A DNA stretch of 64,000 nt. It comes from Chlamydoabsidia padenii. Lineage: Eukaryota > Mucoromycota > Mucoromycetes > Mucorales > Cunninghamellaceae. Every line of letters starts with the position of its first letter. Position 1 is the stretch's first letter. Positions 1-64,000 of the stretch are shown piece by piece. The stretch is from contig JAIWND010000009.1 in NCBI GenBank assembly GCA_025330725.1, positions 682,001 to 746,000 on the forward strand, read 5' to 3'. The position numbers and the translations under genes were made by a program. Below the pieces are notes generated by a model. It was not told the origin of the DNA. It saw nothing but the letters and a program-made list of their open reading frames with translations, and did not search any database.

Positions 1-4
1 TTAC

Positions 5-561
5 CTTGGATCCACTTCTTCTCGACCACGACCATAAACGGGAATGATTTTATCTTGAGGACAACCCGCTTTACACATTGGACAAGTAGGATTTATAGTT
101 TGTTGGTCCAACCATCTTGATAAACAGACCCAGCTAAAACAAAAAAAAAAAAAAAAAAAAAAAGTTCAAGTGTGAGTCAGTATTAGTATTCTTGTGATAT
201 GTTCAATGCTTACCAGAATAAATGGCCACAAACGGTCAGTACAGGGTATATAGCTGTGTCAAAACTATATGACAAGATGATATACTCTTCATGTTAGTTT
301 TCATGATGTTGTTCTTTTCCTTTGGGGTTGAACTTACCATATATTACAATCATAAAAGCCTTTGTTGGTATAGCTCAAGTCGTTGAATGGGTTACTGGTT
401 ACTTGTTGCTTCTTGTCATGTTCCGGTGCACTTTGTGTCGTCGTTTCACAGTGTCGACGCCGTAAAAACGAGCAAGTATTTGGTTTCTCATTGGTATCAC
501 TTGTGGTGGTAGAGGGTATATCTGTCGAGCGAGGGGTTGTTGCTGTTGTTGCTAAAACCAT
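5..561 (-). CDS. RNF5/RNF185-like RING E3 ubiquitin ligase (partial, C-terminus outside window)
   Basis: Read on the minus strand with exons 338-561, 214-264 and 5-133, joined in phase at canonical GT/AG sites. After an about 70-residue Thr/Ser-rich N-terminus the joined protein reads FYDCNICFDTA, then CGHLFCWVCLSRWL, then NPTCPMCKAG and IPVYGRGR. This is the complete C3HC4 RING of the RNF5/RNF185 family, including the family's conserved tail after the last Cys pair (V/I-I-P-x-Y-G-R-G). Known members are tail-anchored ER or mitochondrial-membrane E3 ligases acting in ER-associated degradation. The anchoring C-terminal hydrophobic segment would lie beyond base 1, where a GTAA donor ends the last visible exon. 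Start chosen at the first in-frame ATG. Family assignment is firm; the exact ortholog is an inference. Confidence 0.85.
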
Positions 562-1097
562 ATTACATGGATAGAGTCGTTTGCTGTATGTAGGTTGAAT
601 GAATGGTCTAAAATTAAAATAAATAAATAAAAGAGTGTGTGAAAAGAAAGAGGAAGGGAAAAAAAGAAGGAAGAATAACGAAAATCTCCTCCTTATAGAC
701 GGAGTTTAAATCTCACTCCCTTCCCCCATCCCTTAACTAACTTTTAGCTCCCTTTCAGTACCCCCTTGAGCGTGATTGTGCTTCTATTATTCTTTTTAAA
801 AAACGTCAATGTGGCTGACATATATGTATATAAACGTGTTTTTTATTGTGATTCCCCTCTAAAAAGAAGGGTGTAATAATTAAAAGATTAAGATAGTAAC
901 TGTATATGAATAAATAATTAGGAAGAAGGATATATAAGGGTAATAAAGTATGTGCGGGGTATCAAATAATCAAATCCATGCCATTTTGTAATAACCAGAG
1001 AATAGATTCATGCCGCCATTCCTCTATTAAAACAAAGAATACAAGTTAAATGAGTCCATCCATCCATCTATATATACACATGTATAGTTTTCTTTTC
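562..1097. other. Intergenic: RING-ligase upstream region and RBR-ligase 3' end
   Basis: This 536-bp AT-rich stretch lies between two minus-strand genes. It should hold the promoter of the RING gene and the 3' UTR of the RBR gene. I see no convincing ORF and no clear copy of the CGGGATTTGAAA motif found upstream of other genes. Confidence 0.5.
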
Positions 1098-3433
1098 TTA
1101 TTTACCGATTTTATCCATAGTTGATCTTGGACCAACAACAACATCAGGTAATTGCTTGATCACATCAGGATGTGCTTCTAGATATTCCCGCCGGGCCACA
1201 GCTGCAGCTTTTTGAATGGATTCATCTTCGGGGTCAGTCTTGTAGAGATCACACTTGTTACATTTGTCGCATGGTGATCCAGGAATAACACGGAAATGAT
1301 CACAAAAATGAGCATAAGATTCTATTAGAGAGAGAGAGAGAGAGAGAGAGAGGTAAGAAGATGTATGAATACAGGTTAATGGGATTTTACCTTTTCCAAT
1401 GTCCTTCCGACATATATAACACATAGCATAACCACATTGGCATTTAATCTTGTTACAACCATCGGACTTTTGGAATGATAGATTACAGACTGGACACTAT
1501 GTAGAATCAAACCAAGATTAATAAATCACCCCCTTACTTTTTAGTTGATAAACAGTCCAACTTACAGTTCGTTTGACAGCGTCCGCCATAGCCTATAATA
1601 ATATCAAAATGCATATTAGTTACACACCCCTCCCCCTTTCCGGGAATTTTTTTTTTTTTTTTAATTCTATTTCTTACCTTTTCGATATATAACCGAAGAC
1701 CATCCTTTTCATTTTCCCAGCAACTATGTAAGCCACGAATCACATGCATACATTGTAAACAGGTAAGCTTACCACAAGATGGATTACGACATTGGAAAGC
1801 ATACCCCCGGCGTTTGTTAACCAGTCGATTATAAGCAATCTGCAGATCACTTTGCAAGTCCCACTGTTGCCAAACAAAGAATAAGAGAGGCACAATAAGA
1901 ATAAGAGTAAACAAGAGGGTGAGATTCATCATTGTCTTCTTCCCACCATCACCATTACCACCCATAATGATGATCATCCCCAGTAATAACAATACCATGA
2001 CCCACCGAGCGATCGAGATCAATGTCATTGTTTTTTCCACCACATGTTGTATCGGTCGAATCGATTCATCCAATTCACAGTAAGAGCAAGCAGCACATTG
2101 CACCAGAGCCCATGATTGTCGTGCCATATTCACCTCGAACAGAGATGTTTCATACGCTTTCCAAAGATCGCTAGATAATACTTGATCTTGAAGGACCCGC
2201 GTCGGTAAGCATCCTGGGCACCTGACGTTATCCGAAGCAATACAAGGGATTCGTTCCACCCCACGTAACGCACCTTGGCCAAAGAGTCCTTCCATCATGA
2301 ATCGTGTGATACAGTCGTGACAGAATGAATGGGTGCCTTGACTACAAAATACCAATTGTTCGAATGCATAATCGCCAAAACAACAACCGCAAGTGATGGA
2401 TTGATCACAGTCATCGTATTCTTGATTATTGATTTCGTGTGCTAGGGTTTGGTCGAGTACCGATTGTTGATCCAGTTTACGTTTCCGTAGTTGATTCAGT
2501 TCCATTAAGAAGACATCATCTCCACGTGATAGTATTGGTAACGATGTTGATGTTGATGATGATGAGGAAGAAGATGAGGAAGATGAGGAGCCTGTTTTTG
2601 CCAAGGACCAATGAGTAAAGAAGTTACGAATAGATCGCCAAAAACCACCTGATCCCATTTCAGACAGTTGATCGTAACTATTGATGTAATCCCAGTTGTT
2701 TTCAGCAAGTACCGCACATATCGATGATTTCCATATCTTTTTTTTTTTTTTTTTTAATATTATCATAAATAAAAAGTTGATTAGCTCTTCTTGATTACAA
2801 CCAGTTTTTTCTTTCTCTTTTATTTACCTGCGGATAGTCTATTGCCAGTTGGTCCATTGCTTGAGTTTTATAAAGTCCACTGCGGAACAAGTCGTGACGA
2901 GAGAGTCGACCATAATCCAATCGTTCAGGGACCCGAGAATCAGCCAAGATAGTCGTCGTTACTTGTTCCACTATACTATGGTCGTGTTGTTCCACCAACT
3001 GTCGTAAATAATCTACATCACAATCCGGAAACAACCGAGTAGCCAAAGTGTAAAGAGCAGAATTCCATCGTTGATGTTGTTGCGTAGCCAACACGTTTGT
3101 GGGTATAACAACCGATCCAGTATCGTTGACTTGTACTTGATAAGGTAATCGAGGATAGTGACCACCCAAGCTAAAGATCTTTTCTGTTACCCGTTCCACA
3201 TGATCAGAGTCGTAATAAGATAAACAATCTCGAAAGTATTCTGGATCTATAATGTCGTCAACAGTAACAACAATGATATTAAGAATAACAAAAAGAAGTG
3301 TTAGTAGGTATGTTTGCCAAGAGATCGTTTTCTTACCTCCAAGTGGGAAGAGAGTGAGTAATTGATCAACAAGATGCTTTTCGCTTTGTTTGGATGATGA
3401 TGTATCTGGTTGCTTTCTATAATGCCTTGTCAT
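1098..3433 (-). CDS. RBR-type E3 ubiquitin ligase, RNF216/TRIAD3-like, with two membrane segments inside the IBR
   Basis: Six exons: 3337-3433, 2828-3246, 1678-2736, 1566-1592 (27 nt), 1391-1496 and 1098-1321, giving 643 residues. RING1 (CGCC...C..GTHSFCHDC...CPGC) is followed by an IBR starting CAACSYC, whose second half is CRNPSCGKLTCLQC. RING2 is CPVCNLSF...GCNKIKCQCGYAMCYICR, followed by the RNF216-type Cys/His tail (HFCDHF...PCDKCNKCDLY). The arrangement and the tail match RNF216/TRIAD3, a ligase that forms ubiquitin thioesters through the RING2 Cys. An insertion of roughly 90 residues separates the two halves of the IBR and holds two hydrophobic stretches (VMVLLLLGMIIIM and LTLLFTLILIVPLLFFV), predicting a membrane hairpin. 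The N-terminal 170 residues look like the helical region preceding RING1 in this family. The Ser-rich linker is low complexity. Confidence 0.85.
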
Positions 3434-3877
3434 TCAAAAAAAAAGGGAAAAAAAAAAAAGAGTGTGTGGAGATAAAATATAAAGTAGAGAAGAATGGGGA
3501 AAGAGACAAAAAAAAAAAAAAAAGAAAAAAAAAAAAAAAAAGTCAACGCAAAGTTGTTTTTTTTATCCACATGCAAAAAATCGGGATTTGAATTTTTCCA
3601 GTGGACATCTTTAATGCATGGCAAAAAACGATGATGTTCCAAAAAGAGGCCATCCAAAAAAGGATGACAAGGACCCACACTATGTTTCGGTTTTTTTTCT
3701 TTTTCTCTGAGCAGAAAAAAACGGACCTATCAAATTGAATCTAATGGCCGCTTATGAAAGCAACGGGGTTTCAAAAAACATCGATTAAAAAGGGTCTTAA
3801 TTTTTTTCTTCCCTCCTTCTTCTACCCTTTCCTTTCGACATTACCCTCTTTTTTTTTTTTAACATTACACCCCTTTC
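3434..3877. promoter_or_regulatory. Divergent promoter between RBR ligase and DUF3605 gene
   Basis: This 444-bp region separates two diverging start codons. It holds one good copy of the recurrent motif (TCGGGATTTGAAT at 3581-3593) and a variant (CGGGGTTTCAAA at 3764-3775), together with several A/T homopolymers. That it is a promoter follows from gene orientation; the motif's function is inferred from its recurrence. Confidence 0.55.
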
Positions 3878-4425
3878 ATGGCTCCTCATATTGATACAGC
3901 ACCTTCAACTACCCCTATTGAAAAGGGTAAGAATAATGATATTTTTACCTGGGAACAAGTATACCACTTTGTATGTAAGTAATATTACCCTTTATCTTCT
4001 CCTAGCAAAACCACTCATTCTTTTTGATAGCGACCAACCAAATCAAAAAGATATATCGACATCCTAGTGTGCAAAATGTCTATAACCAATGGATCAAGGA
4101 AACATTAGCCACCTATGGAACCATTGAAAACTACTTATTATCCACCAAACTCAAATTCCCTCCACCCTCCTCATCCAATGATCCACCAGCTGTCATTATA
4201 TTACCCAATGACTTTCCTTACTCGGTGGAAGACGGCATCAAGCATATCCTGATTTGGTCTCAAGTCCCTTTGGATCCTGATTATGTCGAACAAATCCTTA
4301 AAGAACATTACGATATGGCAACATGGGAATGGGTCTATTGGGTTAATCCTCCTGAAATCCAATCCGTCAAGAAACTGCCTCATGTCCATGTCTTTTTACG
4401 ACAACGTCCAAACTTAGTTTTATAG
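3878..4425 (+). CDS. DUF3605 family protein (GIG1-like, N-acetylglucosamine-induced protein type)
   Basis: Two exons, 3878-3974 and 4031-4425, joined in phase (T|GTAAGT ... TAG|CG), giving 163 residues. After a short start the protein reads FTWEQVYHFV, RHPSVQNVYNQW, ILPNDFPYSVEDGIKHILIW and WEWVYWVNPPEIQSV, and ends in HVHVFLRQR. The W-x-N-P-P...S followed by the H-V-H-V-F-x-R block is characteristic of the fungal DUF3605 family, which includes Candida Gig1. Molecular function is unknown; no catalytic assignment is justified. It is a compact single-domain protein without signal peptide or membrane segment. Confidence 0.85.
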
Positions 4426-5034
4426 ATTCCCCCCCCTCTCTCTCTCCCCATATAGTTTTACCAATAGTATAGAATATAGACTTACCCCATTTCAAATCAA
4501 ATAAATATGTATTAAACGTGTATAAACAAAGTCTACTGTGATAGGGGGATGTGTGTAGGGTCATCATGAGAACTGCATGAAAAAGCTAGACAAATCGGGA
4601 ATTGAAATACCGGGAGTTTCAACATTGGATCGATCATTACAGAAATGGCAACCAGTACCCATGCGATGACAGTTAATGATAGAACACCAAGATTACATGA
4701 CAGTAATAAATTATACAAACACATCTACGTCATTAAGATTACATGGCACCAATATATACATATACATACAAAGACATAAATATCATGAGGCAAAAAGACA
4801 TCACCGTTTTTTTTTTATTAATAAGAGGGGTAGTAGTGTGATAAGAGGAATGGTAATATGAGAATGTAAAAAAAACAAAGCAATGAAGAGGATGAATAAA
4901 CAGAGTAAATAAAAGGGGATGAAGGGGGAGCTATATATGATTATCAAATAACAAGACCGAAGGGGGGGGGTTCTAAAACATGATTATTTTTTAGATTTCT
5001 CCAACCAGACATTAACACAAAAGAGAGCCTACAT
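4426..5034. other. Convergent intergenic region
   Basis: This 609-bp stretch lies between the 3' ends of the DUF3605 gene (+) and the CCHC gene (-). It is AT-rich, with no ORF that looks coding. One variant of the recurrent motif, TCGGGAATTGAAAT at 4595-4608, sits here although no gene start is nearby. It may be a chance match or mark an undetected transcript. Confidence 0.4.
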
Positions 5035-6175
5035 TTAGTTGTTTTGAGGACATTCACGAGACTAAAGACGAAAGACATTAGTTAGTTATATATAACCTAT
5101 AAGCATAATGATATGTTTCTACTTACGATGTGGCCAGTTTGTTGACAGTTGTAGCAAAGTTTGGCTTGAGCAGGTTGATCACAATCCCGAGACATATGAC
5201 CAAAGTTCTATATGAAGAGAGTAAGGTGAGTTGTCTTTTTTTTTTTTTTTTTTTTTTTTTTTCCCTCCTATAAAAATGACTTACACCACAGTTGTAGCAC
5301 TTGGAACCACCTTGACCGTTGGGGCATCTAATAAAAGAAATGGACAATGGTTACAAACGCATTCATGAGGGTTTTCCACCCCCATCCTTTTTTATTTTCC
5401 TACTTACTGACGACTCATGTGTCCAGAGCCACCGCATGAGTAACAGCTCATGTCAGATCGACCACCACCATAAGAGTTGTTACCACCTTCAGGGCAGTTA
5501 CGAGAGATATGGCCAGTCTTACCACACTATAAAAAGTGAGCCGATGATTAATAATTGATCATTCATCCTTGATGATATCATTTTACTTACGCCGTAACAA
5601 GAGGGAGAGTAGCTATCTTGAGTAGCATCAGGACAGTCGCGAGACTATAATATTAAAAAGTAAGTAAGCAGATCCCTTGCCCTTGCATTTTCTTACCATG
5701 TGGCCAGGTTGGTTGCACTTGTAGCAGAGCTTTTCAGCACGGGCTTCAGTACTATTTAAAAAAAAAATAGTAGATTAGTTATCAGTAATCACATAAACAA
5801 TTATGTCTTGTTACTTTACCAATCGCTGCTAAGATGACCTTCTTGACGGCAGTTGTAGCTGAATTTTAAATAAGAACAATGACCAACAAGTTAATGTTAG
5901 TAAGTGGGGAAGAGAGAGATGGAATGTAAATACTTACCAGACAGATTCGGTCTTGGGGCAATCACGGACTTGGTGACCGGCTACACAATAAAAAGAAGAA
6001 ATGGTCAGTAATCATAAAGAGTAAACATATAGTCCAAGATACTACATCAGTGATAATCAACAAGATTGGAGATCCAAGACTTGTAAAGTAAACCAACAAG
6101 ATATAATACCATTACGCGTACTATAGGATAAGAATACATACGTTCACCACATTTGTAACAAGAACGGAAAGACAT
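5035..6175 (-). CDS. GIS2: CCHC zinc-knuckle nucleic-acid-binding protein, GIS2/CNBP/Byr3 family
   Basis: Nine small exons: 6142-6175, 5938-5980, 5820-5858, 5697-5751, 5591-5644, 5408-5526, 5285-5327, 5127-5207 and 5035-5061. They sum to 495 nt, or 164 residues. The protein is almost entirely seven CX2CX4HX4C knuckles: CYKCGEPGHQVRDC, CYNCRQEGHLSSDC, CYKCNQPGHMSRDC, CYGCGKTGHISRNC, CYSCGGSGHMSRQC, CYNCGNFGHMSRDC and CYNCQQTGHISREC. A short Gly-rich spacer separates knuckles 4 and 5. Seven knuckles and this length fit yeast Gis2, S. pombe Byr3 and animal CNBP, which bind single-stranded nucleic acid and mRNA and influence translation. Introns interrupt individual knuckles. Confidence 0.93.
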
Positions 6176-6367
6176 GATTTATAAAGAGAGAAGGAGAGAG
6201 TTTTGGTTTATTTAAAAAGAAGAAGAGAAGAAGGGAGACAAAATAAAAATAAAAAAAAAGTATTAAAATATAAAAAAGAGGCTTTTTTTTTTTATCTAAG
6301 CAATGTGGTAAGAGGGGGCGATGTGCGATGCGAAAAAATTTTCAGGGTGAGGCTGGGTTTTAATTTG

Positions 6368-9300
6368 TTAACGGCGTACTTTTTTTCGTTGAGCAGGTTG
6401 TTGTTCGTCACCACCACGTTTATGTTGTTTACGTTCGTCAGCTATAAAAGTAAAAGAATGATGAGTATTCATTGAATCGATCTTATTGAGTGATGGTTCC
6501 TAGTCTTTACCTTTGATTGCTTTTTCTTCCAGTTCGTCCCAATCTGTCACCCAATAGAATAGAGTTAGTTAGTTAATTCCCAATATACATTTCTTCCTTT
6601 CTCCCCCCCCCCATTAACTTACCTTCACCAGAGTCTGATAATTCTTCTTCAGAGGCAGATTCATCGGAAGCGGCAACAGAAGCATCATCGCTTTCTTCAC
6701 TAGAGCTTTCTTCAAAGTCATCCTCGCTCATTTCGAATTCAGATTCCTCGTCAGATTCAAGATCCGCATCTTCGTCCTATTAATGTAAATAAAAAATGTA
6801 TGTGAGTTCATGCATGATTGATTAAATGATGACTTACATCAGTATCATTAGATAAGAATTTCCAACCATCGTTCTTGAAGAATTCAGCAGGATTTTCATT
6901 GACAGTTTTCATAATCATACTCCAGTTCAAGTTGACAGGACCTTCGGTGAATACCACATCGACAGAGCTATCATAGACACCAATTGCGTTTAGTAAGACA
7001 TATATATCCTTTGTTTTTCCCCCCCTCTATCACTACTTACTTTAGCCATTCCTTCACATTATCCAGTTGAGTCATGGGGATCGTATTGATTTGTATAGGT
7101 GTTCGTTGAAAGTCCTTGAAGACAAAGACCAGATCAAAGTTCTTGAGACCGAATTGTACCCGTTCCAAATGCGCAATTTCGATTTCGCTGAGTGTGATCA
7201 CCATGAAGGGAGGATCGGATAGATGGACCAGACAATCAGTGGTGGGTTGTAATAGGACATTGGATCTGAATGGTACACCTTGGAATCCGAGTTCACGGAA
7301 TGGAATATCAACTTCAATACGATCATCACTCTATACATAAAATAAAAGAGTCGGTTAGTTTCTTTTTTTTTATTTTTTATCTTGATTGGGTTTAACTTAC
7401 AGCTTCAGCAATTTTTTCCGCAAATGTCTTGAATTCTTGGTTAAGATTCGCCCGGCGCCTTCGTTCTTCACGTTCAGATTCTAATTCATCTTCGTCCCCG
7501 TAAATGTGTCGTCGACGTTTGTTGCCAGTTTCATCGAATTGGATATCCGAAGCTTCACGGTAGAATTGGACATCCTATAACAAAACAAGTTAGATTACTT
7601 TCATGCTTCCTCATTCATTCATCCATTTCTACTTACTTTTGCCTTTTTCTTCCCAATAAGCACAGGGTTTTTAAAGTGAATATGGATCAACACCACCAGT
7701 TCATTATCACATGGTTGGAAGAAGAGATGTTTCACATTGCTGAAGAGGACATCTTAAAAAAAAAAAAAGACATCGAGTTAGTATACATTAGTATTACCCA
7801 TGTTAATACTACTTACTAAAGGAGTTATCAGATCGAATGGATTGATATCTTAAACCATTAGTATGGATTTCCAATTCACCAGGTAAACGTTTGCCATCCA
7901 GTTGAGGTCGTACATATACTTCAGGGAGTTTGAAGGGACGTCGTCCTTTAATTTGAATTAGGTTATCTTGTTCCACCACATCTGCCATTTCTTTTCGTTG
8001 AGCTTCCTTCTTGACAGCATCCTTCTTCAGATCGGTAATGTCACGATAGATTTCGGCCATTCTTGTTGTGTTGGCACTTCGGAAGGTCAAGGCGCGGACA
8101 AATGTAGCATTGGCATCATCAAATGGCTATATAGTAAAAAGAAGAATAAGCATTTAGTATATTCCTTTTCCCCCCCGCCTCTTGCCTTTGCTTTTTAAAC
8201 CTTACCAGATCCTCCTTCTTGTTACCAGCTTGACCAGGAGTAACAAAGTTAAAGCGTAACATGACGAATTCACCTTCATCACTTTTACTAGCTGTTTTCA
8301 AGGTGGAGATATGGAAGGGGACAGCCATACCATAGATAGGAAGAATCACCGTTTCGTTTCGTTTATCCACGACAATCTATTAAAGTTAAATATAATAAAG
8401 TTAGTTTCCCTATTAGTCTTTTTTTTTTTTCATATATATTACCCTAAGATCCCTAACTTCACGAGGTAGTTTAGCTTCAGATCGATAACTTTCGAATTTC
8501 CGGAAAACCGCCTTGTCATCACCCTTGTCATTTTGAGTTTCTTCCGAGAATCTTTTGAGGCCATCCAGTTGTTTTTGAGCAAAGAGATCCTTTTGGTGGT
8601 CCTTGCGTTTCTGTTCCTTGGAGTCTTCGTCTTGTTCTTCACTACGGAATTTGCTTCGTAAGATGGCAGTTTTGGAGACAGGTTCATTCTTGATAGAAGC
8701 ACGTTGAGAGGTGGATGTAGTTGCTTTTGATGATGATGATGATGATTTGGCTGAGCTGGATGATTTCTGTTGTTGAGTTTTTGTTGATGATTTGTTATTG
8801 TTCTTGTTGGCATTGTCGTCCACACTGTCGTCTTCCTTTAAAAAGTAAGACACTTCATTCAATCGTTTGCTGCATTCCGTCAATGTCACTGGTAATTCGT
8901 TGGTCACCCTGATTGTATCCACCAGTAAAAGGGAGTAGTTTCGACGCCGAGGATCGTTAGTGGGTGCTTCGGTGTTTTCCAGATCAGCAAAACCAAGAGA
9001 GAGATTGAGGACCATGTTGCTTTTGAGTTCACGGGCGTTTTTGGCTGACAGCACATAGTTTTGTTCTCTAAATTCGATACCCATGCCGAATCCAATGTTT
9101 TTGGTAAAGTGTTGTTCCAGATCGGGTCGTTTGCTTCGGATATAGGCTATTGCTTTGTTGTAAACATCCTTCATTTTGACACCATCACGAATTGTTTCCA
9201 TCACCCGATGTTGCAAGTCCAAAAGGAATTCATAGTTCTTTTCTTGTGCTTTGGTAGGATCGATCAAATAAGTTCGGCCAATGTTGGAGCAGTAGGATTT

Positions 9301-10605
9301 GTATCGGGTACCAAAGGAGCATAGAATGACCCCACTGTGTAATGATTTGTTGTCAGATACCGCTGATGATCTCAAGTCGTATTTGCCACCACTTTGTATA
9401 ATAGGACTATAACACCAGTCAAGTTCATCCTTGTTTTCAATCTACAATATGTGGTTTGGTTAGTCAGTTCATATATTCTATTCTATTCTATTCTATTCTA
9501 TTCTATTATACTTACTTCAGCAGGAAGACGAATTCGTTTTTCCAATTTGGGATCCTCCAATGTATTTTCAGTCATATCCGCCAGTTTTTCATGAGACACA
9601 TCCTTTTCTTCGTCAATAATCTTGGACATTTCTTCAGTAAAGTAGTGTTTCATAATGTTTGATGTGACCTTGGCCGCCGTTCGTAAGATCCTCTATAATA
9701 GATGTCAAATAAGTTATAAAAAAAAAAAAAAAAAAGTTGTCTATTACATGTGTGGCTACTTACTAATTCATCATCATCCTTGACAGCAATACAGGCAGAA
9801 ATAGCAGGAGCAATATCCACTTCTTCATATGATTTTCCAGATTTCGATAAAGCTTTGGTCCATTCATCCACCACCTTGCCTTTATATTTATCCTTGACGA
9901 GTATCCCAACACGTTTCTATTCATTCAATCAGAAAGAGAAAAGATGTATGTTAGTATGATATATAACCTTTCCAATCCCCGCCACCCCAGAATACTTACA
10001 CCAGCCAAAGATTCAACAAGAGGTGCATACAATGGTACATTTTCTTCCACTGTTTTCATACGTCGAATCACTTCCACGGGTACAGGTCCATTCTTTAGTT
10101 TTTCAAATAAATCGGCTGTAGTATTAAAAAGATTAAAAAATAAGCATGTTAGTATCACTATTAAAAAAAAAAAAAAAAAGGATAGATTCGTTTTACCTTT
10201 CTTGTTACCAGCTACAAAAGTAAACTTGTCGGGTGTCAATAGTAAGAGAGTTTGATATGATGGGCCACCAGTCAACCAAGTCTAATAGAAGAATAAAAGG
10301 AGAGGAATGAGTGTGATAGATCATCAAGTCGATTTGGTATTCTACAATAAAGACATACTTGAATCGTTGTTGATTTGCGGTATGGGTTATCGTCCTCGTC
10401 TTCACCAACAAGGACAAGAATAGCGTCAGTGTTTTGAAAGAGTTCGATGTTGGATGGAATCTATTACAACAAAAAAAAAAAAAAAAAAAAAGAGTGAGTA
10501 GGAGGAAGAGTCGCATCAAATGTTAGATTCTTATCTTACCTTCCATTGGGAGACAAAGAACTTTGCCCGTTTATGGAATCGTTTACTATCGAGTTCACCA
10601 GTCAT
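6368..10605 (-). CDS. SPT16: FACT complex subunit SPT16 (histone chaperone)
   Basis: Sixteen exons: 10540-10605, 10359-10460, 10197-10281, 10000-10115, 9764-9916, 9516-9692, 8443-9441, 8206-8376, 7817-8126, 7637-7752, 7401-7574, 7041-7330, 6838-6967, 6623-6776, 6511-6543 and 6368-6441. The sum is 3150 nt, or 1049 residues, the usual SPT16 length. The N-terminal aminopeptidase-like domain is clear ([38 protein letters not shown]). It is followed by a Ser/Gln-rich linker, the middle domain ([22 protein letters not shown]) and an acidic Asp/Glu/Ser tail, then a basic end (RKKVRR) that could act as a nuclear localization signal. SPT16 with POB3/SSRP1 removes and redeposits H2A-H2B during transcription and replication. 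One intron carries a (TTCTA)n microsatellite. Confidence 0.97.
9476..9510. repeat. (TTCTA)n microsatellite in an SPT16 intron
   Basis: About six consecutive TTCTA units lie just inside the intron between SPT16 exons 9516-9692 and 8443-9441. In the gene's orientation the repeat forms part of the intron body near the donor. No function is implied; length polymorphism is expected. Confidence 0.85.
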
Positions 10606-11121
10606 TATTAGTTCTTTTTATATAAAAGAGAAAGTGAAAGTGAAGAGGCTAAAAAGATAAATTTTTCGACTAGCCACGCGCACACATTAATTCGCGTTTC
10701 AAATCCCGAAAGATGCCCAAAAGTCACAGCTTGAGTGAGAGAGTAGAAAAGGGTCGTCGGTGTCGCTGACCGAAGGAAGATTAATAACATGCAAAAGCTT
10801 ATAATCTTCTTTTTTTTTTTTTCTCTCTTCCTCTTTATCATATGAACCACTTGGAACTCTCTTGGAACAAACAAACAACAAACCAGTTTCACCAAGAAGG
10901 ATTCATCGTTTACATATATCAGTTGACTGGAAATGGTCATTTTGCGGGACCCTTCTCTTGACGGGAATGATCATCACGAGCAACCATGACAATTTAAGTT
11001 TTAAATCCCGACGTCTAACTGGGAAAATTCCAACCGGGTTTAATACATTTTTTTCCTTTTCTTTCCTCTTCTTTCATTCTCCTCAGACTTTTTTTTATTA
11101 TCTCTCTCTGTGGAATACATC
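10606..11121. promoter_or_regulatory. Divergent promoter SPT16 / oxysterol-binding protein
   Basis: This 516-bp region between diverging starts contains two copies of the recurrent motif, TTTCAAATCCCGA (10697-10709) and TTTTAAATCCCGA (10999-11011), one nearer each gene. Near the SPT16 side there are ACGCG- and TTCGCGTTTC-like sites (about 10675-10700) resembling MBF/E2F-type elements, which would suit a replication-linked chromatin factor. The factor assignment is inference. Confidence 0.5.
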
Positions 11122-12710
11122 ATGGTGCTTGGCTTCAATAACAAAACTAAAGACCAACCTCAAACTAATGGCGAAGCTTCTCCTACTACTAAAGATGTAG
11201 ACGGTCTCTCTGTCCATAATGTGGAATCTGGGTCCAAAGGTCAATTCAAGGAATTCATCAAGACGGTCATCAGCTTTACTGGCGATCTCTCATCCTTAAC
11301 CTGTCCTGCTTTCTTCCTTAATGGTTTGTCTCTATTGGAATATGGGTAAAAGAAAAGACTTTTCGATTGAAAAAAAGGGGGCAATGGTATTGACACCTTT
11401 TTTTTTGTTTTTTGTTTTTTGTTGATAGGACATACTGGGGCGATCATCCTACTTGGTAAGTTGTATATAGAATAGGGGGAAGGGCTGGGAAAAGACAAAA
11501 GGAGAACCAAGTTACTGTTTGTTGTCACCGGTGGCGTACATCCTTTACTCACTTGTTGGCCACGCACGGTCTTTTTTTATTACTCAGCTTTACTGCTATC
11601 GGTCAAACAACCGATCCACAAGGTAAATTAATCAAATGGAAGGGGGGGCTTAGGCTAAGATATCACTAACCTGTTTTATTTGAACTTTATAATAGAACGT
11701 ATGCTTGCTGTTGTACGGTGGTTTATGTCTACTCTTTGGGGTAGTTATGCTTCTCGGTGTACCAATGGTCTGAACGAAAAGAAGCCCTACAATCCTATCT
11801 TGGGTGAACAATTCAAATGTACTCTTGGTGATGTCAAATGTATCTGCGAACAAGTATGCCATCATCCCCCCATCTCTGCCTTTTATCTTGAAGATGAAAA
11901 AGCTGGTGTTTCATTGAATGGCCATAGTAAGTGGGGGGGGATAAATGATAATGATACTTGATCGGACTTTTAACGTTTTTTTACTATCTATTTTTAGGCT
12001 GTCAAAAATCGAAATTCAAAGGCACTTCGATCAAGGTGGATCAAATTGGTCGTGCTGTACTCTACGTCAAGCCATTTGAAGAACAATACATCATCGACTT
12101 TCCTCATTTACTTATTCGGGGATTCTTGACTGGTGCAGCATATATTGAACTTGGCGGGAACTGCTCGATCACCTGCAGTAATGGGGTCCAGGCGGTGATG
12201 GAATTTGTGCCCAAGCCTTGGTTTGGTGGTGAATACAATCACTTGAAAGGATCGATCAGCTACGAAGGTACGGAACGCTACGAACTTTCAGGACGATGGA
12301 GCCACCAATCATATTACAACAAAAAGGGGGAACCAAACAACAAGGTGCTACTATTCGATGCTGAAGAAGAACCCATGGCGAAACGTGTGACACCTCCCGA
12401 GGAACAACAACAAGACATTGAATCGCATCGTTTGTGGGGCAAGGTGACGGCTGCTTTGGCTGTCAAGGACTTTACAACTGCCAATGTGGAAAAGGCCAAG
12501 ATTGAAGACTGGCAACGAGCGGTGCGCAAAGAACGGGCGGAAAAAAACATCACTTGGACTCCTGATCTGTTTGTGTTTAACAAGGATATCAATGCTACCT
12601 CGAATTATGACAAGACCAACGTCTCTCTCTCCAAGAAAATGCCCGGGAAGACTCATATTGATGAAGGTGCTTGGACTTATAGAGACTCTCTTCACAATCG
12701 CCAGCAATAA
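11122..12710 (+). CDS. Oxysterol-binding protein (OSH4/KES1-like lipid transfer protein)
   Basis: Five exons, 11122-11345, 11429-11455, 11588-11622, 11696-11926 and 11998-12710, give 409 residues. The OSBP-related domain fills the protein: LTCPAFFLNGLSLLEYG, RWFMSTLWGSYASR, KPYNPILGEQFKC, then the fingerprint EQVCHHPPISAF. The C-terminal part reads GSISYEGTERYELSGRWSHQ. There is no PH domain, ankyrin repeat or FFAT motif, so it resembles short yeast OSH4/KES1 rather than long OSBPs. Such proteins move sterol and PI4P between membranes. The usual Ser of EQVSHHPP is Cys here; the two His that contact the phosphoinositide headgroup are kept. Start chosen at the ATG at 11122; the upstream in-frame codon is only GTG. 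Two exons are under 40 nt. Confidence 0.93.
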
Positions 12711-13028
12711 AAACAACAATTAGATAGTCCTCCCCCTCCCTCCCCTCTTATCATCTAAAAACCTTATAATATCCCCTTCCCTTCTTCTTCTTCTTCTTCA
12801 CATTACACTTTACCACATATTTGATGTATATTGTTTTACCGTTTACAGATACTTTCCCTGCAACTGATTTCCCCTCTATTATAATCTCTTATTAAATAAA
12901 ATCAACTTCATTAACAGTAGACCTTGTATTGTGTGTGGCGGGATTTGAAAACGCCACATAAATGGTTGGCTTCATACAAAAATGGGGCAGGGAAATTTTT
13001 TTTTTTTCTTTTCCTTCTTCCACTTACA
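12711..13028. promoter_or_regulatory. Intergenic with SWC5 promoter
   Basis: The 3' UTR of the oxysterol-binding protein gene includes a (TTC)n stretch near 12782-12800 and AATAAA-like sequences. The motif GCGGGATTTGAAA occurs at 12938-12950, about 80 bp before the SWC5 start, one of the closest matches to the consensus in the window. Confidence 0.5.
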
Positions 13029-13855
13029 ATGTCCAAATTAGATACACCTATTACAGACGATATATGGTCTTCAGATGAAGATGACTCTGACTTTGTCCCT
13101 GAAGGTATCTATTATTTATATAAACTTCAAATAGTTGATTTTGATTATTGGCTTCCTTGATATTTTTTTTATATAGATGATCAAGAAGGTGACCATGAAA
13201 TCTCTGATAATGACGTTAACGACGACGACGAACAAGTCACCTCGAAGAAGAACAAAAGAAAACTAGACATTGACGAAAAGGAAAGACAAGAAAAAGATAC
13301 CAAACGAACAAAGTAAGTACGATCATAAACATACTATTGTTTCACCTTGAATGTTAACTGATTATTGTGATAGAAACGAAACCGAACGAAAAGCAAAAGT
13401 GGACGCACTGTGGGCCGAAATGAACACCAAACCAACAAAGAATAAACCTAGTCCTCAAAAAGAAGAAGAACCACTGAATGATATCTCCCCGCCAGTCAAT
13501 CAAGGTGATGACTCTGAATCATCAAAGTAAGTTATACCTCTTTATGCAAGTGTGTATTCACTAATGTATTATTCTCTTTAGAACTGATAAACCACTAGCA
13601 ACAACCAAACGAATCCAGCGACCTAAATCCAATCTCTCTGATTTGGTCTCACAATACAACATTAAGGTGCCCAAAATGAACACACTGGAAAAAAGTAGAT
13701 TGGATTGGCAAGGTTATGTTGAACGTGAAGGTATCAAGGACGATCTTAAATACAAAAACAAGGATGGTTACATGGAAAAAGTCGCCTTCTTACAACGTGT
13801 GGATGATCGTCGTTTGAATGATTTGAAGCAAGGTCAAAAGCAATCCAAAAAGTAG
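13029..13855 (+). CDS. SWC5: BCNT/CFDP1-domain protein SWC5 (SWR1 chromatin remodeller subunit)
   Basis: Exons 13029-13104, 13177-13312, 13374-13526 and 13582-13855 give 212 residues. The N-terminus is acidic (DIWSSDEDDSDFVPE; later DNDVNDDDEQ), as in SWC5, whose acidic region binds H2A-H2B. A VDALWAEMN segment is followed by the C-terminal BCNT domain (RLDWQGYVEREGIKDDL, GYMEKVAFLQRVDDRR), which ends close to the stop. SWC5 promotes exchange of H2A for H2A.Z by SWR1 and acts in the nucleus. The length is somewhat shorter than the yeast protein. Domain evidence is strong; the complex membership is from homology. Confidence 0.9.
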
Positions 13856-16060
<2,205 letters not shown>

Positions 16061-16601
16061 TTAGTTTTACTTTTTTTTTTTTTTAGAATTACTATCATCT
16101 AGAAATAAAACTACCTTATCTTGTCTTTGACTTTTATATCTAACTGTTGTATCACGGAACATTTGTGATGGGGGGGCTAGTATTATACTTTTGTCTTTTA
16201 TCTTTTACACGAATATGGGGATGTGGGGATCCCAGTACCTTGGAACTGTGTTCCTTTCATGCGGGTACAAAGGTTTCGTCTCACCAATGATATTATATCG
16301 GTATTTTAAAATTTCCTTTTCTGGTTTTTTTGGCATGATGCTATTGATCCGAAATGATTACTTGATGATATGACCATCTACACTATGTGGACATTATCCT
16401 TTTTTATCTTCATATGATGGCCATCTGTCTTTCAAAACATCAGTTCAAATGGGGTTCCCCTAACAACGCTTTTTTATGCTCTATAGAGATCTAAGTTTCT
16501 TTATAATATGTTGGTTAAAATGTCAATAGATCAAAGGGAGGGGGTATCGATAAAATACTAATAATTGATTAAGAGAGGGGGGAGAAGAATTATATATAGC
16601 C
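16061..16601. other. Convergent intergenic region
   Basis: This is the 541-bp stretch between the 3' ends of the GH9 gene and the WWE-like gene. Only short AT-biased ORFs are seen; none shows family features or splice continuity. Confidence 0.45.
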
Positions 16602-16955
16602 TTATGAAATACACCCCCAAGCATCTGGTTGAAGAACACGAGACAAACGATACTTGAGACCGAGATAACTCAGATAATTGTTTCGAGGAAAGACCCTGAC
16701 TCTTTTCACACCAGTGAAAAGAGAATCACAGATATCAACAAAGGTGCCATCCACTGATAAGGTTTGCTCCAATTTTATTTGGTTCTCTCGATCGAATGGC
16801 TTCCACTGTTCATCTTTGAATACCAACCAAGTGTATGTTGGTTGATGATGCTGAGATCGTTGATATTGATACTGCAGATGATGATTATAACAAGTAGATT
16901 GGTCTGGATCCATGATGCTCTTTCTTTGATGTTTTTCTAGTAGCAATGCTGTCAT
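16602..16955 (-). CDS. Small WWE-like domain protein, function unknown
   Basis: A single-exon ORF of 117 residues starts at the ATG at 16953-16955. The first 40 residues are polar, rich in His/Gln/Tyr. The rest reads TYTWLVFKDEQWKPFDREN, QIKLEQTLSVDG, DSLFTGVKRVRVFPRNNYL and KYRLSRVLQPDAW. The spacing W...W-x-P-F...N-x-x-L-E resembles the WWE fold and the related N-terminal region of DDHD phospholipases, but I cannot assign it firmly. The motif TCGGGATTTGAAT at 17255-17267 lies about 300 bp upstream, supporting a real gene. No signal peptide or membrane segment. Confidence 0.6.
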   Translation of the reverse strand: MTALLLEKHQRKSIMDPDQSTCYNHHLQYQYQRSQHHQPTYTWLVFKDEQWKPFDRENQIKLEQTLSVDGTFVDICDSLFTGVKRVRVFPRNNYLSYLGLKYRLSRVLQPDAWGCIS

Positions 16956-17414
16956 TCTAGACAAAGAGAAAGAAGAAAAGAAGAAGAAGAAAGAGGCGAG
17001 TTAAATATCTTTTTTCTTCTCTTTTGTGGCGCTTTTTGTTTCCTCAAATGACGATATATATCATGGGGTGTAGCCTCCTTGTCCTACTTTAGTCAAGTCT
17101 GTCATACATCCATTCATAGAGAGGAAAGGCATGAGGGTTTTTCTTTTTCTTTTTTTTCTTTTATTGTTGTCTTTGTTTTACTCGGTCGATCCTATTAAGA
17201 TGTAAACATTAAGGGGGTAAGTATCAGATATAATGAAATTCATGCATATGGTCGTCGGGATTTGAATTTGGGTGGTGCCTGAAAATCAGTGTGCCGACTT
17301 TTCTTTTTCTTTTTGACATTAAGACATGGTTGAATCATTTTATGCTTTTGTTAAATCAAATAGTATACATAATGTATATATAGACAATAAGAGATGGAAT
17401 AAGTGTTTATTAAG

Positions 17415-17447
<33 letters not shown>

Positions 17448-17485
17448 AGGACTGATTTGATATCAAGATCAATATGTAAACTATG

Positions 17486-17955
17486 CTAATAAGGAGTATA
17501 TTCTAAAGAGAGAGAGAAGTTACTAAGTTGGGCCGCCTTGAATCTATATTGATTACTATATTTCAGTATCATTTGGGACAATTCTATTGGTTAGAGTAAA
17601 AATATATATCAGTAAAAAGCATTTTTATTGTTTTACCTCTAGTTCGTTGGTCTTCCCCTCCAGCCAATATATCACAAATGATAATCATCAAAAGATGAGC
17701 CCTTAAGATTGTCTTGTGACCAGCCACGAGAGCATGCTAAATTGTTCATGATTAGTAAAATTGAGCCAAAACAAGCAATTGAATAAGCAGACAAAAGGGG
17801 AAATGATAATAGTAATAATAATAGCAAGAACAATAGTGGGAAAAAAAAAAGTGAGTATATCAGCCATGTTTACTATATTACGCCACTTACCTTCAGTAGA
17901 GCCACACCATTTTGATCGTAAGATGTACCTATTCCAATTCTTTTATCTTTTGTTC

Positions 17956-17986
<31 letters not shown>

Positions 17987-18535
17987 GAGCTTTGCGCTTT
18001 CCAAAAGTTCACGTCGCACCATTCCCTCTTGGCAAGAGAGGTAATTAACCATATAAAGTCACCTAAACGGAGAGAGGGAGAGAGCGAAAATGGAGGCATA
18101 AGATCAATGTGCTACGCTTAGTTGTCATTCATTTGGTACTGCCTGTGTTCCTGAATGTATATTCCCCCGCCCCACGTGGTATTGGATAGAATGATGCAAC
18201 TGTTTTCTTACTGGTGTGTTAGAGAAAGATCCTGTTGTCGATACTGTCATAATGATATCAGGTTCCCCAATTGATTGATTCTTGGTGCCACCTTCCCCTC
18301 CGCCAGTAAGACTATTTGGTTCAAGCACCAATCACAAAAAAGCAATAATAAAGAAGTATTGGTGTTTCGAATCAGTCATCAAATAGTCCCAAGTAAAAAA
18401 AGTGATACATTACCTCCTGTTTCATTTGTATTTTGTTGTGCCGCACCGCTAAAGTTAGTCGTCTGTGGTGCCACCAAATGGACTTGTCAGTGTCTTGTTG
18501 AGCAGTGTCAAAGACATCTAGTGTGTGAATAAAAA
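17486..18535 (-). pseudogene. Decayed multi-exon gene, unidentified
   Basis: Several exon-like blocks with proper splice signals lie in order on the minus strand. Around 18420-18500 there is an open segment reading HLVAPQTTNFSGAAQQNTN. Then come 18212-18311 (GGGEGGTKNQSIGEPDIIMT), 17960-18062 (DFIWLITSLAKREWCDVNFW then a poly-A run), 17891-17928 (TSYDQNGVALLK), 17637-17736 (HALVAGHKTILRAHLL...DILAGGEDQRTR) and 17486-17583 (ELSQMILKYSNQYRFKAAQL, stop). The last three blocks join in phase. The earlier ones do not join in phase with canonical sites, and the poly-A run sits inside a coding block. This fits a gene broken by frameshifts. I do not recognise the family. A motif copy at 18764-18776 lies upstream. 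Confidence 0.35.
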
Positions 18536-18763
18536 AAGGAGATAGTGGTCAATACACGTTTTCAAATAAATATGGTTTATTAATTATTACCAATCAATTA
18601 CTTGTCATGGAGAGTCGGTAATACTATACCAAGGTTTTTATATGATATTATAAAGATAATAGATCAAGGTAGTAATGTATGTGGGTGTGGGGAGTAAGAT
18701 GTAAAAAGTGAAAGAGAGAGGGAACAGAAAAAAGTAAAATGAGAAAAACGATAAAGTCCGCTG

Positions 18764-18776
18764 TCGGGAATTCAAA
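18764..18776. promoter_or_regulatory. Recurrent motif copy (TCGGGAATTCAAA)
   Basis: A variant of the recurrent promoter motif lies upstream of the decayed minus-strand gene at 17486-18535. It is consistent with this being the remains of a once functional transcription unit. Confidence 0.35.
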
Positions 18777-19019
18777 AATCACCTGGTAGGAAGTTGAATT
18801 TTTCGTCGAATAAGGGGAGAATGACATATCAGTTAGTCTTATGTGGAAGTATGTGGATTGTAAAAGTATAACAGTCTTATACAGGACATTGGCCATCACA
18901 GTCCGCATTAATGAACGAAAAATTAAACACTGATTATTTTGAAATGACGCCTATAGACAGCCACTCGCTTTAAAGTTTTCCCTAAGCAACGAAAAATTAA
19001 ATTTACAAAAATTATGAAA

Positions 19020-19160
19020 ATAGACATTCGTCAGAAATAATAACTCTTATTAAACGTAATTCAGACATAATAACACTTGTAAAAGTAACAGTAATTTCAT
19101 ATTAATGTCAAAAATAACATTTATTATGTATTCTTCGTTTTTGTTTGATATTTCGGATTT
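19020..19160. repeat. Dispersed AT-rich repeat, copy 1 (copy 2 at about 46790-46995)
   Basis: The stretch contains AATAATAACTCTTA, AATAATAACACTTG, TTAATGTCAAAAATAACAT and TTCTTCGTTTTTGTTTGATA. The same series of blocks recurs in the same order and orientation at about 46790-46995, with a longer tandem-repeat middle. Shared blocks over about 140 bp at two gene-poor sites indicate a dispersed element rather than chance AT-richness. Confidence 0.7.
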
Positions 19161-19221
19161 TTTACGAGAAGAGATTTGTCCCTCTCTTTTTTTCGCTTTC
19201 AAACACCGCTATTTGAAAATA

Positions 19222-19400
19222 GCAAAGGACAGGTAAAAGTCTTCACAAGTTTGAACTGACCGACACAAGGATATTGGTACATTAGTCATTATAAAACGTT
19301 TGTTGAAAATAACCTAAGGAATGCTCATGGTCACTTTTGTCATTAGCATCACTTGTTCATTGAGACAGTAGAGCTCTCTCAAGATTTCAAGCGAGAATAA
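19222..19400. repeat. Dispersed repeat family B, copy 1 (diverged)
   Basis: The blocks AAAGGACAGGTAAAAGTC, TGAACTGACCGACACAAGG and CATTAGCATCACTTG, followed by a GAGCTCT block, align in order with a second copy starting at about 19449. The two copies form a direct repeat spaced roughly 225 bp apart. A third, partial copy is at about 37765-37900. Confidence 0.65.
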
Positions 19401-19445
19401 GCGGGATTTCAAATAAGTGTTATCTTGTGTGTCAATTTTCTTTCT

Positions 19446-19605
19446 AGGAAAGGACATGTAAAAGTCATTACAGGTTTGGACTGACCGACACAAGGGTCTT
19501 GGTGCTTGACTTTTGCGGTAAAGTGTGTTGGAAATATGCTATAATGTCCACATTGCCACTTTAATCATTAGCACCCATGGACAATTGGAGCGAGAAGAGC
19601 TCTTA
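19446..19605. repeat. Dispersed repeat family B, copy 2
   Basis: The copy reads AAAGGACATGTAAAAGTC, TGGACTGACCGACACAAGGG, GGAAATATGCTATAATGTC and ATTAGCACCCATGGAC. It is very similar to the copy at 37765-37900 (TGGACATACCGACACAAGGG, GTAAATATGCTATAGTGTC, ATTAGCACCCATTG) and to the diverged copy just upstream. Confidence 0.75.
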
Positions 19606-20101
19606 CCAAAATCCAGTGCGCCAGGCGATTCCCCAATAGAGATGAAATCATGTTCCGGGCCAAAAGAAAAAAACCATCAGAATGGTTTTGATGTGGATCC
19701 TTCCAATACCATTTGGAGAAAACCCTGACAGGGGACGATTTCACTTTTTCATGTTTTTCCTTGTGGACCGTTTCCGCAAAGAGCAAACTGCAAATCCCGC
19801 TCACCCTATGATTCCTTGTCAGAGCTGTACCGTCTCAATGGACAAGTGATGCTCATCAATAAAGGGACCATGAGGATTCCTTAGCCTATTTTGAACAAAC
19901 TTTACATAAAACCCGAAGCGCCAAATCCCTTGTATGGAGCTGTACAGGCTTGCTGCCTTTTTAATTTACCCTCGTATCTATAAAGGAGAGTATCAGGCCT
20001 CACCTCGTTATGATGCCAATAAACCAACTGTGCACTTTTATGATGTATTCTCAGTAAAAAGTCCAGCTTTTAGGGACTCATTTCAATCGATCCAAGTTTA
20101 A
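19525..20101 (+). pseudogene. Decayed coding fragment(s), unidentified
   Basis: An open segment from 19525 (67 codons) overlaps repeat B and is followed by pieces in shifting frames. These include a block with VDRFRKEQTANPAHPMIPC near 19760, SELYRLNGQVMLINKGTM near 19825, and an open stretch of about 63 codons at 19910-20101 with LYRLAAFLIYPRIYKGEYQ, SPRYDANKPTVHFYDVFSV and a stop. The last block has the composition of real protein but no start or acceptable exon context. I read this as the wreck of one or two genes or a mobile element's gene; the family is not recognised. Confidence 0.3.
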
Positions 20102-20105
20102 GGTC

Positions 20106-20475
20106 ATATGTACCCGTCATTGCTATCATATGAATTAAGCGAAAAGACAATCAACTACGTATGTTGTAAGGAGTAATAGAGCAATGTTGGTTGATTATAG
20201 TCATCACTATATGTGTACCAAACAGTTATAATATAAAAAAGGCTGATAATTAAACAGTGTTTATTAATTAGATAAGATAAAAGATAGGATAAGCTACAAG
20301 TGATGTTGGAGAAGAAAAGAGCTAAGTACAATGTGAGTATTAATAATGCGATGAATTATAGAATTGAGCAAATGAGATTAACAAATAAAGAATAATAAGC
20401 AAAAAGTAAAGAGTAGTGTATAATAAAGGTAAAAATAAGATGTGATGATAATAATATTAAACAAATAGTGATCTT
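20106..20475. other. Intergenic, BST1 3' side
   Basis: This 370-bp very AT-rich stretch lies downstream of the BST1 stop codon. No coding signal seen. Confidence 0.4.
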
Positions 20476-22295
20476 CTACGATTTCTTTTTTGTGAAGGAG
20501 TAAAGACGAATGAATTCCATGAGTAAATGATACATTTGTCGACCATAGGGTGAATACCAGAAATGTACCAAAAGGAGCCAGCCAGTAAGTCCGTTGGATA
20601 AAAAGTACAAAGAATGGGTATACTTAATTCCATACATAAAGGCGTACACCACCACAGCATAATATACACAGTAAGTCGTCCAGCGCCACATCCTATCATT
20701 TGATGTCATGAGTTTTTAGTTCCATACTCTTCTTTTTTTCTTTGTCTTTATTTACCTGGATAGCATTCTTGGTAGCATCACTTTCTGATTGGTCAACATT
20801 TCCACATAGATCATAAAGGGAGCAATGGCGAGGATACTGTGATCAGAAGAGAATGGTACAAACCAATGGACAGATAAGTTCCTAATCCACACAACCAAAA
20901 TAGACGCATTAAATGGTAGCAATGTGATAAAGAGGAGAAGAATAGATTGTAAAAAGTGATATCGATTGTTGCGCTTTAATTCTTGTGAAGGAGACTATAT
21001 AATTTATAGAATGAAAAAAAGGAGCATTAGTCTTGTCGAATAGATGATTCATCAGTAGTTCATTACTTACAGCAGTCCAAAGTTTTATCAATGATCGAGT
21101 ACATGTAATAATGTGGACCAGGAAGGCAACAAGAAATACAAATTGATAGGGTATACATGTCGCCACCAGGCTGAATAGGATAAGTGTTGTAATGATCTTC
21201 CTTTCTATTCGTTGTCGATTTAGATTATTATTCTTGTCGTAGGGAATAAACCAAAAGAGTCCATGGTCGTCATCAGCGCTACCTAGTTGATGTTGGTGAC
21301 ATTGTTGATGATGCAGGTGATACTGATAATGAGGTGATTTCATGGTCTTTGGTGCCGATACAGATGGATAGTAGCGTAAAAAGACAGTGACCATAGAAGC
21401 ACATACTTGGACAAAGAGAGAGACAGTGAGCCATAAAAAACACACAACACCAATACTCGTAACAAGTCCAAAGACTGGAAGCCACCAAAAGAAGAGATCT
21501 GTTCGTCCAGCCAGCACATCATTCCATACAATAGCCATAGAAGATCTGGCTTGGTTACTGTAAGAGAAGGAGTTTGGCACATAACGATTCCACCACTCCC
21601 CCACAAACCGATTTTCACCCAAAAGTTGATAAGCTTCTGCATCTGTCCAGCCTTGATAGATACTAGCCATAGCCAGAAAACTAGCAATCAGAGGGAATGT
21701 CGATTTTAAACAACACACCATACCTTGACCAAAATGGGGATAAATGCCTGTCGAGAAGTAACATTGTAATTGTGCCACCCATACCACCATCACCACGATG
21801 AAAGTAAAGGTAGGAAGCATGATACCATTTCGGAATCCAATGCGCCCAAAGCTACCATACCAGTCCACTGTGAGATCCAATCGGATAGGTTGATTACATG
21901 TAGGATCCATCCACACATTGATATCCAAACCGTGAGCATTGTTTTCGATCAAGATATCGTATTGATGATGTTGATGATGTTGGATAGGATGTGATCGAAT
22001 AGGTGGTGAAGTGGCCGAGAATGCAGTCTGGCCATGGACAGACATGTCGATTTGTGCACGTTCACCGGCAATGTTGACGTAGAATTTGGATTCATGCATT
22101 GAGGCGATGGATTGTCGTAGTAATGGTGAGAAGTGAGTTGATGAGCACTGTGGACCGTTGACATTTACATGATATGCCAACATGGAGCTTTCGATCGCAG
22201 GGATTCGTATATTGGAGAAAAGAGCAGGACTGAGATCCACATGAAGACCACCAAGTGCAATATCTATAGATCAGAATAGGATAAAATATTTTTGA

Positions 22296-22345
<50 letters not shown>

Positions 22346-24558
22346 CACCAAGGTGATTCATCATTATCATTATATCATTTTTTGAACTTACCTAACATGG
22401 ACTTGTCAATATATTTTGTATTTGTATCAAAATCATATGGTTCAGCGATGAAAAAGTTACTACCAAAGTCACCCAATCCACGACGATCCATAATAGCAAG
22501 GAATTCGTAACCCTGCATTTCTTCAAAGGTGATACTGGCAAAGGTAAAAGTATTCCCAGAAGACGGACTTGATTCATGCAGAGTTGACGCAGGTATAGGC
22601 ACCACGATTTCATCTGTAGCAGCACGACAGCCCATTCTTGTTGTCCCTTTTTTGCGCATTTCCAATTTGTTGCATAGTAATAAATCCAAAGGTTCGTGTT
22701 TACCCATCGGATAGCTTGTCAATATGGCCAAAGCATCAGCACCTTCATAGACAGGTAAAAACACCATCTTCTTTTCAGTTACATGTTCATCATCTTTATC
22801 CAATATCAATCGTTGTCCAGGGAGTAAAAACCGACTTTGATTTGGTGCCAGATCATAAAAGGCCAGTTCACCTATGGAAAAGAAAGTGAGGCACTTTTAG
22901 TTTAAATCATTTTTTTGTTTTATTTTACATTACCTAATTCCAAGTCAGACCCATCACCACGTCGATCTTCCAGACCTGATAAAAAGGCTTTTTCCATAAT
23001 CTTGATTCTTTGTTCCATGGGTTTCGTTTGCGGTCCCCTTCTAGCATCCACAATATTCAACAGCGTTTTCGACAAGACCTTGACGAGTTGGTTACATGAC
23101 AAGATAGATATGTGGTCGGCACCAGTCCATACATGAGGGATGGTAGTTGAGAAGACAGTGAAGCCATGGTTTGAAGGGAGAAATGTACCAACATTTGTCG
23201 AATCAGAACATACCATTGAGTCCAAATTTCCACCAGCGATCGAGATCAAAGTTACATCCTTCAGTATATCAGTCGAGTTAATGGTGGTAGAGATAGTTGT
23301 TTTTGTTGCGAGTTGATCATACTGTGAGTGTAATGACGAATATTGTTGTTGTTGTTGAGGATTGGTATATGCACTTTTCCAAAAAGAGTGTATGTCGTCG
23401 TAGATTTTCGATATTTTCCAATCAAAAGGTGCAGGTGGCAATATGTGTGGTGTTGATAGTGTGATTACAGTGTTGATAGTTCCCGGTTGATAATTGTGAA
23501 GAGTAAACATTGTTCGAGCCACAGTTCCACCCATAGAATGACCCAAAATAATGACTGAAGTAGGATCCGGCAGTTGAGTGTTTTGATGTGGTCCCCACCT
23601 TCTAGCCAAAGGATACAGTTTTAAGATATAATCAATAGCATCGTTGAGATATTCGGCTTGCTCCAATAGAGATTGACCATGTAAAGCAGAGAATTCTTCA
23701 TTAAAGTCCACTAGCAGTACCACAAAGTACAAAGAGTAACAACATATTAAGATTAGAGTCATATAAGGAGACAATGCAAGTCAATCCATCTTACCGGTAA
23801 AAAAGTCCAAATGTCGCATGCCTTGATCCCAGGTGTCTGCATTTCGTGCATAATTTTGATAGTAGTAATAGGAGGATTCAGCAGCTATAGATCGGATTTG
23901 TTTGTAACTTCCAGCATGACCAGGAATAAAGAGGACAGGAATACCAGTAGGCTATTTAAAAAGAAAAAAAAATGGTGTTAGATATCCCCTGATAATCACC
24001 ATTTATGTATATTACCTGTTCTGCAAGATCAACACCTTTTTCACGATATAGATAGAGACTATATTTTCCCGCAAAACGAGTCATTTCACTATCAAATCCA
24101 TCTTGTTTTAGATATAAAGGTCGCATATAACTTTCCCGGCAAGCAGTTGTATCTTTTTGATAGTGAGTAAATGAGTCGAGCATAATCAACAAAGTGCCAA
24201 GAGATGTCATGGTGATAAAAGATAGTATAAGAATCCATCTAGTTGACAAGTGATACCAATTGGAGACAGCCATAGGCACAACAGGGAATGCAACACTACT
24301 GGGAGGTGCTACACCAGATACCGTTTTAACCGATGTTGTTGTTGGTGTTGTTGATTCATTGTTGTTACTTCGCCTATATAATTCAGTGTCATTTTTGTTG
24401 CTTCCTGATATATCCGTGGTAAGCGTTATCGTTGATGCCGTCGTCCTGGAGAGAGTGGTACCTGTTGCCGTTGTAGAGTGATCCCCATGTCGAGTTGAAG
24501 AGTCCAAAAATATATCAACATACTGTTTAGAATCGGAAGGAGGTCCATTATTAGGCAT
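20476..24558 (-). CDS. BST1: GPI inositol-deacylase BST1/PGAP1
   Basis: Seven exons, 24016-24558, 23795-23951, 22934-23710, 22392-22871, 21071-22263, 20756-20994 and 20476-20692, sum to 1201 residues. A low-complexity cytoplasmic N-terminus precedes one transmembrane segment (WILILSFITMTSLGTLLIML). The lumenal alpha/beta-hydrolase part has GIPVLFIPGHAGSYKQIR, the nucleophile motif VIILGHSMGGTVAR and VWTGADHISI with the catalytic His. A beta-rich region and a C-terminal multi-span membrane domain follow. The enzyme removes the inositol acyl chain of GPI anchors in the ER, which allows GPI-protein export and quality control. The reading frame is open to 24660 but its first ATG is at 24556-24558. 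One intron contains about 47 consecutive T on the + strand. Confidence 0.95.
22299..22345. repeat. 47-bp T homopolymer in BST1 intron
   Basis: This is the longest homopolymer in the window. In the orientation of BST1 it is an A-run in the intron between exons 22392-22871 and 21071-22263. Its exact length is likely to be uncertain from sequencing. Confidence 0.9.
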
Positions 24559-25229
24559 GATTTGAGTCCCTAGAGTTCGAGTTCCAAGTGAATGAGGTCC
24601 TTGTTTATGAGTGAGTTCGCCAAGCCCAATACAAGGTTCGTTTTCCTTTTTAACCGCCAAGACAAATCAAAGGAAATATGTGTAAGAGTGTGTAAGAGGT
24701 AAAGGAGGGTAATGTTAAATAATGTAAAGGTGAATAATAAGTTTAAAGTATATAAAGAAGCATTCTATGCAAGGTAAAGCACAAAGAGAAAGAAGGAAAA
24801 GAAAGGAAAAAAGAAGAAGGGGAAACAAAGAAAAGGAAAAATAAAATTAGCTGATCGGGATGTGAATAATTTTCTTCACAGCCAAACCTAACCCACCCTG
24901 CCTGGAGAGAATCAGTTACCGATGATCAGAGGTGATACATACCCACAAGGTGAAATTTAATCGGTCGCATGTAGAAATGCCATTAAAAGCTCAGTATTAA
25001 AAATGGTCGTCGCCACCTTCTACTGATGTTGTACAATACAGGGCAGAAAGGTAAAACGAGTTCTTGATGAATGCAATGGCGGCAGCCCATTGGCTGGTTT
25101 TGAAAATATCAATTGGAATTTCATTTGAGAGTGTGAAGGCATTTCAATTCTTTTCTCTCTCTATCTCTTCCCTTTTTTATTTAATTCTCCATCCTTACAT
25201 ACCATCTATTGAAACACCTTACGTCCATC
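24559..25229. promoter_or_regulatory. Divergent promoter BST1 / TPR-MYND gene
   Basis: This 671-bp region contains a purine-rich stretch at about 24780-24850 and a motif variant TCGGGATGTGAAT at 24855-24867, roughly 300 bp from the BST1 start. No other ORF is convincing. Confidence 0.45.
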
Positions 25230-26594
25230 ATGTCTGCCACTGCTGAATCTGCAACTACTGAACAACAATTGACCCCTGCTACTCAAAAGGCCGCTGTCTC
25301 TATTGAACAACAAGAACAAGGAGAATATCAAGATCGTTATCTGGAAGGTAGCCAACAATTTGTCGCCTATGACTTGTTGGAAGCGCGTGGTAAATCTGGT
25401 GAAACCGACGATCCTGATGTCAAACGTTACCAAGAAGCCAAGTCTTTATTCCGTAAAGGATATGATCTCTGTATGACCATTCCTCGCTCCCTGGAAGAGG
25501 ATGTATTGGCCAAATATGAAGAAGATATCAAAACAGCCGCTGAAACCATGGTGGATGCTTGGTTACTGGACGATAAGGCGGCACCAATGTCTGAACGTGT
25601 CCTTATCTTGGGTCAACAATATGAAAAGGTACTTTTAACTAATATCCCTGAAGAACAAAAGGAAGGCTTCTTTGTCAAATACAGTCTCTTGTTTTCTGCT
25701 TGGATTCTTTTGGTGGGCAAACAATTCGATCACTGGTAAGAGAAATAAACAAACAAAGGATCCATCATGTTTACTTAATCCTCTCTATTATTTAGCATCA
25801 CCACTCTCACTTTGGCTATTGATACTTATGATGACCTGACTGCTCGTGTCTTCTTTTTACGTGCTTCATGCTACTTCTCTACCAACCAACTGGAGTAAGT
25901 ACTATACCTCTCCCCCTCAATACTAGCAATAGGAAAAATGAATTGACTCTAAACTTGACAACTTTATGATTTTTATTGTAGTCTTGGTATCAAGGATTTG
26001 GAAAAAAGCTTGGAATTGGATAGCAATTTCAATTTGGCCTATAGCATTTTGGGATCCGTGTACATGTCACTGAAAAAGCACGACCTGGCACTGGAGAATT
26101 TTGAAAAGTATTTGGAAAAGGGCCACCCTGATACACCCGACAACATCAATGCACTCTACTCCATGTCACTCCTGCATCAAGAACCAAAATCTGACAACAA
26201 GGTGGCCAAGGACTATTATCAAAAAGCCAAGACTGCTGAAGCACGATTCAAGGATCTCTATGGAACTCGTGTTAATATGAATGAAATCAAACGTCAAGCT
26301 ATTCAAGTCCACGAAACTCCTGAAGAAGCCAATCGACTCATCCTCGCCAGCATGCCCAAGAAGAAGTACAATGAAAAGATCGAACAACTTATCAAGGCTG
26401 GTATCCTCAACACATCTTACCCCGCTAGTCCCAATAACTGCTCTCATTGTGGTGCTACTCATCTCAAGGATAGTCCTGGAAAAGCTTTATTGTGCTGTGG
26501 TGGGTGCAAATCGATCTATTATTGTGGTCGTGAATGTCAAAAGTCGGACTTTAAGAATCACAAGGCAACTTGCAAAAAGCTACAACAAAAGTAG
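25230..26594 (+). CDS. TPR-repeat protein with C-terminal MYND zinc finger
   Basis: Exons 25230-25735, 25796-25894 and 25982-26594 give 405 residues. The start is the ATG in CATCATGTCTGCC; an earlier in-frame codon is only TTG. The middle is helical with TPR-like units (GIKDLEKSLELDSNFNLAYS, ILGSVYMSLKKHDLALENF, NALYSMSLLHQ). The C-terminus is a complete MYND finger: CSHCGATHL...LLCCGGCKSIYYCGRECQ...HKATCKKL, with eight metal ligands. MYND fingers bind proline-rich peptides. There is no SET domain between the parts, so it is not an SMYD methyltransferase. Likely a cytosolic scaffold or chaperone-type adaptor; the client is unknown. Confidence 0.87.
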
Positions 26595-26871
26595 GGGTGG
26601 GTGGTAATGATGCTTTGGTGGTGGGATCTTTTTTTTTTTTTTTTACTTACATATATATACATATACATAGTGGTAGTATAGTCTATTCTATTATTATTTA
26701 TGATTCATCTTGTTAATAAAAATGACGATTGTGTACCATATTATATGTCTTCCCGATTGACGGTATTGAAACGCCGCGGCATGAAGTTAAAATTTCTTTT
26801 ACCCCAGTCGGCGTTTCTTCTTTTTCTTTTCTTTTCCTTTTTTCATCGTACTTTACTCTTTTTATTTTAAC
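26595..26871. promoter_or_regulatory. ABCD transporter promoter
   Basis: The 277-bp gap holds a T-run, a polyadenylation-like AATAAA and a degenerate motif pair (TTCCCGATTGA at 26750-26760; GGTATTGAAACGCCG about 26762-26776), 100 bp before the ABCD start. Confidence 0.35.
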
Positions 26872-29800
26872 ATGGCGCATGCTTTATCAGTTTTAACACG
26901 CCGTGGTAAACCATTGTCTAGTTTTATTATTATTACTCTTATCTTTGCTGTCTATAAGGCACGGAAACAATTTGGAAACCAAGTTAATCTCAAGAAAGGA
27001 CAACAAGAATCAACGACCAATGCCGAAAACAAACAAAAGAAGGTGCCCCAAAAAGTAGGTGTCAACTCCAACTTCATTGAACAAATGAAACGGTTACTTC
27101 CCATTTGTATTCCAGGTATTGTATATATGAAGAAGGACTACTGTAATGCTCAACTAGTTGACTAACACTCTGTTTATTCGCTTGATTTATAGGCATATTC
27201 TCAAAGGAATCTGGATTACTCTTTATACTGGCGACTGTTTTGATCGCTCGTACTTGGTTGGACATATGGTAAGGGATTATAGTATGGATGGTATACGGTA
27301 CTAAACTTTCTTACTTGTTCATTCCCTTGTAGGTTCTCTGGCTTCAATGGGTAAAAAAACCCCTCCCCCCCGACATGATATGATAAAAAGTACTATTACT
27401 ATTTGGATCATACTCACACTATTCTGTTTTTGTTGATAGCTCTGTGGTCAAGGCAATTGTATCTCGCAATAGGAAAACATTTATAGCCAAGGTTATCTTT
27501 GAATTTGGATTGATGATGGTAAGGAAAACATGAAGGGGGTGGGGGTGGGTGGAGAAGCGGGCGGAGATGCAAATCTAATTCACCTTATTAATCCTCTCTT
27601 CCTTTTTAAAATAGTGGCCAATGAGTATCGTAAACAACTCATTGAAGCTGACGATCAGTGCTTTATCATTATGCTTCCGTGAACGATTAACCAAGGTAAT
27701 ATACATATAAGATTAATATGGGGGAAACTAATCAGTCTACTTTAATATAGCACGCACATAATCAATATTTAGACGGAATCACTTTTTACAAGATCTCAAA
27801 TTTGGACAACAGATTACAAAATGCCGACCAACTGTTGACACAAGATATTGATAAGTTTTCGGAGAACTTGTCCCATCTTTACTCGGACATTGCAAAACCT
27901 GTGGTGGATATCTTCCTGTTTGCTCATAAACTAGGACAAGCCATGTAAGTATAAAGTAGGATAATTGATCACAATAGATCCGCAATTCACATTGTTATTT
28001 GTTTTTTTTAATAGTGGGAATGAAGCTCCTTTCTACATGATTGCCTATTTTGTTATCTCTGGTGTTTTGCTTCGTGCATTCTCTCCTCCATTTGGTCGAT
28101 GTAAGTCGTGGGCCGGGTGATGAATCGTTATAACTTGAACTAATCTTCCTCTTTTATTAGACACTGCCATTGAACAAAAGCTGGAAGGTGACTTTAGATA
28201 TACTCATGTAAGCGGACAAACAATATTACATCCACTGAAGACTAACTTTACCTTCTCAATATCTTATCCTATAGTCTCGTATCATAACCCATTCTGAAGA
28301 AGTGGCATTCTATGGTGGTGCGGAACGGGAAAAGGAAGTAGTGAACTCTAGCTTCCAAAAGGTAAAATAAAAATAAAAATAAAAATAAAAAAAGCGAGTG
28401 GACTGGAAAAAAAAAACAGGACTTGTATTCACTTTATTGTCTTTTTAGATTGTCAACCATGTACGAAAGGTCTATACCCTTCGCTTCTTGAATGGTATCT
28501 TTGACTCAGTGCTCGTCAAGTACTGTGCTACGATAACTGCATACTAGTAAGTTGACTAATGATTGGTTATTTGTTAATCTAACCTTACCCTCTCTTTATT
28601 TTTGTAGTCTCCTTGCTAGACCTGTCTTTGATCCACGTTATGGTAAGTAAAAGTGATAGTTGGGGTCGGGATATTAGAGTATGGACTGATCATTTACTTC
28701 TTCTGATATCATTTGCACCCCCCCCCTCCTTGAAGCTACACAACATATGGGTGCCCTCAACGATGATCCGGTCAAACTTATGGAAGATTACTCTAGAAAC
28801 TGTAAGTCACCTGCACTAAAACCACTTGGCTCCTTTCTTTAACTTCTTTTGCTATCATCCTCTTTAGCAAGCTACCTTATCAATCTCTCACAAGCGGTTG
28901 GTCGACTGATTCTCACTGGGCGTGATTTGACTCGCTTTGCAGGTTACACGGTAAGTTTAAACCAAGAAAATCAAATGCATGAATCAACAATATGACAGAT
29001 AATCAACTAACCATTCTTTGGGCATTATGTTTAGTCAAGAGTCGCCGAACTATTCGATGTCTTGTCGGATGTGCGCGATGGGAAATACAAGAGAACCATG
29101 GTGTCTGATAAAGAAGGCACTACAACCGAAAGTCAAGGTAAATATGTCACCCACTTGTACCAATAGTGCTCACATAAATGCTTCTTTTTATATTTGTATA
29201 GTTGTAGATTCTAGCAAGATGAAAGGAAAACTTATTGTACAAGATGGTGTCATCATATTTGATAAAGTGCCCATTGTGACTCCAAACAATGATGTCCTGG
29301 TAAGCAAACAAACACATATACACAGGTCACTATGGACAACTAATACTGTTATTCTGCCTTTTTTAGCTCAAGGAATTATCGTTCAAGGTGACTCAAGGCA
29401 TGAACACATTGGTATCTGGTCCAAATGGTTGTGGGTAAGTTGAACTAAATGGCAGGGCAATAGTGACCAATGAAATACCGACTATAATGTGTGTACTAAC
29501 TTTTTTGTTTGTCTTCGCTTAATTCGTTTACAGTAAAAGCTCATTATTCCGTATCCTTGGCGATCTGTGGCCCTTGTTTGGTATGTATACAACATGCATT
29601 AATCAAAATTATGCCCGACAGTGTGTACTAACCTTCTTTTTTTTTTTTTTGGAATGTAGGGGGTAAATTGACCAAGCCTGATGCTAGCAAACTATTCTAT
29701 GTTCCTCAAAAACCATACCTCGCTCTGGGCACCTTCCGGGATCAAATCATCTATCCCCATACTGTCGAAAACGCACGGGACAAAGGCTTTACTGATGACA

Positions 29801-30531
29801 AATTAATGGATCTCTTGGAAACCGTCCATTTGTCTTACCTTGTTGAACGTGAAGGTGGTTGGGATGCTGTGCAAGACTGGGCTGATGTGTAAGATTAAGA
29901 AAAGAAAAAAGTCGATTGTCATGATAAATCTTATAGATAGTTGATACTAACCACATCAACTTTGATTTATTCTTTTGATGGGCGATCGTATAGACTCTCT
30001 GGTGGGGAAAAGCAACGTGTAGCAATGGCAAGACTCTTCTATCACCAGCCACAATTTGTAAGTATTACCTTGTATGGATCAAAATTGGAAACTCAACACA
30101 TTCTCTTACTTTATCTTATTTAATAGGCCATCCTTGACGAATGTACCAGCGCAGTCAGTGTAGATATTGAAGCCATCATGTATGAACACGCTCGAAAACT
30201 CGGTATCACTCTCTTCACCGTATCTCATAGGTAAGTAGCAAACAAAGAAATAGCAAATAGATGAACTAATCCAAATTTTACTTTGTTACATAGAACTTCT
30301 CTTGTCCGTCATCACGAATTCTTACTGCGCTTTGATGGTGAAGGTCATTATGAATTCCGAGAGTAAGTATCACAAGATCAAAAGAACATTTATCTCTTTT
30401 TTTTTTTTTTTTTTTTTTTGTGCCTCTCACTTTATTATGACTTTATTAAACATAGAATGGACCCTGAAGATGCTAGTGCGGCCTTTGGCTTTGGACATGG
30501 TAAATCCAAGCCCCAATCAAAATTACAATAG
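26872..30531 (+). CDS. Peroxisomal ABC half-transporter, ABCD/PXA (ALDP) family
   Basis: Twenty-two exons sum to 683 residues: 26872-27115, 27193-27268, 27333-27350 (18 nt), 27440-27518, 27615-27695, 27751-27944, 28015-28100, 28161-28207, 28275-28361, 28449-28546, 28608-28642, 28736-28801, 28868-28950, 29035-29137, 29202-29299, 29367-29434, 29534-29580, 29660-29888, 29994-30057, 30127-30230, 30294-30362 and 30456-30531. The N-terminal half is the membrane domain with ALDP-type motifs ([46 protein letters not shown]-like [13 protein letters not shown]). The nucleotide-binding domain has Walker A GPNGCGKSS near residue 485, [13 protein letters not shown] and Walker [16 protein letters not shown], then the switch His (TVSHR). 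These half-transporters dimerise and import acyl-CoAs into peroxisomes for beta-oxidation. Whether it is the PXA1 or PXA2 type cannot be decided by eye. Confidence 0.94.
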
Positions 30532-30877
30532 GTATAGTTTTTGTTTTTTTTGAAACTTTCCCCTCCCCTTCCCCCTGAAAAGATGTTTAGAATAGTATAT
30601 AGGAACATACACACATTTATACATATACACAATAAAGAAATACAGTCTTGTAGGTTTATACATCATCCTTTGATTCATGTCCTATTTTTAGAATGTTGTT
30701 TAACTCCGCTATTTAATGGTGGTTGGCTGGATATTCTCACCTCTTCTTTTCTTTATCCTCTCTTTTTTTTTTACTATTGCCCTTATTTCCTTTATTGCTT
30801 ATCCTCCATATAACATATAAATATATATATATATCTAAAGCACATTATATACATTACATCATTATAACCTTTTTGGC
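30532..30877. other. Intergenic
   Basis: This 346-bp AT-rich gap joins the 3' end of the ABCD gene and the 5' side of the RhoGAP gene. It contains T-rich tracts and a short (AT)n run. No motif copy or ORF that I trust. Confidence 0.4.
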
Positions 30878-33800
30878 ATGCAACGCTCTACTAAAGCATC
30901 TCCTCTGGAAGACGAGGTAATGGGAAGAAGAAGGAAAAAAAGATGACTTTTACACTTTATGCAAAATGGAAAACCTACTTTATTACCAGCCAACTAATCA
31001 CACTTACTTTTTAATACTCTCAATTCCTGTATTGTTGTTTGTTTTACTTAGATAAGTAACATTGATGCTCACTCGGAATACATAAAAAAGGCTCTACGGT
31101 GGAGTATTAATGATTTGGAACGGTTTATTAGTCTACTCAAGGCAAGGTAATACAAACACTCATTGCTAAAGGAACATGTTTGACACTATTACTAATCTTT
31201 ACTTTCTTCTTCTTCTTCTTCTTTAGATTGGGTGCCGAAGAACAATATATCAAAACATTATCAGGGATCAGTCGACTCTCTTCTGTAGCTGAACCTGAAG
31301 CCTGCCCCTACTTTGGTCAAGAAAAATCGACTTTTGAACTAGCCACCTTCCAGTATGAACTCTCTTTGGACAAAGTAATTAACTCTCGACGCGAATTCAT
31401 CCAGGCCATGAAAACACAGATTGACGTTCTGGTGATGGTCAGGGTAAGTAGATGGTTCTTATAGGATGGATAAAATAGGGTAGATAACTAACTACTTCTT
31501 TAGGACAAACAAGAACAGCGACGAAAAACCGTTAAACAACATGTTGCTGATAAAAACATGGAATACATTAACTACCGAACTCGAGACTTTATCAAGGTAA
31601 AGAAAAGTAGGAACCAAATTAAAAGTAAGTATACTAACTAATGACGTTTATATCTATCAGGTCGAAAAAATGTATTTCGGCAAATGCGGTGAATTGGCTA
31701 TTGCACAACAACAAGTTCACGAAGGAAACAACACACCTCTCAACAACAATCACGATTCACAAGAACATGGGATACCTTCGGCTTCATTGGATGAACCGAG
31801 ACAATCAACAGAAATCGATAATGATACGGATGGAAGCAGTATATCATCTATGCCTGACACATCATCATTATCACCTCAAGTCACACCATCAAACATTGCT
31901 ACAACTGGTACAATAGTCAACTCTGGTGGAAATGGGGCCATCTCGGCTGGTGGGAACAGGAAAAAGATGGGTGGATTCATGGCTCAAATGCGAACTCAAC
32001 TTGCTGCTGCCACTGCTGGTGCCAATGATCTCTCCAAGCAAAATGCTCGATTTGCTAAAATCAAAAAGGATATACACGATGCAGGTAAGAAAGAAAAGAA
32101 AAGGAAAATACTGATTACATTATTCTAACAAATCACTAATTTGCTTATCATTAGATCACGACTATAGACAAGGTGTACGGTATTTAGAACATCTAAGGAA
32201 GGCACAAATTGAAACCATGAATCATGCAATGAAGGTAGGTGGGAAATGATGTTTAATGACAATTATAATCTTTTTTTACTCACGTTGATTTAGAACGTAG
32301 AAGTGGTCTTACTGGATAAGGCCGAAGCTACCAGGTCCGTGTTATCAAGCATCCTAAACCATGAACATGCAGCTTTACTACGAGAAGCATCGGTAAGTCA
32401 GGGGGGGGGGGGAAATAACAAGTGGGGATCAAATCGTGTTGGATGGGGACTAAATCTTTGTTTTTATTTTATAGCTGACCCAAGGAAACAAGGTACGGGT
32501 GGAATCAATCGACGCTCACTTGGATGTTTCTTTGTTCCGAACAGAATATCAAAACATGCACTTTATCAAGCCCGAACAAGTATTTTACAAAAACTACTAT
32601 AATGGCTTCTACAAAGGTAATGTATTCTCATCCTTCTTTCTCGTAACCAATTTGAAAGCTAACTTTTATTTTTATTTTATGTAGATGTGCTGTTTGGATC
32701 TTCTCTCGATGAATACACAGCAAACCATCAACGAACGGTACCTCTTATTGTCACTAAATGTATAAACGCCGTGGAACAAATGGGTGGACTACAAAAAGAA
32801 GGCATCTATCGTATATCAGGGCGCCAAACTAATGTCGACATGCTCAAGATGGAATTTGAAAAGAATGAAGACACCTTCCAACCCGAAACTCAATATGATG
32901 TATTCACCATTGCTTCTGTCCTCAAGATCTATCTTCGTGAATTGGTAACTCCCTTGGTGCCTTACTCTGTCTCCGATCGATTGACTTACTCTACGGTGCA
33001 AAATCTTCAACAACGCCTGTCCTTCTTACAGCACAAAGTGTCGGAACTATCTCAATCACGTCGGGATACTTTAGAAGCTGTTGTGCGACATTTGGAGAAG
33101 TAAGTCAGAAAATGTCATAATTGATAGGTGGGGGTATACTTTGGGTATACTAATGATTATACTCTATTTACTAAATACAAATAGAGTGAATGCTCACTCC
33201 GATGCTAACAAGATGAACCTTCAGAACTTGTCTTATATGTTTACACCGGCGATATTCCATGACCATAACCAAGCAGATCATCCTGGAGAATGGCGATCGG
33301 ACCTTGTTTTTGAAGACCTTGTGCTTCATCATGATGTTGTGTTTGCTCCGATTGGTAGAAAACAATTGCAACAGCCTCAACAGCAGCAGCAGCAGCAGAC
33401 ACCACAACAGCAACAGCAACAGCAACCCAACATTACATCACCTCCTACACCACTACTTCGTGAACAATCTGGTGATTTCAAGCGACCTTCTCCTGCTTCA
33501 GATCTGGTATCTGGACCAGCTGTACCTAGTAAACCTATCAACAATGCGACTACGCCCCGCTCAAGATCCTCAACACTTACTCAATCCAAACCACCTACGA
33601 TACCATCGCCATCAGGTCAGACGACTACTTCACCCCAACCACCACCACCACATTCTACACCAAATCAACACACTGCCACACCACCGCCAATGCCTTTACC
33701 TACAACACCTTCTCTTCGTGATCAATCTTCTACACTACCTCGTACAATTGAACCCATAGCTATGAACAAGGCCCTCTCTACACCTTCGGCAATTATGACT

Positions 33801-34112
33801 GATTCAGTACACCAATCCAGCATCTTGGACTCACCTTCTCTTCCACCAACATCAGCTCCCATGCTTACAACTACCAGTACAACATCATCAGAAACACCCA
33901 AAACACAAGGTTTGCTACGAAGGGCGACATTAAAGGCAAAGGCTGCGATTCCACCTCGACAACAATCACTACGTTTAAAACAGGGACGATCATCCGGGAC
34001 AACGGCATCAACCACTGAAGATTCATCAGCACCTATATCAACGGAGCCGATAGCACCAATTCCACCATCGTCATTGCCACCCTCCGACAATAGGACACCT
34101 CAAACCGGTTAA
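30878..34112 (+). CDS. F-BAR and RhoGAP domain protein (RGD1-like)
   Basis: Ten exons sum to 843 residues: 30878-30916, 31052-31146, 31227-31443, 31504-31596, 31661-32084, 32155-32234, 32294-32392, 32475-32616, 32685-33099 and 33185-34112. Residues about 15-370 are helical and F-BAR-like (SEYIKKALRWSINDLERFI, FEVATFQ-like FELATFQYELSLDKVI, FIKVEKMYF). They include a Ser/Thr/Asn-rich insertion. The RhoGAP domain begins near residue 400 (FGSSLDEYTANHQRTVPLIV) and has the arginine finger in KEGIYRISG (Arg about 439) and MNLQNLSYMFTPAIF. The last 230 residues are Pro/Ser/Thr-rich with a CAG-encoded Gln tract (33376-33425). Rgd1-type proteins bind membrane and inactivate Rho3/Rho4 at growth sites. 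Gln length may vary. Confidence 0.92.
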
Positions 34113-35160
34113 ATCGACAAGACTGCAACGATAACACCTAGTTTTTACTTTAGCCCTCATTATTATACTAGTTACTCTTATTACTATTCCATTCTATATA
34201 TTATCCTTTTAAACGTTATATGGGGCGTGTGTACTTTGCCTTTTTTTTTTTTTTTAATCTAATAAAACCAATGTCCCCATTTGACAAACATCACTTCTTG
34301 TGTAGCCTATCTCATTGTTATCTTGGGTCTGTGGGCCTTTCGTTTTAGGAAATTTACAATAGGAACAAACATCATTGTGCTGACACGGCAAAGTGATACA
34401 TATGCATGATATTGTGATACATTCCTTTTGACTGGGGTTCGACCGATACAAATAAGGCATTAAAGGGACCCATCATGTGTTCCTGAAAGGGATTAATGTC
34501 GGGGAATCAAAACATATGAATCAAATCAGAGGGTTGTGTGAGATCAAGATGGTTCTTACTTTGTATGTGGGAACGAAAAAAAGGGGAATAGTGATTCTAT
34601 TCTACTCCATGGTTTATTACTGACCGAATATATCATTGTACCTATTCCCTGGTTTTTGTCGGGATTTCAAAATGTACCTTCTTTGAAGAAAAAGGAAAGT
34701 GGACGGATCGTCATCCCCTACGCGCGCGCGAATCCATACATTTTCAGAAAGTATTATTCACCTATTGAGAGCATCGGCATTTGCGCGCGAAAGACAAAAG
34801 GTGGATAATTTGCTGGCAAGGTGGTACAAATGACGAATCAAACTGGACTTATTGAGAAAAAGGTAAATCGTGAAAAAAAAAAAAAAAAATGGTGGGTACA
34901 AGAGAAGAAGAAGAAAAAGACTCTCCCCAGTGAGAATGTGGAAGCACTGATCAGTTGAAACATTGTGTGAAAAGATGAATCAAGCGAAGGGGGAATGCAT
35001 ACTATTATTTGCGCGCGAATGTGTACACATCCTTTTTTGGATGGATTGGGGAGTGATACACTACGAGCATACGAGCGGAGTTTGACATATTTGTCAGGCG
35101 GGTATAAATCAAAGCGTTTTCGCTCTTTTCCTTTTTTTCATTTCTCTTCCGCTTCCAATC

Positions 35161-35194
<34 letters not shown>

Positions 35195-35225
35195 TTTACG
35201 TACTGTTTCCTCCAACAACAGTAAC
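34113..35225. promoter_or_regulatory. Upstream region of PH-domain gene with GCGCGCGAA elements and a motif copy
   Basis: The 1.1-kb stretch holds the recurrent motif (TCGGGATTTCAAA, 34659-34671). It also has three GC-rich sites in an AT-rich background: CGCGCGCGAATCC near 34723, TTGCGCGCGAAAG near 34781 and TTGCGCGCGAATG near 35009. GCGCGCGAAA is the complement of an E2F/MBF-like TTTCGCGC. An about 30-bp T-run precedes the start codon. The opening ORF from 34995 has no ATG-supported start before 35226 that fits the PH protein. Confidence 0.45.
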
Positions 35226-35999
35226 ATGCATCGATATATACAATCATTTTCTTCTCCTACCATTGAAGGCTGGCTAATGAAAAAAGCTAGGACTGGGCTA
35301 CGCAAAACATGGACACGGCGATACTTTATCTTGGAATCACAACAATTACGATGCTACAAAAACAACCAAAGTGATTCTTTACCCATCTCCACCTTTGATC
35401 TTCGTGAATACCAGTTACAGAATCAGTCTACCACCAAGCCATTCACCTTCCAACTGATTCACCAAAACAGCAGCAAAGCCGCCTTGGTCGTCCCACTCTC
35501 ACCCTCACTTCCATCTCCCGATTTATATTTACAAGCTGAAAATGAACAAGAATGGTGCAATTGGGTGGATACTTTGGAACGACATGTTAGAGATCAGCAG
35601 ACACTTACCTGTGACAACAAGAATGATCTGTTTGAGCGCGATGATCATCAACAAGTGGATGTGTTGGACAAATGGTTGGAACGTTATGACTTGATTATTC
35701 CTCGAACTAACCGTTGTACCTCTTCTCTTTTATCTCTGGCTCCTTCCTCTTTTTATGATAACGACCATGATGAAGTAGAAGATGATAATGACTCGGATTT
35801 GGAAGATCTTGGTCGGCAACAAGGACATCGATCGTCAACTCCACCCATCATCACTGAATCATCCTACATGGAACCTCCATTATCATCCAACACCAAGCCG
35901 TCATCAAGATTCCTGGGTTTCCTCTGGACAATGAACACAAAAAAGTCAAAAGTCTCTTCTTCTGGTCTCTCTTCTCCTGTCACCTCAAGTATCCATTGA
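35226..35999 (+). CDS. PH-domain protein
   Basis: Single exon, 257 residues from the ATG at 35226. A PH domain occupies about residues 10-120: SPTIEGWLMKKARTGLRKTW, RRYFILESQQLRCYKN, ISTFDLREYQL, and the closing helix ENEQEWCNWVDTLERHV with its conserved Trp. The basic KKAR...KTWTRR strand pattern suits phosphoinositide binding. The remainder is low complexity with an acidic patch (DEVEDDNDSDLEDL) and Ser-rich ends, with no enzymatic domain. A longer N-terminus is open in frame back to 34995 but crosses the T-run and is not PH-like, so I start at 35226. Confidence 0.85.
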   Translation: MHRYIQSFSSPTIEGWLMKKARTGLRKTWTRRYFILESQQLRCYKNNQSDSLPISTFDLREYQLQNQSTTKPFTFQLIHQNSSKAALVVPLSPSLPSPDLYLQAENEQEWCNWVDTLERHVRDQQTLTCDNKNDLFERDDHQQVDVLDKWLERYDLIIPRTNRCTSSLLSLAPSSFYDNDHDEVEDDNDSDLEDLGRQQGHRSSTPPIITESSYMEPPLSSNTKPSSRFLGFLWTMNTKKSKVSSSGLSSPVTSSIH

Positions 36000-36960
36000 C
36001 ATTATCGGGCTCTCTTGCGGAAGAAAAGGAAATGATAAAGGTTTGGACTTGTTTGGAATGATTCCATCTCTCTTTTTTTTTTTTTTTTTTTTTTTTGGCT
36101 TCACACAAGTATGTAGCCCTATAGTTTATATATATGTATATGTAGTTTTTACCCCTCCCCCACTCATAATAGACTAGATTTACTTTTTTAACTGATCCCC
36201 ACACACTTTATTTAATTCTTATGATACCATTCTCTCCCTCACTCTCTTTTGATTTAATCTAATAAAAAAGAACCTTTGTATACCCTTTTAAAAACATGAC
36301 TCAGCTAAACATAGGCATACGGAATTCAATCGAGCGATGATGATGGCGATATTGAATTCCCGCTGTCAAAACGTGTCTTTTTGCTTTCGAAGGGGGGGGT
36401 GTCAATATTTGTCCGACCAAAGTTACACATTCGTACAACATGGCACTTTTCTCCATTTTGTTTTTACTGCTATAATAATAGGCAATTTGTCGATCATCAC
36501 CAACTTGAGTATAGTTATAACAGGGTTTACAATTTTTTTTTTTTTTACTAAACAGGCTGCTTTATCAAATATTGAGAAGCTTTTGTAATAAATTTGACCC
36601 TAGTTATGGAGAATGCTTATGATGTTTTATGTGTTCTTAGGAAGCTACACATTGTCCAACAATTACCATGCTTACAGACGTTATGCATAAATCTCATGGC
36701 CAAAAAGATAATTTTCAAATCCCGATAAAACACTTTGAGGAACGAGATTTGAAATCCCAATAAACTGTGAAGTTCCGTCTCATATCAAAAACGATCCCCC
36801 ATTCTTTATTGATCCCAATACATACACACGCACATGTTTATTCACTGTACTTTTTATAATGGTTATATTGATATTTCTTTATTTCAATTATGGCATCACT
36901 ACTTTTAACTCTACATCTACAATAAATCCTATAACTACATTTCCATCTTGATAAAGGCCC
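36000..36960. other. Gene-poor stretch with an inverted repeat and motif copies
   Basis: After the PH gene 3' UTR, a 10-bp perfect inverted repeat GGAATTCAAT/ATTGAATTCC occurs at 36321-36330 and 36351-36360. The right arm runs into CCCG, so it resembles the recurrent motif in its GGAATTC variant. Further copies: TTTCAAATCCCGA at 36713-36725 and a weaker TTTGAAATCCCAA at about 36746-36758. No nearby gene start explains them. Confidence 0.4.
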
Positions 36961-37002
36961 AATGTCACATCAATGTTCTATTTCCCCCCCCCTAGCTATT
37001 GA

Positions 37003-37239
37003 CTATTCTACGCCTACATTGTTGAGAGAGGGCAAGCTCCAGTAATCCACAAGGATCACAACAGCCGGCGACGACAATACCAACGCTGATAAGGACATTA
37101 TCCACACGACGACGCTTGTTGTGTCATCTACAATAAAAGACTCGATTCGTTATCAAAATACTTTCAATATGTCACTTACGCAAATAGCTATTTTTATTTC
37201 CAACTTACCATGCACCATTGTCGGTACCCCTAGCTCTTC
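37003..37239 (-). CDS. Possible small transmembrane protein or gene remnant
   Basis: Two blocks join in phase across an 81-bp intron with good signals: 37209-37239 (EELGVPTMVH, donor GTAAG) and 37003-37127 (TTSVVVWIMSLSALVLSSPA, then VVILVDYWSLPSLNNVGVE, stop). The second contains a clear transmembrane-like helix. Upstream in the same frame a short ORF begins MAKDELESNDESLI (from about 37284) but ends in TAG. That TAG immediately precedes the EELG block and could instead be a 3' splice acceptor. Either there is a third exon upstream or the gene is broken. A decayed Gln-rich block near 37440-37560 on the same strand (GGGILQARQQQYQPA, stop, RQQQ) favours decay. Confidence 0.25.
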
Positions 37240-37764
37240 CTATATCAAAGATTCGTCGTTACTTTCCAGCTCGTCTTTGGCCATGCGCTATAACTGATGA
37301 CACAAATTTGAGTTGGTGTATGGAATGTACCTTGTAATGTTACCATATGGCCAGATTGCTGTTCATACCTATCTTTGTTAACTTGTCATTCCCACACCAT
37401 AAGTCCTACTTCTTTTTAACTTCTATGTTAACGCTGCTGCTTCAGCTGTATTTGTTGTTGTCGCTATGCTGGTTGATATTGTTGCTGCCTTGCTTGAAGG
37501 ATTCCACCTCCTTGAGAAGATTGTTCGTGGGAATATCTAGAGAAGCTAAAGATTATTTGTTAGTTTGTTATTCTTTTCTTCTGGTGTTTTTATTCTTATT
37601 TTAACGTTACTTTTGATGTAAATTGCTTGCTTTCTTTAAGCAGGGGTTAAGATTGTAAGCTGATAGATTGTTTAGTGTAAAAAGAGAGTGAGAAATCCGG
37701 AAATTGCTAGGTGGTGTTCGGCGTTTGAAAATGAAGTTTCCTTTCGTCTAGGAAAAAAAAAATC

Positions 37765-37905
37765 TTCATCGCAAAAGACATCGCAAGTCTGGACATACCG
37801 ACACAAGGGTCTTGGAGCTTGGATTTTGCAGTGACTTATGTTGTAAATATGCTATAGTGTCTACATCTCCATTTTAATTATTAGCACCCATTGTGCCGGG
37901 TCAAT
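37765..37905. repeat. Dispersed repeat family B, copy 3
   Basis: The blocks TGGACATACCGACACAAGGG, TCTTGGAGCTTGGATTTTGC, GTAAATATGCTATAGTGTC and ATTAGCACCCATTG align in order with the copy at 19446-19605, about 18 kb away and in the same orientation. The flanks differ beyond ATTAGCACCCAT. Confidence 0.75.
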
Positions 37906-38268
37906 GAAAAAAAGGGGGCGCCGATAAAGGAATTATGTGGAAATAATCCAAGCCATACGCCATTATTATAACGATATACCAAGCCCATATGATGATGAAT
38001 ACTGTAACTTTGAAGAAAAGAAGAAAGTTTATTGATTTATTATCAACAAAAAATATCTTGTGCTATTATTGATATGGTCTGTACAAATGTCAACTATGGA
38101 GATGAATCATACTATAAAAGATAATAAGAGAAAGAGAAGAACGAAAAAGAAGAAAGCATAAATAATAAAGCATAATAAAGACCCATAAGTATAAAGTTTG
38201 TGAATGTGAAACTGATTTACAAAAAAAAAAAAAAAAAAAAAAGCGGGGGGGGGGAACATGGAAAAAGA
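37906..38268. other. 3' flank of the H2C2 protein gene
   Basis: This 363-bp AT-rich stretch includes an A-run and a G-run just after the stop codon at 38269. Nothing coding is seen. Confidence 0.4.
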
Positions 38269-39907
38269 TTACAGGTCGGTTGACCCAAAAGCGGTAGTGT
38301 CGGTGATTGAATTTGCATAATTGACCAAAGAGCTGGCTGCATTAAAGTAAGAAGATTGGTTCCCCTGATGATCTAATAGATCAATAGGAACAGATGAAGG
38401 TTCATTTGAAGATGACGCTGACGAGGACGATGATGGAGGTTGATGATCAGAGGGACCATTTGTATTCCCTCCACAAGAAGTGATACCCAACATGTTTGGA
38501 TAAAAGCTATTATTAGGGTATGATGCATACATATAATTTTGTTGATGATAAAATAAAGCTGGAGATGAATGGCGGTGATTAGTGGTATGATGAAGTAGAT
38601 TGCTATTGTGTTGTTGCTGATATGGCTGCTGTGAGGAAGATGATGAAGGTGGAGGAGGTAAAAGAGAAGCCAAGTTATTAGTATTGTGCTGTTGCTGTGA
38701 TGATGATGTATGAGTGGTAGTGGATGATGATGTTGATCGAAATCCCATCATGGATGTCAGTGGGCTGGTGGGCTGGAAATGTGCATTAGAGTCGTACGAG
38801 TAGGAGTTTAAAAATTCATCTTCCTCGCGATCATATTGAAAGTAAGAAGATCGTCTGGGAGAAGAAGAGGAAGTATGGTAAGGCAAAGTGACATAGTGTG
38901 GAGAGTTCTCATATTCATTTTCGGCAGATGGGGGTCCCGAGGAAGCAGACACATCACTTTCTTCTTTGAATGTCGGAGTACAAATAATCGAAGGCCCGTG
39001 GTCCAAACTAGGAAGTCGTGTGACATTATTACATTGTGATGAAGGGGTCATCAGAGTGGCAGAAGGTGAGTAATGATATTGAGGTGAATTCATCTTCATT
39101 GGGTTCGGACTTTGACCTCCATTTCTTCTAGTTATGCAAAAGGGACAATGCCGAACAAATCGGGCTACCAATTCTTTGGGGATCCATGAAAACTTCCTTC
39201 GAACCTTTTTTTTTTTTAAATAATTCATGCAAATCAGTGAGAAAAAAAAATCACCGAATCATTTCTAGTCGTCAACTTACCAGAGCAGAGGTTTTATCTC
39301 GACCCCCATGATGAGCTTCACGATGAGCTCTTACCAGAATATCGTAAATCTGTTCCTTAACAGCAACAGGCTTGTTGTCGTGACAAATGATATCCATAGT
39401 GCCCATCTGTAACTGGAACATTTTCTTGACCCAAAAGCGGAACTGGGCAGTGGAGATGGCGGTATTTCTCGGATCCCTCAAGACTTGCTGGATCAGGTAA
39501 TATCGGTGCTGATCAACTAAAGCTTTATCTCTTTTTTTCGGACTCAGATTGTTCAAGTAATCATCCACAATTGCTCTAAAGTCCTCGGGTGTGGGTAGTT
39601 GATTCTCATCATCAAAGAGGCTATTGTTTGAACTTCCGACTCCGCTACCATTTGCATGAATGTTATCTTCTGCTGTAGTAGATGATGGTGTGGCTAGGTA
39701 GGAATGGTATGGCTGCTGCTGATGAGAATGAGGGTAGAATCGACCATCATCTACTCCATAATCAGGATACTGAAAAGGGGATTGCACTTGATGAGGAAGA
39801 GTTGGCTGGAATAAGTTGGGGGTCGAAGTGTTATGATGATAATGATGATGGCGTTGTGGATCAACAACGTGAGGTACATGTTGTAGTGTAATTGCCGGTG
39901 AATCCAT
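38269..39907 (-). CDS. Protein with integrase-type H2C2 zinc-binding domain, probably a regulator
   Basis: Two exons, 39281-39907 and 38269-39204, give 520 residues. Residues about 105-255 form the conserved core: LPTPEDFRAIVDDYLNNLSP, FRFWVKKMFQLQ, then the zinc module VRAHREAHHGGRDKTSALVR ... VARFVRHCPFC, i.e. H-x3-H ... C-x2-C. This is the Integrase_H2C2 arrangement that precedes the catalytic core in retroelement integrases. Here no DDE/RNase-H core follows. Instead the rest is a long Ser/Pro/Gln/His/Asn-rich low-complexity region, typical of transcriptional regulators. The N-terminal 90 residues are also His/Gln/Pro-rich. I infer a domesticated or convergent zinc-binding domain in a DNA-binding or regulatory protein. 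The splice site falls between the His pair and the Cys pair. Confidence 0.75.
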
Positions 39908-41052
39908 ATGCTTGTCTTTTACTGTAATAGGGGTAATCTGATTATAGGTAATTGATAGAACTTCAATTCCATATAGAGAGTAATAATATATATAAAGGTA
40001 TAAAGACGATAGAAATTGTAAAAAGAGAATAAGAAGAAAAAAGGTGAAGATTGAAAGATATGCAAAAAAAGTAACATTTTGTGAAGGCGGCGATATAAAC
40101 CCTGAGGAATGGTGAGGTCGATCGGAACTTATAAATAACTTTTATGCAAGATCCCTATTATCATCTCCCGCCTTATATCCTTCTCCCTCCTTACTTTTCT
40201 CTCTCTCTCTCTCTTTCTTATTATATTATAATAATGATGTTATTCTCAAACAAGATAAAGAGTATAATTATCTTCTTTTATCGAAATAAGGTATGATTTC
40301 CTACCGAGTATGACGATAATCCCATCCCATAAAAGGAATACCTTTCTCTTACTTTTCCTATAAGTTTATGTTTAAGAGTAAATAGTAAATCGGTAACTTT
40401 GAAGAATCAATGTCAATGATTTTCTTCCCTTTCGTCGGCATCGAGGAAGAAAAGAGGCTAAAACAAAGTGTTGTCATTCTACATTCCTTTGATAATTCTG
40501 GTGAATCAAGCATCAAGGTGCATTTTGTTTTTAATAATGTATCCTTATTTGGATGCATTGTCGGATCTTCCGAAATGTCAATAGGATAGAATATTGCTTC
40601 CTAAATGGTATGGTAAAGTGATGAGATGCCACGTGGTGCCGAATTTGGATGGCGGGGTTTGATTATGCATGAATTTTGAAAAAAAGACAAAAAAGTGTTC
40701 TCTTTGCAAAATCTTCTCTCTTGTACAGGGAGGAAGACAAATATGAAAAATCATAAATATATATTTGATGATGTTTTTTGGTGAGTAGATCAGATGAAAC
40801 CGACAACCAGTATAAATTCCCGGAGGAAATTGTCGATCTACATCGGCTTGATAATACAGGTAGGCTTACACACAGCGCATATCACATATATCACATACCA
40901 CATATACCACATAAAGTGTAAAGTAACATATCTTTTATTATTATTAAAATAGGTGTTGGATACGATAAAAACAGTTAGGTGACTATAACAATGGACTATA
41001 CTATAAGGGAATGACACAATACAGAGAGGAGCAGGGACCTATTTTGACAATG
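39908..41052. promoter_or_regulatory. Upstream region of H2C2 gene and 3' flank of PhyH gene
   Basis: This 1.1-kb intergenic region is long for the window. It has (CT)n near 40199-40215, a motif variant GCGGGGTTTGAT (40652-40663) and a cluster of near-identical ATATCACAT/ACCACATA words at about 40875-40915. A long upstream region would suit a regulated gene. No ORF here looks real. Confidence 0.4.
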
Positions 41053-42099
41053 TTACATATTGATGGGAGTAGCCAGATTATAAGTGACAGCGCCTTGACC
41101 TATTTAAAGAGAGAAAGAGAGAGTAATGAGTGCTTGTTTTACCCATCTGTACTAGTACTTACTATAATCCTGTCCGTCGACACGTTCATAAGCTGGTGGG
41201 AATAGTTTACGCTTGTCTTCATAATACCGATCACGGAAATCACCTTCCTTGGCGGCATTGTTTGTCAGATAAACTGCCCTTCGAGAATAATCCGTTTTGT
41301 TGTCGCCTGATCGATGAGCAAGATAAGCACCAAATATGAGTATCGATCCCTACAAAAGTATCGTAAACCAGAAGAAGAAGAAAAGTTGGCCTTTTTATCA
41401 AGTTTATGTATTCCTTTCGACTACTTACGGGTTTACAATGCACCGGGATCCATTGGTTTTGAGCACACCATTCCAGAGAAATCGAGTTGTCACTTTTTTC
41501 TTGAGGAAGGATCCCACAGTCATAGTTGTTCTTGTGAGAGCCTGGGACCACTTCAAGACATCCATTTTCATTGGTAGTAGGATCAATAGTAAACATCACC
41601 GTCATATGTGAGGATTGACCAAATTGGATAAAAGCCGGTGCGTCTTGGTGGGCAGGGAAGCCTAATGGAGACAGTAGTAATGTTGGTATTCATTATTCTT
41701 TATATACATATTGTCATATTAAGAATACTTACCACCCCCACCTGGTAGTTTGTAGTTGACTTTTTCCTTAAATAAGACATATTCTTCACCATGGAGCTCT
41801 TGCAAGATCTTCAAGAGGCGAGGACTTTTGACATAGGCATTCATACCAGCATGATAAGGTGTAAAGTTTTCCGTTCGACAAAGTTGATCTTGTAGAGTGG
41901 CCTTGTTTGTTTCATAGTACTGCATCCATTTTCCCGTTTCGTGACCCCACTGCTTGAATTCTTCACAGTAATGTTGAAGAGTGGCGTGTTCATCCAGAGA
42001 GAAAAAGTCGTCAATCAGGAGGAAACCTTGGTCATGATACGATTGGCGTTGTTCTTGTGTCAAAGTGTAAGATTGAGAGTTGGGTTGAATGTCCACCAT
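41053..42099 (-). CDS. PhyH-family Fe(II)/2-oxoglutarate dioxygenase, PhnY-like
   Basis: Four exons, 41733-42099, 41429-41661, 41163-41349 and 41053-41099, give 277 residues. The start is QSYTLTQEQRQSYHDQGFLL, the usual PhyH opening. The iron site reads FPAHQDAPAF (His127-x-Asp129) and LIFGAYLAHRSGDN (His212), followed by SRRAVYLTNN with the Arg expected to hold 2-oxoglutarate. The C-terminus is KLFPPAYERVDGQDY then AVTYNLATPI. PhyH enzymes hydroxylate a C-H bond using O2 and 2-oxoglutarate. The divergent neighbour is a PhnZ-like oxygenase, and bacterial PhnY (a PhyH enzyme) hydroxylates 2-aminoethylphosphonate for PhnZ. I therefore infer a phosphonate alpha-hydroxylase. Substrate is not proven by sequence; phytanoyl-CoA hydroxylase is less likely because no peroxisomal targeting signal is seen. 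Confidence 0.85.
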
Positions 42100-42483
42100 A
42101 TATTTGAATTAAATGGTGAAAAGAGAAAATGAAAAAAAGCAGGATTGCATTTTTATATATCCTGAGAAAATTGAAATTGAAATCCCGCCGGTCACCCAGC
42201 TCTCAGTCTGTCAGGTACAACGAAATATCGCACGAAGAGTATGTTACCCTTCATATCCAAACATACACCTTTATTGGCTAGTCTCTTATAAAAATAAAGT
42301 TACCACCGAGAGAGCGGCAGACCGAAATCCCGGCGTTTTGTCTTTTATGCTTTCCTTTTTATCGTTTTTCTCACCCACTAGTTATTTGAAATCCCGATTT
42401 TTCTTTTTTATTCTCTGTGCACTCCACTTTTTAATTTCTGCCTTCTTCCTCTCTTAAATCTCTTTACTAACACTGCTCTTGGA
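42100..42483. promoter_or_regulatory. Shared divergent promoter of the PhyH/PhnZ-like pair, three motif copies
   Basis: Only 384 bp separate the two start codons. Three copies of the recurrent motif, all in the same orientation, lie here: ATTGAAATCCCGC (42176-42188), ACCGAAATCCCGG (42321-42333) and ATTTGAAATCCCGA (42384-42397). This is the densest cluster in the window and suggests co-expression of the pair. Confidence 0.6.
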
Positions 42484-43273
42484 ATGTCAATTGAAGAAAC
42501 TTGTAATCAAATTGTCGATACCGTCTTTACGATTTTGGTTAACGGAAGCAAACAAGACTACATTGGTGAAAGGATCTCACAACTCGAACACTGCTTACAG
42601 GCTGCCTCTCAAGCATCGGACGCGGGTAAAAGAGAGAGAGAGAGAGAAAGAGAAAAGATATGGATAATATGCTAACATTGTACTGATAGGTGCTGATGAC
42701 GAAATCATCCTGGCAGCATTACTACACGATATTGGACAATTCACTACATCACCAGAACAGAAGCCAATGATGTGTGATGCATCCTTGTTGGATGAATTAG
42801 AACCCGGGACTGTAAATGGCGTGAAACAAGTTAGTGTTGGGGTGACTGGACATGAACGAATCGGTGCTGTTTATCTTCGTCAACTTGGCTTCTCTGAAAA
42901 AGTGGTTAGTTTGGTGGAATCCCATGTGCCTGTCAAGCGGTATCTAACAGCAAAGTATCCTGATTATTACAATGGTCTCAGTGGGGCAAGCAAATTGTCA
43001 CTCAAGTATCAAGTAAGTATCAAAACCAAATTTGCCTCTTTTTATATTTTGACTAACACTTACTATTTTTCTTTTCTTTTACGATAGGGTGGCCCATATA
43101 CTCAGGAACAGATAGCTGATTTTGAAAAAGATCCATTATATGCTATCAAGGTACAAATTCGACAATGGGACGACGCTGCCAAAGTGGTAGATCTCAAGGT
43201 ACCTGATCTGGAACACTATCGACACATCGCGGTGAATCATCTATTACAACAAAAAAATCAACTGGTTACTTAG
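42484..43273 (+). CDS. HD-domain mixed-valent diiron oxygenase, PhnZ/TmpB-like
   Basis: Three exons, 42484-42625, 42690-43012 and 43088-43273, give 216 residues. The protein has the PhnZ pattern: Tyr26-x2-Glu29-x6-His36 (YIGERISQLEH), LLHDIG (His60, Asp61), GHERIG (His102), ESHVPVKRYL (His126, Lys130) and IRQWDDAAKV (Arg180, Asp183). Intervals 36-60 (24), 102-126 (24) and 126-183 (57) equal those I recall for PhnZ His34-His58, His80-His104 and His104-Asp161. Ser148 and Lys130 also fall where PhnZ binds the phosphonate. PhnZ cleaves 2-amino-1-hydroxyethylphosphonate with O2 to glycine and phosphate. The loop between LLHDIG and GHERIG is about 20 residues longer than in PhnZ. Activity on that substrate is inferred. 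Confidence 0.87.
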
Positions 43274-44427
43274 TGTTATCTATATAGTATTACTTATCTT
43301 TTTAACTTTTTTGTTGATGTTATTGTATCATAATAAACATGGAGGTTGCTGTATTGTATGGAAATTTATGTTTGTGTATGAAAAGGTGTTGGTGATTGTA
43401 GAACAAGACATCTGGATTTAATTATGCAGATTGAAATGGCGACAATATCCGCGATCAATCGATTTAAAATAAATATGGCTTCTAATATACATAGGAACTT
43501 TTTTTCATTCATTCATTCCTCTATTACCATGTTAGAATAATCCATCAGTAAAGAAGGCCGGAATTATTTATTAATTCAGTGAAACTTGTCCTGTTGTCCT
43601 TTGGTTTCCTCGAAGTGATTGGTGTTTGTGGCCGGAAAAAGAAACATTGCGCACTGATACGACCCTATACAACAAAACTCCGACACTCACCAAAAAAAAA
43701 AAAAAAAAAAAAAAGTACGAAGAGGAAACAGACAAATACTCTTTCATATCCCGAAATTCATACAAATGGCTTCGATACCTTTTTGTCATCCCAAATCGAC
43801 TTTTGTCTATATAGATGGATATAGTGATTATGGGTGGCTACAGGTGAATACCGCAATGTTGGAATTTATATAGATCCGATACTGGTGCCACAAAGGCATA
43901 CATATAAACAATAGTGACACCGATCGTTACATTGCAGTACAGGTCAATGCAGGCGGTAAAGATAGTAGCAATACATATAGACAGCAGAAGCACATACAGC
44001 AAACATATAAATTAATAAAAGACACCCAGATAAAAAAAAAGGCATTTATATATATAACATTACATATGGATTAATAGAAGACATACAGATAAAATCAAGA
44101 CATGCAGGTGGAGTGAAGACATGTAGATGCATCAACGTTATTGTTCATATTTAAAAAAACGCCCCCTTTCAAATCCATATATGGGAATGAGAAGTCCACC
44201 AAAAAACCGTTCATTAGTCCTGTCAAGCTATAAGACAGTAAAGGGTAGTGAATAAGATAAGTGGTTTTATTTAATAAGATTATATATGTATTTATAATAG
44301 ATGGTCTATGGGGGGGGGATAAGGGATAATAACCAACACAATATGACAATATAATAAACACTACTGTAAAAATATAAAAGAAGCCAGTTCACCAATTGCC
44401 ATTTTTTCTTGCTTGATTAACTTGAGT
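43274..44427. other. Gene-poor, AT-rich stretch
   Basis: After the PhnZ-like gene's 3' end there is a motif-like ATATCCCGAAATTC at about 43746-43759 and a 23-bp A-run. There is also an imperfect 33-bp direct repeat, near 44003 and near 44062 (ACATATAAATTAATAAAAGA versus ACATATGGATTAATAGAAGA, both continuing CA..CAGATAAAA). No ORF with coding character. Confidence 0.4.
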
Positions 44428-45300
44428 TCATCGACAGCCGCCATTACAGGATTTGCCATTCAGTGCCAACCAGTCCTTATTGGTAGTACGTTGTAGTCGA
44501 GTAAACCAACTAAAAGCTTGCCCTTCCGACACAGCTTGTGATTCCTCAACCAATTCCATAGGAGTGTAGCCAAAAAATCCCGCCAGAGATTCGTATCTTG
44601 CCATCCATTATTGTGCTTCCGTTGCAAAAGTTGGAAATCTAGTCCGTCGTTGTCGTTCCAAGTAGGTGTTGAAGAAGATCTTGTCATTCAGTGTCGTTCC
44701 TTGCCACATACATAAAATAAGAATGTAACAGCCAACAGGAAGACAAAACCTACAACCAGAAGAAATGTCATTAATAACCTTGTCTTTTCATGTTTTTTTT
44801 TTCTTCTTTACTTACTTTGTACCAGAAGCAAAGAGAGATCATGAAACACCAGAGACAACAATTAAGAACGTCCAGCCATAATGCATGAAGACAAACCTGG
44901 AATAAGAGCAAGAAGGATGATTAGTGACATTGTCTTTTCTTGTTTTTTTTTTATACTTACAATAGAGTTCCCTTAAACATTACACATCATGATCCATCCC
45001 CATGAATCAAATGGAGCGCCGTAACTGGTGGCGAATGCAACAAGCCCGAGAATAGGTAGATCCACATTAATGCTTCAACTTGCCAGACATCCCGCTTTAC
45101 CAGCACAACCCATTCGCTAGCAGATCCAGGTGTGGAACAGGACACGATGTCGCCTACGTCCTGCCACGGTAAAAAGACTGGGCCTAATCACTATTCTACA
45201 CAAAGGTAGCCGCCTCGCAAAATCTGCCAACTTATCCATTTGATTACTAACAGGAGACTTCACATATCAGAGACAGAGAGGGAGCATAAACCTAGTGTAA
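44428..45300 (-). pseudogene. Decayed membrane-protein gene, with a possibly intact 58-codon 3' ORF
   Basis: Coding-like blocks run along the minus strand. Near 45030-45190 one reads LPWQDVGDIVSCSTPG, EWVVLVKRDVWQVEALMWIY and LFSGLLHSPPVTALHLIHG. Near 44820-44900 a hydrophobic exon (VCLHALWLDVLNCCLWCFMI) lies between AG and GT signals. At 44600-44755 there is CLPVGCYILILCMWQGTT, then LNDKIFFNTYLERQRRTRF, then TAA. In the same frame after that stop comes ATG (44602-44604) opening MARYESLAGFFGYTPMELVE, then SWFTRLQRTTNKDWLALNGK, ending at 44428. The in-frame stop and the lack of in-phase joins upstream argue for a broken gene. The protein family is not recognised. Confidence 0.35.
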
Positions 45301-45690
45301 ATAATTAGCAATTCAGTTAGAGTATGAAACAGTAGCAACTTTGGCAGTGTATCATTCAAGATGCATTGACTTACCTTTATGACCAGAATCACAATAAGAG
45401 GGAGGAAGACATGAGATTACATCTACCACAAAACAGATATTTCATATAGACAGCCATTAGGTGATTCATGGATTACTTTTGTGTGTGAATTAATCCATCT
45501 CGTAATCATGGCCAGTAATAGGAATGAGTGCGGGGGACAACTTGTCTGTCAAGCACAGGTTCTTGAAGGGGGTTTGTTTAAATGGGATGTTTGTTTATAT
45601 GGGAGTTTAAACAGAAAGAAAAAAGAAAAAAGAAAAAAGAAAAAAAAATAAAAATAAAGGAAAGGAAAGAGAAGGAAAGAAAAGGGAATT
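45301..45690. other. Intergenic
   Basis: This 390-bp stretch has AAAGAAAAAAG-type purine repeats at about 45615-45660 before the possible small gene's stop. No coding signal. Confidence 0.35.
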
Positions 45691-46215
45691 TTAGAAATCA
45701 CGTTTTTCTAGTTCGCAAGGTGACGGGATTTTAATAACTTCGCGAAAAAGCATTTCCTTCTTCTTTGCCTTCCCATTCCAAAGACAATCAACTTGGTCCT
45801 CTTCAATAGGGAACTCCCATTTGTTGTAACGATTGAATGATGAAGGTAAAAAAAAAAAAAAGAGGTGACGAAGCAAATGATTGTGGTAGTAATGGGCTCT
45901 CTTTGAAATTATCCTAACAGGATGAACACGGCAAAGGTAAAAGGAAGGCACAAAGAGAAAGTGTTAGTAATCTAAACTGTCTCTTTCTTCTTGGACAATC
46001 AGCTTACCCAACACTCTAATACTAATGCTTTTCAATTCATGTTGACGTAGAATCGATACCCACCAATTGACCCTGGACGAATCTCTTTTTTGTCTGATAC
46101 AACAAACTGGGACAAAGGATGACGTTCTCTGAATGGAATGCAATAGGCTTTGGTTGAAAAGAAGAATGATGCTATCGCAAACGCGGTAGACATCGAGGAT
46201 GGATTGGGTGGTCAA
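45691..46215 (-). CDS. Possible small two-exon gene, unidentified
   Basis: The first block starts at the ATG at 46213-46215 and reads MTTQSILDVYRVCDSIILLF, SFVPVCCIRQKRDSSRVNWW and SILRQHELKSISIRVLG, with a GTAAG donor at about 46010. The second block ends at 45691 and reads KWEFPIEEDQVDCLWNGKAK, MLFREVIKIPSPCELEKRDF. Both have ordinary protein composition, but no single GT/AG intron I tried joins them cleanly. The T-rich run between them may be part of the intron. A motif copy (ACGGGATTTTAAT, 45723-45735) falls inside the second block, a caution against coding. No family recognised. Confidence 0.3.
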
Positions 46216-46669
46216 GTGCGATGATGGTACACCTCTTGATTGTAACTGGGGTTATATATGAATGGCAAATCAATCATTGGTTCAGCAAGATCAAAATATG
46301 ATGTTTTGTGGATAACAATGGTAGTAGATTAGTTTTATTGTAGTTATAGTGTTATATTGAATCTTAATGTCAATAAAGTCTTGTTTTATCATATGTATTC
46401 TGGTCAATATAAATGCGTTTATGAATGAAGGTGTTTCTATCATGAATGATTTATGTATCACGATGGATAATGCCTATATACATGATGAATCGTGCAAAAT
46501 TCATGCTTTTTTATTTGTGCCCGTGCAACCAAAATTAGCTGGACAGATAAAATACCTACGCCTCCCCCGGGTTAATCTTAATTAGTGTTGTTACTTCTGC
46601 TGCTGTTGCTGTTACTGTGTTCTTGTAGGATATGTTGATGTTGGTAGTGGACTGAAAGCACGAAAAAAA

Positions 46670-46720
46670 AAATGAAGATGAAGAGGATGAAGAGGATGAA
46701 GAGGATGAAGAGGAGGATAA
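46670..46720. repeat. GAAGATGAAGAGGATGAAGAGG-like purine microsatellite
   Basis: Tandem GAAGAGGAT units lie in a noncoding stretch. Read on the other strand they give a poly-Ser ORF, which is a repeat artefact. Confidence 0.8.
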
Positions 46721-46789
46721 AAATGAAGATGAGGAGAGATGTCTTTCTACACCATAAGATACACCGTTTGAATAATAATTCTTAATTGA

Positions 46790-46995
46790 CATACATCAAA
46801 AATAATAACTCTTAATAGATAGACGTCCGAAATAATAACACTTGATAAACATGTTGTAAAAATAACAATAATTTTATAATGATGGCAAAAATAACAATAA
46901 TGTTGTATTAATGTCAAAAATAATAATAATTTTGTAATAAAGTCAAAAATAACATTCACTATGTATTTGTCATTTCTTCGTTTTTGTTTGATATT
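46790..46995. repeat. Dispersed AT-rich repeat, copy 2, with 30-bp tandem units
   Basis: The element shares its beginning (AATAATAACTCTTA, AATAATAACACTTG) and its end (CTTCGTTTTTGTTTGATA) with 19020-19160. The middle is expanded into three near-identical 30-bp units at 46861-46890, 46891-46920 and 46921-46950 (core AATAATTTTGTAATAAAGTC and AATAATGTTGTATTAATGTC), each ending in CAAAAATAA-like sequence. Copy 1 has a single unit. Confidence 0.75.
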
Positions 46996-47331
46996 TCGAA
47001 AATTTAAATGTTTTTTGACCCCGATAATGAGCATATCATGATGAAAAGACTTCGGGGGTTTTTTTTTTCAAACTTAAATTGCCCTTCTCTTAGGCTACCC
47101 CTGGCAACGGCAATTGGTTTGCTGGATTGGGAAATTCATGCAGAATCGGGATCTACAATTGAAACACCGCCTTCTCTTGCATGAATCAAATCTCATTGTT
47201 GTGAACAATGAAATGTGAGTATTTCATTGTTTTGTACATACCCGTGGACGAAGAAATAAAAAATTATGATACAAAGCAAGTACACAGGTTGATGAAGGTC
47301 AAAGAATCAGTAGCCATTCAAGAACGGACTA

Positions 47332-47688
47332 TTGCCTCCATGTCATAAGAAAAAAAAAAGCAGCAAGCCAATGCTCGTACTCGCCCAAACAATCCAATAT
47401 TCAAATCCCGCCTTCTCACATTTAAATACCCATTTGCATGATCGTCTCCCCCCTTCCTTTACATCGAAAGTATGTTGTCTCTGTGACTCTCGGGTTGTTC
47501 ACTCACGGCGACGGGATAGCACCAAACTGAATTCAGGAATCATGGACTGTATCAACTCTGATTGTATTGGAAGAAAAAATGGATTTGCTTCGCGGGGGCG
47601 GAATCGAAATACAGCATTAAACATTTTGAAGAAAGTGATTTACAAATGGCGACCAATATCGATTACTCAGCTTTTACACCATCAATAG
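47332..47688 (+). pseudogene. TnpB/Fanzor-like nuclease remnant (zinc ribbon and mutated RuvC-III)
   Basis: The ORF from 47332 has no ATG-supported start. It carries TSKVCCLCDSRVVH, then MDCINSDCIGRKN, then RGRNRNTALNILKK. The C-x2-C...C-x4-C ribbon followed by x-x-N-x-N-x-A-x-N-I-L matches the end of eukaryotic Fanzor and bacterial TnpB proteins, where the ribbon precedes the third RuvC motif D-x-N-A-x-x-N. Here the catalytic Asp position reads Asn (GRNRNTALNI), so nuclease activity would be lost. The N-terminal and central domains are absent upstream. It lies about 350 bp from the AT-rich repeat copy at 46790-46995. A chance resemblance of this short segment is possible. Confidence 0.5.
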
Positions 47689-48096
47689 TAATAGAACAAA
47701 TTTTATTCCAGTACTTATTCGGTGGCAACAATTCTTGGAAAGAGAATATGGGCCACTACCTTCCACGAGAAGGAAGTATAATGTAGTAATGGTAAGTTGC
47801 ACGAAACACTCATATCCGTATTATCGTTAACTGAACTTTGCATTCGCCGATTAATTACTTCAAATTTAAAGTTACGCCTTGACGTATGAGATCCAAATTA
47901 TGCACCTCCTACAAAGCAAAAGAAGTCTAGTACAGATGATCCCAAAACACCCACATTAAAGACAAGTTAGATAAGATTGGAATGTTAATAAGGTTTTTAT
48001 TTTTGAGTGCCACTTAAAAATACAATATATATACATATAAAGATATACGATTAAATAGCTAGAAGGAATGTATAATATAGATGGGTAAGAGGGGAA
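47689..48096. other. Intergenic, 3' flank of PP4R1-like gene
   Basis: This 408-bp stretch contains an overlapping-frame continuation of the degraded region and then AT-rich 3' UTR of the minus-strand HEAT gene. No further coding signal. Confidence 0.35.
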
Positions 48097-51000
48097 TTAG
48101 ACTAATTGGATCGTAGGTTTGAAAGGTTTTCCGTCTGGTGAGCATGGCGGTGATGGCAGTTTAGTAGGTAGATCACCCATTTGACGATGTTGCTGTTGTT
48201 GCAATCGATAATGATAAAAGGTTTCCAGAGTGATTTGTTGCATTGTAGTAGATCCAATGGTCATCACCCGTCGCTGTGCCGATACAATGTCCATGTAGTA
48301 GCTGATATCCATATCGCTATCTAATTCGAGACACTGAACGGCATCTTTCAATCCTTGATGCTGAATCACTAGTTGTTGCTGTGACCGGATACATAAAGAC
48401 GTCGCTAGAAAAGACAAACATAAAACAAAGGCATAATTAAAGCTAGTAATGAGATTCAATAACTTGACGATCTTGTCAAGTACTTTTTTCCTTCCTTCCC
48501 TTTCTTTCTTACCTTTAGTGTAGAGGGTCGCAAGGCAGCGAGAGACAGCAATACGGACATTAACTACACTATCATGAGCCAGTACAAGTAAAAGATCCAA
48601 CAAATGAGTTACAAAGCCGCGACAGGATAAGCTACTTGACAGTAAGAGGTGCCCAATATTTGCAAATCTATCAAGATACAGATAAATAAATAGTTTAGAT
48701 CGTAAAGTTAGTCGCATAGACTATTTTTATTCGATTTCACTTACAATAGCCGCTGACGATAGCGAGGAGATTCCACCAACAAGTGTAGACCATTGACAAG
48801 TTGATTAAGAGAAGAATCATAACCACTAGTTTCCATCTTTATTAAATCTAACATTGCAGGAAACTAGGTTGGAAATTGTGAATACATATAAATAAAAGGT
48901 CAAGATGAGTAATCATGTTTTTATCACAACAAACCCCATACATACTTACCACTTGAGCAGCAGTGTCCCGAATAACTGCCACCTCGTCTTGACAAGCGCA
49001 CAGTACCAAAGGCAAAACATGTTCAATAAATTGATCCAGAGTACAAAGTGGAGTTATGAGAATCAATTGATTGACCAAGATTTCTCGAAAGGCACGATTT
49101 GTCGCCACACCTTCCCAGATTTCCATCAGCACAGGTAGATAGTCGGATCGATCCTTGTTATGCAAAACCCCCAAAAAGTCAGCCAAATGTTCCATTACCC
49201 CAGATTTGACTTCATCCACATCCATCAGGTAAAGAGCAAATATATGCACCAAGTCGTTTACCGTGCGCACTGGTCCGATAATTTTAGCAATCACATGAAG
49301 AGAATGACCAAAGCTTGATCGGACTTTGACTTGATGATCCTTGGCTAAACGCATGTACTTGTCCCGAAAGAGTGGATCCCATTGTGTGGCACCAGCTGTC
49401 AAGAGTACGGCAGGAAAGTTGTGAGCACAGACCAGAGTACAGTCATCTTCAATAGAGTGATATTGTGTCGGTTGATGATTTGTATGATCACCAAGTGATA
49501 AGAAGAAGTTGATAATCTCTTCAGGTGCCTTTAAACATGTGCCAAAAAAAAAGGGGGGGAGGGGAAAGGTTAGACGATTCCATTTACTTTTTTATATTGT
49601 TTCTTTGACTTACATTTCCATGATGTCCAGTTGTTTCCCAATCAGGTGGTAAAAACTTTGCGATGACTTCTCCAGTGACTTCGCCCAAGGTGAGTCGCAC
49701 AATGGGAGACGAATTCTTCATAAAAGTTTCCACACTATGAATGACCAATCGACATTTTTCTTCATAAGCCAGATTTTCACAAAGAATAGGCAACATCATT
49801 ATGCAGGTGTTTCGGACATGCCAAGTTGGATCATCAACAAACAAGTAGTAAAGAGGAACCTATTAACAAAAGTAAGATTGATTAGTAAATATTCATGTTC
49901 ACAACTTTTCTTTTTTTTTCTTTTTTTTTTCGTTTACCAAGCGACTTGTGACTACAGACGAATCAACACAATGGACAAGATTACCAACAGCAAGAATCGC
50001 CTCCTTTCGTACGTAGAATAATCCATCTTTAGCCAGGTTTTCGATTATAGGTAAGCATTGTCTAGTACAATAGTCTTGTCCCAGATATGACGCCAGCGCC
50101 GATATTAACTAAAAAAGGAAAGGAAAAGATGCATGATTAGTTTGTTGATCACCTCTTTCTTTTTTCTTCTTCTTACCGAAAGACATGCTATTTTTGATAG
50201 ATGCAATTCACCTTGATCAATAGAAGGATTATCATCATAAATGGATATTGTTGATGTTGCTGAAATAAAGGTGCGTTGTTGTATATTTCGTCTTTTCCAT
50301 CCTTGAGCAAGAGCATACAATTCCATAATCACACCTTGTAAGATTTCTTGATCCAGTAAACCAAATCCATCCTGGTAGAGTCCATCCATTGCACCAGACA
50401 CCAGCGCTTTAGTAATAGCAACCATGCCATGTTGACAAAGAGAAGAAACCATTGTATTTTGATCCAATAAGAGTTCAATCAGAGCATATGAAAATGTTCG
50501 GGAGGGTATCGTTGGTCTACAGGTGGGAGTGGAATTTGGTGATGATAATAATACTAATCCAACAGGTGATGAAGATGATATCGAGAATGGTGATGATGGT
50601 GTTACGTAGGATCCATGTGGTTGTTCTTGTTCTTGTTGCTTTATATGTTCTGTTGATGGTAGATCGGTAGTAAAAGAGACATGTTGGAAATAGTACAGTA
50701 TAATACCACCAATGCTATTGGCCAGTGCTTCGCGTACATTAGGATCAGTATCACCGGATACCTTGAGGAACATAGGCAAGACGTATTGAACGGCATCCTG
50801 CACATTATCCAGGGATTCCAAGGTCGGAAGCAATTCAGATGCAACCATTATTCTATACAAAGTGAGTTAATTTCCTTTTAATTGCTTTATGGTTTATTTT
50901 ACCTACCGATGTTGTATACGGCTGCTATTGTTAAACATTTGTAGTTTCTCCAATTTAGTCATAGATAGTTCAGGTTCATAAAGATCGTTTAGGTCCCAAG

Positions 51001-51386
51001 AGTCTACAACATACAATTACAAAGTAGTTGGTAAATCACAGTAGTAATATCATTCCCCTCTTCATCCCTTTCTACTTTTACTTACCTTGAAGTGATGATT
51101 GCAGGTCCTCGTTCATCCAGTCCATTGGGTCCTCGTCATTGTCGACTATACTTTCAAAATCCGTTGTTATTGATTCACCGTGAAGTGTGCTGTCTTGCTG
51201 AATGACGTCTTCATGGAAAGATATCACTAGATTTCGAGATTCGTCAAGGAAGACGTCGTTCCATTCCTGAGACTGATCACCCAGTGTGCCGCTGGTTGGT
51301 TCAAGTGTTGAGTCTATACAAATTAAGAAAATAAGAAAAAGTGAGTATCCAGTCAAGTAAAGTTGTTTCAATTTCATACCTAGCAT
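48097..51386 (-). CDS. HEAT-repeat protein, PP4R1-like regulatory subunit of protein phosphatase 4
   Basis: Ten exons, 51380-51386 (7 nt), 51086-51313, 50907-51003, 50177-50852, 49938-50108, 49614-49859, 48950-49528, 48745-48863, 48513-48667 and 48097-48404, sum to 861 residues. The body is a HEAT-repeat solenoid: DAVQYVLPMFLKVSGDTDPN, VREALANSIGGIIL, DYCTRQCLPIIENLAKDGLF, YVRKEAILAVGNLV, DPTWHVRNTCIMMLPILCEN and VRSSFGHSLHVIAKIIGP. The N-terminus is acidic (DNDEDPMDWMNED), as is common for PPP4R1-type scaffolds. These proteins bind the phosphatase catalytic subunit and direct it to substrates. PP2A A-subunits are shorter and more regular, so PP4R1 is preferred. The 7-nt first coding exon (ATGCTAG) is plausible but needs transcript support. 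Confidence 0.8.
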
Positions 51387-52014
51387 ATAGAGAGACAAAT
51401 GAGTAGTTGAATTGTGTTATACTATTTGAATAAGTATACAAAAGTATCTGATGAGCAAAAACACAGGTATAGAATGAATGGTAAAAGGGAAAGAGAAGGA
51501 AGAAAAAAAAAAAAAGTAACTGAAAATGCACGGTTATAAATCATTTGACCTCCGACAATTTCAAAGCCCACCAGTTCCATTCCCTACGTTTTTATCAAGG
51601 TACCTATGCTCCACACTATTTTTCATATAACCCAAGATCGACCGAGATTTCATGGTAACCACAAAGCATCACCAAGACCCTATTTTTATTATATAGAAGA
51701 ATGATCATTCCAAACAATAACACAGACAATCAGTGTGTGAGACCCTAACCATCTATTTCGTACCACATGCATCAATGTTTTCCTGTTGATTCCAAAAAGA
51801 CAAAGAGAGAGTGAGAGAATGAATGAGACTGTATGTTTTCCCTTTTTTTTTTTTTATTGATTGTAGCTGTACATATAATGATGATAAAAAAAGATAAGAT
51901 GTATAAAAACAGGTAATATTAATAACTAACTAAAACCTATTTTTATGTCAAATAATGGTGTATGAGAGGGAAGAGAGAGAGAGAGAGAGGAGGAGGAGGG
52001 GGGAGGGGGATAAT
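51387..52014. other. Intergenic: PP4R1-like promoter and EF-Tu 3' flank
   Basis: This 628-bp stretch holds a (GA)n/(GAG)n purine tract at 51970-52010 and a T-run near 51842-51855. A weak motif-like sequence (ACCGAGATTTCATGG near 51631) is not close to consensus. No coding signal. Confidence 0.4.
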
Positions 52015-53731
52015 CTAATCTTGGACCTTGGTGACCACACCGGTACCAACAGTCTTACCACCTTCACGGATAGTGAAACGTTGACCTTCTTCAAGAGCAA
52101 CATCGTGGACCAATTCACATTGCATTTCAACATTGTCACCGGGCATGATAAGCTTATCTTCAGGGTCTTCGGTTCCTTCGGGGTGAGTCAAGCTGACAGT
52201 AACATCAGTGGTACGCACAAACATTTGAGGACGGTAGTTGTTAACAAAAGGAGTGTGTCGGCCACCTTCATCCTTGGTCAAGATATAGAGTTGAGCCATG
52301 AATTTCTTGTGAGATTTGACAGAACCAGGGGCACACATGACTTGACCACGACGGATTTGTTCACGCTTGATACCACGCAACAAGGCACCCATGTTATCAC
52401 CAGCTTCACCACGATCCAATTCCTTGCGGAACATTTCCACACCAGTCAAAGTGGTCTTGATAGTAGGGCCCATACCGACAATTTCGACTTCAGATCCCTT
52501 GGTGATGAAACCACGTTCAACACGACCAGTAGCAACAGTACCACGACCAGAGATAGAGAAGACATCTACAAGGTTATAAAAGCAAAAGATTTAAGATTCC
52601 ATATGTATTTACCCATCCATTCCTATTTATCTATCACCTACCTTCAATGGGCATCAAGAAAGGCTTGTCGAGATCACGGACAGGGTTGGGGATATGAGAA
52701 TCCACAGCAGCCATCAATTCCATAATAGCATTTTCACCAATTTCGGGGTCACGACCTTCGAGAGCGGCCAAAGCGGAACCCTTGATGATAGGAGTAGCTT
52801 CACCATCATAACCATATTCAGAGAGAAGATCGCGCATTTCCATTTCCACGAGTTCCAACATTTCTTCATCATCCACAGCATCGACCTTGTTGATGAATAC
52901 CACCAAGTTTTGCACACCAACTTGACGAGACAACAACAAGTGTTCACGAGTTTGAGGCATTTGACCATCGGTAGCAGAGACGACAATGATAGCGCCATCC
53001 ATTTGAGCAGCACCAGTAATCATGTTCTTGATGTAATCGGCGTGACCGGGACAATCCACGTGAGCGTAATGGCGGTTATCGGTTTCGTATTCGACGTGGG
53101 CAGTGGAGATGGTGATACCACGAGCCTTTTCTTCAGGAGCCTTGTCGATTTGGTTGTAGTCCATGAATTCGGCACCACCTTTAGTGGCCAAGGTCTTGGT
53201 GATGGCTGCAGTCAAAGTGGTCTTACCGTGATCGACGTGACCAATGGTACCAATGTTGACATGAGGTTTACCACGGCTGAACTTGCCACCAGCTTCACTA
53301 GCAAAAGTACGACGACCTATTCAAAAATATAGAGTTGGTTAGCCCTTTCTCAATCCATCCGTCTTTTTAAATCCTACTTACCAAAGTTCAAGAAGCGAGA
53401 AGGAGCAGAGGAGACATAAGCTTGCTTGACCAAGTTGGAGGTCTAAAGGATGAATTAAAAACACAATGAGTACAACATAGTCCACTAATCTTCAAACATA
53501 ACATCCTACTTACGAATTGGTTACCGTGGGTCAAAGCAGTGCGAGCAGACACAAAGGCTATATTCAAAAAAGAGTTTGACAGGTCAGATCAGATCCTTTT
53601 TCATACGTAGTAACAATTTTTTTTTTAAAAACATTACCTGATCTAGAAGACACAGTAGAGGCGCAACGACGAGAAGCGATACGTGTAGCAGGGAGGATAG
53701 CTTTGTTGGTGGCAGTCTTCAACGCAAACAT
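52015..53731 (-). CDS. TUF1: Mitochondrial translation elongation factor Tu
   Basis: Exons 53638-53731, 53514-53557, 53382-53442, 52642-53316 and 52015-52565 give 474 residues. The first 50 or so residues are rich in Ala/Ser/Arg/Thr without acidic residues ([20 protein letters not shown]), a typical mitochondrial presequence. The GTPase follows with [14 protein letters not shown] (P-loop), [15 protein letters not shown] (switch I), [17 protein letters not shown] and GSAL. Domain 2 ([11 protein letters not shown]) and domain 3 ([29 protein letters not shown]) are complete. It delivers aminoacyl-tRNA to mitochondrial ribosomes. The coding sequence is bacterial-like in protein but interrupted by four introns, three of them in the presequence-encoding part. 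Confidence 0.97.
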
Positions 53732-54244
53732 AGTAAAATGGATAATTTCAAAGTGTCAAAAAGAAGGAAAGAAAGAAGAAAGGAAAAAAAAAAAAAAAAA
53801 AAAAAAGGAACGAGGGATTTAAAAAAAATTTGAACCAGGGTTGGGACAGTCACCGCTTCTCGACCCGACCATTAGAATAATCGGGATTTAAAAATCCAAG
53901 TGTATCCCACGCCTTTTATTTTCTTTGTATAGATTCATACAACAGAAAAACATGATTAATTTCATTTTATAAACAAGTGATTAACTTTTGTTCATTGTAA
54001 TAGAGTTAAGTTACTTGATTTAATGCCAATCGCTCTTTTTGTAAACATCGATTTTCACACCCCGCGATTCATGCAAAAACTCAGATCAGACCCCTAGGCC
54101 CCCCCCTTTTTTTTTTTACAATATCCATCATTAGTATCAATAGATTAAACAAAACACTGAATTGATCTTTATTATAAAACACAAGCATTTCAAAAGCAAA
54201 TAAACAAACTAAATAACTATAGTATAAAGAGTAGAGGGATTAAA
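53732..54244. promoter_or_regulatory. EF-Tu promoter and TPP2 3' flank
   Basis: This 513-bp stretch carries TCGGGATTTAAAA at 53881-53893, about 150 bp upstream of the TUF1 start, and a CCCGCGATTCATGC sequence near 54060 that only partly matches the motif. A 24-bp A-run lies near 53787. Confidence 0.5.
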
Positions 54245-57200
54245 CTAGAGGGGAGCTAAACCACCAGGGGGAGAGCGGATGAGTTTCCACTTGGCATCAT
54301 AATCAGCCCAGAGAGACCATTTTAAATCCTTTTCATAAATATCAGAGCGAAGAGACCAAATAGTTTTCAAGTCCTTGGCTGTATCCAAAGTTACGGCCGT
54401 ACCATCAATGTACTTTTTGATCGCCTTGAGAGCCAGACCATATCGACCCGCGTGACGTTCCCGCTTCACTTGCACCAATACCGAGCCAAGATCAGTAGAA
54501 GCATCATCATCCTTTGTCCAAATCGCCAAACGATTCACCTGTTTTTCAATTTCTTGTTCACTGTCAGGTAAAGAAGCAGCGAGGGCAGCCACACGATGTT
54601 CGAGGGCTTTGACCAGTTGTTGTTTCTTCTTGTCGTTGGCCTTGCGGATTTGTTGAGCGGCATCTGATTCAGTGCCAGAAGGTTTAGGACGCATGTAGAA
54701 TTGTAACAGTTCCGTTTCGTTGATTTGAGAGAGCACCTTGTCCGATAGCACCAATAGTTCATCCTTTTGAGCCTTGGTGAATTCAGACTTGCCCGTCAAT
54801 ACGTCGGTTTGGTTAGCACCATTCAGAGTCCAGACAGAATCCATCTTGTAGTTCAAAAGGGCAATGTCATTAGCATCTTCAGATTCCAATCGAGCAAGCA
54901 AAGTATCATAAGCAGAGGTCTTTTTATCCAATTTCTTGAGAGCACCGATTTGCAATTCCTTGATAGAGTCTGACAATTCTTGACCAATGATTTCATCAGA
55001 TTTCTTGCCAGAAGAGGAAGAAGATTTTGATTCAGCAGGAGAAGGAGGAATCACATACAAGGCCTTGTACTTGCCACCATCGACAGACTTGGATTGGAAG
55101 GATAAGGTACCAACAAGAGCATCGCCAGGTTTAGCAGTTGATGGTAACCAGGAAGAACCATTGGGTGCAGCAATATAAAGAGCCTTTTGATTGTTGCGTT
55201 CCAAAATGTGTTTGCCGGCACAAGTGGATTTATCAGAAGTAAAGGCATCACCGATTCTGCGATGAGTGTTGAAGGACACGGTCTTGCTGACGTTGAAGTC
55301 GAGTTCACAGATTGTTGACTTGAGTTTTTCAAGGACACCATGGGCTTCGGTCAACAATTGAAGTTGGATCATATAATCACCCTTGGCTTCCAACTTGAGT
55401 TTGTGTCTGTATACATCCAGATGACCGACAACCTTGTAATTAGCATCATACACTACAATTCCATAAAAACAAAAAGCCATTAGATGCTATACCTTATATA
55501 TATACAAAGTGTTTGCTATTACTTACCAATACCAAACACACCAGCCAAATAATGTTCATAGAGCTGATCCATCACAGAGGGAAAGTAGGGGGTTACCGTC
55601 GTGTTTGCTTCTGCTTTGAATTTGTAGGTGAGCACCAACTCATATAATGTCTTGGTGTTGGGTAAAGTATTGCGATCCACATGTAAAGGAGCAATGACTG
55701 CGTTTGTAGGACGAGTGTATTTGCGTAAGGTGTCTATTCATGCAAAATGTATCAAGGCATTAGTCCAATTTCTCCAGTAATTTACACTTTTAGATCAACT
55801 TACCGAAAGAAACCTTGACATCCATAGAGGTTTCTCGGCGAATGGGAGCAGCAATATCCAATCGAGTGACTTCGGGATCCAATTTGACAAGACCATTACC
55901 AATAGCGAGGTTGCCAGCAAGTTGCACACCATGGAATTCCAAGTTGAGCTCTACAGAGTGTTTTCCAAGTCCTGACCAGAATTGAGCAAGCGCAACCTAT
56001 ATTCCATAAATTCAATCAGCACCCAATTATGCATGCACATCACCCCCCTTTTTTCGTCTTTTTTTTTTTTTTTTTTTTCTTTTACCTCCAAGTTAAGACC
56101 ACCACGGACAGCGAATCGTTTCACAATCACTTCATCTTCAGTCTTAGGATCACCAAAGGAGCCAGCGCCGAGTAAGAAAGTGTAAGTTTGCTTATCCTTT
56201 TGGCTTTTGTTAGGTACCAATTGAAGCAAATGAAGCATAAAGCGAGCAGGACTAGTACCAGAAGGAGCCTTGGCACGAATAGTCAGTTCACAATCAGTAG
56301 CGCCTTGAGGGACATGAACAAAGCGTCGGATGATATCACCAGGACCATATTCCACTCGTTGATAAGAAAGAGATCCATTCTTCGTTTCAGTAGGCTTGAC
56401 AACAGACACAGGTACACGGAAGAGAGGTCCACGGTCAGGATGGGCAGTATCGTAGCCAAGAATTTCACCATAATGGAATTCGCTTTCAGCAAGCACAGTA
56501 GGATCCACCTTGATTTGGAATGCATTGCCTATTATTAAAAAAAAAAAAAAAAAAAAAAATGTGTGTAAGATTACTTTTTCTTTGCAAGTTGTTCTTTTTA
56601 ATTTACCTCCAGAATGAATATACAAAAAGTCAGGAGTAGTAATCCAAGATTGAGTTGAGATCAAGGCCACGCGAGCATCGTAATCAAACTTGGCACGGTT
56701 GTATTGAGGGTTTTCGAGATCCTTTTCGCCCATGAATGTAGGAATGATATGAGTTGTAAGGTATTGCACTTGATTGGTTTCGTCGAATTCACGCAAGTAA
56801 ACACCACGTTGTGGGCCGCGTTTGTTCACAGCCACCTATGTTATATAAAGTTGATGAGTAAAACAATCTTCCTAATGTCCCCCTCCTCCTCCGGCACCGC
56901 CACTTACTTCAAACAAGATATCCAAGTCCTTGTGTTCTTTGTAAGATTCGAGATATTCCCAAGCTTTGTCAACTTGAATAAAACCAACACCAAGAGGATC
57001 TTCAACAGATTTCCCAGTTTGCACAACAGCGTTCTTCAATCGGTAAGGAGTGTAATCCAATTTTTCAGCTTTCAGAGCAGACACCAACAAAGCAATACAA
57101 CCACAAGCATTTGGGCTATCAAAGATATATATATATATATATAAAAGAAAGAGAGTGAGTCCTGACATTTTCATATACAAATAGATCAGTGGCCCTTTTT

Positions 57201-59202
57201 TATTTTCATATGTATCTTTACCTTGACATACTAGTACCGTTCTTTAAATCCAACTTGTTCAATCCATAAACAGGCACACTTGTGATAGCACTACCAGGGG
57301 CATAGATATCCACACCTCGATAACCATCAGTAGAAGGACCACGAGAGGACCAAGTATAAGGACGTTCAGCCACCGATTCCAACAAAGCATATTCAGCTTG
57401 CATTTGAGCATGTTTGACATAGGCACCTACAGTAATAAAGCTGGCATGCATACCAGCGGGAGCACCGATCGAGCTATAACAAGGACCATCGTTACCAGCA
57501 CTGGTGACAAAGATACAGCCAGACTTGCCAACAGCTTCTTCAGCCAATAACTTGATAAAGTGACCATCCACAGGAGAGCTACTTGATTCACCGAATGACA
57601 TGTTAGCCAAATCAACTTGATTAAGAGCCAAATGTGCAGCAGCACGAGTCAATCCAGGGCCAGTTTCCATTGAATCAAGACGAGCATCACCAATACGAAG
57701 AGAGACAATTTGTGCACCAGGCGCGACACCATTCAATGTGGGATCATCAGGGAAGTTGGCAGCAGTAATTCCAGCAACGTGAGTTCCGTGACTACCGGAG
57801 AGAGTAACAATGCTACAATCAAATAAAATGATGAATTTCTTATCATGGATTTCCTTGTGGCACCCTTACCTTAAAATATTTCCATCTTCATAAATGTTGA
57901 CAGAAAAGTTGAGCAGATCTTCTTCACCAAAAGTATGATACTTGAGCTCCTTCCTATAGTCCGCTAAAGCAGGTTGACCTAAAAAAAAAGTTTACCCAAT
58001 ATAGCCATTAGTACTCCAAATAGTAAAATTTTCCTTGTTTTGTTAACAAAATGCGGTACGACCCCGGAGCGGGGATATCTCCGCACAATAATATAAGCAA
58101 TTTTTACCTCTTAAGTCGCCAGATTCCTTGACATCAATCACCGCCCGCCAATCTTGACCATCAAAGAAGAGGACACAATCCAAAAGAATACCAGGATCTT
58201 CGTAGCTTTCCATCAAAGATTTCAGTTGATCCACCTTTGCTTCCAAGTCATCTCGTTGTTGTAAAAGTTCCTGTTCAGTCACGTTTGTATTCTTCTTGTT
58301 GAATTCGGCCAACAGAGTTTGTGCTTCCCCAATTAAATGAGCTTGCTTGACTTCAAAGTTTTGTTGACGTTCCTATTATATGAGTTGTAAGAGTTATTAA
58401 GGGTGATTGAAAGAGGTTTCTTTTTTTTTTTTTTTTCCTCTCTCTCTCTTTACCGATTTCAATCTAGAGACCAATTCGGATGGGAATAATTCATAGGCGC
58501 GTTTCAAACCAATACGATAATCACCAGAAGGGTTTTTCCAGGAAGGATCCACAATCAAGGTACGACCACTTCGACCTTCAATCACAGAGACTTGTTCGCC
58601 ATTGATTTCCTTGTTTATAGCTTGGACAACAGTAGATGTATCAACATCACCTATAAAAAAAACAGCCCCCCCCCCAAAAAAAAGTGTCAGTCTTGATAAA
58701 AAGTTCCCATTCTCCCCTCTCCCCTCGGTGATTCCCCTATTTACCTCCACCAGTACAATCCACCAAATCCACAATCTTGGGTTTTCCATCCGTGGTCACC
58801 TATAAAAGAGTAAATTGAGGCGTATGAGCATCAAAGTTCCTGGCCTACCCATTACTTTTCGCGCCTATCTTACCTGCATACCTATACATATAAAAAAGAA
58901 AAACAAACCCATTAGTCACTGTGTTCTTCGCTCATACTTTATGGATTACTTACCAGCCGCACCAGGATCCACACCTATGTTAAAATTAATACAAAAGAAG
59001 ATAGTCAGTAAAGAGGTCCACCTTTAGAAAAAAAAAGGGGGTGGGAGGTTATTATGGTCTTACCGGTGTCAAGAATGGCAATGACAGTATTTCTACCATC
59101 GTGCGAGGGGAACTTTTTAAGGAAGCTAGCAGCTTGAGTATCTTGCTTAGGCATCAAGCCATGGGCAGGATATTCATTAATGGGTTTAGATAAAGAAGAC
59201 AT
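54245..59202 (-). CDS. TPP2: Tripeptidyl-peptidase II (giant cytosolic subtilisin-like protease)
   Basis: Fourteen exons sum to 1290 residues: 59064-59202, 58954-58974, 58874-58881 (8 nt), 58745-58799, 58454-58650, 58108-58372, 57870-57978, 57222-57812, 56908-57115, 56607-56835, 56086-56528, 55804-55996, 55527-55733 and 54245-55452. The subtilase triad is present: [16 protein letters not shown] (Asp45), [11 protein letters not shown] (His near 273) and NGTSMSSPNA (Ser near 459). The long spacer between Asp and His is the TPP2-specific insertion. The C-terminal half has the family's beta and helical domains ([42 protein letters not shown]). TPP2 assembles into megadalton spindles and trims peptides released by the proteasome. 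Active-site residues look intact, and the length matches the family. Confidence 0.95.
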
Positions 59203-59475
59203 GGTAAGAATGTTTTCAAAAGAGAAGAAGAGGCAAAAAAAAAGGGCCACGTCTTCTTATTTGCAGATTTCAACATCCGCGGGGTTTCAAAAAGTAAATC
59301 TATTTCCGGTCATCCGGTAATACAAGGACAAGTAAAAAAAAAAAAAAGTTAAACGAGATCAATTCTTTATTCATATGTTCATTTGGGGTAAGATAATAAT
59401 AAAAATAAAAAATAAAAGTAGCAAAAGACAATAGAATGAGATCAATATACTAGTACTAAAGTATGTTACTAATAA
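59203..59475. promoter_or_regulatory. TPP2 promoter
   Basis: The variant motif GCGGGGTTTCAAA (59279-59291) lies about 77 bp upstream of the TPP2 start, in a 273-bp gap also carrying the 3' UTR of the next minus-strand gene. Confidence 0.5.
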
Positions 59476-61578
59476 CTAAGGGTGAGGAGGATGTTGTTGA
59501 GGAGGTGAGTTCAATCCAAACATGGTTCCTGAGATTCTTCGCATGGCCGCTTCACGTTTCGACATACTTCCCGAGGCAGAAGAACTGATTGAATCTATAA
59601 TACAAATAATAATAAAAAAGAAGAGAGTAAGATAAAGAGTCTAGTCATCAAATGGAGTACTTACTTGACCGAGATCTGGGTGTATCGCTGGGAATAGATT
59701 GAGGACCAATGGTGGAATGAATGGAGGTGGAATCATGATGAGCTGGAAGAGGAGGTGGAGACATAGTGTTGCTGTCCAGTTGTAATGGAGGGATAGTACT
59801 ATAATGACCACCCGCTTTATCCGATGTCATGGATCGTTGAGAGGATGTCGATGTGGATCGCTTCGTCTAAAAATATCATATAACAAAATTAGTCCATCCA
59901 TCCATCTTTTTTCCCTCCCCCCCCCCCTTAACTTTATGTCTATTCTTACCCTAACTTGTCTACCAGGTGATGGTGGGATGGATCTAAATACGGCAGGGAT
60001 ACTATATATAAAAACAAATTGTAAGCATACTATTCGATATTCTATATCATGACATTTCCCCCCTTCTTACCCTTCATCCAATGGAATATCATCAGTAGAC
60101 ATGTTATTTTGTTTTCGGAATTGGACAAGTTCACCCTTGTATTTGTTGCATTGTTGAGCCTTGTGAAGGACTATTGGTATTAAAAAAAAAAAAAAAAAAA
60201 AAATCAGTTTCCATCCACGTTATCAAAAGTCAGTCAGTTTTTACTTACATTCCTTTTCCATTTCGCTTGTCTTGTTCTTCAAACTTGCCACTTCAGCCAG
60301 CAAGATTTCGATGGTAGATGATGATGGATCGCCATAAGGAGAAGAGATACTGCCACTTGATGCATTCCACTTTTTGGCACTATAGTTTCTAAATGTTAGT
60401 CTATCATTTCCCCCCTTTCTTATTGAGTATTTTGACTTACCTGAGAGCAGGTGATGGGTGAGTAGGAAGAGCAGGGCTAGCACCAGGTGTAGAATCGTGA
60501 AGTATGGTTCTTGGCGAGGAGACATTGGATTTGGGTTGTTGAGCCTTGAGTGCATCCAGTTCTTTTTGGTGTGTACAGCAACAACTACGCAATTTGTTGA
60601 CAATGAATTCTTGTTCTTGTTCCAATGCATTTTCCATATCAATCTTTTCCTTTTGTAACTAAATTTCAAAAAGATAAAATGTTGTGAGTACCTTGTAAGA
60701 TCCCCCTTCCTCCCTCCTTTGTTATTGTATTAATCACTTACACGATTGAGTTTCTTTTGTAGCATGTTTGTCATATATTCTTCTTCTTGTTCCACCTGCA
60801 TTAAAAGTTCGCTTTTCTCCTTTTTGAGTCCAGTGATGCGTTTCAATAGTTTGTTGGAAATGTATTCTTCTTCTTGTTCCGCCAAAGCCGTCATGTTGAC
60901 CGTGAGTTGTTTCAATGTTTGATTATCATGTCGCAAGATATTCACATGCCCTTGTTCCATTTCCACTTCGAATTCCAATTTCTTGATTTGTGTTTGTTGT
61001 TGACGTCTTTGTTCAAACAGTTGCTGTATGGTATTTTTCAATTGTTGTATATCGTCAGTAGCCAAAAGAGTGGTCAGCTCATTGTCACTATAGTCCAAAA
61101 TAAAAGTGGTGGAGATGAGTAGTCTTGTTCATAATAACCACACCCCTTACCCCCTTTTCTCTGTTTACTCTTTATTCTTCTTTACCCATCAGTTTGATTA
61201 TTTTCCACTTTGCCAAGAGTATGCTTAAACTTTTGAGCTCGTGATTCAAGATCAGCTTCCATGGTTGATTTGGTTTTTCGAGCCTATTTCATTTGCACAA
61301 ATAGTAAGAAGAGACATTAAATGAGTACAATAAGGAGTGCATAGTTTCTTCTTGATGGTCATCTTACCTTTTCCAGTTGATCGCGTATAGAGTCATTCAA
61401 GGTTTTTTCATTTTGATGAAGTTCCTTCAACAGTCGAGTATTCTGATTAAAAGCAGAAAAGAGTAAGATGACGACGACATAAAAACATGATTAGTATAAA
61501 GGTACCTACTTCATCATCAACTTTGGAGTTGTTCTTGCTCTGGTCAGCATCAGGTGTAGGGTGTTCGACGTGGTCCAT
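59476..61578 (-). CDS. Coiled-coil protein, CCDC6 (DUF2046)-like
   Basis: Ten exons, 61510-61578, 61368-61442, 61186-61283, 60742-61087, 60441-60658, 60249-60379, 60071-60170, 59950-60001, 59665-59866 and 59476-59594, sum to 469 residues. Residues 20-230 are a near-continuous coiled coil with the diagnostic repeated unit EQEEEYISNKLLKRI, EQEEEYMTNMLQKKLNRL and EQEQEFIVNKL. That E-x-E-E-E-x-(V/L/I)-x-N-x-L unit, in three copies, is the CCDC6/H4 signature. The rest is Ser/Pro-rich and probably disordered. CCDC6 proteins are poorly characterised scaffolds linked to checkpoint signalling in animals; the fungal role is unknown. Two Cys-rich positions (RSCCCTHQ) interrupt the coil. Confidence 0.8.
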
Positions 61579-62196
61579 TATAAAACAAAGGTAGGTGCAA
61601 AAAGAAGGGGGGAAAAGAAAGAAAAAAAAAGACAAAAAAATAAAAAAAAAAGAACTTGCCAGACAATGAGAACATCGAAGGCGGGATTTGAAATTTAAGA
61701 GCGAGCGGCGTTCCAATATCATCAGCAGACGAACTGGAGTTTCTCCACGCATGAAAACAAGCTTCAATCAACCTTTTGAAACCATGAAATAAACAATAGC
61801 AGGTGACTTGAGTGAGAGCAGTTTCAAAAAAGAAAATAAAATTGATTCTGAGGGTAAAGGGGTCAAACTGGGTACATGGTCTATAAGGCCTGGAATGCAA
61901 GAAGAATCCTTAAAAAGGCAAAAAGAGAATGGAATGAACCAATCGATGAATTCTTTCTCTTCAATAGACATAAAAAAACAATAAACAAGTTAACCTTAAT
62001 AGTGGAAATGTTTGTTTGACAATGATTTTTTTAAAAGGTTGAAGAAAATGGGGTAGGTTCGATCTGAACCAATCATTTGTTTTTCCGAATTCTGCAAAAT
62101 TTGTTTTAAATACCAGGAGATGAAAAATTCCCACTTTTCTTTTCTTCTCAACTTTTTCTCCATACCCTTTCCATACACATACATACTATATATAAA
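61579..62196. promoter_or_regulatory. Divergent promoter CCDC6-like / SDR gene
   Basis: This 618-bp region contains GCGGGATTTGAAA (61681-61693), a close match to the consensus, about 105 bp from the CCDC6-like start. Several A/T runs are present. Antisense-looking ORFs here are low complexity. Confidence 0.5.
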
Positions 62197-63166
62197 ATGA
62201 CTGCTGCCTCTATGGAACTATCATCATCACCTAGTATTGCTGATCAATATGGCTCACTCAAGGGAAAAGTCGCCGTGGGTAAGTCTTGTTGAAATTTAAA
62301 AGTGATTCATTTTTACTAACCCCCCCCTCTTTTTTATACTTCTAGTAACCGGCGGTGCTAGAGGTCTTGGTTATGAAATGATGCGCTCATTAGCTGAAAG
62401 TGGTGCCTCTGTCGCTTGCATTGATCTATTGGCCGAAACAGGTGCAGAATCAGTGGCCTTGATCGAAAAGGAATGTGGTGTAAAAGCAACAAGCTGGGGA
62501 TGTGACGTGACCAACGACGAAGAAGTGGCCATGCTCTTTGATCAAATCGTACAACAACATGGTGGTATCGATATATTGGTAACTGCTGCTGGGATCAATC
62601 AAGTCTGTCCTGCTATTGATTATACTGCTGCTAGCTTCAGAAAGATCTTTGATGTCAATGTCAGTGGTACCTTTTTCTGCGTCCAACAAGCTGCAAAGTA
62701 AGTTTTTGACAGCAATTGTAAACTAAACCAAAGAGTCCAAGTTAATCCTCTCTTTTTGTAATATTATAGACATATGATCAAGTTGGGTACTGGTGGATCG
62801 ATCATCACTGTTGCATCTATGTCTGCACATATCACCAACACACCCCAAACACATGCACCTTATAATGCAACCAAAGCGGCGGTCTTACAATTAACAAAAT
62901 CATTGGCTTGTGAATGGGCTCCTCACAATATCCGGGTTACTGCCATCTCTCCTGGTTACTTTGATACTGCCATGAACCGACAGGTGCTTGCTCAACAGGG
63001 TGAAGAAGGAACCAAGATGCGACGTTATTGGGAACAACATACACCCATGGGTCGAATGGGTACTCCTCATGAATTGAAAGGTGTTGTCGTTTTTTTGGCA
63101 TCGGATGCTTCCACGTTTGTTACAGGTACCGAAGTTGTGGTCGATGGTGGTTATACCGCTTGGTAA
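62197..63166 (+). CDS. Short-chain dehydrogenase/reductase (classical SDR)
   Basis: Exons 62197-62278, 62346-62697 and 62770-63166 give 276 residues. The Rossmann start VTGGARGLGYEM (TGxxxGxG) is followed by an acidic residue at the end of beta-2 (VACIDLL), which favours NAD(H) over NADP(H). TAAGIN replaces the usual NNAG. The catalytic Ser lies in SIITVASMSAH and the Tyr/Lys in APYNATKAAV (Y-x3-K). ISPGYFDTAM and VVVDGGYTAW close the fold. The sequence resembles fungal polyol/sorbose-reductase-type SDRs, but substrate cannot be called. Cytosolic; no targeting signal seen. Confidence 0.92.
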
Positions 63167-63423
63167 TTCAAAATCCCGACACATTTGCGTTTCCCCCCCC
63201 CCTTCATCCCCCATAGCTTATACATACATTGTCTTTTATTGTAGCTTCATATCATCATTCCTATAGTATAGTATCTCATTCTTAAAATATAAATAAAGTA
63301 TCTTACTACACCCTTGCTTTTGAACTTTACCATGATTGCTTGATTTTTTGTTCCTTGATATTTAAATGCCGACGGTCGCTTTTTTTTTTTTTTTTTCCCT
63401 CCACACTTCTTCTTCCCTTCTTT
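63167..63423. promoter_or_regulatory. GGPP synthase promoter
   Basis: The 257-bp gap has the motif ATTCAAAATCCCG at 63167-63179, directly after the SDR stop codon, plus a T-run and CT-rich leader just before the GGPP synthase start. Confidence 0.45.
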
Positions 63424-64000
63424 ATGGACTCAAACCTATTATCATCAACCGATTCCGCAACACCAGCTTCGGATAAGGTAAATCATGCTTCTTAACTTTA
63501 TGAACAATGGCTCATCTTCTTACTGACACTTAGATTTTATTAGAACCCTATCAGTATTTGTTGGGTCAATGTGGTAAGGCAACAACGACAAAAGTTATAA
63601 AAGGATTCGAACTCTGGTTAAGTGTACCAACAAGTACCTTACAAGTAATCACTGAAGTCACTGAAATGCTCCACAATGCTAGTTTAATGTAAGTAGGTGG
63701 GACTTTAAACAGGATATGTACCTATACTCACCTTTTTCTTCTTCTTCTTTTTTAGGATTGACGACGTCCAAGATGGCTCTCACCTACGACGCTCCATTCC
63801 AGCAGCCCATGAAATCTATGGAATACCACAGACTATCAACTGTGCCAACTATATCTGCTTTTTGGCCTTGAAACGCATTGTCGAACTGGGTAATCCTCTG
63901 ATGGTCACTATCTTTACTGAAGAACTCCTCAACTTATATCAGGGGCAAGGGATCGAATTATTTTGGCGTGATGCATTGATTTGTCCGACCGAATCAGAAT
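63424..64000 (+). CDS. Geranylgeranyl diphosphate synthase, carG-like (partial, continues past window)
   Basis: Exons 63424-63477, 63534-63688 and 63756 onward join in phase. The translation reads [15 protein letters not shown], then [20 protein letters not shown] with the first Asp-rich motif DDVQD and following Arg pair, then [19 protein letters not shown], then [18 protein letters not shown]. This is the N-terminal half of a trans-prenyltransferase of the short-chain GGPP synthase group, close to the carG protein of Mucor-type fungi, which supplies GGPP for carotenoids, trisporoids and protein prenylation. The second Asp-rich motif and the C-terminus are beyond base 64000. Confidence 0.93.

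Follow-up and report, generated by a model that had tools for sequence, protein, structure and literature searches.

Oxidative cleavage of the carbon-phosphorus bond has been studied mostly in bacteria. Bacterial PhnY is presumably a member of the PhyH family, and Lys108 and Ser126 of its partner PhnZ are taken here to be phosphonate contacts. In excerpts of PMC8177086, PhnY is described as an Fe/2-oxoglutarate dependent enzyme, and the YxxE gate and amine loop is described as a feature of PhnZ-type HD oxygenases that is carried by TmpB too. Excerpts of PMC7916636 give H34, H58, D59, H80, H104 and D161 as the metal ligands of PhnZ, H62 as its contact to the substrate hydroxyl and R158 and E162 as its proton chain.

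A fungal PhnY-PhnZ pathway is already in print in the form of PhoF, which is presented in excerpts of the review PMC10574752 as the one fungal example, a special fused case, active on aminophosphonates. This review was the only item found in the open-licence literature on PhoF or on phosphonate use by Fonsecaea, and no title among the open-licence literature matches listed deals with separate PhnY-like and PhnZ-like genes in fungi or dictyostelids or with the Gln signature described below. Fungi can use aminoethylphosphonate, since Geomyces pannorum grows on it by another route, with transaminase and phosphonatase activities, according to excerpts of PMC3905195. In the current analysis we have identified in Chlamydoabsidia padenii a pair of genes that, on sequence comparison, very probably represents a fungal form of the oxidative PhnY-PhnZ route for phosphonates in which the two enzymes are encoded by separate, unfused genes.

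The divergent PhyH and HD genes

The window, that is the whole 64-kb stretch of DNA analysed, comes from a genome of 34.2 Mb in 95 contigs. As the original prediction held, an HD gene and a PhyH gene are encoded divergently 384 bp apart, with their start codons on opposite strands flanking positions 42100-42483. The gene on the reverse strand (41053..42099) is predicted to encode a PhnY-like Fe(II)/2-oxoglutarate oxygenase of the PhyH family with 277 residues in four exons (42099-41733, 41661-41429, 41349-41163 and 41099-41053). Of the twelve splice combinations that preserve the reading frame, two have three consensus donors; the model selected agrees with the deposited C. padenii protein P0121 (BC941DRAFT_422153) at 100% identity over the full length. 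The gene on the forward strand (42484..43273) is predicted to encode a PhnZ-like HD-domain diiron oxygenase of 216 residues in three exons (42484-42625, 42690-43012 and 43088-43273), identical (100%, full length) to the deposited protein P0001 (BC941DRAFT_422156). Both deposits are named only as 'hypothetical protein'. The genome carries one HD copy and one PhnY-like copy, the next protein match scoring 21.3 bits, and further PhyH-family genes are present elsewhere in it.

The PhyH protein scores 104.9 bits with the Pfam PhyH family (cut-off 22), which is not a chance match. The H127-x-D129...H212 motif that had been pointed out is unchanged in all 54 aligned relatives, as are R223, E63, R75, E77, K111, K113, N115 and K117. 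By the PhyH family rule H127, D129 and H212 would be the iron ligands; R223 is the putative 2-oxoglutarate arginine and, with the other seven residues, a candidate binder of 2-oxoglutarate or substrate. The AlphaFold model (pLDDT 95.7) recovers only PhyH-type enzymes (proline hydroxylase, EctD, GriE) among the best 50 matches of a fold search, and no PhnY structure is found among these 50; the solved relatives are distant, for example EctD and human PHYH. The sole curated model of PhnY type that matches the protein is methylphosphonate hydroxylase (NF052437), with 182.7 bits against a cut-off of 500, and PhoF (172.8 bits) is also under this cut-off. The kinship of the PhyH protein with characterised bacterial PhnY would thus be an indirect one that runs through PhoF.

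The HD protein matches PhnZ with a phmmer E-value of 5.8e-41, again not a chance match, and its predicted fold is that of PhnZ; the second-nearest solved structure is TmpB. All eleven residues listed in the original prediction (Y26, E29, H36, H60, D61, H102, H126, K130, S148, R180 and D183) are at their positions. Of these, H36, H60, D61, H102, H126 and D183 align with the PhnZ metal ligands H34, H58, D59, H80, H104 and D161 respectively, and R180, K130 and S148 correspond to PhnZ R158, K108 and S126. The YxxE loop (Y26, E29) is kept in 61 of 62 aligned rows, the remaining row having a gap. The one loop that the original prediction exempted from the matching intervals is 20 residues longer than in PhnZ and leads from the His-Asp dyad to the following ligand histidine (H60-H102 against H58-H80). 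The list had left out PhnZ His62, which is Gln64 here; Glu162 of the PhnZ proton chain is replaced as well, by Asp184.

With 176.8 bits the HD protein falls short of the 214.6 bits set as the curated threshold of TIGR03276 (Phn-HD), as do PhoF (169.7) and two HD-PhyH fusions (186.5 and 192.8). It scores 145.5 of 300 bits on the equivalog NF052439 (GmPhnZ) and 133.4 of 300 bits on the TmpB model. Assignments of the HD protein as a MIOX or a nucleotide hydrolase were considered and rejected.

The spacer between the two start codons (42100..42483, 384 bp) is presumed to be a bidirectional promoter. It contains GAAATCCCG on the forward strand at 42179, 42324 and 42388, and these are all the forward-strand copies of the 64-kb window; two copies on the reverse strand lie elsewhere in it, at 19402 and 34660. 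Two copies of GAAATCCCG spaced 40-70 bases apart are found at one place in the whole genome, the spacer, and hence no co-regulated gene set emerges. CACGTG was sought in the 384-bp spacer and is absent from it. Four other ORFs of the window were compared with Pfam, of which two have no match, one has a PH domain and one a HEAT match under the cut-off; the remaining neighbours were judged by eye alone. Two forward-strand ORFs (256 and 212 residues) at 51955-53332 are antisense to an elongation factor Tu-like gene (reverse strand, 52015-53215, by eye) and are probably shadows of its coding strand.

Distribution, fusion and ancestry of the pair

At the position of PhnZ His62, the best 120 HD proteins listed, the window's included, have Gln in 101 cases, His in 10 and Arg in one, with eight unreadable by pattern. 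The bacterial loci (best 80 of at least 196 confirmed) were scanned with two patterns, one of which permitted Gln or His, and gave 78 with His, one with Gln and one with Arg. These last two, from Sphingobium sp. C100 (L038, Gln) and Actinoplanes sp. (L082, Arg), have long branches. In a set of 95 HD rows Gln is found in 46 of the 49 fungal and dictyostelid rows and His in 44 of the 46 others, three of the latter 46 having been chosen for carrying His; the distribution takes five changes on the tree. The bacterial state, His, is also observed in the fungal proteins P0075, P0076, P0077 and P0078 of Coemansia and P0267 of Marasmius fiardii, which are possible reversions.

The residue also differs between the two kinds of fusion. 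Among 345 fetched proteins, a sample biased towards fungal queries in which counts are not frequencies in nature, 69 two-domain proteins have the HD domain first (66 His, 3 unreadable) and 31 have the PhyH domain first (29 Gln, 2 His), the named ones among the latter being all fungal. A PhyH-HD protein of 485 residues from Fonsecaea multimorphosa (P0249), which is taken to be PhoF from its species and architecture, carries Gln. Since PhoF acts on aminophosphonates with this residue (excerpts of PMC10574752), Gln is compatible with the reaction. The exchange of Gln for His at a substrate contact offers enzymologists a natural variant of PhnZ.

Pairing of the two genes in other genomes was read from contigs and locus tags, the relative orientation being known for the window pair alone. 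A contig match, defined as a longest contig of the same size in the HD and PhyH rows, to one of 127 PhyH rows is found for 24 of the best 120 HD rows listed. Setting aside two contigs shorter than 1 kb leaves 22 HD-PhyH pairs, of which 21 are named (20 species); the other 96 of the best 120 listed lack a contig match, many of them since the listed rows are clustered or best matches only. Circinella umbellata is counted twice, with two separate pairs (P0014/P0208 and P0030/P0138), each contig-matched. The HD and PhyH genes carry consecutive locus tags in Apophysomyces ossiformis, Umbelopsis nana, Podila verticillata, Heterostelium album and Acytostelium subglobosum, in the last of these with steps of ten. 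These data suggest that a pair of separate genes is common across Mucoromycota and Zoopagomycota. Conserved adjacency in other Mucoromycota, a point on which the original prediction was to be judged, is suggested by the shared contigs and consecutive tags. Pairing is not universal among fungi, as Coemansia sp. RSA 2336 and Collybiopsis confluens have the two genes on different contigs. Rhizopus does not occur among the names of the best 120 HD or 120 PhyH matches listed, where many other Mucorales are present, and may possibly have lost the pair. In bacteria, the two flanks of the HD gene, each covered for up to 4 kb and for less at contig ends, contain a relative of the window PhyH protein (E-value up to 1e-5) at only 7 of the best 80 loci, two of them fused, so the HD family is not generally paired in this way.

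In the HD tree all fungal rows fall together with PhnZ and the HD-PhyH fusions included, opposite TmpB and 13 other bacterial rows (100/100), and fungi and dictyostelids are united with a support of 98/99. The careful version of this tree retains 85 of 95 rows, four having been removed as long (L082, L073, L038 and P0099) and six by choice (L044, L061, L064, L067, L069 and P0267, the last a fungal row with His). In the careful PhyH tree (74 of 77 rows, less L044, L027 and P0174, all flagged long) Mucoromycota are supported by 99/92 and Dikarya with PhoF by 100/99; the fungal-dictyostelid group is weak (84/53, and 96 in the quick tree) and includes the metagenome protein P0167 in both trees. 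The concatenated tree of 41 pairs groups fungi with dictyostelids (100/100) and Mucoromycota among themselves (99/98). Common ancestry of the fungal and dictyostelid pairs and the PhoF-type fusions in both domains thus has a support of 100/100 in the concatenated analysis. The Adineta rotifers also encode PhnY-like PhyH proteins (P0203, P0231 and P0234), which form a separate clade, and no rotifer HD partner is found among the names in the HD matches listed.

Within the concatenated tree ten PhoF-type fusions are intermixed with two unfused Dikarya pairs (100/100), and the fused label takes three changes, which suggests that the PhyH-HD fusion is a derived state. On the simplest reading fungi first had two separate genes, and the PhyH-HD fusions arose later, in Dikarya, the counts fitting gain or loss; the HD-PhyH fusions of bacteria and of marine microbial transcripts, with their reverse domain order, would be a separate case. 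Two dictyostelids group with Mucorales and Basidiobolus in the HD tree (100/97), a placement suggestive only of a transfer of the gene pair between fungi and dictyostelids. Fungi as a clade without dictyostelids are not rejected in the AU test (p 0.185 for HD, p 0.16 for the concatenated set), and in the PhyH tree the dictyostelid position is unresolved. We tentatively consider, as a broader reading that may well not hold, a phosphonate-scavenging module of long standing in terrestrial fungi, made up of an early linked pair, a later fusion to PhoF in Dikarya, passage as a pair between fungi and dictyostelids and a Gln-for-His subtype of PhnZ. Were this reading true, phosphonate turnover would have eukaryotic participants among the early-diverging soil fungi and in some slime moulds.

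Putative pathway, substrate and rival readings

In the proposed pathway the PhyH protein, with Fe(II), O2 and 2-oxoglutarate, would hydroxylate the carbon adjoining the phosphorus of 2-aminoethylphosphonate or of a close aminophosphonate. The hydroxylated product would be taken up by the HD protein with its predicted mixed-valent diiron site (H36, H60, D61, H102, H126 and D183). Glu29 would be placed at the substrate amine and Tyr26 as a gate on the second iron, and Gln64 would face the substrate hydroxyl where PhnZ has His62. Lys130, Ser148 and Arg180 presumably lie near the phosphonate, which we assume from PhnZ. Breakage of the C-P bond may then yield phosphate and, from aminoethylphosphonate, glycine. 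Divergent transcription across the 384-bp spacer could allow joint production of both proteins.

The likely role of the pair is the gain of phosphate (and glycine) from environmental phosphonates. Recycling, put forward earlier as a possibility, is less likely in the sense of a self-made phosphonate being reused. Exon-by-exon searches of the genome gave for PEP mutase a single PF13714 match below the cut-off (24.2 of 31.5 bits), which is isocitrate lyase, and none with TIGR02320; for phosphonatase (TIGR01422) one match far below the cut-off (32.5 of 220), a generic HAD hydrolase; and for the C-P lyase PhnJ none. Among 14 control genomes 9 exceed the cut-off with PF13714, 1 with PhnJ and 0 with either TIGR02320 or TIGR01422, the last two being therefore without a positive control; the search comprised these four models, and not PhnW, phosphonoacetate hydrolase or phosphonopyruvate hydrolase. 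Since neither PEP mutase, above-cut-off phosphonatase nor PhnJ was found in the genome, scavenging is more likely than recycling. Phosphonate mineralisation by soil fungi and dictyostelids becomes a directly testable question.

The earlier proposal of a eukaryotic, intron-containing oxidative C-P pathway stands in part: homology, fold, residues and the side taken in the tree support it, and its TmpA/TmpB option falls away. Against the PhnY-PhnZ reading count the missed curated cut-offs, the differences at His62 and Glu162, the indirect kinship of the PhyH protein with PhnY, a pairing that is not universal, the weak group in the PhyH tree and the ascription of fungal aminoethylphosphonate use elsewhere to transaminase and phosphonatase (excerpts of PMC3905195).

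Relatedness to PhoF and conservation of Glu29 lead us to infer 2-aminoethylphosphonate or a close aminophosphonate as the substrate. The same chemistry on another substrate, be it methylphosphonate, as for PhnY and PhnZ of Gimesia, or a further phosphonate such as 3-aminopropylphosphonate or an N-methylated compound, its specificity adjusted by Gln64 and the longer loop, is unlikely but deserves to be kept in view. Methylphosphonate hydroxylase is the only curated model of PhnY type matched, the contact to the substrate hydroxyl is replaced, and excerpts of PMC10574752 give two substrates cleaved by Gimesia PhnZ and two aminophosphonates accepted by PhoF. The methylphosphonate hydroxylase score is, however, far below 500 and similar to that of PhoF, which nevertheless acts on aminophosphonates, and Glu29, at the position that contacts the amine in PhnZ, is conserved in every aligned row other than the gapped one. 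Large and functionally mixed superfamilies such as HD and PhyH, and deposits without an informative name, would also accommodate an HD protein that is a hydrolase or a MIOX-like oxygenase of other substrates beside an unrelated PhyH gene; such an incidental pairing is highly improbable. A TmpA/TmpB-type pathway for 2-(trimethylammonio)ethylphosphonate, to which the structural nearness of TmpB and its YxxE loop (excerpts of PMC8177086) could point, is more improbable still, as the HD protein groups with PhnZ opposite TmpB (100/100), reaches less than half of the TmpB cut-off and has a PhyH partner, whereas at the one TmpB-type locus examined, that of Ruegeria atlantica, where the HD protein passes this cut-off (332.4 of 300 bits), the gene overlapping the HD start is TauD/GBBH-like.

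Comparison with known systems

PhoF resembles the window pair in its two shared domains, its position in one clade of the concatenated tree and its Gln at the His62 position, with identities of 40% (PhyH) and 43% (HD). It differs in being a single polypeptide with the PhyH domain first, whereas the window carries the two domains on divergent genes that together have seven exons, and in grouping with Dikarya, whereas the window pair groups with Mucoromycota. PhnZ of the uncultured bacterium HF130_AEPn_1 is 45% identical to the HD protein, from which it differs by His62 in place of Gln64, and the window gene has introns.

Bacterial PhnY, placed in the PhyH family by our assumption, shares with the window a PhyH-type oxygenase and a PhnZ-like partner gene. 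GmPhnY and GmPhnZ of Gimesia maris, which act on methylphosphonate, give the best curated match of PhnY type, yet the window proteins are far below both cut-offs. TmpA and TmpB have in common with the pair an HD-domain oxygenase with YxxE, but the TmpB-type partner is TauD/GBBH-like and the partner in the window is of the PhyH family.
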